Assembly: GCA_028564705.1 (NCBI GenBank) | Contig: JAPXFQ010000065.1 | Span: 1,302,001 to 1,366,000 of the forward strand | Reading direction: 5' to 3' | DNA from: Apricaphanius iberus | Taxonomy: Eukaryota > Chordata > Actinopteri > Cyprinodontiformes > Aphaniidae | Length of the DNA: 64,000 bases | Shown here: positions 1 to 64,000 of the stretch, piece after piece | How the letters are laid out: each line of letters opens with the position of its first letter | How positions within the stretch are numbered: the first letter of the stretch is position 1 | Notes under the pieces: model-generated | Told to the model about the DNA's origin: nothing | The model's input: the letters and a program-made list of their open reading frames with translations, nothing else | The model's database searches: none | Translations under genes and position numbers: made by a program

Positions 1-734
1 GAAATGATAGGCACTGGAACCTTGGAACGCACTCCTGGTTTTGGATTTAATCAATCAGTTCTGCTTTGTCATGATATGACAAATATACTGGATACTGGAG
101 TCAGCTTATTAGAGTATGTGAATGAAACTATTCATTGCTGTCTTCCATCCCTTCAGACCATCTCATTCTAGTCAGTAGAGTTTAAAACACAGAGTTTATC
201 AATATACTAAACTATGATGCAAGACATAAAAACTGAGAAGCTAGACTGGGGTGTTCCCTGAAGGTATACATTTTTATTAAGTGGATGGACCTTCATAGGC
301 CCCTTTGGGCAAATGTTTATGTGTGGAGAATTTTTCTTTTGGCAATAAGCAAAACAAATTGAACAGCATGTGGAAACATACTTTCAATATATGAATGCTA
401 CATCTATTTTCTTTTTTGCTCATTTTATTCTATCAACTTTCTGTATGTTTTGGCTTTCTGAGTGTTAGTACAGCAGCACAGTGTGAGCCATAACTAAAAG
501 TAAAGCCATGACTCAAGAGATTGTTGAACATTGTTGTAAAGCATTTTGTGACAGTTTTGTAGTTCAAGGTTTTAGGGTGTCAGTCAGGTCTAAAAAAACA
601 AGGATCCCCCTAGATAATTTCTGTTCTCTAGGGGGGACGTGGCAGAAAGTACTGAGAATCACTGCTGTACTGCAACATTGTTGTTGCTCATTTCTACATT
701 ATGGTTGCAACACTGTTTTTTTGTTGTTTTTTTA
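1..734. other. Noncoding stretch, no gene recognised
   Basis: No coding exon, RNA gene or known repeat is evident on either strand. The only structure is a short hairpin at 606-635, where CCCCCTAGA pairs with TCTAGGGGG across a 12-base loop. The short frames here look like chance. Confidence 0.5.
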
Positions 735-782
735 AACCCAACAGTTGGGTTGAAAAGATAACTCAACAACTGGGTTATCTTT
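735..782. repeat. Two adjacent palindromes, MITE-like
   Basis: AACCCAACAGTTGGGTT at 735-751 is a perfect 8+1+8 palindrome. It is followed by AAAGATAAC...GTTATCTTT at 754-782. Tandem GTTGGGTT-type palindromes are common in fish miniature transposons. The element's outer ends are not defined here. Confidence 0.4.
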
Positions 783-1316
783 AAATAAAACCTTGGGTGG
801 ACTTATATTTGTTGAGTACTTTTTTAACCTATTATTCGTGTTAATTTTACTCTTATTGCTGGGTTATATTGACCTAACTTATTTGTTTTCACATTTATCT
901 TTTCTCATTCTCGGTCCAATTTCTTGTAATTGATAGATTTATATTGTGGCCTGTGTGTATAGTAAATAACGAAGATAAATACACAACGTTAAAGTGATTT
1001 AATTAATTAATCAAATTTAGTAAAAAATAAAGAACATGTCACCTGCTAACAGCAATAGAACATAACAGTATGTACTGTACAAACAATCCATTAAAAGCAT
1101 TTCAACATTACAATATAACAAAATAAACTCACAGAGAAGCCAGGAAATTCACACATGTTTAAACTGACCCTGAGCAGCCTCAACTTTAAAGCTTGTATTT
1201 TTGGAGAGTTTGATCCAACCTAGTTAAAAAAATGCTTCTGAAATACCTGAGAGGTCAAATGCTGGAGGTATGAAAGGTTTAGAAAAAAAACTTCAGTCAT
1301 CAGAGGTTCAGAAGCT

Positions 1317-1445
1317 TTAGGAGCATGACAGCGTCTCCTGGCTTTCAAGAAGAACGGCCACATCCACTTTACATTCTTCTTCATCAGCACCATGGACCAC
1401 CAGGATCTTCAGAATTTGTTGCACTGGGTCACGGCGGCTGTCCTT
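1317..1445 (-). CDS. Candidate terminal coding exon, decayed or early-stopped
   Basis: On the minus strand a splice acceptor (TTTGGCAG) is followed by a 42-codon open frame ending in TAA at 1317-1319. It encodes charged, protein-like sequence with the cores RRDPVQQILKILVVHGAD and VDVAVLLESQETL. From memory this resembles the C-terminal part of an uncharacterised protein family greatly expanded in teleosts, whose members usually continue further, so the stop here may be premature. I cannot confirm that without a search. Its phase does not join directly to the next candidate exon upstream (4931-5014), so intervening exons are missing or the locus is a pseudogene. Confidence 0.35.
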   Translation of the reverse strand, partial: KDSRRDPVQQILKILVVHGADEEECKVDVAVLLESQETLSCS

Positions 1446-1917
1446 CTGCCAAATTGAAGTAAAATAAAAAATCACTATTTTCCAAATAGTCCATTACTTC
1501 ATTTATGCAGTGGATCTGCTTAAGAAGAAATCTTTATGACAAACTGAAAACATTTTTTTCTGTCATTTAGCTTTTGTAGAAAGAAGATTTAAAAGGCTGC
1601 AGTATTTGAATTATGAGTGCTTTAAGTAACATTACTTCTGTGGGGTTAGATTGATTAAAAATAGCAAAATCCTCCAAGGTGGGGATCTGCATAAATTCAG
1701 TGTCCTGCAACTTTAACATGTGTCTCTGCTTCATCACACCTGAGTTAAAGGGCAAGTTTGTTTTATTTGCAACTGGACCTTATGTAAAGCATTTACAGCA
1801 ATCCTCTCAGCAGTTCCTTGTACAGTGTTAGTATGTAGCGACAGTACAGAGGAAAAACTCCCCTTTAACAGGAGGAAACCTCCACAAGAATCTGATACGA
1901 CCATCTGAGAGTTTGAG

Positions 1918-2517
1918 GGCATTTTCACATGGGACTCGAGTCCGTACTCGGGTACCGTATTTGGTCAAAATCCTCTTATTTCGTTCAGCCTGGAGCGTGC
2001 CAGGATACGGTCAGAGAGACCTGCCTTGGAGGCAGTATCGGAGACCAGGTACAAGTGGATACGTATCATGTAAACACAAGCCGTACTCTGGCCGTATCTA
2101 AGACAATAGACATGTTCTACACGGAAGTGACGACACCGCCGATCGAAATTACCGAATCACCACGCGACCATAAAGAGATCAAAACGTTTTTCAAGCATCC
2201 CACAGCAACACACCAGGTTACAAGCGGTGGGTTTACTACAACAATCACCCTGTAGATGGCTTAAGGTAGCAGTTGACCAGTAGACCAATGTGTTCACATT
2301 CTATGCTGTCGCTCGTTTTATGAGGTTGGTACTTCACACTCCCATGTTTATTGGATAGCTACATAATTATTTGTATACCACCACCTGCTGTTTTTGTTTA
2401 GTCTGTCATGTAAGATACTTGATTCCAGCACGGGCCGAGATCCGGGCCATGTGAACAGAAAAAATTAGCATTTTTCTCTGCCCATTTTCTGGCACGGCCA
2501 CACATGTGAAAATGCCG
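1918..2517. mobile_element. 600-bp nonautonomous element with 14-bp terminal inverted repeats
   Basis: GGCATTTTCACATG at 1918 is matched by its exact reverse complement ending at 2517. Comparison with the uninterrupted LINE copy near 21110-21160 shows that this block is extra DNA inside LINE copy A, which supports an insertion with these ends. No clear target-site duplication is visible and no transposase is encoded. The superfamily is undetermined; hAT-like is one possibility. Confidence 0.6.
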
Positions 2518-3266
2518 TAAGAAGACAGAGCAGAGATAAAGAAAGAACAAGTAAGAGTATGTTCTATATTTAAGAAAGTAAAAAGTTGATAACAGGACAT
2601 GAAAGATGTTCAGTTGCTGGGAGCATTACCCCAATCGATGCCCCCATCAAATAGGGCAGGTACCAGACCAAGTGCAGCTTTTATAGAGAGAAAACACTGA
2701 GGAAAAACAAGGTTAAAAGCTCAAATAACAGCAAAAAAATAAAAATAAAATCCAAACAGGGGATTGGTAGAAGAGAAAAGTAATAGGGTAAAGAAAAGTG
2801 GTCAGTCTGTTCTACAACAGTCTAGACCTGTAGCAGCATAACTACAAAGACCAAACTGCTTAAAATTAAATAAATAAATAAAACCTTATGATATAAACAT
2901 TTACATTAATAAATATTAGAAAAATGTATTATGTGAAAATGAAATTATAAAAAGTAAATTCATATAAAAGTTTAATCTCTAAATATGTTTCATTTTTCTT
3001 TAAAATGCATTTATTATTTAAAAAAACATTTACTTGTAAAAAAAATTGCTAATAGATTTTTTTTGTTATTTTTATTTGATTTCATTAGCTTTTATTCCAA
3101 AGCATCTTTTTTCACAAAATCAGCTTTTATTTCATAATGTTTTTTTCCAGAGAACTTATCCACTTAATGAGATCATCAGCCAGTCAGAGTCACTGTGTGG
3201 GACCTGCGTTTGTCTAATATTTATAAATGTAAATATTTATAGCATAGGGATTTATTTATTTATTTA

Positions 3267-4546
3267 CACTCAACAAAAATATAAATGCAACACTTTTGTT
3301 TCTGCTCCCTTTTTTCATGAGACCACCATTTGCCTCATGCAGTGCAACACATCTTATTCGCATAGAGTTTATCAGATTGTCAATTGTGGCCTGTGGAATG
3401 TTGGTCCACTCCTCTTCAATGGCTGTGCGAAGTTGGTGGATATTAGTGGGAACTGGTACACGCTGTCAAATATGCCGGTCAAGCACATCCCAAACATGCT
3501 CGATGGGTGACATGTCCGGTGAGTATGCTGGCCATTCAAGAACTGGGACAATTTCAGATTCCAAGATTTGTGTACAGATCCTTGCAACATGGGGCCGTGC
3601 ATAATCTTGCTGAAACATGAGGTGATGTTCATGGATGTATGGCACAACAATGGGCCTCAGGATCTCATCACGGTATCTCTGTGCATTCAAAATGCCATCG
3701 TTAAAAATGCACCTGTGTTCTTCGTCCATAACAGATGCCTGCCCATACCATAACCCCACCACCACCATCGGCCACTCGATCCACAACGTTGACATGAGCA
3801 AAGCGCTCACCACACGACGCCACACACGCTGTCTGCCATCTGACCTGAACAATGTAAACAGAGATTCATCCGTGAAGAGAAAACTTCTCCAACGTGCCAG
3901 ACGCCATCGAATGTGAGCATTTGCCCACTCAAGTCTGTTACGGCGACGAGTTTGTGCAGAAATTGTTTGGTTATGAAAACCAATTGTTTCAGCAGCTGTC
4001 TGAGTGGCTGGTCTCAGACGATCTTGGAGGTGAACCTGCTGGATATGGAGGTCCTGGGCTGGTGTGGTTACACGTGGTCTGCGGTTGTGAGGCCGGTTGG
4101 ATGTACTGCCATATTCTCTGAAACGCCTTCAGAGACGGCTTATGGTGGAGAAATGAACATTCAATGCACGAGCATCAGATCTGGTTGACATTCCTGCTGT
4201 CAGCATGCCAATTGCACGCTCCCTCAATGCTTGTGGCATCTGTGGCATTTTGCTCTGAGACAAAACTGCCAATTCCAGGGTGGCCTTTTATTGTGGGCAG
4301 TATAAGGTACACCTGTGCACTAATTACGAGGTCAGATCAGCATCTTGATGTGGCACACCTGTGAGGTGGGATGGATTATCTCAGCAAAGCAGAAGTGCTC
4401 ACTATCACACATTTAGACTGATTTGTGAACAATGTTTGAGAGAAATGGTAATATTGTGTATCCGGAATGAATTTTAGATCTTTAAGTCCATCTCATGAGA
4501 AATGGGAGCAGAAACAAAGGTGTTGTGTTTATATTTTTGTTGAGTG
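3267..4546 (-). mobile_element. Tc1-like transposon, full length but inactive
   Basis: The 1280-bp element begins CACTCAACAAAAATATAA and ends with the inverted copy, giving terminal inverted repeats of about 55 bp with a few mismatches. TA dinucleotides sit at 3265-3266 and 4547-4548, the expected Tc1 target duplication. It lies inside AT-rich DNA that interrupts LINE copy A. The coding strand is minus. Confidence 0.92.
3300..4248 (-). pseudogene. Tc1-like transposase with two nonsense codons
   Basis: The reading frame starts at ATG 4246-4248 (MPQMPQALRER...) and stays in one frame almost to the terminal repeat, interrupted only by TGA at 4129-4131 and TGA at 3466-3468. The DDE catalytic core is recognisable: FTDESLF carries the first Asp, FQQDYARPH the second, and SPDMSPIEHVWDVLDR the last acidic residue. 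The family acts as a cut-and-paste transposase that binds the terminal repeats and inserts at TA. Both stops lie where relatives would be expected to have Arg (CGA), consistent with CpG decay. No frameshift was found by eye. The last stretch runs into the inverted repeat without a clear stop. Confidence 0.88.
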
Positions 4547-4930
4547 TAATTTTGAGCACTTTGGCGCTCAATACAGGATAACTTAAGCCAATTTAACTTA
4601 AAGCTTCATCAAAAAGGAAGGTTTTAGGCCTGGACTTAAAAATAGACAGAGTCTGCCTCACAGACTAAAACTGAGGCATGGTTCCACATGAGAGGGGCCT
4701 GATAACTAAAAGATCTGCCTCCCATTCTACTTTTAGAAATCCTAGGAACTACCAGTAAACCTGCAGTCTAAAAGCAAAGTGCTCTGTTAGGAACATATAG
4801 AACAATCAGATCTATGATGTATGAAGAAGTATGTAGAAGTTGAGCATCCTGAATTATATTTTAACAGAGAGCTACTAAAGATAAGCTAAAAAAGGAGAAA
4901 CGTGATATCTCTTTTTGAAAGTCTGCTTAC

Positions 4931-5014
4931 TTTTTCCTGTTCTACCATCAGATTTCTTGGTATGCACTGGGACTCCAGGAAAGTTTCTGTGGTTCTCTTC
5001 AGCTTCGAAAGTTT
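4931..5014 (-). CDS. Candidate internal coding exon
   Basis: Minus-strand exon of 84 bases between acceptor TTAATCAG and donor GTAAGC. Read in the phase left by the upstream candidate exon (5110-5159), it gives an open hydrophilic peptide including FEAEENHRNFPGVPVHTKK. A second frame is also open, so coding status rests on splice-site fit and phase agreement with its neighbour. Not recognised as a named protein. Confidence 0.38.
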
Positions 5015-5109
5015 CTGATTAAGCTAATAGCAGTGTGATTGTGCAATAAAATGTTGTACAAATGTGTAAAATTTTCTTTTTCTAATGATAAAAATATAAA
5101 ATGATTTAC

Positions 5110-5159
5110 CTCTTAGCAAAAGTGAACCTTGACCCCTGTTTGATTTGCTATAGGAATCA
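5110..5159 (-). CDS. Candidate short internal coding exon
   Basis: Minus-strand exon of 50 bases with a good polypyrimidine acceptor (TTTTGTCTCTTAG) and donor AAGAG|GTAAAT. Only one phase is open (DSYSKSNRGQGSLLLR), and that phase continues without a stop into the exon at 4931-5014. It does not fit the phase 0 end of the candidate exon at 8638-8811, so another exon would be required between them. Confidence 0.35.
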
Positions 5160-6212
5160 CTAAGAGACAAAAGTCAAAGTTATAGTCAAGGAAATGAAGA
5201 GAATCCACATTTTCATAAAATTAATTTAATAAATTTTTTTACATTTTTAATGTTTTAATATGACGTTCTTTTGTTATCTCTACCTATCTGGCTTGTCTGC
5301 TTTTAACTTAAAATGGTGTTTGGTTGCTTCCCTGTTTGTTTTCTTTTGTCTCTCCTCTTCTTCTTCTCCTTCTACTCCTGAGACATGTTTCTGGGTGTCG
5401 GGAATCCAAAGGAGCCATAAAAAGGGAAACGCAAACCTCTCAGCCATAACAGCAATGCATCCCCTGTGAAATCCTAGATGACCATTAAGCTAATGGGGCA
5501 CTCTGGACCAGCCAGTGGGTGTTAGCCAGTTTGCAAGCTGTAAGTCAAGGACCAGATACAAAGAGGGCCCATGTTCCACATGTTGGTGTAAACATCTGCA
5601 ATGTATTTAATTAATAAGTGTCTCCAATATTTTGTTTCTTTGTCTCGTGTTGCACAAAATTATCAGAAAAAACCTTTGCAACAATGTTTGGAGTTTCAGT
5701 GCTGGAATTCTTGGGCACAGCCACGTTTTGTGGCCTTAGTGTCGGCCAGTTGCTAATCCTTGGGGGTGCCTGGTGTTTCTGGCAAGAGCTGCTGTTGCCT
5801 ATAAGAGCCAATCCTATCTGCCTTTTGCTGTTCTTGGGTGCTGGGTCCTGTGATGCTTCCATCCTTCGCACATTGTACAATCTTTGCAATTCCAGGTGAC
5901 AAAATAGCTCACACACCTACTCCACAGTCACACTTAGTCTACACAGCCCTACAAATGTTCACACTCATGCACATACAAATATTCTAAATCTTTAGAGGTC
6001 ATACTTTATAAACATGGGTTCATTTTTCTCTGATCTGGCCTGCCTGCTGAGATTCCAGATGCAACTCTAGGTTAATAAAGTCAATCAGGCAAATGGGATA
6101 CCTGCTGCAGATATCATGTTTGTAGAACCTAGGCAACCAAACGTGTATGTGCCACGCCTTAAATGCCATGTGAGGACAATGATTGCCCTGGATACAAAAC
6201 GGAGTGATGGCT

Positions 6213-6230
6213 TATATATATATATATATA
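6213..6230. repeat. TA microsatellite used as transposon target
   Basis: A run of TA dinucleotides directly abuts the left end of the intact Tc1 element, whose TA target duplication is its last unit. Confidence 0.9.
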
Positions 6231-7827
6231 CACTACCGTTCAAAAGTTTGGGGTCACCCAAACAATTTTGTGTTTTCCATGAAAAATCACACTTATTCAC
6301 CACCATACGTTGTGAAATGAATGAAAAATAGAGTCTAGACATTGACAAGGTTAGAAATAATGATTTTTATTTGAAATAAGATTGTTTTTACATGAAACTT
6401 TGCTTTCATCAAAGAATCCTCCATTTGCAGCAATTACAGCATTGCAGACCTTTGGCATTCTAGCTGTTAATTTGTTGAGGTAATCTGGAGAAATTGCACC
6501 CCACGCTTCTAGAAGCAGCTCCCACAACTTCTTGCGTACCATACGGTCAAGCTGCTCCCACAACAGCTCAACGGGGTTCAAATCTGGTGACTGCGCTGGC
6601 CACTCCATTACCGATAGAATACCAGCTGCCTGCTTCTTCTCTAAATAGTTCTTGCACAATTTCGAGGTGTGTTTTGGGTCATTGTCCTGTTGGAGGATGA
6701 AATTGGCTCCAATCAAGCGCTGTCCACTGGGTATGGCATGGCGTTGCAAAATGGAGTGATAGCCTTCCTTATTCAGAATCCCTTTTACCCTGTACAAATC
6801 TCCCACCTTACCAGCACCAAAGCAACCCCAGACCATCACATTACCTCCACCATGCTTAACAGATGGCATCAGGCATTCTTCCAGCATCTTTTCAGTTGTT
6901 CTGCGTCTCACAAACGTTCTTCTTTGTGATCCAAACACCTCAAACTTGGATTCATCCGTCCACAGCACTTTTTTCCAGTCTTCCTCTGTCCAATGTCTGT
7001 GTTCTTTTGCCCATCTTAATCTTTTTCTTTTATTGGCCAGTCTCAGATATGGCTTTTTCTTTGCCACTCTGCCCTGAAGCCCAGAATCCCGCAGCCGCCT
7101 CTTCACTGTAGATGTTGACACTGGTGTTTTGCGGGTACTATTTAATGAAGATGCCAGTTGGGGACCTGTGAGGCGTCTGTTTCTCAAACTAGAGACTCTA
7201 ATGTACTTATCTTCTTGCTCAGTTGTGCAACGCGGCCTCCCACTTCTTTTTCTACTCTGGTTAGAGCCTGTTTGTGCTGTCCTCTGAAGGGAGTAGTACA
7301 CACCGTTGTAGGAAATCTTCAATTTCTTAGCAATTTCTCGCATGGAATAGCCTTCATTTCTAAGAACAAGAATAGACTGTCGAGTTTCAGATGAAAGTTC
7401 TCTTTTTCTGGCCATTTTGAGCGTTTAATTGACCCCACAAATGTGATGCTCCAGAAACTCAATCTGCTCAAAGGAAGGTCAGTTTTGTAGCTTCTGTACC
7501 GAGCTAAACTGTTTTCAGATGTGTGAACATGATTGCACAAGGGTTTTCTAATCATCAATTAGCCTTCTGAGCCAATGAGCAAACACATTGTACCATTAGA
7601 ACACTGGAGTGATAGTTGCTGGAAATGGGCCTCTATACACCTATGTAGATATTGCACCAAAAACCAGACATTTGCAGCTAGAATAGTCATTTACCACATT
7701 AGCAATGTATAGCGTGTGTTTCTTTAAAGTTAAGACTAGTTTAAAGTTATCTTCATTGAAAAGTACAGTGCTTTTCCTTCAAAAATAAGGACATTTCAAT
7801 GTGACCCCAAACTATTGAACGGTAGTG
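6231..7827 (-). mobile_element. Tc1-like transposon with intact transposase frame
   Basis: The 1597-bp element starts CACTACCGTTCAAAAGTTTG and ends with an imperfect inverted copy (...CAAACTATTGAACGGTAGTG), flanked by TA at 6229-6230 and 7828-7829. The terminal sequence resembles the Passport/PPTN group of fish Tc1 elements as I remember it. It carries one uninterrupted transposase frame on the minus strand. It sits inside the putative intron between the candidate exons at 5110-5159 and 8638-8811. Confidence 0.95.
6351..7415 (-). CDS. Tc1/mariner-family transposase, intact 354-residue frame
   Basis: A cut-and-paste DDE transposase, expected to act in the nucleus on the element's own inverted repeats and to insert at TA. 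The N-terminal region (about residues 1-110) holds two predicted helix-turn-helix units joined by a GRPR-type AT-hook (SGRPRCT, about residues 59-65). The catalytic core follows: first Asp in WTDESKFEVFG, second in FILQQDNDPKHTS, and the last acidic residue in SPDLNPVELLWEQLD, a DD34E-type layout. A Gly-rich box (GGGNVMVWGCF) lies between the first two. The length fits the family (about 340-350). The start MARKREL is a good Tc1 start. The segment after WEQLDRMVRKK looks shorter than in relatives I recall, which may be a small in-frame deletion. No stop or frameshift is present, unlike every other Tc1 copy in this window. Confidence 0.95.
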   Translation of the reverse strand: MARKRELSSETRQSILVLRNEGYSMREIAKKLKISYNGVYYSLQRTAQTGSNQSRKRSGRPRCTTEQEDKYIRVSSLRNRRLTGPQLASSLNSTRKTPVSTSTVKRRLRDSGLQGRVAKKKPYLRLANKRKRLRWAKEHRHWTEEDWKKVLWTDESKFEVFGSQRRTFVRRRTTEKMLEECLMPSVKHGGGNVMVWGCFGAGKVGDLYRVKGILNKEGYHSILQRHAIPSGQRLIGANFILQQDNDPKHTSKLCKNYLEKKQAAGILSVMEWPAQSPDLNPVELLWEQLDRMVRKKLWELLLEAWGAISPDYLNKLTARMPKVCNAVIAANGGFFDESKVSCKNNLISNKNHYF

Positions 7828-7851
7828 TATAAGGATTAAACAATGAGGACT

Positions 7852-7930
7852 CGTGCATTAGACGGTTATAATGCACGACGCGGTGTCAAGAACACCACGA
7901 CGCGAAGTGCATTATACCGTCTAATGCACG
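7852..7930. repeat. 79-bp imperfect palindrome
   Basis: The left arm begins CGTGCATTAGACGGT and the right arm ends with its reverse complement. Pairing continues through ATAATGCAC and a CGCG-containing stretch to GGTGT/ACACC around a short centre, with small indels. It lies just outside the right end of the Tc1 element and probably belongs to the element listed next. Confidence 0.85.
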
Positions 7931-7947
7931 GCTCTGGTATAATCCGC

Positions 7948-8433
7948 TTATACCATGGTCCCACAAACTTAACATTTTATAACAAATGTTTATTTCATGT
8001 ACTGAACTCGTCAAATATCCCACACTACAGGGACTATTTTATGTGGGTCTTTAGTCGGTCTACTGTCTGAATGCTCGTCGCTGATCGAGCCATTCTCTCG
8101 CTGCTGCGATGATCTCCGTCAGACGCAACAAAACACATCAGCACATGCTGCATCGCTAGAATTACAACACATTATGACTATTCCTGCACTTTTACGTGGA
8201 AATCAACACCGGTAGTATGCGGCGGTCCTCCGTCAGTCAGTCTATGATCAGCTCAACGACTTGTCACTTAACGTTTATTCAGCTGTTGCATGTTGCTATG
8301 GCTACGTCCGCAGAGGAGTGATAGCGCAGTGATTTAACTACCGGACTACGTGTGTGGTTATACGAAAATAATGCACGCTTGTCAGCAACCACCAGCCAAT
8401 CAGAATCGGGTATTAACCCAGACCATGGTATAA
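7948..8433. mobile_element. Probable nonautonomous DNA element with 13-bp inverted ends
   Basis: TTATACCATGGTC at 7948-7960 is matched by GACCATGGTATAA at 8421-8433. The interior has no coding sequence. The adjacent palindrome (7852-7930) and similar GTGCATTATA motifs suggest a palindrome-rich fish repeat. The true left boundary may lie outside 7948. No target duplication was identified. Confidence 0.45.
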
Positions 8434-8440
8434 ATATATG

Positions 8441-8472
<32 letters not shown>
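8434..8472. repeat. TA/TG microsatellite
   Basis: Alternating TA then TG dinucleotides immediately follow the right end of the preceding element. Confidence 0.9.
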
Positions 8473-8637
8473 GTTGCACTTCAAATGATTTTTAATATTA
8501 TTAGTGTAAACATGACTGTGTTGGTGTTGCCGTTTATAGTACAAAGATCATTAAAAAATAAATTGTTTTCAGTTTGTATTTCTGACATTTCAAATACCAA
8601 ACTGCGTATGTTTTTTAAACGAATTTGAAACACTTAC

Positions 8638-8811
8638 ATTGCGTTTAACTCCCAGATTCAGAGGGTTATGGAAAGCAGCATAAGCAGCCACCAGCACTTG
8701 TGCTCGTTCAGAGTCGTCCATTTTGGTTTGTACTGGGAGTTGTTGAGATTTCCTCTGGTCCTCTTTTATGTGAGAAGTTTCTGATGAAGAAAAATCAACT
8801 AATCTCTTTAC
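8638..8811 (-). CDS. Candidate exon with a start codon
   Basis: On the minus strand an acceptor-like CACCTACAG is followed by 174 bases open in a single frame, ending at a strong donor AAT|GTAAGTG. The frame contains ATG at 8719-8721 in good context (ACCAAAATGG) and then MDDSERAQVLVAAYAAFHN and PLNLGVKRN. The other two frames after the ATG are closed. The frame is also open upstream of the ATG. The exon ends in phase 0, which does not match the next candidate exon (5110-5159), so the gene model is incomplete or the locus is dead. Not recognised as a named protein. Confidence 0.4.
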
Positions 8812-8821
8812 CTGTAGGTGC

Positions 8822-11800
8822 TTATTAGCTTTACATCAATGTTAATTTGCTTGTCATCAGATTACATGTATCACTGATACTGAAATATCTTCAAAGAATC
8901 ATGAAAAGGCAGCACAAGTTTTACTAATGACCACGTGTAACAGTTTTCGAACCATGCACATAGACAAAACACAGTCAGCACATAGAAAACCGCTGACCCC
9001 CCCCTGCGCAGAATTGGAAATCATACAGGTTATTGGAGTCTGTCTAGGTTGCCAAGTGCAAAGCACAGAAATCCGTCTCTCCCTAGTCGTGAGAACGGAC
9101 TGCTGAACTTAAGCTTTTACAATCAAAACCATTTACTGTGTTTACCCATGGTTAGCAGGCTGCCACGCACACACAGACCTCAGGTGGTAAGAGATCGCTC
9201 CCTCCTTCCACATCCCCTCACTCTGTCTCAGTTTGCTTTCGGGGGATGATACTGACCTAAATTGCAGGGGAAGTGGGTTTTTTATGGGCTTTTCTGGCTC
9301 GGCTCTCAGAACAATGTTACATTATTCACAGGGGAGCTCACAGTAGACTTCCCCCTGTAGTTTAACATATCTAATTATCACTTTTCTAGTAGTAGCATTA
9401 GCAATGGTGTAATTTTCCTTGCAATGTGAAGAAGAATAGACAATGGTTGAGGTTATAACTAAGTGTAGAAACATTTGGAGTAAGATTGATCATAGATAAC
9501 GGTAAAAAGAAATCTAGCTAGTAAGGAATGTCACTCTAGCCCCTCAATCCTGATCAATGTCCCACCAGCATCCAATATGCTGCGCTGGGAGACAGAGGCA
9601 CTGAAGCCTCCCCCCACCCTTAAAGTCCAGAGGAAATCAGTTTCATTTCACCTCTCTGTGTGTTCCCATTCTCCTCTACCTCCTCCGATGTAAGCACACT
9701 GTTCCCCTTCTCCTCAACAATGGGAAAGTGGAGGATTGTGGATCTTGCCCGTTCTCAGGCTCAGGGGTGTAAATTCCAGCAAAGCCCCAGGGCTCCGGAA
9801 AGAAGGAGAAACCGAACTTTGTCTGCCCCCTCCTCATTGGAACTTTCAATGGTGGTAGTGGTAGTCGTGGATTGGGGGGGGGGTTGAGATAATGAAGGCT
9901 GGACAGCAGGGGTTCACCGAGGTGGAGAGACAATAAATGTGTGTGTGTGTGTGTGTGTGTGTGTGTCTTTAGGGAATTTCTTAACAGACATGGCAGAGGG
10001 CATTCCAGGGCCTGTTCTTCTCGTCACCTCTAGTGACCAAATGTCTAATTACACAGCAGGTTACATTAACACACATTCACACAGATATATGCACCCACTT
10101 CTAGCCTTACTTTTGCAATGGTTTCCCATTAATGGATGAAAATAAGATCAAGAACTCAACAATTATTAAATGGGGAGAACTAAATTTTAAATTACTTTAT
10201 TAACTATTGTACAAGCTGTCCCTGTGTGCTGTAACCTGTATAGAAATATTTCCTTAACAGTGTAATGAAATATTTTACTTTGTCAAAATCAACCTAACAA
10301 AATATAAATATTTCATTAGCATATTTTTTTCACTCTAAAAAATGTAGGACAAATATATTTTTACCACCCACAGTACACACAAGTATGTTAACATCACCAG
10401 TTACTCTAGTCTGAACACAGTTCATAAAAGGAAATTAACAGCAACATTGTGCTCACACTTTTGTCTCAAGGGTGGGCTTCTTTTTACTGAGTGGTGGCGG
10501 AGCAGAACCAGCAGTTTTTATAGTGGTAATTACTAAAACCTCAGCTGTTTACTGGCCCAGCCAACCGTTTCATGACACTCATGTATTCCCACCCCTAATG
10601 CAACAAGCATGATTACTAATCAAATATGCAGGGATGTGTTAGCTACACTTTGGCTCTTTTTAGGTGCCTACATCCTAAGGTTGTAAAGCAGCAGAAAATG
10701 ATGCAATTGTAAAGTCTCTTGACTGAAAATCCCTTGGAAGTGCTTGTTTTATAAATCATAAATCAGGATAGAATCGGATCGCCATATTATTCATGGACAT
10801 GTGCAAACTTTGCCTGATTAATAATATGAAAACAAAGTAAAAATGAAAATGACCTGGATGATCATCTCTTCAACATACAAAAAAGCGAGGGGTGTGTGTA
10901 AATACACTGTTTTTTATTATAGTTGACCTAGATAAATCACACTGGATATATGAAAACATACAACAAAGGCCGTAAAAAAATATGTGAGAAGATTGCATTA
11001 AGTCAAAATTGTTATGATGATGTTACTGCAAATATATATTTCTATCTATATTAACACAGTGGAGAAGATATTAGGTGATTATGTTTCTTCTTTCTGATGG
11101 CAGAAAAAAATAATTTTATGGTCATATACTGTATATAACATCTCAATGCCACCCAAATAAGTTGCAGTGCAATTGCATGGTTACTTTTTTTCCAGCATTA
11201 TGAAAGATTGTACTTTCTTGGTATAAGTTCAATTAGAAAAAGTTCAAAATAATTTGTATTGAATTAGTATCTTTTGTACCTAGATTTTTAAGGCTACTTC
11301 CAGATTCATTTTACAGAATTAACTTAGGATATAGATAAAAAAGATGGGGAAAATTCTGAACCAACTACTTTTTCTGAGATACCTGTTCTGATTAATACAA
11401 AATATTATCATAACTCGTAATGTTTAGTGAAAAATGTAAAGTGCCGGAGCTAATGGGTCATGGCTGTTCAATTCATAAAGAAAAATTCTGACCAACATAT
11501 TGAGTCCTTGAAAAAAGCTATTTAAATTCCCTTATGTTTTTGTCAGTGTTTAGTGGTTTTTTTCCACGCACCATCATACAGACGGCAGTCCACGGGAGTT
11601 ATACGTCTGCCTTGACCCCTTGTACTATAAAGTGCAAGATACTGTGTTATTGTGCACACTTGAAATGTTTATTGCTCCTAAAAAAAAATATTTTTTTAAG
11701 TACATGTTAGAAACAAGTATTAGTGGAAAACACAATGTTTGTGCCTTTCCGTATACTGAATTTGGGTTTCGCTCCAACCCTAGTGTCAGTAATAGTTTTC

Positions 11801-14800
11801 TGCACAGTTGTGACCTCACTAGTCAGTTATGTGATTCCTAAAGAACCAGACTGAGACTATTCAAAGACTCAGGTCTTTGGAATTAATTAGCTGATTAGAG
11901 TGTGACACTCAGCTGTACACTTACCTGTAGCAAGAGAATTTGGAATTATTTTCTCTAGTCCGACTGAAATCAGACTTTTGAAATGCATGTATGAACCTCA
12001 GCTCGACTTAAGTTCAACCGAACTGTGAGTTTGAAAAATCGCACAAAGCTTCCCAAATAATGCGATTGTGGAATACAATTTCTTTACATGTATACACCCA
12101 TCACCACCAGCCGAGATTTTAGAAGCCTTGGCACTCCCCCATCCAGGAACTAATGAGACCACAGAAGCGGGAATAGCAACAAAAGACTGTAACAACAAGT
12201 GTAACACAATCAAACAGTGCAGTACTACAGAAACCTTATATACCTTATATCCACTAGCACGCTCAAACACACACATAGGTATGGGGATTTCGTTGTATAG
12301 AGATATATGCTTAGATAAAACCAACAAAAACCTGTAATATAAATGCCTATGTTGTTACTGGAACCACAATCAGTGTGTTTTGTCATTGTGGAGAAAAAAA
12401 AATTACACGTATTTATCTGTAATATGGTAATAGGCTTACCATATTTGTTAGACTATCAATATATTGGTCTTTTTTGATCATATAAAAAATTGCCTGATTT
12501 TACGTTTTCAGTTTTTTTGTCTCTTTTGCTAGCTTTTTTCTGATTGAATTTTGCAGCTCTGCTTAAAACCTGATATTGATCCTCCCCAGTGAAATGCAAA
12601 AACCTGCAATTTCTTCTATGGTCTTAATATCTTGTTCATGAATGTATGTCTGTTTCAAAGGGTTTTAAAGTGGCAGACAAATTAAAAGAGAAAACAGTTG
12701 AATGATTTATCATACTTTAAGATAAAATGCTGTCTCTGCTCATTTACTTTGATATGTACAATCAAGCCAATTGAGCATTTATGCTGTCTCGCGTCGTTAA
12801 AAACCCCCACAAAAAAACAAAATAACTCTAAAACTTTGTTCTGCACAAGAAAAATAACGATGTTGTGCTCTTGCTCTTATAATGTCAGTTTTAGAGAGCG
12901 ACAAGGAACAGAGCCACTGCTTGACGTCATGGAGGCCAAGAGGGAGAATTCCCCTGCCTTTCCATTCAGGTGTTTGTTTTCTCTTCAAACGCTGACCTAG
13001 GAAACCGGTACCAGGTGTCATCTGAAAGTTTCCTGTGGAATCCATGGACCAAACCGACAATGTGTTCACTGGTCTTCCCTAGGTGCTGACAGACACATCT
13101 TTAATTTGACTCTGACACACAGACCAGATGAAACAGAGCACCAGACACAAAGAGACAAACATACAATTTGGCTAGACAAAACGGACTCATGTCATGTTTG
13201 TTTTCTGACCATGAAGAGGTAAACAGGAAGCTTTTTACACCTAGAGATTTCCCCCAACGGCATATGAAGCATAGGGTTCTGGGTCTACTAAATCAATGAA
13301 AGCATTCTGCCTTTTATTAGTCAAGTGAAAATAGTAGCCATGATGTCGATGTCAACTTTTCAACACTTCTTATTCCAAAAGCTGGCGGCTTCAGTCTTTG
13401 CAATTTGACCTGAAAACTAAAAAAAAAGGGATGATCGGACAGGATATTATCTAAGTGCAGGTAATAAATGTAGCATAAAGAGATGGAAGAACGTAGGAAT
13501 TTTAAGGGGAGGCAGCAGCTAGAAGAAAGTCTTTGAAAGGTGAAGCCACAAGCCCCTTTCTCTGTGACCATGCAAGCCTCTGATGACAAGGCCAAGATGG
13601 CATCTGCTGATAGAGACTGCTCATCAGCACCTTTATTTCATGGGCTACAGATGGGGAGGAGGGTCGTAACGTCTGACAGTGTTTGTGTGAGTTGTGTGGT
13701 TGGGGTAGTTGCATGTTATATGAATGCTTGCGAGTACTTTCATGTGAAAGTGTGTGTTGTTGTTTTAAAGCTTTTTGACAACACAATATTCCTTTATTAT
13801 CTTGGTAACATCAGTGGATTCATAAATTTTACCAACCATGTCCAGCAAATGATAAAAGCCATTACTCTTGCTTTTTTAAATGTTGCATTATTTAGATTCA
13901 GCAATTTTTAGATGACTAAGGCAAATTGTAGTGATACGCCGTGCAGAATTATGTGGCCAATTCGAATGTCAAGTTCTGCTGATTCTGATTTCTCTTTTGG
14001 AGCTATAATTCAAGAAGATAAATGAAACAAATATTGAAAATACTTTTAATATTTACTGCCTAGAGTATTAATTAATTATTTATACTCAAAACAACAAACT
14101 TACACCTCTATAGGAGAGCATAGTAACTATAAAACATAGTTTTAATAGTTTAAAACAAAGACAAAATGATTATTGTAATATTTTAGCATATTTAGCATGG
14201 CAAGACAGATGTCTTCCTGGAAAATGAAGAGCTTTACCTCACCTCTGAGATTTCCAAAATTATGCCAAAGTTTCCAAATCCTGCACACTCTGGGAGAGAA
14301 AGAAGTTAAAAGCATAAAATTAAGTCTCTTCCTTCACTGACCCCATTTAAACATTTGACTGATACTAAAAATTTTCTATTTGACATGTTTATTTCCTTTA
14401 GTAACAGCTTCCACTTTAAAAATATAATCAGAACAACCTAGTATTGCATAGCTAATCGACCTTTCAATCATCTGAGCTAGTCCCAGTGCATCTCGGGAGA
14501 ATTCATTCACAATCTTTTCAGGTTTAGTTGCAGAGAAATTGGTTTTCAGTAATATTTTTTTGGATAATTGTAGTCTAAAATTTTCACATTTTTTCCTGTG
14601 TTTTGAGGAAAAACATTCTTCATTTTGTTGTATTTGTAAGCTTTCAATCACAAGCCTTGCCTAATGCATTTCTGCTTCTGAGTTAACTTGACCGACAGAC
14701 ATTTCCGTATCCAATTGCCTTATTTTGCCCAATTGCTTCATCCTTCCTGAATTTAACTATCTGGTTTTTTGTGACCTTTCCCTGCACTAATGTTATCAAT

Positions 14801-14811
14801 AGCTGTGCACT
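8822..14811. other. About 6 kb without recognisable genes
   Basis: No convincing exon, RNA gene or classifiable transposon was seen. Open frames are short with no recognisable domain. The GC-richer stretch around 9540-9920 contains a G run near 9873. A TG microsatellite is listed separately. Confidence 0.5.
9938..9966. repeat. TG microsatellite
   Basis: Perfect TG dinucleotide run of about 14 units. Confidence 0.95.
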
Positions 14812-15998
14812 CAATTTGTCTATCTTTAAAACTAGGCTAAAAACTTTCCTCTTTGACAAAGCTTACAGTTAGAGATATGTTTATAGGTAGTTAGAGTCAG
14901 GTCAGACAGGTAGATAGGAAGAGACAGGTTAATGTTAGTAGTCAGGCAGAGTGTCAAAAGTTAGGAAGAGATAGGAAGAGGTAGAGTAGCTAGGTAGAGA
15001 TAGATTAATGTAAGCCAGGTAAAGATCCGGAGCCGGTCGCGGCTTACCGCCGCGGAAGAAATGTGCCCCACAGGGGCCAGCCAGCGCCGGAGAGGGGTCC
15101 CTCAATGGGATCCTCCCGCACAGTGCGGCCGCCCATTACCTGCCGGGTTGAATCCCCCGGGCAGACTGTGCGGACCCCACCCGTTTATCTCTTAAACGTT
15201 TCTCGCCCTCTTCAACTCTGTCCTCTCAGTTCTGTCTATTTTTCCTTAAGATAGTTGTCGACTATCGGTCTCGTGCCGGTATTTAGCCTTAGATGGAGTT
15301 TACCACCCACTTTGAGCTGCATTCTCAAACAACCCGACTCCGAGAAGACCCCGGCATGACGGGGGCCGTTACCGGCCCTACACCGTCCACGGGTCAGGAG
15401 GACTCAGACAGAGTGTTGGTAGCCAGGTCTCCTAGTAGCTAGGAGACAGGTTAATGTTAGTAGCTATGCTGCTTTAGGCTAGGCTGTTGGAGGACATTAT
15501 TAGGGTCTGTTCCTACTTTCTCTCCTACTTCTCCCCAACTGCATGATGTGCTGTCAATTCAAGCACTAACCTGTTTTCTATTATAGTAGGTGCTCCGGAT
15601 TAGCCCTGCTTGACGACCCTGACTAAGATGGCATTGCAGTGACGGAAAATTCTCCACGTCCTGCAACAAACTTCTGCATCAGTTCTATTGCTCTTTCTGT
15701 GTCTCTGTTATGTATTCTCCAAGCCACAGACGGTCGCGGCAGATAACCGCTTGTGCTGAGCCTGGTTCTGCCGGAGGTTTCTTCCTGTTAAAAGGGAGTT
15801 TTTCCTTCCCACTGTCGCTGCATGCTTGCTCAGTATGAGGGATTGCTGAGAATTCCACGACGCAATCTTCTGTGGTTCTGTAATTTCTACACTTAACATT
15901 GTATTGTAATAACTCTTTTTGTAAAGTGCCTTGAGATGACATCTGTTGTGAAATGGCGCTATATAAATAAACTGAATTGAATTGAATTGAATTGCTTT
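14812..15998 (+). mobile_element. L2/Rex-type LINE 3' end, copy C, with rRNA insert
   Basis: The plus-strand sequence begins in the end of the LINE coding region (CTAGGCTAAAAACTTTCCTC) and runs through the 3' UTR shared with copies A and B (TGGAGGACATTA, GGAGGTTTCTTCCTGTTAAA, TGCTTGCTCAGTATGAGGGA). It ends in the AT-rich tail ATAAATAAACTGAATTGAAT plus further ATTGA repeats. The 3' UTR contains a 28S rRNA fragment in the opposite orientation, plus several short repeats of a GTTAGTAG/AGGTAGAGA type before it. Confidence 0.75.
15024..15405 (-). pseudogene. 28S rRNA fragment (5' domain), antisense inside LINE
   Basis: Read on the minus strand, this matches large-subunit rRNA from its 5' third. 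Hallmarks include CCCGTGGACGGTGT, GGTAAACTCCATCTAAGG, CTAAATACCGGCACGAGACC, GGGTGGGGTCCGC, GATTCAACCCGGC and GCGACCGGCTCCGG, in the correct order. Divergence and small indels, for example in the usually conserved AGTTGAAAAGAACTTTG region, show that it is not functional. The 8-mer AGCCAGGT lies at 15013-15020 and again at 15421-15428 and could be a target duplication around a 400-bp insert. Confidence 0.9.
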
Positions 15999-17388
15999 AA
16001 TGGACTTTTGTTGTCTAATAGCTTGCATGCCAAACTTGCATATTTGCCATTAATCTACCAGCAAAAATCAGCTGGTGACTTCTAAACAAGCAATTTACAC
16101 ACCCTGCTACAGTTGCCTGAAAAAAGTGTCGGTCTTCAATGATCCAATCATCACTTTAAGGAAATTAAGCAACTGTCAAGTGGAATTAGTTGCTAAAAAT
16201 TGCTAATTTATATATTATATTTTATGCGCCCTATTAGGTGGGGTAGTAATGAGCCGATCCCGAATTTTTTTCGCAACAGTTTGAAATTCGATTGCTATCT
16301 ACACAATTCAAAATCTACAGACATTTTCAGACTCTCTGTTACCATTTTACCTGTTCCATCCTTTATCCAGTTTCCTCACCATAGTTCCTCCCGAGACGAC
16401 CGCCCAGTGCCTGAACTTACAATAAACCTTTTAAGTAAAAGTTTTGTAAACCGTTTTGTCTGGTGTTGTCCCGGGCTTTAGAATCTAAAGAACCCAAATA
16501 ATGTCAGTGTGGATCCACTTAGATGATCTCTGTACCTACTTGCCTAGCTTCCTTTGTGCCTTTGTGAAACACAACTTTTCAATTCTTCAAATGTCAGTAA
16601 AGAAGTTGAATTCTTGTACAATTTGCAATTCTGTGATAGGAATATATTTTTATGGTAATTAGGATTAATTACTTAGTTACCTTTTAGAAATGCGACTAGG
16701 GGATATGTCATGTAGAGACCAGGCAAAGTGCTTAAACGCTTAAACAGACGTGAGTAAACATATCAGCAAGACATCCTTTTACCCATTAATAGTACAGTGT
16801 GAATTTAGTTGACCTTGGGGGGGCGAGACATTCAGGAAAACACAGAGGAAGGGGGAAAGATGATGATTGCTTATTTTTCTTACACTATTATAGTGGAGGA
16901 CTGAGAGGGAGAGGAGGGTTAACGATACACTGAAGATAGCATGCTTAAATTGTGAAATGAATACTTCCTACAAATAACTGAAATGCAGAAAGGACTGCTG
17001 TCGCATCTTAGTTTAGTAAGAACCTATTTTTTTCCCCATGACTGCTACCAAGAAGGTTTGTTAAATTAACTTAGAAAAACTACTCCACTAGTTTCCTCAT
17101 ATCTCTGCAAACAGTTTGTCACAACTTTTCTGAGCATACAATGGCAAATGCCTTCCCTTGGAAACAGGAGATGTAAATAGCTCTTTTTCTATGTAAATAC
17201 AAGTCCTCCGCAATAAACAGTGTCACTGTGGTCAAAAAACCTCCATGTTCTGTTTTTTTACTGTAATGTTCTCATGTTTTTACAATTCATATTTTGCCAG
17301 CACATTCTGCGAAGTCCTAGATGTCATGCCGTGCTGCACCGAGGCTGCTGTCAACACGTGGTTGACCAAACATGAGTAATGCTTTTTA
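15999..17388. other. Noncoding stretch, nothing recognised
   Basis: No exon, RNA gene or classified repeat was identified. Confidence 0.45.
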
Positions 17389-17421
17389 AAAAGACAAACA
17401 TTAGTTCTGTTTGTCTTTTTG
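17389..17421. repeat. Perfect 13-bp stem hairpin
   Basis: AAAAAGACAAACA and TGTTTGTCTTTTT flank a 7-base loop. It may be a relic of a foldback element. Confidence 0.7.
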
Positions 17422-17734
17422 ACCCAAACACATCTCTCACAGTCCTACTGCAAGTGTAATTATCGCCAGTGTGTTTTCCAAGTGCAGGTAGCAATCGGGC
17501 CAGAACTGGGTCACAGTAGTAACTGCTGTGTTGAGGCCTTACACAGGAACTCCATCAAAGTACTACAGATTGATACAGAAAAGTAAATCAAATTATATTA
17601 ATAATTTAGCATCTGGCATTAGTCAAGTAATTAGACAATCTTAAATGGGCAGGAAAATTATTTTATATATACAAGTCCTCCATTTAATGAGGGGTCTTTC
17701 TGCATGGAGTTTGTATGCATGTTTCCGTGATTTC

Positions 17735-18294
17735 AAGACTATAAGGCACACCTGATTATAATCCATATTATAATTTTAGGGAAAAAAACAAAAATGTGTA
17801 AAAATACAAGCCGCACTGGATTATAAGATGCAGGTGTTATTTGGAGGTTTTAGCATGTATTTATATTATGTAATGGTTTGTGCAGAGGGTATTGTCGGAA
17901 AAGTGATTCGTGTTCGGGGAAGCTTCAATTTTATCAACATTTCAACACGATGGAAACACCTTTGCCGTCCTCTCTGTGTGTTCAGCCAATCTTCAAGAAA
18001 GACTTCAATTCCAAGCCATCTGCTTTTATCTCTGATAGCTTTTTTCCTCTTATTGCATTGAGACACTTCTTCATGCTGGCGTCGCCAATGTCTACCCATC
18101 GATTCATTGCTGCCAACGGTGCGTGCAGCCACTCCATTTCCTTTAAAAACCAGCTTGACTGCCATTAACTTAAAAGCGGAATCATATGTATTTCTTCGTT
18201 TGTTTTCCATAACGAGGGTTTGTGGATGAAAACTACGTTTTCGCAATTTCTTGTCTGCCTCTTCCACATTTGCTTTCATTGTTTGCTCAAACTT

Positions 18295-18297
<3 letters not shown>
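17735..18297 (-). mobile_element. Pogo/Tigger-like DNA transposon remnant
   Basis: The left end has the GACTATAAGGCACACCTG-type sequence and a second GGATTATAAGATGC copy that I associate with fish pogo-like elements. A minus-strand DNA-binding domain frame follows. The catalytic part is missing, so the element is internally deleted. The other end is lost at the CT microsatellite. Confidence 0.6.
17866..18210 (-). pseudogene. N-terminal DNA-binding part of a pogo-like transposase
   Basis: From MENKRRNTYDSAFKLMAVKL, the frame reads like a Brinker/CENP-B-type helix-turn-helix region: a basic start, then a segment with ESMGRHWRRQ in the recognition-helix position, then a second unit (KSRWLGIEVFLEDWLNTQR). 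Such domains bind the transposon ends. The DDE catalytic domain is absent. The peptide is about 115 residues from this Met, against several hundred for a full pogo transposase. The frame continues upstream of the Met, which may be fortuitous. Confidence 0.6.
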
Positions 18298-18298
<1 letters not shown>

Positions 18299-18387
<89 letters not shown>

Positions 18388-18408
18388 TATCTCTCTATCT
18401 CTCTCTTA
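18299..18408. repeat. CT microsatellite with CTAT interruptions
   Basis: More than 35 CT units followed by CTAT/CTCTAT variants. The long Leu-Ser frames across it are artefacts. Confidence 0.98.
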
Positions 18409-20224
18409 TGGAGACCACTTCATAATGGCACAGTATCCCTTAGCTAGTTGCCACCCAAGCCTTGCAGCTGTAAGCATAAAGACAACTAAACTTTGGGCCT
18501 ATGGACAAGCAAACGTTTAGTTGTCGACTTCAGAGACATGAATCACCACGATCCATTGAATTCTATTGGGCTATGTTAGCCAATGGCTAACTAATATCCA
18601 TGAGACAAGATCTAGCTTAATATGTTAAGGATATGAGAACAAGTTGTCCAAATGTATCAATTCTTGGGGTGTTTGACAAAAATACTTAACAATAAATTCA
18701 TATCTGATTATTGTATATAACCTTATTTGTGCTTTTTTTAATTTTAAAAAAGACCACTCTTTTTCTCATGTACCTAATAGGGCCCACTGACTTTGAGAGT
18801 GTACAGCACCCAGAATTTGGTGCTACGCCCCTGCTTACATGTTAAGACACATTTCATAAATGCTCCGACAGAATAGCCAACTATTTTTTACATTTGAGGT
18901 TGGTTTTATTTAGAATGGTGACGAAAAAATCTGAAGGATGTTTGTTATTTTGGCAGATTATGATTCTTGCTACAGCAACTTGATGCAGACGCATTTTACG
19001 CAGGAATTACAGGAAACTGAATCAATCAGAATAGAAATAGCCAATAGAAATAGAAAAATTCCAGTGAGAGAATTTGAGCTTAATCTGAGACCCAAACCCT
19101 GGTCAGGTCAGAACACAGCTCCTTTAGAGTCTTTCCAACTTCTGATCATTTCAATCATAGAAATGTTCCCTGATTTCCAAACATTCTGTGAAGTGCAACT
19201 TATTTTCAAGAGTACATTCCTGCACTTTGATGGCTGAAAAGGGTGATGCCATACATCCAATTCATATAGGAAATCGGTTAAACACAGCTAATCACTAAGT
19301 TGTAATGTTAGCTTTTTATGGATATAACTGCTCCTAAATGTTGAACTAAATAGATGGATCAGATTAGGTTTAGGCACTGGTCCTCGAATATTAGGATTAG
19401 GAAAATAGCAAAGTTAGTTTTAGTAAAGTTAGTTTTAGGTAATGCTCCTCAAATGGAGGATTTGTAGGATAAGTAATGAATCAACTAGGCTTGCCTTAAA
19501 ACGGGTACAATTCGTCATGAACACCGAATAACCAATACATACATTACAGGATGGAAAAACCGCTGCTTGGAACTTCCCTTCATAGTCTTTATTAAATTAT
19601 ATCTATGAGCATCAGTCCATGAGGGGTTTTGTACATTATATTTATGCTTTTCTTTTTTGGTATTAGGGCGGTTTCCGTTTGAGACTTCCAACCTGGATTG
19701 GATATATGGCGGCTCCCTTGTCGGCCATTGTAACTGCAGTTGGGTCTCTCTCCCTAATTCTGGGAGGAGGATCTGAGACTGTTTGTATTTTAAGAGCACC
19801 ATTTAATTTTTTTGTGTTTATATGTAGTTCTCTACTCAGCTTTTTTGGACTGAATATTATCTAAAATCAAAAACAAAATACTATTATGTTATAATTTTGA
19901 AAATTGACTTGTAAGAAAATATTGTTTTTTTGTTTTCTTACCCCACAAAAATATCTAGTTGGCTGCTGCTGTCAGTCATTGCTTAGATCATGTCTACAGC
20001 ACAATATCACATTCTCTAGAACTAGGTGAGACTTTTTACACTGTGCCACTCTGTTTGAAACGTTTTTGGAATTTGTTTAGCTAATTTGAAAATTTGCAGA
20101 TGTTTGATGTAACAAAACCAAAAGCAAGATATGCTTTATCATGTTTTTCTACTCTTTGGCTTGGAATAAAGTTAGTTAAGAAGCAGGTTTGGTGATTTTT
20201 TTATATTCTGCTTTGCGTTGATGT
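18409..20224. other. Noncoding stretch, nothing recognised
   Basis: No convincing gene or repeat family was identified on either strand. Confidence 0.45.
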
Positions 20225-20525
20225 AGGAGCCTTAGCCAGGAGGCTTAAGTGATGCCAGCAGTTCCGCATCTAGGGTCGTCCACTCCATTCACTACAGAAT
20301 CCCTATGTGAAATTTTCAAATTTCTACGTTAAACCATGTGGGGTAAAAAATATTTAGGGGGCGCTGTAGAGTTATTTTGCCCTTCTCCTTTAAAATTCAA
20401 TTGAAATACTATGTTTTCACACACACTTGACGTGTGCAAAATTTGGTGAGTTTAATTGCGCAACGGAATAGTAAGAAACAGTGCGGATACCATAGGCCTT
20501 CTCAGTGCTTTGCTGCTTGGACCTA
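20225..20525. repeat. Dispersed fish repeat, unclassified
   Basis: Sequence around TTAGGGGGCGCTGTAGAG, TTTAAAATTCAATTGAAAT and GCAAAATTTGGTGAGTTT matches a short repeat I remember as widespread in teleosts. No inverted ends or coding content are visible. Confidence 0.45.
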
Positions 20526-20831
20526 AAAAGCATTGTGTCACCCAAACTTATATAAACCTCTATAATTGTTCCCTATTAAGAAATTGGTGTAAGATCAAAT
20601 TTAAGATGATTCAAATGTAAGAATCCGCTTGACTTATCCAGCATTTGCTGAAAAGTCAGGTTTGGGGTAAGCAATGTCAGCCCTCTCATATCCACAACTC
20701 TTCATGTTTTTCATTGGGAAAATGTCTACCTCTGGACAATTCACAGAGATTAAGGGAAGATTGTTGAGTGTTGTTATCATCATTCTATTCCTCTCGTCTG
20801 TCAAAATTGTGCTGATTGCGCTGAATCCCTT

Positions 20832-22350
20832 TTTCAATTCAATTCACTTTTTTTACATAGCGCCAATTGACAACAAAAGTCATTTCAATATAATTATACA
20901 AACATTCCAATCAGTCAAAAGTTTTCTATGTAAGGAATCCCAGCAGATTGCAATAAGTCATTAGCGTGAGGTTGAGCCCGGATTATGCAGACTCCAACCA
21001 CAACAATTCCTCAGCAATCCCTCATACTGAGCAAGCATATAGCGATAGCGGAGAGGTAACACTCCCTTTACCAGGAAGAAACCTCCAGCAGAACCTGCCT
21101 CAGAACAAGCGGTCATCTGCCACAATTGTCTGGGGGTCTGAGAAGACAGAGAAGAGACAGCATGGAGGATGAACGGTCACTTTGAGCATGACCTGGACCA
21201 ATGTTCCCCATCCAGCAGGGGACATTATAGTTGAGTAGGGTACCAGACTGTGTGGAGCTTCTATGGGGAGAGAAATACTGAGAGAAAACTGGGTTAACAA
21301 TCGCAATAACAGCAGAAATAATATATCTGGAGAGTAGTACAAGAGAAAAGTGGAAGAGAGAAGAAAAGGGGTCAGTCTGTCCTCCAACAGTCTAAGCCTA
21401 TAGCAGCATAACTAGAAAAATAGCTCAGGATAACCTAAGCCACTAACTATAAGCCTTATCAAAAAGGAAGGTTTTAAGCCTAGTCTTGAAACAGACAGAG
21501 TATCTGCCTCACGGACTAAAACTGGGAGCTGGTTCCACAGGAGAGGAGCCTGATAAAAGATCTGCTTCCCATTCTACTTTTAGAAATCCTAGGAACTACC
21601 AGTAGACCTGCATTCTGTGAAAGAAGTTTTCTTTTAGGAACATATGGAACAATCAGATCTCTGATGTACGATGGAGCTTGATTATTAAGGGCTTTATACG
21701 TAAGGAGGAGGATCTTAATCTCTATATTCTGGATGTAACAGGGAGCCAATGGAGAGAAGCCTAAACAGGAGAAATGTGATCTCTCTTTTTAATATTCATC
21801 AGAATTCTTACTGCAGAATTTTGGATAAACTGAAGGCTTTTAATTGCATTTTGTGGACTCCCTGATAATAAGGAATTACAGTAGTCCAGCCTTGAAGTAA
21901 CAAATGCATGAACTAGTATCTCTGCCTCACTCCTGGACAGGATGTTTCTAATTTTAGCAATATTCCGGAGGTGAAAGAAAGAAATCTTATAAACCTGTTA
22001 ATATGGGATTTAAATGTCATGTCTTAGTCAAAAATTACACAGAGGTTCTTTACATTACTTATAGAGGCCAAAATAATGCCATCCAGATGAATTAGCAGTT
22101 TCTTTTTAAAGGTTCTGGTCCAAAGACAACAACGTCTGTCTTGACTGAATTAAAAAGTAGAAAATTCAGAGTCATCTAGGTTTTGATGTCTTTGAGACAT
22201 GCTTGTAATCTACCTAACTGATTGGTTTCATCAGGTTTTATGGATAAATAGAATTGTGTATCATCAGCATAACTGTGGAAATTCATTCTATGTTGTCTAA
22301 TTATTTTTACCAATCGGAAGCATATATATATATATATATATATACATACA

Positions 22351-22423
<73 letters not shown>

Positions 22424-22525
22424 TCGGACAGATATGATTTAAACCAGCCTAGTGCTGTTCCCTTGATCCCTACAACATGTTCAAGCCTTTCTAAGAGAAT
22501 ATTATCTCACACTCTGCTGTGGAGA
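20832..22525 (-). mobile_element. L2/Rex-type LINE, copy B (3' half)
   Basis: A minus-strand non-LTR retrotransposon of the Jockey/L2/Rex kind. From 22525 downwards it encodes NILLERLEHVVG...GWFKSYLSD (reverse transcriptase palm), then, past a TA tract, IIRQHRMNFHSYADDTQFYL with the catalytic YADD. Near 21516-21749 it encodes the C-terminal LLTYKALNNQAPSYIRDL and LLVVPRISKSRMGSRSF. The 3' UTR follows, ending near 20832 in an ATTGAATTGAA tail. Several stops interrupt the frame, so it is dead. The 5' part is missing. Confidence 0.85.
22322..22420. repeat. TA microsatellite inside a LINE reverse transcriptase
   Basis: About 100 bases of nearly pure TA with one CATACAGTA interruption. Recognisable reverse transcriptase coding sequence lies on both sides, and the intervening segment of the gene is missing. 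Confidence 0.95.
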
Positions 22526-24554
22526 CTGCGAACATGTAAACTGCAGCTGTCAATTTTTGAAGGGGTTCGCCTATCCGTCCTTGGTGCTTGTACTGTCTAA
22601 AGACCTTCAGCAAAAGTACAGGGATTGTGGAATTCATGTGAAAGGAAAGAGTACTCTGCTGGACCAAAGGGAGGAACAAAAAACCTATCCTACGGTGGGA
22701 AAAGAAATTAATGACTAGATTGTGTTGTTACAGTTTTGAGCCGGAAGTAATGAGGCTGGCTTATCGTAAACCAAGATGTGAATTTGCAAGACCCTACTGT
22801 TTATTCCGGACAGCGAATGACAGAAGAAATTCCAGTAATAAAAATGAAAATATAAATGAAGAAAATGTTTCTTATTCTTTGAAATATAATAAAAAAGCTT
22901 TTTTGTGGTGAGGAATAAAAAAGCACCCTCCACATTTACTCCCACTTACATACACACATTTTACACCGTTTTCTCTCCCTCTCGTCTGCTTAGCCTCTCG
23001 CTTTCTCTTTCTCCTTTTTCATTGTCCCTCAAAAATAATTTTTTAAACAAGTGGTTCTCTCGCACAGCCAACATCAACATCTTCTAAAGCCGAAGATAAA
23101 CATGGACCTTGGTCTATGACAGAGCTGATTTTATCCCCAGAGAGCATCAGCCAACTCCCGTTCCTCCACTCAAACACAAACCTGCTGTTAGTGTTTGAGA
23201 AAACCAAAGCTGTGCTGTCAGATCAGTGTCCCTATTGCCCTTAAGTAATACGATTGGGCAGCAGACTTTAAAAATCACCTCCAAAGTTTTGTCCTGAACA
23301 GTCTTAGCCTATAATCGCAGCAACCCTCAAGTCTGGTTTCCTGGTATTATGTTTTTTACTGCAGCCAGAAGGTATTAAAAAGAAAAGGAAGAAAGAAAAG
23401 CAAGAAAAAAAGACAGCATCATCATGAAAAATAAGACTGGGGTTTGGTAAACATCATCGCTATCACAGAGCGTCTTTCGGTGGCCTTGACTTTTTCAAAG
23501 TGAAGAAAAAGAAGGATCTGATGTTGGAAAGGGCTGTAACAAAGCACACGCGAAACAGGTGTTCCGTGTCATCCCCAGAAGTGCAAAACAGCTTCAGTCG
23601 AAGAGATATATGGATCATAAAAGAAAAGTGTTGTTTGAAAAGAAAAATATGATAGGGGAGGCCCAATGTGATATTATGTCCAGGGAAGCCCTGCCAACTG
23701 GAACATTATCTCAGCTAAAAAAATAGCGGCTGTGTCCTGGAAATTAAGTGATAACCTTCCTGCTTTCTGTCGTCTTTTTAACATCCTTAAGCATTTAAGG
23801 TTCATGTTTTAAGAATGTTTACTGCGAGAATCTAGACTGCAGGCTTATTACAACCATGAAACCACTTTTTAAAGCTGACTTATTGAGCTCCTACTGGACA
23901 GACACCAGTGCATGTTTCAGGAAACATTGTGTGTTTGCTGTATTTGATTATGTTCGATTGTGTACCTTAGGAAGGAAGATCTAAGCATTTTCTTCCCCTG
24001 TGTTTGTGTAAGGGTGCCTCTGTGTTTTCCATGCACATTACCGGTCTGCAGCAGACTTGTCACTGCTCAGTTGCAGCACACAGATGTTTGGCCACTGTCT
24101 TTTCAGCAGGAATTCATCTGGAATCTATAGATATAAACAGAGAGGACAGTTCATAGAGAACAGCGAGTCTGTGATGTCTGACAGCGGAAAGGTGATACGT
24201 CTGTGCTGTGTTTTCTGAGATTTTATGATCAGATGACATTTTGCTGTTCCATTTCAGAAAACCTGTGCTACAAGTGCTTGATGCTAATTAAAGTTCTAAA
24301 ATAGCAATCAAAGAACAAAAACACCAACAACTGCTGGCTGACCTGGTGGCAGAAGAAGATCATTAAGAATGAGGGATATGCTGATCAAGATTTGTCTTTT
24401 CTTCGTTCTCCTATCCAAGATATTTATGACCTGCTCAGGGACTGCAGATGGAAACTAGCTTTAGCTATAATCTGGTGTAAAACAACTTTAAACTAATGGT
24501 TTTGCACATTGTCTCTGTTAAATAAACAAATAACCAAACAAACTTGATTGGCAA
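22526..24554. other. Noncoding stretch, nothing recognised
   Basis: No supported gene. A pyrimidine-rich tract lies at about 22970-23030. Confidence 0.45.
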
Positions 24555-24880
24555 GCAAGCTCACCTGACCTGAACCAACCCCACAGAAAATCTATGGGGC
24601 ATTGCCAAGACAAAGATGAGAGAATTGAGACCGCACAATGTAGAAGAGCTGAAGGCCACTATTGAAGCATCCTGGTGTTTCATAACACAGGCTGATAGCA
24701 TCCATGCCACACCGCGCTGAGGCAGTAATCAATGCAAAAGTGGCCCAGACGAAGTACTGAATACATATGCATGATTATACTTTTCAGAGGTCAGATTTTT
24801 CTCTATTTATTTATTTCATGTAATGTTCTAATTTTCTAAGAATATGAATTTGGAATTTTCATAAGCTGTAAGTCACATTC
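24555..24880 (+). mobile_element. Tc1-like transposon 3' fragment
   Basis: CACCTGACCTGAACC...CAGAAAATCTATGGGGCATT corresponds to the last catalytic block of a Tc1 transposase (SPDLNP-x-ENLWG-like), followed by its 3' region. Frames are broken and no terminal repeat pair was found. The sequence is a different family from the two complete Tc1 copies. Confidence 0.6.
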
Positions 24881-25737
24881 ATCAATGTGAAGTCTATATC
24901 ATATATTAGTTTTACATTTTTCAACTGAATTGCTAAAAAAAAGAAACAAGAAAAAAAAATGTTTGTACAATCTTCTAATTTTCCAAGTTTCACCTCTATG
25001 AGCTTGGCCGAAAATAATCAACAAGAAACAGCAGATCCTTGCCGTCCAGGGCCGAATTATGATAGCAGAGGCCCCTGAACACAAAGGGGCTGATTTATTA
25101 ATGGTATGCCGCACAGCATTGCAAAAACAGGCTCTGACTGATCTATCAACACGGTGCAGAGCGCATTGCGCTTGTTAAAGTCATACATTCACGATCCATT
25201 TAGCGCTTCTGCCCTTGATGGATATGCAATCTGGCTGTTTCTGTAAGTAGACGCAAAATATCAGGAGGAGAATAGGCAAATAAGTAGGCGTTCCAGGTGC
25301 AGTGTGATTTACTAAGCAAAACATGTTTGAGCCGGCTATTTTAGCGTCTATTTTTAGCACTTCTGAAAAGCATGTCTTAATTTTGCGCTACCATATTCAA
25401 CATGATCTTATTATTGACAAACAATGTCATTCACACACAATATAACCTAAGAGTAATTAACACTAATGGCCATAAACTTGAGAGTTATGTAAATAGTTAC
25501 CTGTTTTCCCCCCAAAGACGCATCATAACTCACTGTGCTGTCGTCACGTCTCCATCTGGTGAAGATGGGCTGAGCTCAATTGATCCTAGTGGATCCTCAT
25601 TAGTTCCTCACCTAGTGGTTTACCTTCCTGAAGTCCAATTAATAAAATAAAGTAATCATATACAATACCACAATGATAATTGGCATTATATATTATATTG
25701 TAAAAACAAAATTCAGACATGCTGCAGTTTTGATCCG
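24881..25737. other. Noncoding stretch, nothing recognised
   Basis: No gene or classifiable repeat was identified. Confidence 0.4.
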
Positions 25738-26170
25738 CCTTAAGCTTGGTTTATGCTTGACACATGCACATTGCGCGCGGAAATGAGACATGCAGAACCG
25801 ACCGAGACGCCTTCTAGCAGCATTTATACCTTTTGCGGTTCGCCCCTACTGTGAGCAAATATTCTTGAAGAATGTAGGGGGTGGCATAGGGCTCTATGGC
25901 ATACATACAACACTACACCATAGTAGAAGTAGAAATCATTGTTGTTTACAACATGGCGGCACCCGTGAGCTTAAACAAAGAGGAAGAACTTTTACTACTG
26001 ATGGGAAAAAAGATGAAAAAGGAGATGGTCCACACGTCAAACCATATTTTGATCACTGTGATCTCTATAGGGCGAATCATAAAGATGTCTTTATTTACGA
26101 ACTTCCGCCAGTAGGAGCTCTTGCCAGTTCGCCATGTTTTTCCGCGCGGAACCGTCTGCATGGTTAAAAA
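25738..26170 (+). mobile_element. Possible PIF/Harbinger-like remnant
   Basis: AAGCTTGGTTTATGCTTGAC near 25743 resembles the terminal repeat of fish Harbinger elements. ATGGCGGCACCC at about 25952 opens a peptide MAAPVSLNKEEELLLLMGKK, like the N-terminus I recall for Harbinger nucleases. A GCGCGGAACC block near 26150 may be near the other end. The nuclease domain is absent and the right boundary is uncertain. Confidence 0.4.
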
Positions 26171-29100
26171 AAAAATTCCTGTCTCATTCCTCCTCTTGTG
26201 ACCTCTCTCCCTCTGTCAGGGCTCCTACTCCTTCGCTCCTGTTTCTTGTTAAAAAAAAAGGTGCAATCAGTTTAGATAAACTTGACTCGTACTTTAAAGC
26301 ATTTCATCATAAATGTAAATTAAAAAGTGCTTTTCTTTTTACATACAGTAAATAATAATGTGTTAAATAAACCTGTATCTGTCTTTTAAAGCTCCTGTTT
26401 TTCTCTCCTCCTCTCCTGTTTCTCATAACTAAAACCAGAAGAACATGGATTTTCTCTTTGAATGCACAATATATTGGGAGTGACATTGGTATCGGACAAT
26501 GTTAGTCATTTTTTTAAATATTGGTATCATTCCAAAAGTAAAACTGGCCGAACATTAACATTAATTCAATCTTTGAAAGAGATGTGTGGCATATTAATGA
26601 CATTTTAAATATAGGTTATCATCCATAAAAGCAATATTGATATGAACTATTCGTATTGCCACAAATTTTTGGTTCGGCTAACCCCTCATTTTCCTACTTT
26701 ACCTAAAAACTAAATGACAGCTAAAACAAGCAGGACATCCCGCCATTACCAAGTCTCTACCTCCAGCTGTTCAAGTTCAGCTTTCTCTCCCACTATCAGT
26801 GGCTGATGCTGGCACACTACAATGATCAAAGTTTTCCTCATGGTCTCACACACACGTTATGGATGTTTCCAGTTAGCGTAACCAGTAATTAACTGTGTTT
26901 ATTTGCTCCAAATAACATGCAGGAAAAACAGGTAATAAGATATTACCCTGGCGTTGTTTGGTGAACATGTGATCCAGTCTGGAGAGTTTTTCTCCACTGA
27001 GGAGACGAAGCACAGCAGATTGTCAGGTTTGGGCACACTTTACCACCCAAACCCCGCCAAGGGATGCAGCTGGATATCAGGTTGCCCAATTATGAAAAGC
27101 AGTGGCTCCATGATTGATAATAACAGTGTGACTATTTTCGTAAACTTTCCCCCACAATCAATGCTGCATCCTGCATTGGGAAAAAAACAGTCTGAGCTGC
27201 TGCTGCTGCTGCTTCAGCTGTTCTCAGATTGTGTTTTGTAGTTAACCTGATTTTCCTCCATATGGTTCGCAAAGAAGATGCTAGTAGATGAAAGTCTTCT
27301 AAATAAAAATATCTTCTCATATTTCTCTCGTTTTTTTATAGAAACCATATTTTTGCCACTAATTTAAGATTTAGGGGCAGAGTATGTTACCATGGTTTCC
27401 ACAATTGTGCCTTAGGAACTATGTAACTCTGTTCAGGTAAAACATAAAATAGTGTGGATCTTATTGGTTATCTCCTCCAGCACTTTCTAACCTCTGCCAT
27501 ATTAGAAATTTGAAGTCAATTTCTTTTATTTTTCTTAAACTGCTCATGTGGGCCCCCCAGTGTGCTCGGGCCCCTGAGCCTGTGCCCCTAATACCCATTG
27601 GATAATCCGGCCATGCAGCCATGGTTGTTCAGTGAGGTGAACCGTTCTGCAGACTGACATAGATACCACATGTGCTGTCAGTAATACTTTAGTCCTGGCC
27701 TTTGTCTTTTTAGAACAATCAGTCATGCAATTTTATCTGCAGTCTATCTCTACCATATAATCTGTACTATGCATATTGCAAAGGAAACTCCTTGTTATAT
27801 ATATAAAAAAAGCAAAACTATTACATACATCAGGAATCCCAAACAAAAAGATCAAAACTTCCTCCACCTGGCAGCTGGAATTGCTGATGATCCTAATGAC
27901 TGTCAGGGACAGCTTGTGTTTCCTAATGAAACCCAGCTGAATCATTCAGCTAATGGTCATGCACAGCAACACGATGGCAAGTCCCTTTCCAAGAGTTACA
28001 TCTGCTGCAAAATAAGAATGAATTTTTGTGTTTTGATGCAATGACCGGTTAACACACAAGATCTTAAAAGTTGTATTCAACATTGAGCCCCTTTATTTGA
28101 ACTCCCACATGGTTGTGCAGACTTTTGTATTGATTCTACTGTAATAACCTAGATCTAGACCAGGAATGTAGCGCTCACATACTGAACTGGTAAAATGTGT
28201 ACATGCACTCATCTTGGGTATGAATGTACTGCAGGTTTTTAATAAAAGTTGCATTTATTTTGAAAATTTAAGCCACACTGGAACAAAATTATGCATACAG
28301 GCTCAGAAACATAGCTACAATCTCAGTCATTTGGATAAGTGTTCCTCAGCATGTATTTAAAAACCTTGCTTTTTGTAACCATCAATAAGCTTGGCAGAAT
28401 TTGTAGATTTTTTTTTTTTTCGCGGTGGGTTTCAGACATAGTCCACAATTTATTTAATAAGTTTGATTAGTTTTTTTTAGTGCTACTGGGAGATGTGCTT
28501 TGGAAAAGTGGATATGGGATATGTGGATAATGGGTGTGTTATTCTAATAACAGTAAAGAGGGTTAAACTGAGACAAAACTGCTATTTCTAACAGTAAAGT
28601 GATCCCAAATAGATATGAAAATTGGTTTTAAAACGGTTGAAAGAGGGTTAATATTTAGCTTTAGGGAAGGCCACATTGATAACCCAATAAAAAAAAACAA
28701 ACATTAAAAAGCATTGTTAAAAGCGCCAAAATTATCATGACAGTCATGCTGATTATAATTACATATAAATATCTGACCGGTTTACCTGAAAATGTATTCA
28801 ACTACAACCCAGGTAAAACCAGATGTGAGCCTTCACAGAGAAGTTATGGTAGTTCAAGCAAACTAATGTGCCATAACAGATGAATCACATTACTTTTATT
28901 CTGGATTCTTCTTTAACATAGTTTATAAAAAAATAAATTAGTCTAAAGGCTAAAATGAAAACAAAAGAATTATTAAAAGAGAGAAATCTGACATGTGGAG
29001 GGTGAAAAAAATGATTGTTACATCAAAAATATGATGTAGTATGAGTGGCTTGTTAGTTATATAGTATTTCAAAAAGGCTAGGCTGTTATGAAGCAAAGCC

Positions 29101-29862
29101 ATTTGAAGAGCTTGAAGTAAATTTTGAATTTGGAATAGAGAAGCCCTTCGACTTTATTTAGCCCATGTCCTGGCTCTTTTATCTGTACTTTACACTTGAT
29201 TGGGACAAAGAAAAGGAATGCAAAATGCTTCCGTTTGCCAACATACACACATTAGGAAAAAGAAATATAAACCAAAAATCTGACCAGATGCCACAAAAGA
29301 ACAAGGATCGCTATAGGAAGTATGCAACCATTTAAATCATCAGTTAGATGTAAATATGCGTACAACAAGCATGTCAAGTATATGGCATGGGAAGGGGGAG
29401 GAGGTAAAATGAAAAAGAACAGACTTTCCAAGGACAACTGCATTTTACTGAATACGACACACAGACACACAGGAATGAAATTGAGTATTTTATTATAAAG
29501 TACACCATTTCCCACATCATATATGTAAAAAAAAGTCTTAAAATATGTAAAAAATAATGCTGATAATGATTTGGATACATTTTCTGTAGCAGCAAAAACA
29601 GAACTTACTATGACAATAACAGACTGCTTCGTAGCACCACACGGTAAGAAAGCAAATTTCTACGGAGACTTTTTTCCTTCTGGTTCATCTATATAAAAGG
29701 ATATGTTTGAAAGATATTTACGATACAAAGTTGTTTGTTCTTAAGTAGAATATTCAACAGCACTTGATGGGAGAGCAGCTGCAACCACATTTCAGTCTCC
29801 ATTACTTCCATTACAGCTCTGGCTTTCAGCTAAGTGATACTGAACAGTCTCAGAACATACAC
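26171..29862. other. 3.7 kb without recognisable genes
   Basis: Only short, domain-free frames were seen, and no RNA gene or classified transposon. Confidence 0.45.
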
Positions 29863-30684
29863 TCACTGGCCACTTTATTAGATACAGCTATCTAGCACTG
29901 GTAGAGCTTTCTTTTGCTTTCAGAACTATTGTACTCTAATTTAACATGTCAAGTCATTGTGCAGGGACTTTGGTCCACTTTAACTTGATAACATGACATA
30001 GTTAATGCAGGTTTATCTACTGCACATCCACAATGTCCATCATATCCCCAAAGATGCGCTGTTGCATTGAGATTTGATAACCGTCAAGGCAACAGGAAAA
30101 CAGTGAACTCATTGTGATTATCAAGAAACCAGTTTGAAATGATTTTGCTTTGTGACAAGGTGCAAGAGACGGTCATGATTAACGAGATCCCAAAATGTAA
30201 CAGGAAAATATTGCCCACACCGTTACACATTTAACTGTTTAAAGCTGTTTATACAAGGCTGTATGGACCCATGTTTATTATGTTGTTTGGACCAAATTGT
30301 GACCTTCCATTTGGACATTGTAGCTGATATTATAGCTGACAGGAATTTTGTAGCCTATCTGCTTCAATGTTTTGACATGCTGCAAATTCAATGGTGGTAT
30401 TGAGTTGGTTGTATTGTGTTTTCCTTCAACTTGAACTATTTTAATATTTTTTCTTTACCATCACCAAGTTATTTTGGCTCATGCAACTGCTGCTCTCTTA
30501 ATCAGTTTTTTTCAGACCCTTATCTGTGAACCTGGGATATTCAGAAGATTGAAAATCCCAGTTTATTGACAATTTTCTGAAATTTCGCACCAACAACTAT
30601 GCAACATTCATGGTTACTCAGATCCCCTTTCTATATTGTTCTGACCAATCAAATAGCATCCTAATAAAAGAGGTGATGAATGTA
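29863..30684 (-). mobile_element. Highly decayed DNA transposon, Tc1-like
   Basis: The left end ACACTCACTGGCCACTTTAT and a matching decayed right end (CCTAATAAAAGAGGTGATGA) correspond to the common fish element whose ends read CACTCACCGGCCACTTTATT. Internal stretches such as CAGTGAACTCATTGTGATTA and AATATTGCCCACACCGTTAC fit the minus-strand transposase region of that element in order. Frames are destroyed and much of the interior is deleted. Confidence 0.65.
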
Positions 30685-31709
30685 GGAGATCCATGACTTC
30701 TGGATGTGAAAATGTTAACTAAAAGGCTTTCTGCACCTAAGAGGCAGAAAATGCACTTATTCTCAGCTTAACTTATTTATCAAATTTACAGACAAACTGC
30801 CAAAAATAATGTCCAAGGTATTGTGTTGTGTCATACTTGGCCATTAAAGCTGATTCTGATTCTGATTGTTATAAAAACATTTGAAATTTAACCATGAATA
30901 TCCATTGCCCAACTAACTTAGCACACAATATTCTAAATTAAAGACTCGCTAAAGCTGGGACTCACGTTTGCTAACTTAACACAGGAATTTGCTCTCATTA
31001 TTCGGATGCTCATTGTCAGCCCTAAAATTGACATTAGGAACTAAGGGTTGGTATTCATAGGCATGGCTCTAAAAGAATAATAGTCGCACCAACCCTGGGG
31101 TGACTACAAGGCCAGAGTTAAGTATGTTATCTCCATTCTTCCTTCTCATCCCCCTCTTCCTCTTAACTTTCTCATTGCTCCTCTCAGTGTGAAGTGCATT
31201 GTTTGTGCTGAGCACACACAGTGCCAGGAACCTGCCAGCTCCCTTGTAAAACCCCCCATGTCCAATTTCAATTATCCAGCTCCTACCACCATTCCCCTTA
31301 TCTAATTAAATCTGCACTCGGTCGGTCCTAGGGACTACAAACTACATTGTGGGGTCTTTAAACAAGCAAAACAAACAGAGGGCCCAGCATGTGGAGATCC
31401 GAAACAGACCCTCCATGTGACTCTTAGATGTATATAAAAAAAAAAACTTATGTAGTGTGAATGTTGAGGGGTAAGGGGGATATAGTAAGGGATATAGATG
31501 GTGGAAAAATTAGATGGTCAGAAATGTGAGTATGGGGTGAAGGTAATTGTTTTAAGTCCAAAAAAGAAATGCAGCTAATGAGCAATAATAGAAATATAGG
31601 GAGGAGATGTTGAATGATCCATCTGGGTGTAGCCATATGGAGTTTACTGATAATTAATTCCTGTAGACTGGTAACCTCTCAAGGATGTATCCCACCTCTC
31701 TCTAACCAC
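30685..31709. other. Noncoding stretch, nothing recognised
   Basis: No supported gene or repeat was found. Confidence 0.4.
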
Positions 31710-31765
31710 AGCGGAAAAATGGGTATAGACAGTGGATGGATGGATGGTTGAATGGATGGATGGAG
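31710..31765 (-). repeat. Truncated end of a dispersed fish repeat with GGAT tail
   Basis: TGGGTATAGACAGTGGATGG followed by GGAT tetranucleotides is the reverse complement of the CCATCCATC...TATACC start seen at 34825 and 37812, in the opposite orientation. Confidence 0.55.
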
Positions 31766-32054
31766 TGTTTTTGTCTGAAGATATATTTTGAAAACTTGTG
31801 CTAAAAAAAACAGTTGATGGTTTTATACAAGGTTTTATATGGCTTATTTCCTTTTTTTTAGTCACTGTTTGGTACATCTGGTGTTTTGGCCCCGCTGCTC
31901 TGATCCTGTGACTGTCTTCATCACTTCCTGCTGTGTCCTGCCTGGGTATATCTGCTTCTGAATCATACTTCAGAATATTTCGTGTTAAATCTTTTGTATT
32001 ACTCATCATAGTTTTGTATTTGTAACAGGAAACAGTCAAAAATATCTCAAAAAG

Positions 32055-32440
32055 CTACTCATCATGTCCCCATCTAAAGTAATTCAGGAACAGATGAAAA
32101 ACAAATTCAATAACATCCATAGGTGTGGAAAGGGATAAAAAGCCATTTCTAAAGCTCTGAGATTCCAGTAAACCACAGTCAGTACATTTACATGCACATC
32201 TACTTGTAGTAGCTACATTGAAGCCACAGCTTTCTTGGGGCACACTGACGAAAGCCAGGCTGCCGAAAACTGGCCCCACCGGGCTCTCTGACCATCAACA
32301 GCAGGCAAGGTGGTTGAAGTGTCTTGCCCATGGACACAATGACCAAGACGGACAAAATGTGGGGTTGAACCGAGGACGAACGCTGATCTCTTCAGTTGCC
32401 CTGAATCATTACAGTGTTTCTGTGTGTGTGTGAGAGGAGT
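32055..32440 (-). mobile_element. tRNA-derived SINE, minus strand
   Basis: On the minus strand, a B-box-like GGTTCAACCCC (about 32363-32375) is followed by GTCCATGGGCAAGACACTTC, the conserved TTGGGCAAG-type core, and then ACCTTGCCTGCTG...GGTCAGAG, shared with the plus-strand copy at 32655. Its body continues to about 32055. No A box could be fixed. Confidence 0.6.
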
Positions 32441-32654
32441 GTGGGTCCCAATTGTTGTGTTGTTTTTGGTTAGAAGTGGTTTTTCCCATATTTCTCAGTC
32501 TCTTAGTGTCCTGGATGAGTCATCATTGAATTACAGTGAATAAAAAAGAAAAAAAAAAGAAATTCATCAACGGGAACTCAAAGATCTGCAACATTTTCTG
32601 TGCTCTGATTAGACAGAATGAATATTGCACAGGTGTCTTCAGGCCAGTTTGTGG

Positions 32655-32865
32655 GCACCTTTGGAGTTAGGAGTTCGTCCTGTAACAGGAGGGTTGCCGG
32701 TTCGAACCCCGACTCTGTCAGACTCTGCCGCTGTGTCCTTGGGCAAGACACTTCACTCACCTTGCCAGCTGCTGGTGGTCAGAGGAGTAGCTGGTGTTTA
32801 GCTGCCTCTCTTTAATAAGTGTTCCCCAGAACAGCTGTGGCTACAGTGAGTGAATGACTGACTGT
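32655..32865 (+). mobile_element. tRNA-derived SINE, plus strand
   Basis: B box GGTTCGAACCCCG near 32699 is followed by CGCTGTGTCCTTGGGCAAGA and CACCTTGCCAGCTGCTGGTG, then CAGCTGTGGCTACAGTGAGT. It shares the core with the minus-strand copy about 200 bases away, making an inverted pair. Confidence 0.65.
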
Positions 32866-32866
32866 A

Positions 32867-33245
32867 GTTTAAAGAGTTTATTGTCCTCTGACTGAAAAAG
32901 CATGGAAAGTAAAAACAGCAATTAAGCTTAAAAGCATTAAACATGAAAATCATTAAAAAAAACATTAAATAAACAGCATTAAGCATCTTAATCGTTTACT
33001 TAAAGGCAGCTCTAAACAGATGAGTTTTAAGTTTGGATTTAAACCAGCTGAGTGTTTGCAATGCTTTGCAGTCATCAGGAAGTTTGTTCCAGATAAGGGA
33101 AGCATAGAAACTGAAAGCTACTTCTCCATGTTTGGTTTTCATTCTAGGGACAATTAGTAGACTAGTGTTGGAGGACCTGAGTGGTCTAGGTGGTTGGTAT
33201 AGTGACAGCAGGTCTTCAACCTATTGTTTTCTCAGGTTATCATTA
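32867..33245 (-). mobile_element. Second LINE family, 3' fragment, minus strand
   Basis: The minus-strand translation gives the typical C-terminal end of an L2/Rex-type reverse transcriptase protein: SFYASLIWNKLPDDCKALQT and then LSWFKSKLKTHLF-like sequence, followed by 3' UTR. It matches the plus-strand copy at 36740-37385. Confidence 0.75.
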
Positions 33246-34824
33246 CATGACAGGACCATTTGTTAGATGATCCAAAACATTTAGGTAAGATAAAATGCAA
33301 AACACAAGAGATCAGGACAAGAGGAAGAAAACTTTTCACAGAAAACAGGAATAAAAAGTTGTAAAGAGTACTTTTTACAACAAGGACTTGTTGCCCTTTT
33401 AAATTTTATTTTGTCTCATACAGCTACTTTATTTGATAATTTTCAGTAAGAAATTTTCCTAATTAAATATCTGACTCAAAATAACACACTATTATCAAAT
33501 TAAATGTTTATTTTATTTTATATTAGTCTCAAATATTGGATTTTTATGTTTTACAGGTGTTCCTGATTGTTATTAGAGGCCTGCATTATAGTCTCGCCTA
33601 TCTGTAATAGTCCATAATAATATTTAGAAAATTCTGTGGCTTTGCTGCAACAGAGCTAAAGATGGATGTTTTAATGGAAAGAAACTGCAAATAATATGAA
33701 GATGATGAATCAGGTGAATATAAATATTAATAATTCAGTGGTTTGAAATGAAAAGGGGGTTAATGTTTTAGATGTATTCTTTTAGTGTCTCAGCCTCACA
33801 ACAACGGGTTTCTTCTTATTCAACTTGTTTGGTTTCATGCCTTAAGGTGGACAATTCTCACTAAGTGTTTATAATACAACCTGCATCACAGTCAATTCTT
33901 TCTCAAATTGATGTTCAGATAAATGGCAGCTAGTTTAAGGGGAAAAAACTGAATCTTTCGAAAAGCAATCTTTCTAAGCCTCCTGAAACAACTACAGTAA
34001 TCTTTGATTTTTGTTTAAGAAGACTTCAGCAACGGTTTACGTTGTTTTACAATTACTGCCCTCTACTGGTACAGAATATGTTGTCTTTAATGCACTTTGA
34101 GTTAGTGATTTAATACTTCATCTCAATCATTGACAAAAAAGGCTAACTTAAAAATAATTAACTTATTTGTCCAGTCACACATGTTCATTTGATTGACTGT
34201 TTTTAATAATGCCAAACCATTAACACACATACCCATTAAGACACACATGTTTAAAGACAAAATAGGTTTACACATCAATTCCCAACTGCCCAATTAAAGC
34301 TGACAGTAGCACTATCGAAGGCTGACTCCCCAGAACACATGACCCCCGTTATCAGATACAGTTTCTTCAAGAGGTTAACACGGGTCTAATAGCACTGAGA
34401 CGGGTGTATGTGTGTGTTTGCATATGAATGGATATGCTGCAGAGAAAATAACTGATTTTCTTCATGACATGTGAGAGGGCATGATTTAGGGCGTGTATAG
34501 GGATTCATGTGTGTTAATCCCACCATAACTCCAGGTTCCTACAGTTATGTTAGACGAGCACATAACACAAAAAATAAAGATAAAAATTCATATCCACCAC
34601 ACACCATAATATTGAGTGCACTCATGTAAACTAAAAATACAATCGAAGGATCGTTTGGATGTTTTGAATTTAGGTTTTTTGAAGTTATCAATACCTGCTC
34701 CACTATCTGTAGTATAAAAATGTCATATCAATGTTGTCAGAAGCTACATTACTGCAGTGCAGTCAAACCCTCACAAGTAAAATAAAAAAATGCTTCCATT
34801 TATTGCAGTTTTACTTAGCCACCT
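33246..34824. other. Noncoding stretch, nothing recognised
   Basis: AT-rich, with no supported gene or classified repeat. Confidence 0.4.
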
Positions 34825-35225
34825 CAGTGATCGATCCATCCATCAATCAATCAATTTTATATACCACTTATCCTCTAAGGGGCAGGGGCAGTGGGAGGGA
34901 TGCCGGTGCCAACCACCAGCTGTCATCGTGCAAGGTACATCAGGTGGGGCACACCCTGGACAGGTTCCTAGTTGTTTGCTGGGCAACACAGAGAGAAACA
35001 GGGCAAACAACCATGCATGCACACGCTCACACCAAATGACAATTTAAAGAGGCCAATTAACCTGATAGTCATGTTTTTGGACCGTGGGTGGAAGCCACAG
35101 TACCTGGAGGGAATCATGCATGCACAAGGAGAACATGCAAACTCAATGCAGAAAGACCCCAAGCCGGGATTTACCTTCTTGCTGCAAGGAAACAGGGCTA
35201 GCAGATGTGCCACTATGCAGCCCTA
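34825..35225 (+). repeat. Dispersed fish repeat (CCATCCATC...), copy 1
   Basis: It starts CCATCCATCAATCAATC and TATACCACTTATCC, then ACACCCTGGACAGGTTCC, AACACAGAGAGAAACAGGGC, GTCATGTTTTTGGACCGTGG and GAGAACATGCAAACTCAATG. This is a very common teleost interspersed repeat, which I associate with the 3' region of an RTE-type LINE, though the class is uncertain. Frames across it are not genes. Confidence 0.7.
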
Positions 35226-35348
35226 CCTCGGTGCTCACTCATATAAATTATTCAGTGAAGACAACTGCTTTAGAAAAGCAGTGCGGGTAAAAAGTGGTGC
35301 GTGAACCACAACAGCCACCCGAATGCTGCCAGAGTTTAAGTTTGTTAC

Positions 35349-36499
35349 AGGAGACATATCATGGAAAATCCACTTTTTTAGTCCTTAAATGAATGTAAAT
35401 GTGTATTTTGGGTGTTTAGGAGTGCAGACAACTTACATTTATTCTCTTCTGGTGCTGTGTTTATATCTTTACATTCTTTTTTGGTCATATTTTTCAGTCT
35501 GTTTAGTTTTCTCTATTCGCTATTACGTTTTCTTGTCTATTACGTTACAGCATTTGTTGTTGAACTGCCAAATAAGGTAATGGACTTCTGGGTAACCAAT
35601 TTCGTGAAGCCGCCATTTTTTTCTCCCCCACAGCGATTTTGTAGTCCAAGGTCAGTCATGTCAAAATTACAAGAAAGCAAGTCAAAATGTTCAGTTATTG
35701 GGTGTTTTAACCCACACAAATCCCTAAATCAACCCCCAGCATCAGAGCCTCTGAGAAGTGCCTGGTTAAATTTTATTTTTAGTGGAAATATACCGACATC
35801 CGTGGGGAAAGTTCTCCTCGTTTGCGCGAAGCACTTCAAGGACGAGTGCTTCAGAAACCTCGGTCTGTATCAGGAGGGATTTGCCAAAAAGACTTCGTCT
35901 GATTGAGGGGTCAGTTTCTTCTCTCCATGGAGACGAGGGACAAAGCAAAGCGGTAAGCTTCAAATAACACAAAAATGACAGTAAACTTTATTTTATACAT
36001 GAATGTTGTGTGTTGATATGTCGTACAGGCGATTGTTTTGTTGTAGCATTGTACATTCTGCTTCTGTTAGCAATGTGTGCTAGCTTTTAGCTGAGGATAT
36101 AACTGTACTGCATTCTTTGAATAAAATGATTGGGCTTTTTTTGCCGGTTTTTGTCGTGGGGTACACATGATGTACAGGAATTTAGCGATGATCGCTTAGC
36201 AATAAAACGTTTATCTGCCAGTAGTAATCGAATCGCTGCTATCAGACTACAAAAATGTCCGATGCAGCAGAACCCTCTGTAACCTGGAGGGGGCGGGGCA
36301 TGAAATGTTTCGCTTACATTTAAAGGGACCGCATCAAAATGAGTTGCTCTAAGATTCTCCTCAGAACGGTATAAGGAGGGTCTGTGGGGCTACAATAACA
36401 TGGAATTCAGACCAAACCACTGTGGTTCTACTTTACATAGACCACAAGAGAATGATTTACACGTCAAAAGGAAGGATTTAAAAGCATGATATATCTCCT
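35349..36499 (+). mobile_element. THAP-bearing DNA transposon remnant, TTAA target (Kolobok-like)
   Basis: The 1151-bp element starts AGGAGACATATCATG and ends CATGATATATCTCCT, which are inverted with one mismatch. It is followed by TTAA at 36500-36503 and preceded by TTAC at 35345-35348, a likely decayed TTAA duplication. It encodes a THAP zinc finger. TTAA targets together with THAP domains are known for the Kolobok superfamily, so that assignment is an inference. No DDE domain is visible. Confidence 0.65.
35658..35906 (+). pseudogene. THAP-type zinc finger exon, frameshifted
   Basis: From ATG 35658 the 82-residue frame starts MSKLQESKSKCSVIGC. It has the C2CH pattern of a THAP DNA-binding domain: Cys pair in CSVIGC, a Trp in LRSAWLNF, and the second pair in VCAKHF, followed by FRNLG and an aromatic-rich end. 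THAP domains bind DNA sequence-specifically and occur in P-element, Kolobok and host proteins. The frame ends at TGA 35904-35906 because of one extra A in the AAAAA run near 35885-35889. The next frame continues with RLRLIEGSVSSLHGDEGQ to a donor-like GCG|GTAAGC near 35950, so this was probably a first coding exon. Confidence 0.8.
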
Positions 36500-36739
36500 T
36501 TAAACAAGAGGTTTTGTCACAAGTATCTCACTGGCTCCTTAAGAGAAATTACAGGAAGACCACCAGCCACAGTGACTTTTTTAAATCTCTGGGTTGAGTG
36601 TCAGTTTGTAATGTCTCCATTGGAATTGGTACACAAATTTAGTTAATGCAGCTAAAACTACTACGCTGTAATGTAGGTGCAATAATGGACTCAGAATTGA
36701 ACCTCCTGGGTTACATAAAGGGAATAAAAAGGCCAGCTT

Positions 36740-37385
36740 TCTATCACCTGAAGAACATTTTTTAGGATTAAAAAACTATTGGATCTAGAAAACTCATCCA
36801 TGTGTTTATCTTTAATCAGATTGATTACAGCAACATGTCTATCTAAAAAGTCAATCAGACAGCTGCAGCTGAACCAGCGCTGCTCATGTCCTCAGTAGAA
36901 CCAAAAAAGTAGAGCATGTCACCCCAGTTCTTAAGTCCTTACACTGGCTCCCTGTAGCTCAGAGAATAGACTTCAAAATTCTCCTACTAGTTTATGAGTT
37001 ATAAAATGGCGTCAAAGTATGTTGAAGGTCTGTTGCCACTATACTAGCCCCTCATACCACTCATGTCTTCAAACTCTACTAATCATCCCTAGAATTAGAA
37101 CCAAACATGAAAAAGGAGCTTTCAGTTTCTATGCTCTCTTTATCTGGAACAAACTTCCTGACGACTGCAAGGCTGCTGAAACACTGAGTTCCTTTAAATC
37201 AAAGCTAATCACTCATCTAGTGTTGCCTTTGAATAAGCAATTGATAATAGCTTGAATTTCATATACTTAACTCTAATGTTTTATTTTATGCTTTTATTGT
37301 TGTTCTCCCCTAATCAGCCAAAGTACTTTGGATTGCCTAGTTGAAAGTGTGTTACACAAGTAAAGTTGCCTTGCCACAACTTCTT
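36740..37385 (+). mobile_element. Second LINE family, 3' fragment, plus strand
   Basis: Decayed reverse transcriptase C-terminal sequence: SKKSIRQLQLNQR near 36850, a TGGCTCCCTGTAGCTCAGAG block (HWLPV-like) near 36945, then IIPRIRTKHEKGAFSFYA and IWNKLPDDCKAAETLSSFKS up to 37255, then 3' UTR. It has stops and frame changes. It is the same family as the minus-strand piece at 32867-33245. Confidence 0.8.
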
Positions 37386-37811
37386 AGCCTGTTTCACACA
37401 AAAAAAAGTATTTTAAATTTGGGGGCTCAGACATTGTTCCATCTACGTAACAATTACTTCTACTCTCAGATCATCAGCCTTTCTCCATCCTTCTTTGCTA
37501 TCCTCGCTACTTCCTAATCCGTTTGCTTCTCAAATTCCCTTGATGTTACTAGAGCATAATGCATGACTCTTCCTTCCCACCTCCAGCTCATTACCACGTT
37601 TGGGTATAGCCAGCATGCAAAACAGACACACCTATCCCAGTAATTTGCACGTCTCATCATGCGCTGACACAACCTCATCACTACTTAGCTTCCTCAACCC
37701 GCAAAGCCAGCCTGCCCTCATACAGCTCAGCTGATGTGGGTCTATGACTATCTCTCTTAGCAAATCAGGGACATAAAAGGGAGGGGACCAACATTACGAT
37801 GATCAAAAGGT

Positions 37812-38150
37812 ACTTTAATCCATCCATCAATTTTCTGAACAGCTTATCCTCAAGGGGTCGTGGGGGGGCTGGGGGGGTGTTGGGTGTTGGTTCCTATCTC
37901 CAGCTGTCAATGTGCGAGAGGTGGAGTACACCCTGGACAGGTCACCAGTCCATCGGGGGGCAACACAGAGACAGACAGGACAAATAACCATGCACACACA
38001 CACTCACACCTAAGGACAATTTATAGAGAACAATTGAGCTAACAGTCATGTTTTTGGACTGTGCAGAAGCCGGAGCAGCCAGAGGGAATCCACGCATGCA
38101 CAGGATGAACATGCAAACTCCATGCAGAAAGACACTGGACCCTGTTGGGG
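37812..38150 (+). repeat. Dispersed fish repeat (CCATCCATC...), copy 2
   Basis: Same family and orientation as 34825-35225: TAATCCATCCATCAATTTTC, CAGCTTATCCTCAAGGGG, ACACCCTGGACAGGTCACC, GTCATGTTTTTGGACTGTG, GAACATGCAAACTCCATGC. It is cut off at the TTAA-flanked element that begins at 38158. Confidence 0.7.
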
Positions 38151-38157
38151 TTCTTAA

Positions 38158-39061
38158 AAAGAAAGTTATGGTCTATCTGGTTATTGTGAATATTAAATTA
38201 GCAATTCATGAAATATTAATTTATTATTCCTTTCTATTATTTATTTACAGTGCACCAACCGATTTAAACCGATTAAATTAGTGTTGTGCTGAAGTTACTG
38301 TGTTTCTTTTATTAGTAAGCAAGCACTGTGTGATTGTGTTGATTTGGTGTGATCTCTGTGTTAAGCCACGAACTGGAGAATTTCCGAGAGATGGGCAAAA
38401 ACGGGAGTAGACTGGCCTCATTCTTTTGTTCAACTCATAGAAACTTCAATCCATAGTTCTTTGTTAGCCAAATGCTAAGCTAGTGATAAGAAACACGCAG
38501 TCCATTTGTTTCAAAGAGACCACGCGGTAAATTGACCTAATCAATAAAACCCCCCCACAGTCAGGTTTTTTGCTCATCCACATGCGTACAGCGCATACAC
38601 GTGCACATGTGTGTTACGGCATGAGCACGTTCAGGAAATTCCCCGGGGGATGTGGTGATTGTTACTTCCTGGGATCCGCCATCTTGGAAGTTTTGTTTAC
38701 GTAGCATGTAACCTAACCATTGTCTTAGCCGTTAGCAAGGACCTAATTAGCCAAGATTGAGTTCAGTTTGTTATTTTGTGTGGACAATTTGGTTATTAAA
38801 TTTGTTAAACTGAATCAAATCTCCTTTCTTCTTTTATTTAGTGGGTTTGATTCATTGCAAAAGGGCTCACCCTTCAGATAAGTTATATATAGCTGGTAGC
38901 CATAGCAACCTGCTATTTGACAAATAGAGTTAATTCTGAGAAATACATATATTTACCGAGTTAATTCCCGGTTGGTGCCCCGATAACAAATCATTTAGAG
39001 GAATAATTAATTAATTATTTAATTAATATTTCCCATATAGCCAGATAGACAATAACCTTCT
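38158..39061. mobile_element. Nonautonomous element with ~120-bp inverted ends and TTAA flanks
   Basis: The left 120 bases (AGAAAGTTATGGTCTATCTGG..., with GTGCACCAACCGATT near 38250) match the reverse complement of the right 120 bases (AGAAGGTTATTGTCTATCTGG..., with GGGCACCAACCGGGA). TTAA lies at 38154-38157 and 39062-39065. No transposase is encoded in the 904 bp. TTAA duplication is typical of piggyBac and Kolobok; the superfamily is not settled. Confidence 0.7.
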
Positions 39062-39065
39062 TTAA

Positions 39066-41253
39066 TACACAACAAATGACTTAGAATGGACTGATGATTT
39101 GCGAAAATGATAACAAATATGATTAGCAGTTAGCAGTCAACCATTCGGAATATTTATTCACTACTCTTCAAACATTTATTGATACAACATCCTTCTTTTT
39201 GAGGCATTGGTACTGTACTTACACATAACCTCACTACAACAAAAACGTCAACTATCTCTAATACATTTTTATGTAAAGTCTGTGCACTGTGTCTCCTTGA
39301 AACCCGTAAACAATGCAAAAAATAACACGTCTCAGTTTCTGTTCTGTTTTTTTGGAAAAAAATGCCAGGCTTTCTGTAAATGTGGTTTACACAAAATGTG
39401 GGGATGATTATATCTACAGTTTCCCTGAACCACAACTGTATCCAAGCTGCATTAGTAACACACTATTCATATTTCATTACCATGCTGGCCAGTTATTCAA
39501 TACCCAATACCAGGTCAGCAAGAGAGAGGTGAACTTCCTCTGTTTGAAAGCTTCTTTAGTGAGCATGTTGAAGATAATGGGCTTCAGTATTAGAGATATG
39601 GCTGAATGCCAAGTACTTTGTTTTCCACAACTGTAGGAGCAGAGGGAGACAAAGCGAAGGTAGTTACTCAGCCATGTGTCAGGACATAATGCATTATCCT
39701 TTCTTAAGTGGCATAAATTGTTTATTTGCAGGTATTAAGTAATAGTAAAAGCCTCAGACACAAGGGAAGATGGGTCTTCCTAGAGACTCATGAATAAGAT
39801 AACGTCTCTCAAGAGCAAGGAGGGCATGCACGTAAAATCATATACCAGATGCAAAAGTTTTGAATGTCTTAAGAATTGTGGAAATAGTGAAGAATCCCAC
39901 AAGAGTTTGAAACAGTTTTGCTGGATATGTTCAAGTTTTATGCTACACACTGTATAAATATGAACCCAGAATTAATTTAAGCTTATAAAGACCCTACAGT
40001 CACATCTGCACGAGAAAAATAGCCAAAACCAAAGAGTTGATATCAGTGCCACAGAAGCATCTGAGCCATGAGGTAAAGTCATCCAACCAACATTTTAAAC
40101 ATGAAATAAGTTAGCAAAAAAACAATGAGAGGTGATAAGTTTAAAGGTGATGCATTGTCTGTGTTTACATACAGTAGGTAAGCAAAAAACTGCAGTTTGA
40201 ATCCAAGAAACACCTCAGACTCCATTATAGTCTTTAACTGATGGAGCCATGATTATAACCATTTTACCTTGCCACAGACATACCACGCTTTATTTTGTCA
40301 GAAAAATCTCAGTGAAACATTTACTGCTCTCCACTAAAACCAAAACTGGCCAACAGCTCTGTAGTTAGTGCCTAATCAAAAATGAAAGACCTCTCTCTCT
40401 GAGCATTTTCTTGGCCATGACAGTTTGCTATTGAGAGTATTGATTGCAGTAACACATGTTGATGAAGGATTAATTGGCCAGGCTTGGTGCAGTGACATCT
40501 GTTAACAATGCTGCATGATTTCTATATTGTGGGGCTTAGACACTGAACTGAACTGACTAAAACGATTCTGTCTTTTTACCTTAAATTAATGTTTGAAAAC
40601 AAAAATGATGTAAAATGACACATGTACCACATGCTTTTTTATGTTAGATGATTAAAGGACAATAATTTTTTGGGGAAAACATAGGGAAATAAATGCTAGA
40701 CAAAAAATATTTTTACATGCACATGTCTTGTTTAATAAAAAAAAAAAGTCTCTTTGCCTTTTGAGATCAGAGTTGTGATTCTAGTCACGTTTTTAAGATC
40801 AGGCATTAGAAATACATTTGGTCCAAAAACTGAAATCCAAAGCACTAATCAAAAATGGCAATAATCTAATAAGAAACTGCCATGAGCCAAGGGCAGGTTA
40901 TATTAAAGGTTTAATGACTCCTTATAGAGCATTAGAAACGCTGAACATTTAAAAAAAAAAAAGAAACATGAAATCATGGTGAACCTTCCCTGGAGAGGCC
41001 TGTTTGTGATAATTACTCCAGCAGAGTGCTAATGACATATCGAGGAGGTCACAAAATAATTCGGAGCAACAATTGACACACTGCAAACATCACTTCTCTC
41101 AGTTAAGATCAATGTTCATGATTCAAAAATAAGGCACAGACAGGACAAAAATAGCTTCCAATGAGAGTTCCAATGCAATAGATGATGAAAACAACACATC
41201 CTAATACATGTGGGAACAACTCTTTGGATGGTAAGGACAAAAAAACATTTTAG
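39066..41253. other. Noncoding stretch, nothing recognised
   Basis: No supported gene. The 40980-41090 stretch, with several TAATTA/ATAATT-like motifs, has the look of an unbroken noncoding element, but conservation cannot be judged here. Confidence 0.35.
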
Positions 41254-41481
41254 AACAGGATTCTCCAACTCCAGCCCTCAAGAGCTAATGCCCTGCAACT
41301 TGTTGTGTGCATCCCTGCTCCAATGGAACCAAATCAAATACGGCTCATGACTATGCCTTTACAAACTTTATGTGATACTGGCAATGCAATACTATAATTT
41401 GATTCTGATATATTTGAGTAGAGATACACAAAAAGTTACAGATCAGTAGCTCTTGAGGACTGGAGTTGGAGACCGCTGTTT
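41254..41481. mobile_element. 228-bp MITE with ~34-bp inverted ends
   Basis: AACAGGATTCTCCAACTCCA...CCTCAAGAGCTA at the left is matched by the reverse complement AACAGCGGTCTCCAACTCCA...CCTCAAGAGCTA at the right. There is no coding content. A target duplication is not obvious. Confidence 0.8.
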
Positions 41482-44400
41482 TAAAAGAACACACGCGCAA
41501 TCGAACAGGGTGGTGACTATTCCATGGTCTGGGTAGAATGCTACTTCAAAATATAGAGGACTTTCCATGATTGATAGAACCAAAAAAATATGCCCTCTCA
41601 CAAATATGAGGCATCAGTTTGTGATCATTTTGATGTTGTCTCAGGAAAAGGATTGTACACACAGCAGCGACTCCATCTGTACAGGGCTACAACGAACCAA
41701 AAATAACGTTTTTGGAAAGAAAAACATTCTGTGTTTGTCAGCGGGTGCGGATGAGACCCAGGTGCAGAGACATGCTTTGATAGGTTGTTTCCCATATTTT
41801 ATTAAGATTAGATAATAATATTTCCGGGGGGACAGAAGACGAGGAACCACATGAGGGGAGGTTAGACGAGCAACTAGCAAAGCGAGTGAAACACGAAGGG
41901 ATATATAAAGGGCAGGACAACACAGAGATAACTAATTAGTAGTAGAGATGTGGACAGAGATAGAGACACGTCATAACAGTATCCCCCCCAAGGTGCACCT
42001 CCTGGCGCCCAAATTACAAACTTCAGGCCAGGGATGACGACAACGATTACGTCTGAAGCCCCGCTGCCAGGCTGTAGCATGTGACTGCTTGGGTAAGTGG
42101 TCCGGATTTTGCTGTGAGGTTTGATAGCAATATAAACCACTCAGGCTCCATTCAATATGGGGGCGGTGTAAACGAGTTGCAGTCAGTTTGGAGTTTGGAC
42201 AGAGTTTTGATAGTTTGGATAGAAGAGTTTGGTTGGCGTTTGGAGATAGTTTTAAGAGTAAAAAGACAGATAGTTGGAAGTAGGGATGCAACTATATCAC
42301 TTTTTTCAAACAAATACGATACCGATACCTAGATTTGAGTACTTGCCAATACCGATATTTCTACCACACAAAAAAATTGCAATGATCTGGAAGACAGTTT
42401 TTATTTACTTCTCTCCTTGTTACAAGAAATGATGGTGAATTACTGTAGATTTAAAAAAAAATATTGATAAAAATGACAATTTCCAAGTGAAAACAAAATA
42501 AATTCTGTGAAATTATTACAAAGTTTACACATTTTAAGTATTGGTTGCCTTGTGAAAAGGTGTTTTTCAAAAGGCTGGTGAGGTGGTATCAAAATCGCTT
42601 AAAACTGCTATTTCTGAATAAAAATGAAATTACATAATCATATTCAGTGCCCTCGTCTTGGTTCAATAAGGACTTTAACTTCCCTCTACCTGCTCAAGTC
42701 CATGCCTTCTGCCTAAAGTGAAAGAAAAACATTAGTACAAAACCTTCCATAACATATTATACTACAATTTTGGTGATAATTTCAAGACAGAACACATTTA
42801 AAATATTCTTATTATTTGCATTTGTATTATTTTAAGCTGAGAAATTCTATTTTTGGAACCCAATGTCATTCCCAAAAGCCATAGCAGATTTACAGCTTTA
42901 ATGCATCACACATTAAGTGGCTAAGAGCTACAGCTGCCTGTGATTATGTACCTGGCCAGTAGGGGGATTTGTGCTCACATGAAGCCCCGTGAGATGAATC
43001 CTTCATGAACCAGTTGGCTCAAGTGGTTCAACGCCTCATGAGGCATCATCTCACCATCACTACTTACTAGTAATATGGCTCAGGTAGGCCCACAAAAAGG
43101 ACATAACAACAAGCGTAAAGAGGGATGAAAAGACAGGGAATCCAGCAGAGAGTGCAGAGATCAGAGATCTTAAGCATATTGGGGGAAGTGGAATGGCAGA
43201 GAAAAAGGTAAGATAATCAAGGACAACCGGATGCAGGTGAGTGAGAGAGAGCTGGCAGGGGGAGATCATGCAATCAAATGAAGATTTTTATCTTTTAAAA
43301 TGGGCTTCTGGTTAGATTTCAAAAGGGCTGCTGAAGTTGCTGTTGGGTACCTATGCCAAGCCCACTGGTGGGGCTGTGACCATGCCAGGAAAAAAGAGAA
43401 AAGAACTCTGACCATGCACATTCAAGTCTTTTACTGGGGCTATAATGGCCCTTTTCTCCATGTTTACACAACATCAAAATTAACCCCAATGATCAAATGT
43501 AGAATGCAATATATATACATACACACATATATACATATATGTATATATAGAGCAATTAAAACGGGAGGTCATTGCTGCTTTTGTGGATGATGGGCTTGAG
43601 GTGGGCACAAAAATAGATTCTGTTTAGGGACACATGTCTGTGTACACTACAAATAAAGATGTTCACATTTTCTGAGTCAGATTATGAGATCTAATTCATA
43701 TCTTAGGCAAAGGCATTTGCAGAATTTGTAAATATTGTTGATTCTTTTTCATCTACAAAAAACTTTTTAGAGTAGATTATATTTCAGAGAGATCTTACAA
43801 AAACCATGTGACTAATCAGAATTGTCAGTCTTCATTATTTATTATTATTATTATTATTTACTATATAGACGAGTACCAAAGGGGGACAAATCACTTTATT
43901 TGACTCTAACTCTAAACAGACTTCCAGCTTTGATTATCTGTTGCTAGAGTAAACTCTGATTTGCAGCCAGGGGTTGTGGAAATACTCAAACACCTTTTAG
44001 ATGACCAGAACAATTTATAAAAATGAAGTATTAATAGTTTCAAATTGCACCCAAATGGCTGTGATGTAGGCATGCTATACTAGGAAAAACCTGTTATGTT
44101 ATTAAATGTTTTTCCTTTTTCTTTTTTGCTTTCCATTGAAATTGTTCACAGAGTTTGGAAAATTTTCTTGGATGAGGTTCAGCGGTATCTTTTTGAGTAT
44201 GGAATGTGCATTCGTGTGTGCATATGAACCTGTCCGAACTGTCAGCATCCTAAATCTCAGCTTTTAACTTAAGTCTGACAAATTCAGAATCTGGCAAAAA
44301 GAAACGCTGGGAAATTATAAAGTTATCATCATGTATAAAACTCATGCACATGTTCAGTCTACACGTTTTGTCCTTTCATTTGGTTTAGTATGGAATACAA

Positions 44401-47240
44401 TTTTAAGTGCATCGTTACACTTAATGTTATTAACTACTTTGAATCACAAAAACAGGCCTGAGGTTGTATACCTCTGTCTGAAAACATCAGAATAAGCTAG
44501 TTTTTCTCCTAACAATTATATAACTATTTTATTTCAGAAACATTTCCCATCAGTTATTGTGAGCTCTACAAAGCTTCAAAATGAAGTTAGAAAAAGAGAA
44601 CTTTGAAGTTTACGAGAGTTGAACCATTGAAACCCTTGGATCAGCAAAGAAGCCAGCCCAATAATCTATTAAACGGTAGATCAGCTGAGAAAAACTGTAA
44701 ATATTTCCTCTTATATTTTTCTGGCCAGGCGCTGTCTTTTGGCCAAAGGTTCATGTTCTGTTGTAAACATGTATCTGAGTGCCATTATATTTTAGACTGA
44801 GGCTTCAGCGGCTCCTGTGTGGACCCTCTCTTCAGCCCTTTCGCGATGATCTATAGTAAGATGGATGATTCCCTGAAAACCACAATTTCCTGGTCTAATC
44901 CCAACTGGTGGCCAAAAGTTGGACGATCCAGCAGTGTGTGTGTGTATGTGTGTTAGCCATTTCAGTTGCAGCATTAAAATATTTGTAGCTTTTAGCAATA
45001 ATGATATTAATGGACAGTTGCCAACAGGCTGCGAAAACGGGACTGCCACACAATATGATAATGTTTACTTGCATTTAAAAGTGCACAAATTTATTAAAAA
45101 AGTGAGGCTTTATTCATGGACTATAGGCTGGATAATTCCATGAAAACATCTAACCCTTTAGGGGGAAAATGTAGATATAAAAAGATGCACACAGACCTAA
45201 ACTAATCCTTTGTTGAAGCACCTTTAAACTTAAGTTTAGCATCCAGTTTTGGTAGAAATCCTCACCATGCCACATCTTGACATGGTAATATTCCCACTCT
45301 TCACTTGGCAAGTTTAGAAATACCTCTGTAGTCCTGAGTTCGTCTCAAGCTACACTGAGATGAAACCAGGTGTAGCAGCAAAGATAATTGTCTAATTCAC
45401 AAGGAGCCAGTTTTTTAGGAAAAATGATCACGTTTGAAAACCAGTTCCCAGAGTGGAGAATTGTAAAAATGCCAACTCTACTATCTCTGTGTTTATGAGC
45501 TCTACAGCATTTCTTTTGATGATGTCACCGCCCCATTGCTATATGTGTCCGCATTCGCAACTCTATGATAAAGTAAAACAAACATGGCGCCGTATGGAGT
45601 TCTGGTCTTATTAGAGCAAATACTGACCTTAATATGGATCCTAAAATATGATTTACTATGGATCCGGAAAATCACATACACCATATACTTTTGAATAAAG
45701 CTCTCATTTGAAGCTGGATTTGTCGTGTTTGTAAATGCCTGATTAACTTGTCCGGACATCTCCATCAAGCGGAATACATTCTGCCAAGGAGCAGGAATTG
45801 GGTTCTGGCTCAGTCAGAGAAAGAAAGGGCAGGTGTACCAAGAAGTCTTGGTCAATCAGATAATTTCCAGATATTTTTTTTAATTTTAATGAAACCTTAA
45901 GTAAACAATTTTTTTTATATAAATAATTTTTAATTATTTGTTTTTTTTTTAGAATTACCTTGCTCATCACTTGCTATTAAGTTTTCTTATCTTAACTTGA
46001 AGTGCTAGTATCCCAGAGTCATCCACAATAAATTCTTATCCTGAGTAATTGACAGAAATAGTGTGATTCTTCTTTAAATACTGGGAGATTGCATAATAGA
46101 AATAAATATAACTCAGTATTCAGAATTAGTTTCTGGCAAGTCCAGTTTTGCTCATATTAGCCCTTAGGGCAAAATTGCAACTAATTACAAGAGTCTCTTT
46201 AACCTGGAGTGACTGAATACAAAATGAGCAATATTGTCCTGAACATGGGAAACACAGAAAAGTCACCTAACTGTAGTCTCTGGTAGACTGTCCAGAAGAT
46301 TGTCAGTCTATCAGTGTCATTCTCCACTGAAGTAAAGGTAGGAAGGCAGGCAGGCAGTTTCACAGCTTCATTGCCGAATGTGCATGAGTGTTTTTCATTT
46401 TCAATCAACCATCAAACGTGGCTAAGGCCATGCCACTGCATGGGGAAAACAACAGAATGAGCCCAAAGCCGCTGCAACCACCCTGAAAGTTTGGCAAGTT
46501 ATAGACACAGGACAAGCATTGATGGTAGAAAAAGCTTGGCATCACCAGAATCTGTACTTTCTTAGAGCCGTTCAGTGGACATATGAGATGAGCTTTTTTT
46601 CTCATAATTTTACAGCTTTTATTTCATTGATTCTGCAGCTGCACAGAGAATTCTGGGAACTAAAATCAGAATCCCCTATTTGTTTGTGTTGAACTGGTTT
46701 AGGGCTTTTCTGTGATGGAAGGTTGCTGGAGCAGAGTCCTGTGATCAACAGGCAAGCAGTTGGATATAATATGGACCATATGCTGTCTATTACACAAAAC
46801 AACGGCATCACACTTCACTAGCAGCATAGACTAAAACGTGCAAGCCTATTTAAAAATTCGAAAAAACAACTTCTGAGAATTAGAGCTACATCTTTAATTG
46901 ACGCTGTAAAAGTGCATCGTTTCCTTACCAAACTTGATTAACCCTGTTCGAGGTTACAGGAATGCTGGTGCTTATCTACAGCTGTGAATTGGCAAGTGGC
47001 AGGGTATATGTTGATTCTCTGTCCATCATAGAGACATATGGAAGAAGCAACACTTTAATAGCTAATGGCATTTTAATAATTAAAGGCTTAGATATGAAAA
47101 AATATAAATTCAACTCAGAAAGATTTTGATCTAACTGGTATTTTAACCTTTCACTGTTGCCTGTGGCAAGCCGAATGAGCATTTATTCTGATATCTTGAT
47201 ATCAGGCATAATTGTCATGAACATGCAAGCCATTTCTGTC
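41482..47240. other. 5.7 kb without supported genes
   Basis: The 41740-42070 stretch contains a run of C and CACCTCCTGGCGCCC-like sequence similar to a dispersed fish repeat I cannot name. At 42284, AGGGATGCAACTA followed by ACGATACCGATA looks like the left end of a hAT-like repeat; the perfect palindrome GCCTCATGAGGC at 43033-43044 may lie near its other end. Microsatellites occur at 43509-43551 (TA/CA) and 43833-43861 (ATT). No exon or RNA gene was identified. Confidence 0.4.
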
Positions 47241-47717
47241 CAGTAGTTAACTAGTAAGCCATGTTTGTGTGAACTAGTTAACTACTGAGGGTCAGAATAT
47301 GGACTCTAGTTAACTAGTGACAACAAAAATGCCCAATAGTTAAATAGTAACCATATTTTGGATTCATTAGTTAACTAGTGAGAGCTGGAAATGTCCACTA
47401 GTTAACTAGTAAAGGCAAAAATGCATACCAGTGAGCTAGTTGTAGGTTTTTCTTTCTCACTATTTAACTAGTGACAGCCAAAAATGTGCACAAGTTTACT
47501 AGTGAAGGCCTAACTCCTAACTAGTTAACTAGTTGGAGTAGGTCAATGTCACTAGTTAACTGGTGAAACATAAATTGATTACTTGCTAGCTAGTTGATGG
47601 CAGCAGTCTCACTAGTTAACTAGTTGATGCATCCATTGTCCAAACTAGTTAACTACTGAGGTCATAAATTATACTAGTAAACTAGTTCAAGCCTAAATTC
47701 ACGCTAGTCAGCTAGTG
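47241..47717. repeat. Phased palindrome array 1 (16 units, ~31-bp period)
   Basis: Variants of the 16-bp palindrome CACTAGTTAACTAGTG start at 47241, 47272, 47304, 47334, 47365, 47396, 47428, 47458, 47489, 47519, 47550, 47581, 47610, 47643, 47672 and 47702. Steps are 29-33 bases, averaging about 31. The intervening ~15 bases differ from unit to unit, with only a weak CAAAAATG-like similarity in some. Two units (47428, 47581) are more degenerate. No coding content is present. Confidence 0.95.
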
Positions 47718-47888
47718 GCGCAGAATTCTAATTAGGATGCGGAGAATTCCTCAAATTGCTTTGGCTTTCTATTGGCTCTATATGTCTAAGTAAAATATGA
47801 CAACCAATCACAGTGCAGAATTTCACAAAATCCCACCCAAAACATTTGCATGTGGCACACAAGTTAACATGCTGGCCAAAGGAACTTT

Positions 47889-48769
47889 AGCTAGTAAACT
47901 AGTGCCTTCAGTGTTACACTTACATGTAAACTAGTGAAGGCAGAACTGCTCACTAGTTAACTAGTAAAGACATAAATGCCCACTAGTTAACCAGTAAGGT
48001 GAAAAAAGTGTCACTAGTTTACTAGTGTGCCCCAAAACGCCCACTGGTGAACTAGTGATGGCTATTTCCATTCGACTAGTTAACTAGTGAGGTGAAAAAA
48101 CTATCAGTAGTTAACTAGCGAAGGCCATTTCAGCACCACTAGTTAACTAGTGAGAAGCCAAAATGGTCACTTGTTAACATGTAAAGGCAAAAATACCCCC
48201 TAGTTTACTAGTGAGGGTGTTGCGGGCCTTACTAGTCAACTAGTGGCATGCATATTTTGTTCACAAACAGAAAGAAGTGGAACATTTTTGTCCACTAGTT
48301 AACTAGTGGAACAATTGGAGTCTCACTAGTTTGCGCGTGTGGCAGTGAAGCAGCTCACTAGTTAAATAGTGCGCACAAGACACACACTAGTGGCTGTTTT
48401 TGGAGCTATCTAGTTCACATGTAATGCAAAAATGTGTTCTTACTAGTTAACTTGTGACAAATTGGCCTTCACTAGTTAACTAGTTGACATGTTTGGCTTT
48501 ACTAGTTCACTAGTAATGGAACAGGAGAGACTCACTAGTTAACTAGTGACCATATCTGCATTATAGTGTCTTTCAGTAGCTTATAGAGGACAAATTGAGC
48601 CTTACATGTTAGCTAGTGAAGACAAAACACTGTCCATAGTGAGAAAGCTGGAGAAAAATGTACCTCACACTTGTAAACTAGTGGAATTTGAATAAATACA
48701 CAAACGGCTGGCATTTTGTGCCACTAGTTAACTAGTGGGACTGCAACACTGGCCACTAGTTTACTAGTG
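47889..48769. repeat. Phased palindrome array 2 (~25 units)
   Basis: The same palindrome at about 31-base steps: 47889, 47921, 47951, 47981, 48012, 48042, 48074, 48105, 48137, 48168, 48198, 48230, 48293, 48324, 48356, then 48385 (contracted to CACTAGTG), 48408, 48441, 48470, 48500, 48533, 48603, 48668, 48722 and 48754. Gaps of about 63, 70, 65 and 54 mark lost or decayed units. Inverted CATTTGCATG (47843-47852, 48786-48795) and CCAATCA (47804-47810, 48817-48823) bracket the array. Confidence 0.95.
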
Positions 48770-49084
48770 AGCAATGTCGCACTTGCATGCAAATGAAGAA
48801 GGCGGAACAAGGATGTTGATTGGACCATTCAGGACTCAAAAACCTAGAATGCATGGCTGACTTCGTCAAGGCTGTTCTTTGAGCAAATTTTATAAATTAA
48901 GGTCGTTTGAGCATAAAAATATGTTTTGATAAATTTCTGGTGACAAAGTTGTGGTGCATTGCTGTAATCTCCGTTGAGTTAATGTGCACAGTCTTAGTCT
49001 TTCTGTTATTAGTCTGAAAAAGCCTGCAGTCTGAAAGCAGCAGCAGACAGCGTTTCTGTTGACGTAGAAGTGCTGATATTAATC

Positions 49085-49190
49085 AGTTACTGACCACTAG
49101 GGGTGTAGCACTGTGTGGTGGAGTAGTGAAAATCTGTGCTCTGCATCTTAGGGCTGGTGGATTGAATCCTGTCTGGGGAGTTTATTTTAA
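49085..49190 (+). mobile_element. Possible tRNA-derived SINE fragment
   Basis: GTGTGGTGGAGTAGTG is A-box-like, and GGTGGATTGAATCCTG about 45 bases downstream is B-box-like. Both deviate from consensus and there is no clear tail. Confidence 0.3.
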
Positions 49191-50475
49191 TTTAAAAAAC
49201 ATATTGATCTATGAGGTAACTTGCTTATGTTTTGTGTTCCTGCAAGAAAGAAAGCAATAAACGTCCGCGTCATAATTGTTAGAGTTGAGCCGGATAATGC
49301 ACTTTTGCCGAGTACAACTATCATATGAGTAATTAGGTATGTGACTAACTCAACCTGTCGATCCTGTCTGCATGGCACCTGAGGCATGAATGGTGTTTTT
49401 AGACTATAATAACTTTCTCGATATTTGTCACAGCACAATGATCCAGGTACCATTGGAAAGGTATTTTCAAGAAGCTCTTTCCAGTGGTATGGCACTTGCT
49501 GGGATCAGAGAAATTTGAATTTTTTTTTTGTCACATACCTAGAGTAGCCTAATACCAGTCAGTATCTGTGCTCGGATTGAATAAAAACAATTCTAGCTGT
49601 CTGCGTTCTCCGCAGCCACCAAACTCCCGAATTTCTCCTGATATCTGATGGCATTGCCTTTCATAAAGACTCTGTTTCTTATGAGAGGGATGGAGAATAA
49701 AACATGTCACCATTGCATTTTGCCATGGAAGATGCTATGGGGTAGCAACAGTTTCCTCATTCCAGTCATAAATAATCATCACCAGTTCGCGAAGTTTGCC
49801 GTTTTAATCCAAAATAGGTCACCTACGTGATTTGTGTACGTGACGTATGATGCAAAAGCCAGCTGCAAGTTTTCAGAATAGTTTTTATGTGACTGACAGA
49901 AGCTGTAGTTTCAATTACTATTTACACCCTCCCAGTAATTAAAGATTAAAAAACGTTTCGACCGACCTCACATGTAGTTTCCTTTTATTTTGGCTGCACG
50001 CTGGCAGTGGATATTTTTCCCCCACAGCTCTTTGGGCCCAAGAGTGCATCTATCGCGCTTATCTGTCAGAAAACGAAGTTACAGCTTAAAATCGACACTG
50101 AATGCTGCGCTGCGACAAAGCTAGTAGGCGGGGATTTCTCTGCCGGAAGATTTAAACATGAGCAGATCGTGGTTGGCTAGACAACGTCAAAGTCGGGTAA
50201 CATCACAACACTGAGACGTTTTGATTGGTTGCCGTGCTGCATCGTGAGCTTTAAGACCGGCAACAGTTCAACTAGCTGAACTTCTGCGTTGGTGACACTG
50301 ATGACACTAAGGGGTATCATGAACTATTCTTATACAGCAGACATAGCAGAAACCGAATGAATGTGTCCAGACTGAACAATCTCATTTTCATCTCTGTACT
50401 GTAAATGGACCAAATGTTGTCACCTTCCCGTCCCGCAAATTTGCGTAGATGCAGTTGAAGCAGTGGGCACCGGTT

Positions 50476-50513
50476 CCCTGCTTGCTAGTTGATCCACCAA
50501 CTAGAAAGCAGGG
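50476..50513. repeat. 38-base hairpin
   Basis: CCCTGCTT-G-CTAGTTG pairs with CAACTAG-A-AAGCAGGG around a 6-base loop, a 15-pair stem with one mismatch. Confidence 0.75.
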
Positions 50514-51044
50514 AAAATGGACTGAAATGCTGAACATTATCACAGTAGACTGTTTTTTGACAGCACATTGTGCTACGCTATGTCATATTTTCTGTTACAT
50601 TGATATAGGGATTGTTTTTAAAAATAGATTTTGTTTATTTTTATTTGACACCTTTATGAGCAAATATGTCTGCAAATGCAGTAGTTCACTTCGAGTGCAA
50701 AATGAACCTACCGCCTTGGTCATAGTGTAAATAAAGTTAACAGACGTGACAACAATTTTCATGTAGCCTGTTATACTCTTGGTCTGCTGTTGTGTTAACT
50801 TCTCCTAATAAAAATGCTTCTCAAAAAAAAAAAAATATATATATATTCAGTATACTGCAAGCTCTGCTTTCTGTATCACTATTGCATAGCAGTGTGTCAC
50901 TTTAACCATTAGGGGCACCCTTCAGGATCTGATCGTGAGGCTATGAACAGTACATTTACATTTTAGAATGGATGGGATTCCTGATACCCAATAGGAGTCT
51001 TCTACCGAACCTCTCATTAGAGTTTGCATAATGACTGTTTCTGG

Positions 51045-51484
51045 AACTAGTTAACTAGTGAGCTGCTTCACTGCCACACACGTAATCTAGTGAGACTTCA
51101 ATTGTTCCACTAGTTAACTAGTGGGCAAAAATGCTCCGCTTGTTTGTGTTTTTAGGTGTAACTAGTTTACTAGTGAACAAAATATGCATGCCACTGGTTA
51201 ATTAGTAAGACCCGCAACACCCTCACTAGTAAACTAGGGAGTATATTTGCCTTTACATGTTAACAAGTGACCATTTTGGCATCTCACTATTTAACTAGTG
51301 TTGCTGAAATGGCCTTTGCTAGTTAACTAGTGGGCGTTTTGGGGCCCACTGTAAACTAGTGACCATTTTTGCACCTCACTAGTTAACTAGTGGGCATTTA
51401 TGTCTTTACTAGTTAACTAGTTAGCAGTTCTGCCTTCACTAGTTTACATGTAAGTCTAACACTGAAGCCACTAGTTTACTAGCT
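51045..51484. repeat. Phased palindrome array 3 (14 units), inverted copy of array 2
   Basis: Units start at 51045, 51077, 51108, 51160, 51192, 51224, 51254, 51285, 51317, 51346, 51377, 51407, 51437 and 51469. The reverse complement, spacers included, follows 47883-48371 unit by unit; shared spacers include GAAGGCAGAACTGCT, GTGAGGGTGTTGCGGG and GGCAGTGAAGCAGCTCAC. Differences are mostly whole-unit losses or gains. Confidence 0.95.
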
Positions 51485-51707
51485 AAAGAACAATATCACA
51501 ATCATAGATGCTTCCCAAGTAACATAACCCCACCCTCCACCTACCCTGTGTTCCACCCATTTAATCCCATGCTTCCTACCAACACACAGACCAACGTTAC
51601 CACCAATAAAACACAAGGCAAAGCAAGTCAAAGCATAGAAAGCAAGGGACATCACAAAACCAGTGAGCTGGAAATAAGTAAATAAATATGTATACAGACC
51701 ACATATA

Positions 51708-52165
51708 GTACTGTCCAAAACCTTTTGGTAGGTGTGAAAAAATGCTGTAAACAAAGAATGCTTTCAAAAATGGAAGGTTTAATTATTCATTTTCATCAAT
51801 CAACAAAATGCACTAAATGAAGCAAAGCGATATCTAAATCAAATTAATACTTGGTGTCAACACCCTTTGCCTTTAAAAGAGCATAAATTCTTCGAGGTAT
51901 ACTTGAAGGAACTTGGCTGATATGTTGTTCCAAACATCTTGGAGAACTAACCACCTAACTTATGTGGATGTGGGATTCCTAAATTCATTTTTTCTCTTCA
52001 TGTAATCCTACAAACTCTCCATGATGTTGAGATCAGGGCTCTGTGAGGGCCACGCCATCACTTCCACAATCTTATTGTTCTTTATGCTGAAGATAGTTTT
52101 TAATGACTTTGGCAGTATGTTTAGGGTCGATGTCCTGCTGCAAAATACATCAGTTTACTATTTAA
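51708..52165 (-). mobile_element. Tc1-like transposon fragment
   Basis: The left end AGTACTGTCCAAAACCTTTT and GTGTGAAAAAATGCTGTAAA match the ends of a common fish Tc1 family. Minus-strand transposase remnants follow: AGGGTCGATGTCCTGCTGCA is the second-Asp region read backwards, and CTCTCCATGATGTTGAGATC lies near the last catalytic block. The remainder is missing. Confidence 0.7.
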
Positions 52166-55100
52166 AGTCTATTTACTTCAGCTTGTCAACATCAAACATC
52201 GACTAAATGAGCAATGGCAGAGAGAGAGACAGAGAGTTAGTTTTGATTGAGCTGGAAAGCTTTTACTACAGGTACAGCTCATAGAATACTCTACACATGT
52301 AACAAACAAACACAGCAGTCTGTTTTGTTGTTCTCTACACCTCCCGGTGTTTTAAATTGCCAAACATCGATATCAGATAAACTGGCCTTGTAATATAAAG
52401 CATCTAGTTCCCAAAAGCTGGATTGACTACTAATTACATCACTATTTTAGCGAAATGACCTTGGGCTGATGTTGGGCTGACCAATCACAGACGTGCATCC
52501 TCCGTTTTGTTTAACAGATAGGTAAAAAATTGGACTCTGTCCGTTGTCACAAGAGATCTCTTGTGTCAATGGATAAAGGCACTGGGTGTCTCCGCACCTC
52601 AGCAGACAAAGAAGTATAAACTAGGCTTAGCATCTTATGGATGTGATGTAGCTATGAAAAATTACTAGCCAAACTAGCTAGGGAATCTTCGGCACACAGC
52701 AAATCATCATGCTCATCATTTCTTCTTGCTAACATACATTGAAAGGGTTGCTGTGAAGTGTGCTGAGGCAGAACAGATCACTGAACCTCAGCTGAGTATA
52801 GTTTATTCACTAGATCTGATGCTTTTAAATAGAACAAACTAATAAGGCATCTTAACATGCTGCTATTGTTTTATCTTTTTAAATGTGAGTTTTCCAACAC
52901 AAATTTTACCCATAGTACTCTCTATTACCCGTGTCCTATCCCAGCTCACCACAATGCCGATGTGGGCTGAAAGTGCTTGCTTCAGATGATCAAAGCATAA
53001 GTCATATACCACAGTTCGACAAAGAAAGAGAATCAGACAAGGAAACCAAATATTTTGTCTGTTTTATAATTAATTTCATCGTTTAGTTTAAATAATAAAA
53101 TCTTAAGTAATTCCTGTGCTCACAGCTATATTACACCCAAAGTAAACACAACCTTACATAGGTCCGGATGTATCTAAAGATTTATAGTTTAGGTATGTTG
53201 TGGGCCCCAGTTCCAACAAGTCTTTCAAGTCACGTTTTTTATACCATGACAGAGTGACCGCTAACCACCAGAGCCAAAAATTTCCGGTAAGACCAAGATG
53301 CCTACTGGGAGACCAGTGGACATGCATCTGGGTACAAGCGGAACAAAACCCACATTTACCACATTAAGCATAAACATAATGTATGTCATAACTTGAGTCA
53401 CAGCAGGCACTCCCATCATACAAACTGGGTATACAAAGCATACAATCCCTCACCTCACTAAAGGCCCCTGGTGGTACCAAACCTTTATTTGTCATGCACC
53501 ACAATGAGCCAGTAACTCCAGTGGCGTGAGGGAAGTAAAAGTCAGTGTCTGCTTCACAAAAGAGAAAATGCTTCAAAGCACCTGTTTATTGCTATTATTA
53601 GCTAGCTCCCTGAAAAAAAAGAGATGGTGGTTTGAGTGCATCTGGTGTGGCTTAATATAGCAACAAACTACTGAAAGGCAAATTGCCATAAAACCACACT
53701 TGTATGGCTTAAAGTCCACCTCTCTTTGTATCATTAAAAACAAATTAAAGACTTCAAAGAGCAGATATTACAGAAGTGGTCTTCTACTTTGGGAGGAAAC
53801 AGAAAGATCTCGATAAACAGTAGTGGTCTGCACTGTGATGGTCTTAGTTCTACTTAAAGTATCAGTGTGGTCAGGGAATCTCATTATGATCATGATCTAC
53901 TGTATGTGTCGTTACAGCTGTGAGTGACTGGAAAGTATTTCTCATTATGAAATATAAAAACAGGCATGTAGTACCAGAAACCTTTTACATTTAAATTTTA
54001 ACTTTTCAAATCTCAGGTGGTTCTCAGGAAGACAGAAAGTCACTGTAATATTTTTTTGGAGACCTACATAACTTAGCTTATAATTGTTCATTGTAATGAG
54101 AAGAATATATTTTTCAAAATCTTTTGATGATACAAATCTTATAAGTTTAGCATGCAATGCTTTCTCTTCGCCAAGCCAACACTTAGGAGACCAATTTCAT
54201 TTTAAAATATGTTTCTAGCAGCTTTGTAAAACCTGGAAGCTGGAATTTCTGACTGTTTTTCTTTCCAATCTCAAGATGAGTCTGATTGGATTAAGAGTGT
54301 GTGGAACTGGCAAATTTGGAAGTTTTTGCCACAGATTGTTAAATCTAATGGAGTCTGGATTTCCACTGGGTCATCCTAATATTTGTATATAGTGAGTTCC
54401 AGAGGCAGAGTAACCTTTAGGCAAAGGAAGGGGATTGCTTTAGGCCCCACACACTTTGAGGGCTCCATGATAAACACAAAATTAAGATGTTTACTATATA
54501 TGCGTAACAGTCGTGGGGCATGGCTGAGACATGTCCCCCGCAGTTTTTTTAGCTGTTACTTCTGCTTAATATACTGTAACATATTTTTATGAGCCATCTT
54601 TAAATGGCCGTTAAGTGTAGACAAGGTAACGCAGGCGTTGGTGGATCAAAAACAGGTGCTGCAGAGCAACTTGTTCAGCAAACCGGACAGACGCAGCAAA
54701 AGGCAACAAACTTTGCAGAGATTTTTCCAAACAAGATGTAAGTTCTGTTATGCTGTTACATGCAGATATTAGCTAGCAAGTATTGGTTCAGCTGAAAGAC
54801 GGGAACTCTCCTTTCTCCACGGCATGCTACGAAGAGGGCAAGTAATTCCCGCTCTGGGTTTTTATCCTGGCTGCATCATCCAGGGACTGCACTGCTGTAG
54901 AAAATGAGCTCTGTCTTGGGGGTTGACCAGGTACAGCTGGGCAATGAGTTTGGGGAAGCTCGAAGGAGCGCTGCTGGTGCTTTGAGGAAGTTTGTGGCTG
55001 GCCTGGCGCTGGCCAATGAGCCTGTAGGAGACCTGATGAAGCTTTTGAGGAAGATGGCGGCTGGTCTGACACACTGAATGATGGGAGACTGAGTCCAGTT

Positions 55101-55670
55101 CCTTGCTTGAAATAAAGCCAGTCCTTTTTCATTTCTGTGCATAACTTGGGCTGAGTATTGCTTTCACGTATTTGAAAGAAACCTTTATTGCTGCAATAGA
55201 AAGATCAGGACAGGTTTTAGCTGATATTTCGGAATTACTCTCATTCACACTCCAAAAAAAAGAATTTGTCTGTATTTTATTAAATGACCCAGGATGGATG
55301 TACGAGTGAAACTCGGCTATTGTGCAGTAATTCATTTAATTAATCAATTAAACTTAAACGGTGAAACTAATGCATTATATAGAAAGATGACATGGAAAGT
55401 GAGTTATTTCAAACCTTTGTTATAATTTTAATGATCATGTTTTACAGCTTATAAAAAGCCCAAATTCAAAATCTCAGAAAATTCGAATATTACATCAAAT
55501 CTATAAAACAAGGATTTTAAATGCTCACAGTTCAGTTGAGTGCCTGATAAATCTAAGGGAATACTGTGTTGTGGTTCCAGCAGTACCTGCTTAGGCCCCA
55601 CTATTTCTTAATTTTATGTTTGTAGCCATAATTATTTAATTCTATACAAGTATGTTTTAGTTCTTCTTGG
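52166..55670. other. 3.5 kb without supported genes
   Basis: Short frames only. The minus-strand Gln/Pro/Ser-rich frames near 54830-55140 look like low-complexity repeats rather than a protein. Confidence 0.4.
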
Positions 55671-56031
55671 TAGGGGTGTCATAGTCTTGATTTTGTATCA
55701 AAATCGATCGAAAATTAGGTTACTACCTTGTGCATCAAATCCAAAAGAGGATTACGATCACCTCCTGCGCCTATGCTTACTGTTCTTCCAACTCGGGACT
55801 CCACTAGCAAATGACCGTCTATTTACTCAGATTTCCTCATCACAAAGATCCACACATTGCATTTTCTCTAACAAGTAACTCTCTCTAGTTCTCCTACAAC
55901 TCACAACAACACCTGGTAATGTTTTAACTGCCTGTATCACATCCCCTGGGATCAGAAAACATGTCTACAGAGCACATTTGCTGATGCTAGCAAGTAGCTA
56001 AAGCTAAGCCACAGTTAAACCATGGCTATAA

Positions 56032-56981
56032 CGGTGCTTACACACCGAACACGATAGACGCGACCAGAGAGTCCAATTTAAATGTAAAGTAAATGGAGGA
56101 GCACGATTAAGAGCGAATTGGGATCCCGCGACACTTCAGAAGCAGATTTGCATCACAAAAAAGCTTTTCTGCCTGATTTACGCGACTAAGTAGTGCGGCT
56201 GATGCGTTTCAGGCGCGACCCAAAATATGCGCTGCATTTAATGTGTGCCAAGTCGCGCAATAACAACCATCAGCTGAGGGGTGTCAGTGATGTCGTGACT
56301 AAATGGAGTCACAGCATCAGCAGGACATGTAAACTGATAAACACCATAGCTAATCACTCTGAGCTACATGACATCAGCTGTTTTCAATACAGAGACAGGA
56401 ATAAAAAAATAAACATTATAAATAGGTTAAACTTTTAGACAGCAATGCTCTTAAGAGCTTTGTGGGTGGCTCTTAAAAGAGCCGTTGTGGCCTCAAAACA
56501 GCTTCCTCACCCGGACACCCAGACCCGGTAATGTCTCCGTCCCACGCCGCTCACATATAAACTTTTACTAACAGCAGACAGATGGACAGCCGCTCATCTT
56601 GGTAGTTGGTGTGGCGGCGGGGCAAAGCTTGGACCTGCGTGACACAAACTGGGCGAGGAGCCGGGGTATTTATTGATCCTTCCACTGCTGCTCGACTGGG
56701 TCTACCCCTGCAAGAGCGGTCCTGACATTTAATATGGTGAGCTCATAGACCAGAGTCCACTGGGAGCTCCTGGAGGGTTGGGGGAAGGAGGGAGGAGGAG
56801 GGCAGCAGAGCGGTCACGGCAAGGATACTTCCACATTTCCACTTTACGCGCGTGAAAACGGCATATTTTAAAGTGTGGCCAGTTCGCTTTGGATGCGCTT
56901 CAAGGTGCAAATGTTGTGACGACCAGCTAGGGGCGTGTCACGCTTTTTGGTTGCGTCTATCGCGTCGGTGTGTAAGCACCG
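56032..56981. mobile_element. Nonautonomous Harbinger-like element, TAA target duplication
   Basis: The ends CGGTGCTTACACACCGA...CGATAGACGC...ACC are inverted over about 35 bases. The first 17 are perfect. TAA flanks both sides (56029-56031 and 56982-56984), the 3-bp target duplication typical of PIF/Harbinger. The GC-rich interior has no transposase but contains a histone-type 3' stem-loop on the minus strand. Confidence 0.75.
56462..56483 (-). promoter_or_regulatory. Histone-mRNA-type 3' stem-loop
   Basis: The minus strand reads GGCTCTTTTAAGAGCC (six-pair stem, TTTA loop) preceded by ACAAC and followed by ACCCAC, exactly the form that ends replication-dependent histone mRNAs and is bound by SLBP. 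No histone coding sequence is recognisable upstream, so this is probably a captured or coincidental 3' end. Confidence 0.65.
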
Positions 56982-57476
56982 TAAGACAGATAAAGAAAGA
57001 AGCAGCAGGACCGACGCTAAAGCCACTACTTCTACTCTCAGTTCCCGTCGAGTTAAGTGCACGTTCACATTGTAAACAAAACCGCAGTTAGCTGCATTTT
57101 TTCTCGGTCCAACGAGCTATCTGGAACACTACGTCTCCAGTTGTTCTGCAGTAACTATAAAGAGTCAATAGATGGCAGCCACCCTCTGTTTCTAATCATT
57201 TGCTATTTAAACAAGACTGTAACACTTTTATTGTAAATAAATTATTTCAATTTGACCATTAATGCCCAATGTGATACATTACACAAGAATAATAAAAATT
57301 GCATACATTTTGTCTTTTAAAATAAGATTTAACGTACAAAATTTAATGCATAAAACCAATGATTGTAGACTAGTCTAAAAATGACATAGTGCTCTGAACT
57401 GTAAAAAAAAAAAGAAAAAAGAAAATAATTCGAAAATCAAATTGAATCGAGGATTTAAAGAATGGTGACACCCCTA

Positions 57477-59111
57477 GAAGGAAGGCATCTGCTCTGCCAT
57501 TACTTGATTGTCAAAGGTTCAGTGTTAAAAATATTTAGCCTGTTGTTTGTTGAAAGTTAAACTTCCAAGCAGTCATACAGTAATTTGGAGGTTATGGTAT
57601 TATTACTTTTTGCAAAACAATATAGCTTACTCATTTACTCCCTTTGAAAATAAACATGAATAAAAGCCCACAGAATGAATCATGTTTGTTACATGGCTGT
57701 GAGTCACACTACTGCAGATGTTGAAGGAATTTCAGACGGACATGCACCTGAAAATAAACTGAAACAGGCAACACTGCTGCAGCATTGTTCTTCTACCTCT
57801 GCTAAGTGGAGGGAGCGGGGTGGCGGAGTTCACCATGTTAGGTACCACTACCAATGCATCGGGTATGGGAAACATCTGCTAAGCATTTGTCAAATTAAAA
57901 CTAAATTAATAAATACTAATGGACGCCTGGTGCTCAGCCAGGATGCTGAGTCTAGTTAAATGGCACATGGGTTTATGGTTTGTATTAACTTAACCTGGCT
58001 TTTGTCGTTTTGAGGAGCAGGCTGAAATGAAAGAGACTGGCCCTGGGCAAGATACATCATATCTGCTAATGAAAAAATATTCTACACTGGAACCGATGGT
58101 TTTTATTTCACGTCATTTTTTTTCTCCATTTCAAACCACAGAGTTTGAAGTGCAAATGCATCCGTGCTTGTCAAGAGGTCAGTTTAAGTGTGACTATAAC
58201 GTTCCTGCTGCGCATACCGACAGTGGATGATAAGCAGCCTGATAAGGCATTAATGTTCTTATGGAAAAATAGCTTAAACATGAAAAGTCAAACTTGCAAC
58301 AGGGTGTTTAGATCCACTGATAATAAATGTCAGTACTGCAAGTGTGAAACAAATTTAAATTCAATATACTTAAGGCATAATCATTATGTTTACACAAACC
58401 GTAAGTAATTCAATAAACCTTTATTGATTAAAAATATAGACATGGAAGCATTTTTGAAGTGGTTGAAGATTTTTGATGCCTGTAATAAACTTTTTAAAGA
58501 GTTTCTCTGCACTTTTATGTGGATGCAGCTTTTAAGCAGTCAAAGCAAAGGAACCTGCTCTTTTACAGGCGTTTATGTATCACACATGGCCACTCATACC
58601 ATTCCAGCTAAAAGGTAATGGAAGAAGTAGTAAACGGTTTCTCCATCTCTGAGTTTCTCAGAAAGGAGCAGCTTGCTCACAGCTGGTGTTCATGTTTTAT
58701 CAGCAACGTAAATCAAGTTGTGATTCAAAGCTCTAACAGTAAGTTCTGATGCAGAAAAATAAAAGAAATCAACCCCCTACACACACAAACACACACACAT
58801 GCCCCCGCTCAAACAAACTTTCATGCCCTTAATGTTTCATCTATTCACAGTGAATGTACTTGGGCAGACCACAGAGGCTAATTTCAACTTGTTTTGGAGA
58901 TAATCACAATGCAAAAAGAGTATTTTCGATAATTAGAAAGTCATTTGCTGGCCACAACATATTTCTAGACTTCCTGCTTTGCAATGACGGTGGCTTGAGG
59001 CTCTGTATGGGGATCAAAGGGTTTTCATACACCATTAACCAGGAAGTGCTGCAATAATAGCAAGCTGCTGCCAGTTTTGACACCCCTCCTGAACTATCCA
59101 CTGTTTTTTTT

Positions 59112-59114
<3 letters not shown>
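57477..59114. other. Noncoding stretch, nothing recognised
   Basis: No supported gene. Short frames lack domains. A CA-rich tract lies near 58782-58799. Confidence 0.4.

Positions 59115-59183
<69 letters not shown>
59115..59183. repeat. TA microsatellite
   Basis: About 34 TA units directly abutting a Tc1-like end, again consistent with TA targeting. Confidence 0.97.
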
Positions 59184-59185
<2 letters not shown>

Positions 59186-59562
59186 CAGGCCAGAAGTTTG
59201 GACACACCTTCTCATTCAGTGCGTTTTCTTTCTTTTCATGACTATTTACATTGTAGATTCTCACTGAAGGCATTAAAACTGTGAATTAGCACATACAGAA
59301 TTATGTAGTACTTTTACAAAAAAGTGTGAAATAACCTGGCCTCCAAAGTCACCGGACCTGAACCCAAGATGATTTGGGGTGAGTTGAACCGCAGAGTGAA
59401 GACAAAATGGCCAACAAGTACTAGCATTTCCAACAAGACTGTTGGAAAACCATTTTGTGTGACTACCTCTTGAAGCTCAACAGAATGCAAAGCAGTAATC
59501 AGAGCAAAGGGTGGCTACATCATGCTATTTTACAGCTTTAACATTCTGGGATAGACATATAT
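59184..59562 (+). mobile_element. Tc1-like element, internally deleted
   Basis: The left end TTACAGGCCAGAAGTTTGGA and CACACCTTCTCATTCAGTGC is followed after about 150 bases by the transposase C-terminal region (SPDLNP block from CACCGGACCTGAACCCAAGA). Most of the transposase is deleted, and stops interrupt the rest. No right terminal repeat is visible. Confidence 0.75.
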
Positions 59563-59587
59563 ATGCTAAAATGTTACCATATAATCA

Positions 59588-59705
59588 ATTCAATTCACTT
59601 TTATTTACAGTATATAACACCCATTCACAACAAATGTAATCTCAAGGCACTTTACCACAAAAGTCATCTCAGCAATCCCTCCTACTGAGCAAGCATGTAG
59701 CGATA
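59588..59705 (-). mobile_element. L2/Rex-type LINE 3' tail fragment
   Basis: TCAATTCAATTCACTTTTAT then GTCATCTCAGCAATCCCTCC and TACTGAGCAAGCATGTAGCG match the 3' end of LINE copy B in the same orientation. Only about 120 bases remain, ending in a short TA run. Confidence 0.75.
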
Positions 59706-60528
59706 TATATATACATTCATTCTTTTGTTGTGTTTTATTTTTTCTTCATAGATCTTCAAAAACAATCAAATTTCTTGTGTATATTAAGTTGAGGCAATGT
59801 TATTTATTGATTTGTGTTGTAATTTTGGCCATCATGTTAATATCTACTCACTTGCAGTGGCATTATGAACAAGGCCAATACCAATTTCTATTTTTCTTTT
59901 AGGTCTGACCTATCAATTCTTCCAATATTTTTTTTCTAGGGACTCTAATGTATAGAAGATAAAACTTGAGTTTTTAATCGAACAAACAGTGAAACATATA
60001 ATTTATTCCTGAAGGCATACATTATATCTATACATTTAATATAGTTTTTTTAAACCTCAAAAAAGTGCATCAAACATTTCAGACACTTGTATCTGTGATT
60101 TTGTTCTTCCAGGCACCACCCAGAGTTCATGACCATAAATGATAATAGGAACATAATCTGAGTCAAACACCTTTAATGCTCCTTCCAAAGTCATGGAAGA
60201 AGGAGGCGTAGCTCGCTAAACTCACAGCCATTTTTCTACTTCTATACTCCACTACATGTTTTCACACAAAGCCTAAAGTAACTTTTGCCACTGGCTGAAA
60301 ATTAGCGATTTATCTGGATCACAGTGTGTCTTTAAAATTCAAAGACATCATCGCATCCATATTTCAAACAAGATCAGAAAATAACTTGTGAAACCTGTGA
60401 AATGTGGGTGGATTTAGACTCTGGTATGGGGATAAATTGCTCTTTAAAGTACAATGTGGTTTAAACACAGGTTAGGTACGATTTTACGTAAACATCTTGG
60501 AAATTAGTTCAAAATGTAAATAAACATA
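59706..60528. other. Noncoding stretch, nothing recognised
   Basis: AT-rich sequence upstream of the LTR, with no supported gene. Confidence 0.4.
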
Positions 60529-60896
60529 TGTAACAGCCGGAATTGTGTGGTCTCTTTAAGTCAGACCAAGTCATTTTGTTGATGATGTCACAGTATGCAC
60601 CGCTACCTGTCCGCTTCTTGCTGAACTTGGGAGAAGGGTGCTACTGATGGACATGGGCTGGACTTTCTCTCCCCAACTCAAGTAACGTTACGGGTTGTAT
60701 GAACACTGCCTGTTTCATGTATGACTAATATTAGCAGCCGTTCAACCAGGCATTATATGGTTGTTGAAGAGAGTGTGTTTATTAAAGGACAAACACTGTG
60801 GGATTCCCCAGAACCGGAGTGGATGTGAGTTATTCACTATCCGCAGAGTGTTTCTTCTGCTCCCTCTCAGCCATTGACCACAACCTTGACGTTACA
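60529..60896 (+). repeat. 5' LTR
   Basis: 368 bases beginning TGTAACAGCCGG and ending GACGTTACA, so it has the TG...CA form with a short inverted end (TGTAAC/GTTACA). The second LTR is outside the window. Confidence 0.75.
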
Positions 60897-60899
60897 AAA

Positions 60900-60914
60900 T
60901 GGCGCCCGAACATC
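60900..60914 (+). other. tRNA primer-binding site
   Basis: TGGCGCCCGAACATC lies 3 bases after the LTR end. It is complementary to a tRNA 3' end finishing in CGCCA and is close to the lysine-tRNA type of site. Confidence 0.8.
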
Positions 60915-61726
60915 TTTCTCCTGGTGTCGTATTTTCAAAAAAGTGCTCATGCTTGAGGTACGTCGCCGTAGCGTGGTGGTCCGCCATACTTAGTGGGAAC
61001 AGACCAGACCAGACCAGGCCGCGGACGTCCGGGATTTGTTAATGCGTTTCCATGACAACGAGCGGAGCCGCTGCAGCGGCTGGACCTGGATCTACTATTG
61101 CTTTCAGCTGGGTTTTTTCGCCCAGAACCTGCATTGCCTGCACGTGAGATGGATGCAGCTTTACCGTAGCTTCTGAATATGCATGTCTGTGCCAGAGGAG
61201 AGCACATCGGACTTTGCTTCCACCTCGTCAGCTAAGTGCGCAGAGAGGATTTTTGCTTCAACACAGTCTATGATCCAACCGCACCCCATCTCCTCTTCAC
61301 AGGACACAGTTTGGTGCTGAATCAGGGCAGTTTAAATACGGTCAGAAAAACTCTGACACTGTGAGTACATATAAAAAAAATAAAAAATAATACAAAATTC
61401 TAAATACCATATTACTTTTTTTTTTTTTGCTACTTTGTGTATTCAAATTCAGGGAGTACTGGAAGTGCATGTGATTCAATGTGATTAATGCAAAGCTGGT
61501 TATAAGATAATCTATTTTGGGAGTTAGATACTTTTGATTTAAAAAATTTCAGTCTCCACTGTTCAAAAAAAAAAATATATATATATATATATTTATAATA
61601 ATAATAGTATATAACTGCTAAGATTTCAAACCTGCCTGCTTTGAATAACTTTTGTGGGACCAGAGTTGGAGTTGATTTTTTGCCTAACTTTTCATTATAC
61701 CAATCTGGGGTATATAAGTGTGCATT

Positions 61727-62540
61727 ATGGCTACTCACCCAGACATAACTGACATGTGTGACGACATTGACTTTAAACTACTACTACTCTCAGACCCAAA
61801 ACTGTTGACCTTGGACACAAGGTGAAAAGTTTACAAGAGGAGGTCTATATGCTTCAACAATGCCTGCATGACTCCTTGAATCTTCAGAAAAGTATTTTTG
61901 AGCGATGTGCCCAACACACAAACCCAGCCCAAAATGTTCCAGCTGCCCAGGTTACTCATCCTTTTCCTCAGGCCTCCTCCACTCCATATGTGCCAAGCCT
62001 GCCAACAAGGAAAACATAACTTCCCAAATCAGTGACAGGCCCCGCCCGGTCCACTAGGGCTCTGTCTCAGTCTCATTCAGATTCGCTGGACTTAATTAAC
62101 ACAACCAGAATCCTTGCTGCAGCACTGCACCAGGCTATATTAGAACACACTGTTGTCACAAATGAGGGCCGTCTACATCCAGAAGCATGGCTGCAGTCAG
62201 TTAATGCATATAAAACGTCTCTGGACCTTACAGATGCACAGATCCTCAGAGAACTACCACACTTCCTAGCTAAAGAACCAAGAAAGTGGTTTAGCATTCT
62301 CAGCTCTCATGTATTTACTTTAACTGAATTCTGCGAACTTTTCCGGTTTTAGTACTTGCTGACAATCAGGAGCATATTATGGGAGGCATCCTGGATCGTA
62401 TCCAGCACCCCGAGGAGCCGTTATCAACGTTTGTTGCCCACATAGTCAGTGAATTCAGAAGACTGAAAATCCATCCGAGAAGGAACTCGGAACAAAATCT
62501 GTAAACATGCAGTGGAGAAGTACAGAATCGCACTGTATGG
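61727..62540 (+). pseudogene. Gag-like region, interrupted
   Basis: The likely start is ATG 61727-61729 (MATHPDITDMCDDIDFKLL). A TGA near 61821 stops that frame. The next frame carries a coiled-coil-like start (SLQEEVYMLQQCLHDSLNL), has a stop at 62017-62019, and continues with a capsid-like segment (HPEAWLQSVNAYKTSLDL, PHFLAKEPRKWF) to 62352. Gag would form the particle that packages element RNA. No zinc knuckle was identified. At least three lesions make it nonfunctional. Confidence 0.65.
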
Positions 62541-62996
62541 AACACCTGTAAGCTCAGTAATGGATGTAGTGCTAAGTGCTCATGAGCTGCATTCTGTTTT
62601 GGGCACCAGCCTTATACAGCCACCAAGACTCCAGGTGAGAAGTAGAGCTGAGGGAGGACCCTACTGTTTTACGTCTCGCACATGTCCTAATTGTTTCACT
62701 GAGTTCCCTGGAGCTCAACGCACTCCCAGACATACCAGAGAACCTCTCCAAAATCAACCCGCAACACAACCTCCAGAACCAGGCAATACTGACGCACCAA
62801 GGGATCCAAAACCAGCTGGTAAAAGGCAGGGAAACTTCAAGGGGTGGAGAGTGTTTCACAGGGGCAACCCTCCCCCAGTCAATAATTCCACCCTCACTAA
62901 CTGCATTAGACCAAAGTGTACCGCCTATGCTAAATCACGTTGTAGATGGAACTTCACAATCATCATGGAACACACATTTCAGAGTTAAAGTAAACT

Positions 62997-63431
62997 TTAA
63001 AGGAGCAGCTCTGGAGGCAACATTGGATACAGGAGCATGGCTTTCAGCTGTGAATGCAGACCTGTTGGCTGGAAAATCCGAAACAACTCATTAAGGAAAC
63101 AGTGGAATTCTCCAACCATAAAACGGCACCCACTAACGGCACAAACTGCAATCCATTAGGCATAACCTGGTTAACCATTGGATTCATGGGCAAGTGTGTC
63201 TATCAACGGTTTTTGATAGTAAAGAATCTGTCTTCTCCATTTGTTCTCGGCATAGATTTTATGACACGCACTTCGCTAACATTACATGTCCCAACCAGAA
63301 CTGTACTTTTGGATGACAATCCTCCATGTTTTGATGAACTCTATGAAAAAGGATTCGTTAAAGCTGATCTTAAGTGTGGAACTATGAATCTACAGAACGC
63401 ACCGCAGCTCTCTCTTCATCACAATGTTTAA
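62997..63431 (+). pseudogene. Retroviral-type aspartic protease region
   Basis: ATLDTGAWLSAVNADLL near 63015-63065 contains the DTGA active-site form. About 65 residues later, in a different frame, PFVLGIDFMTR matches the usual second protease block (ILG-x-DF). The two halves are in different frames, so one frameshift separates them. Retropepsins cut the Gag-Pol polyprotein. Confidence 0.7.
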
Positions 63432-63449
63432 GAAACTAAATTAAATTCT

Positions 63450-64000
63450 GTGGAAAGAGAAGGCAAGTTAAAACTGCTACAAAGCTACGGTGATCTCTTT
63501 GATGGTCACCTGGGTCGCACGAATCAAGCAGAACATCACATCGTCACTGGAGATGCAAAGTCTGTCAATCTGCCACCATACAGAACATCGCCAGCTAAAA
63601 AGCAAATCATTGAAGAGCAAATAGACAAAATGCTAAAAGAAAACATCATTGAACCTGCATCAGGACCATGGGCAGCTCCTGTGGTCATTTTGAACCAAAA
63701 CCTGTGTTGATTTCCGAGGTTTAAATCAGTTGACAGTGAAAGACTCGTATCCTCTCCCAAGAGTGGATGAGTCATTGGACTTTTTATCAAGAGGAAAGTT
63801 TCTCTCAACACTAGACCTTGCTCGAGGCTGCTGGCAGGTCCCCATGGCTCAGGAAGCTAAGCCAAAAACAGCTTTTATCACGCATTGTGGCCTGTTTCAG
63901 TTCAAAGTCCTTCCGTTTGGTTTGTGCAACGCCCCTGCAACTTTTCAGCAGCTTATGAACAATGTTCTAGCTGGCCTGATTTATAAGTTGTGCGCAGTGT
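63450..64000 (+). pseudogene. Ty3/gypsy reverse transcriptase, partial and frameshifted
   Basis: The first frame (63450-63710) includes the linker EHHIVTGDAK, then KQIIEEQIDKMLKENIIEPA and SGPWAAPVVIL, the usual entry into gypsy reverse transcriptase. A frame change near 63690-63705 follows, after which CVDFRGLNQLTVKDSYPLPR, STLDLARGCWQV and FGLCNAPATFQQLM are readable to the window end. The catalytic YxDD block lies beyond the window. This is the same frame as the second protease half. Confidence 0.85.

Follow-up and report, generated by a model that had tools for sequence, protein, structure and literature searches.

IS3EU is a superfamily in Repbase and is grouped with GingerRoot; to our knowledge, no biochemistry is available on how the ends of IS3EU elements are recognized. 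Long composite terminal inverted repeats (TIRs) consisting of tandem repeats are found in the Foldback-type elements FB and Galileo of Drosophila, Sola2 elements possess a 4-bp target-site duplication (TSD) at their ends, and piggyBac uses TTAA as its target. Regularly spaced palindromic sites are also known from outside the realm of transposons: the family of repeats of EBV oriP, a viral plasmid origin, comprises some 20 palindromes that are spaced at 30 bp and serve as sites for a dimer.

In the excerpts of the literature available to us, IS3EU elements are described as ending in TA..TA and as being flanked, as a rule, by TSDs of 6 bp (PMC10045372), and those of rust fungi possess TIRs of more than 30 bp with the ends TAYGG..CCRTA (PMC12730594). 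The same excerpts attribute CAC..GTG ends and a 3-bp TSD to EnSpm/CACTA elements (PMC12730594). The Tm1 elements of root-knot nematodes are portrayed, in the available part of the report on them, as carrying long composite TIRs of variable length with short tandem repeats (a unit of about 14 bp), a 9-bp TSD and MITE-like forms (PMC3169594). As far as the accessible sections of a study on piggyBac and piggyBat go, each end of these elements contains up to three palindromes, the transposase dimer contacts the end-proximal palindromic sites through two cysteine-rich domains, and the subterminal sites of piggyBat can restrain activity (PMC11707139).

We have analyzed a stretch of 64,000 nucleotides from Apricaphanius iberus (referred to as the window throughout) that contains numerous near-copies of a 16-bp palindrome with a two-fold symmetric consensus, CACTAGTTAACTAGTG. 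All 43 matches with up to three mismatches fall within positions 47241-51484, and six of them are exact; in 100 dinucleotide shuffles of the sequence, such matches numbered 0.35 on average and two at most. When up to five mismatches are allowed, the window holds 54 non-overlapping sites, arranged in three arrays (47241-47717, 47889-48769 and 51045-51484) with steps of mostly 29-33 bp from palindrome to palindrome and occasional skipped units. Of 334 gaps no longer than 200 bp in the window and at 11 other loci, 226 measure 29-33 bp and 52 measure 55-70 bp. These data bear out an earlier note on this DNA, which had reported about 55 copies, at least six of them exact, recurring at 29-33-base steps over three arrays. 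That note had treated the arrays as free-standing, a view that did not hold: they are the TIRs of a transposon-like element, of which the block 47162-51488 is a right-truncated copy and which is present in multiple copies in the genome. It had also overlooked that the third array is an inverted copy of the second, and that 79 bp of the element precede its first palindrome. The layout of the window copy is as follows.

47162..47240, + strand: outer left end (TGTGGCAAGCCGAATGAGCATTTATTCTGATATC...), 79 bp before the first palindrome; the homology to other copies begins here.
47241..47717, + strand: left TIR, outer palindrome array of 16 sites at 29-33 bp, aligned to other copies.
47718..47884, + strand: link between the outer and the inner array; in other copies it belongs to the TIR.
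47885..48769, + strand: left TIR, inner palindrome array of 24 sites (23 at up to five mismatches), with an inverted match to 51046-51488.
48770..51044, no strand assigned: centre of the element, without a transposase open frame; a related centre is present in other copies.
51045..51488, - strand: right TIR, inner palindrome array of 14 sites, matching its counterpart on the left in inverted orientation.
51488..51489, no strand assigned: truncation point, from comparison with other copies; the outer right TIR is absent here and present in those copies.

The true left end was deduced from eleven stretches of about 10 kb. Since other copies run outward from the position corresponding to 47885 via the link and a second array to a common terminus, the first array is part of the left TIR and the element begins at 47162 (position 1349162 of contig C37), with the terminus TGTGG, in which the TA of the TAYGG found in other copies has changed to TG. 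The link contains a single weak palindrome site (five mismatches, at 47858); the alignment of the window to the copies L006 and L007 extends through it, and its first part reappears, inverted, as the continuation of the right TIRs of L006, L008, L009, L010 and L016 (...TTCCTTTGGCCA). Beyond 51488, the copies L006, L052 and L055 read TTCCTTTGGCCAGC..., while the window reads AACAATATC.... The inverted match of the TIRs retained in the window amounts to about 440 bp; among the four longest ungapped inverted pieces of the second and third arrays, three are 91-94% complementary and the fourth is 75% complementary, and when the two arrays are compared, 63 bp (two units) are missing from the right one and 21 bp from the left one.

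The palindrome is not confined to this locus. With up to one mismatch, it occurs at 5011 places in the 1.195-Gb genome assembly (1979 contigs), as compared to 12 places for the reversed control sequence, and the terminus TAYGGCAAGCCGANTGAGCATTTATTCTGATATC, with up to three mismatches, occurs at 366 places (179 + 187) versus none for its control. Dispersed copies lie on many contigs. A viral contig, L001, carries two palindromes 39 bp apart and was set aside, as two sites do not constitute an array. Fourteen elements with both ends range in size from 237 to 5760 bp and contain between 3 and 73 palindromes each, with three still retained in the smallest. Six of these (C117, C169, C268, C298, C94, C262) were retrieved with the terminus pattern alone, so that their palindromes are not an artefact of the search; the other eight were retrieved with queries containing the palindrome. 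In the copy L006, the two arms of an inverted repeat can be aligned along 1259 bp with 87.6% identity, and the larger copies share a common centre with roughly 86-95% identity in the aligned pieces. From the T of the terminal TA to the first palindrome, the distance is 79 bp in 51 of 65 end readings, which cover all loci from L006 on and count some ends twice because short and long loci overlap; 11 readings have the first palindrome at another offset and three have none within reach. When the short loci are left out, 24 of 27 ends show the 79-bp distance, and it is likewise found in 17 of the 19 readings (11 of 13 distinct ends) from loci detected by the terminus alone.

Both ends could be read in 16 pairs, defined as facing ends within about 10 kb of each other. 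Their termini are TA..TA (TAYGG..CCRTA), with single changes in some of them, e.g. TATAG, TGTGG and AATGG. Outside the TA..TA, five of the 16 pairs are flanked by an exact 6-bp TSD (CTTCAC, CACCAG, ATCCCT, TTGCTG, TTATTT), five by one with a single mismatch and one by a TSD with two mismatches; in the remaining five pairs compared (C117, C496, C452, C1528, L007), a 6-bp TSD is absent. Ten of the 14 two-ended elements are among the end pairs with a duplication at up to one mismatch. As a control, left and right flanks taken from different elements (n = 240 pairs) yielded no exact 6-bp match and a single match with one mismatch. Because the duplicated 6 bp lie outside the TA, the TA itself belongs to the element, and a 2-bp TA duplication of the Tc1/mariner type was rejected. 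Long palindrome-array TIRs, a TAYGG terminus, 6-bp TSDs and copies of 237 to 5760 bp characterize this family.

These properties bear on two alternative classifications. An ordinary minisatellite or satellite array with no link to a mobile element would account for the tandem period of about 30 bp; the inverted TIR layout, the common termini, the TSDs, the uneven conservation within the units and the dispersal of copies over many contigs are at odds with it, and on the basis of the TSD and terminus data we regard this explanation as refuted. The earlier note had already argued against a simple minisatellite, and rightly so. The second alternative, an element of the Foldback, Galileo, CACTA or Sola2 type instead of IS3EU, is in our view improbable. 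Long TIRs made of tandem repeats do resemble those of Tm1, as far as the available excerpts describe them (PMC3169594), and the letters GAAC, present at both 47882-47885 and 51488-51491, were initially taken for a 4-bp TSD, which would have made 47885-51488 a whole, Sola2-like element. The GAAC match is a chance one, since it is located at the truncation and not at the ends of the element, and other copies continue outward there; the true ends give 6 bp, and assignment to Sola2 was rejected. The 6-bp TSD also differs from the 9 bp described for Tm1 (PMC3169594) and from the 3 bp that accompany CAC..GTG ends in the excerpted account of EnSpm/CACTA (PMC12730594), and the termini of the element are TA..TA; membership in EnSpm/CACTA was accordingly rejected.

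Among the open frames inside the copies that were read, none encodes a transposase, as judged from an open-frame survey and Pfam. The only frame noted in the centre (48770..51044) is a 102-amino-acid ORF without a Pfam match. Pfam searches with 15 frames located inside elements or adjacent to arrays, and with one outside frame, revealed no transposase domain; across these 16 frames, only an RNase H, which belongs to a nested retroelement, exceeded the cut-off. As the copies read yielded no transposase, the IS3EU label is based on the termini, the TSD and the length of the TIRs, features that make it a likely assignment. We read the family as a Foldback-like, apparently non-autonomous, IS3EU-type one with palindrome-built TIRs. 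Taken together with the properties of the palindrome discussed below, the reading we favour, with a probability of roughly 0.7, is that the element is a non-autonomous IS3EU transposon whose palindromes are predicted to serve as binding sites for a dimeric transposase or a helper protein.

Conservation within the repeat unit is distributed very unevenly. In 45 units from the window, which include 12 right-arm units homologous to left-arm units, the palindrome has a mean of 1.33 bits per column and the spacer 0.30, so the expectation that the spacers would prove less conserved than the palindromes in a per-column analysis was confirmed. The description of the spacers as simply divergent needs to be qualified, as they keep a weak common sequence (0.264 bits versus a null of 0.096 with a maximum of 0.200, from 2000 draws of random stretches of the element centre). 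This residual common sequence indicates that the array started out from a unit of about 31 bp repeated in tandem. When matched units are compared from copy to copy, palindromes differ at 5.8%, spacers at 9.8% and the non-array parts of the arms at 6.7% of positions, rates that are descriptive because they come from six related arms and exclude blocks shorter than 20 bp or with less than 75% identity. The palindrome thus changes more slowly than the spacer and hardly more slowly than the rest of the TIR.

On the two sides of the dyad, the columns deviate from the consensus in a mirrored fashion, with correlations of 0.70 to 0.97 in six single left arms; a value of 0.99 pools both orientations and was left out of the argument. 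Without columns 1 and 16, the correlation falls to 0.40 to 0.84, so that much of the mirror signal is carried by the outermost columns, a finding that slightly weakens our main reading and slightly strengthens its main rival. Variation is lowest at G6, T7 and C11 and is higher at A10, the mirror position of T7. Compensatory changes in the two half-sites were not above chance among the palindrome units. The spacing of consecutive steps has a lag-1 correlation of -0.264, as compared to a shuffle mean of -0.18 (sd 0.045), with 3.2% of shuffles as low; this weak signal was obtained on related copies. Helical phasing of the palindromes, by which all sites would face the same side of the DNA as proposed earlier, is compatible with these data and with the spacing near 31 bp.

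The main rival holds that the arrays are passive, i.e., that slippage or hairpin snap-back tandemly duplicated a 31-bp unit inside the TIR, and that palindromes were favoured only for their folding, with no protein reading them. Passive tandem growth of this kind is a possibility that we rate as somewhat unlikely. It would explain the common sequence of the spacers above the null, the 63-bp difference of whole units between the two TIRs, half-site changes that are compensatory no more often than by chance, a palindrome that evolves about as fast as the non-array TIR, and the modest mirror symmetry once the outer columns are removed. It fits less well with the concentration of unit-to-unit conservation in 16 bp, with the constancy of the 79-bp offset in most ends, and with the retention of the first palindromes even in the 237-bp copy.

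A further explanation invokes a host chromatin or transcription factor whose sites would serve the expression, replication timing or silencing of the element and not its transposition. Dyad-symmetric, conserved sites in phased arrays are what such a factor would be expected to use, and EBV oriP shows that some 20 palindromes at 30 bp can serve a viral dimer as an array for tethering and replication. We nevertheless consider host-factor sites unlikely, given that the arrays in the loci read lie inside the element family and that the first palindrome is placed at a constant distance from the terminus in most ends. Under the reading that we prefer, binding of the palindrome by a dimeric protein is a likely prediction that fits the pattern of the sites: the idea of an array for such a protein, already put forward in the earlier note, agrees with the two-fold symmetry, the conservation and the spacing of about 31 bp, and fails to find support in compensatory changes. 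Because the arrays are the TIRs of a transposon, the transposase is the best-fitting guess for the dimeric partner.

We envision that an IS3EU transposase encoded at another genomic locus might act in trans and cut at the TA termini, and that the element would be pasted into its target with a 6-bp stagger. Palindromes spaced at about three helical turns could align dimers of the transposase or its partner protein along both ends, and the aligned dimers may bring both ends of the element together; short copies would be formed through internal deletions. The arrays could either help or hinder transposition, since the palindromes of piggyBac and piggyBat are bound by transposase and subterminal sequences restrain activity. 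As a far-reaching and rather doubtful extension, one might picture an IS3EU lineage whose ends have been turned into arrays of dimer sites in helical phase, with as many as about 70 sites in one element, coated in a filament-like manner by the transposase or its partner, which would provide both cooperative pairing of the ends and a dose-sensing sink over some 5000 genomic sites.

Ends that are built mostly of conserved palindromes offer a candidate recognition site that usually lies at a distance of 79 bp from the cut. The short copies, which carry 3 to 15 sites, represent a natural series in which effects of dose and phasing could be studied. The element family has added about 5000 potential dimer sites to a single genome. 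In the parts of the IS3EU literature available to us, we found no description of palindrome arrays of this type, and the same holds, among the matches listed, for the excerpted literature on fish, palindromes and TIR elements. A paper on MCM loading that was retrieved with the letters of the palindrome describes no such array in its title or the opening of its abstract.

When viewed against published, partially available descriptions, the element resembles IS3EU in its TA..TA (TAYGG..CCRTA) termini, its 6-bp TSD and TIRs longer than 30 bp, and it differs in TIRs that exceed 1.2 kb and consist of phased palindromes, with no transposase found in the copies read. With the Foldback structural class it shares long tandem-repeat TIRs; in contrast to the Tm1/MULE type of that class, its unit is 31 bp long with a 16-bp palindrome, and its TSD comprises 6 bp instead of 9 bp. 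EBV oriP provides an analogy, and, unlike the element described here, is without TIRs or a TSD. The relationship to piggyBac and piggyBat is a functional analogy as well, as the present family has up to 73 palindromes per element and a 6-bp TSD. Judged from its sequence features, the putative IS3EU-type element, with its Foldback-like, palindrome-built ends, is a variant on a known element type, one that combines a Foldback-like architecture with the termini and TSD of IS3EU.

Element copies at six other loci of the genome carry a diverged second copy of the outer terminus (TGGCCAGCTGCATGAGCATTTATTCTGATATAT... and similar) in their interior, preceded by a similar flank, at the following locus-internal positions:

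L006 ~8071, L008 ~7396, L012 ~4684 and L007 ~7119, (-) strand
L013 4282 and L014 4142, (+) strand

These internal terminus copies and the flank before them suggest that a duplication of the end-plus-array module took place inside the terminal inverted repeat.

The copy on contig C1528 (L056) is 10.1 kb long, and a comparison of its two flanks did not reveal a target-site duplication; it harbors

L056 2259-3092, fragment of a retroelement nested in the copy, containing an RNase H domain (E 3.1e-7)

Window positions 49334-49549 (~216 bp) are missing from the corresponding place in the copies L007 and L010, and this segment is perhaps a small insertion of later date.

On the viral contig L001, palindrome arrays are absent, and only a two-site pair was found:

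L001 1960-2014, two palindromes of the element's type, 39 bp apart, with one mismatch each

Elsewhere, the window contains the following features:

3466-3852, DDE_3 fragment
6351-7415, (-), unbroken Tc1-type transposase frame of 354 aa (domains HTH_Tnp_Tc3_2 and DDE_3)
14875-15567, (-), eukaryotic large-subunit rRNA fragment (Rfam RF02543, 90.1 bits)
35412-35906, (+), THAP-domain open frame (E 2.2e-5 for the domain)
56443-56488, (-), histone 3' stem-loop (RF00032, 36.2 bits)

No histone was recognized among the listed open frames of the window (at least 100 aa). The THAP-domain frame is possibly a relic of a P-element or of a host gene.
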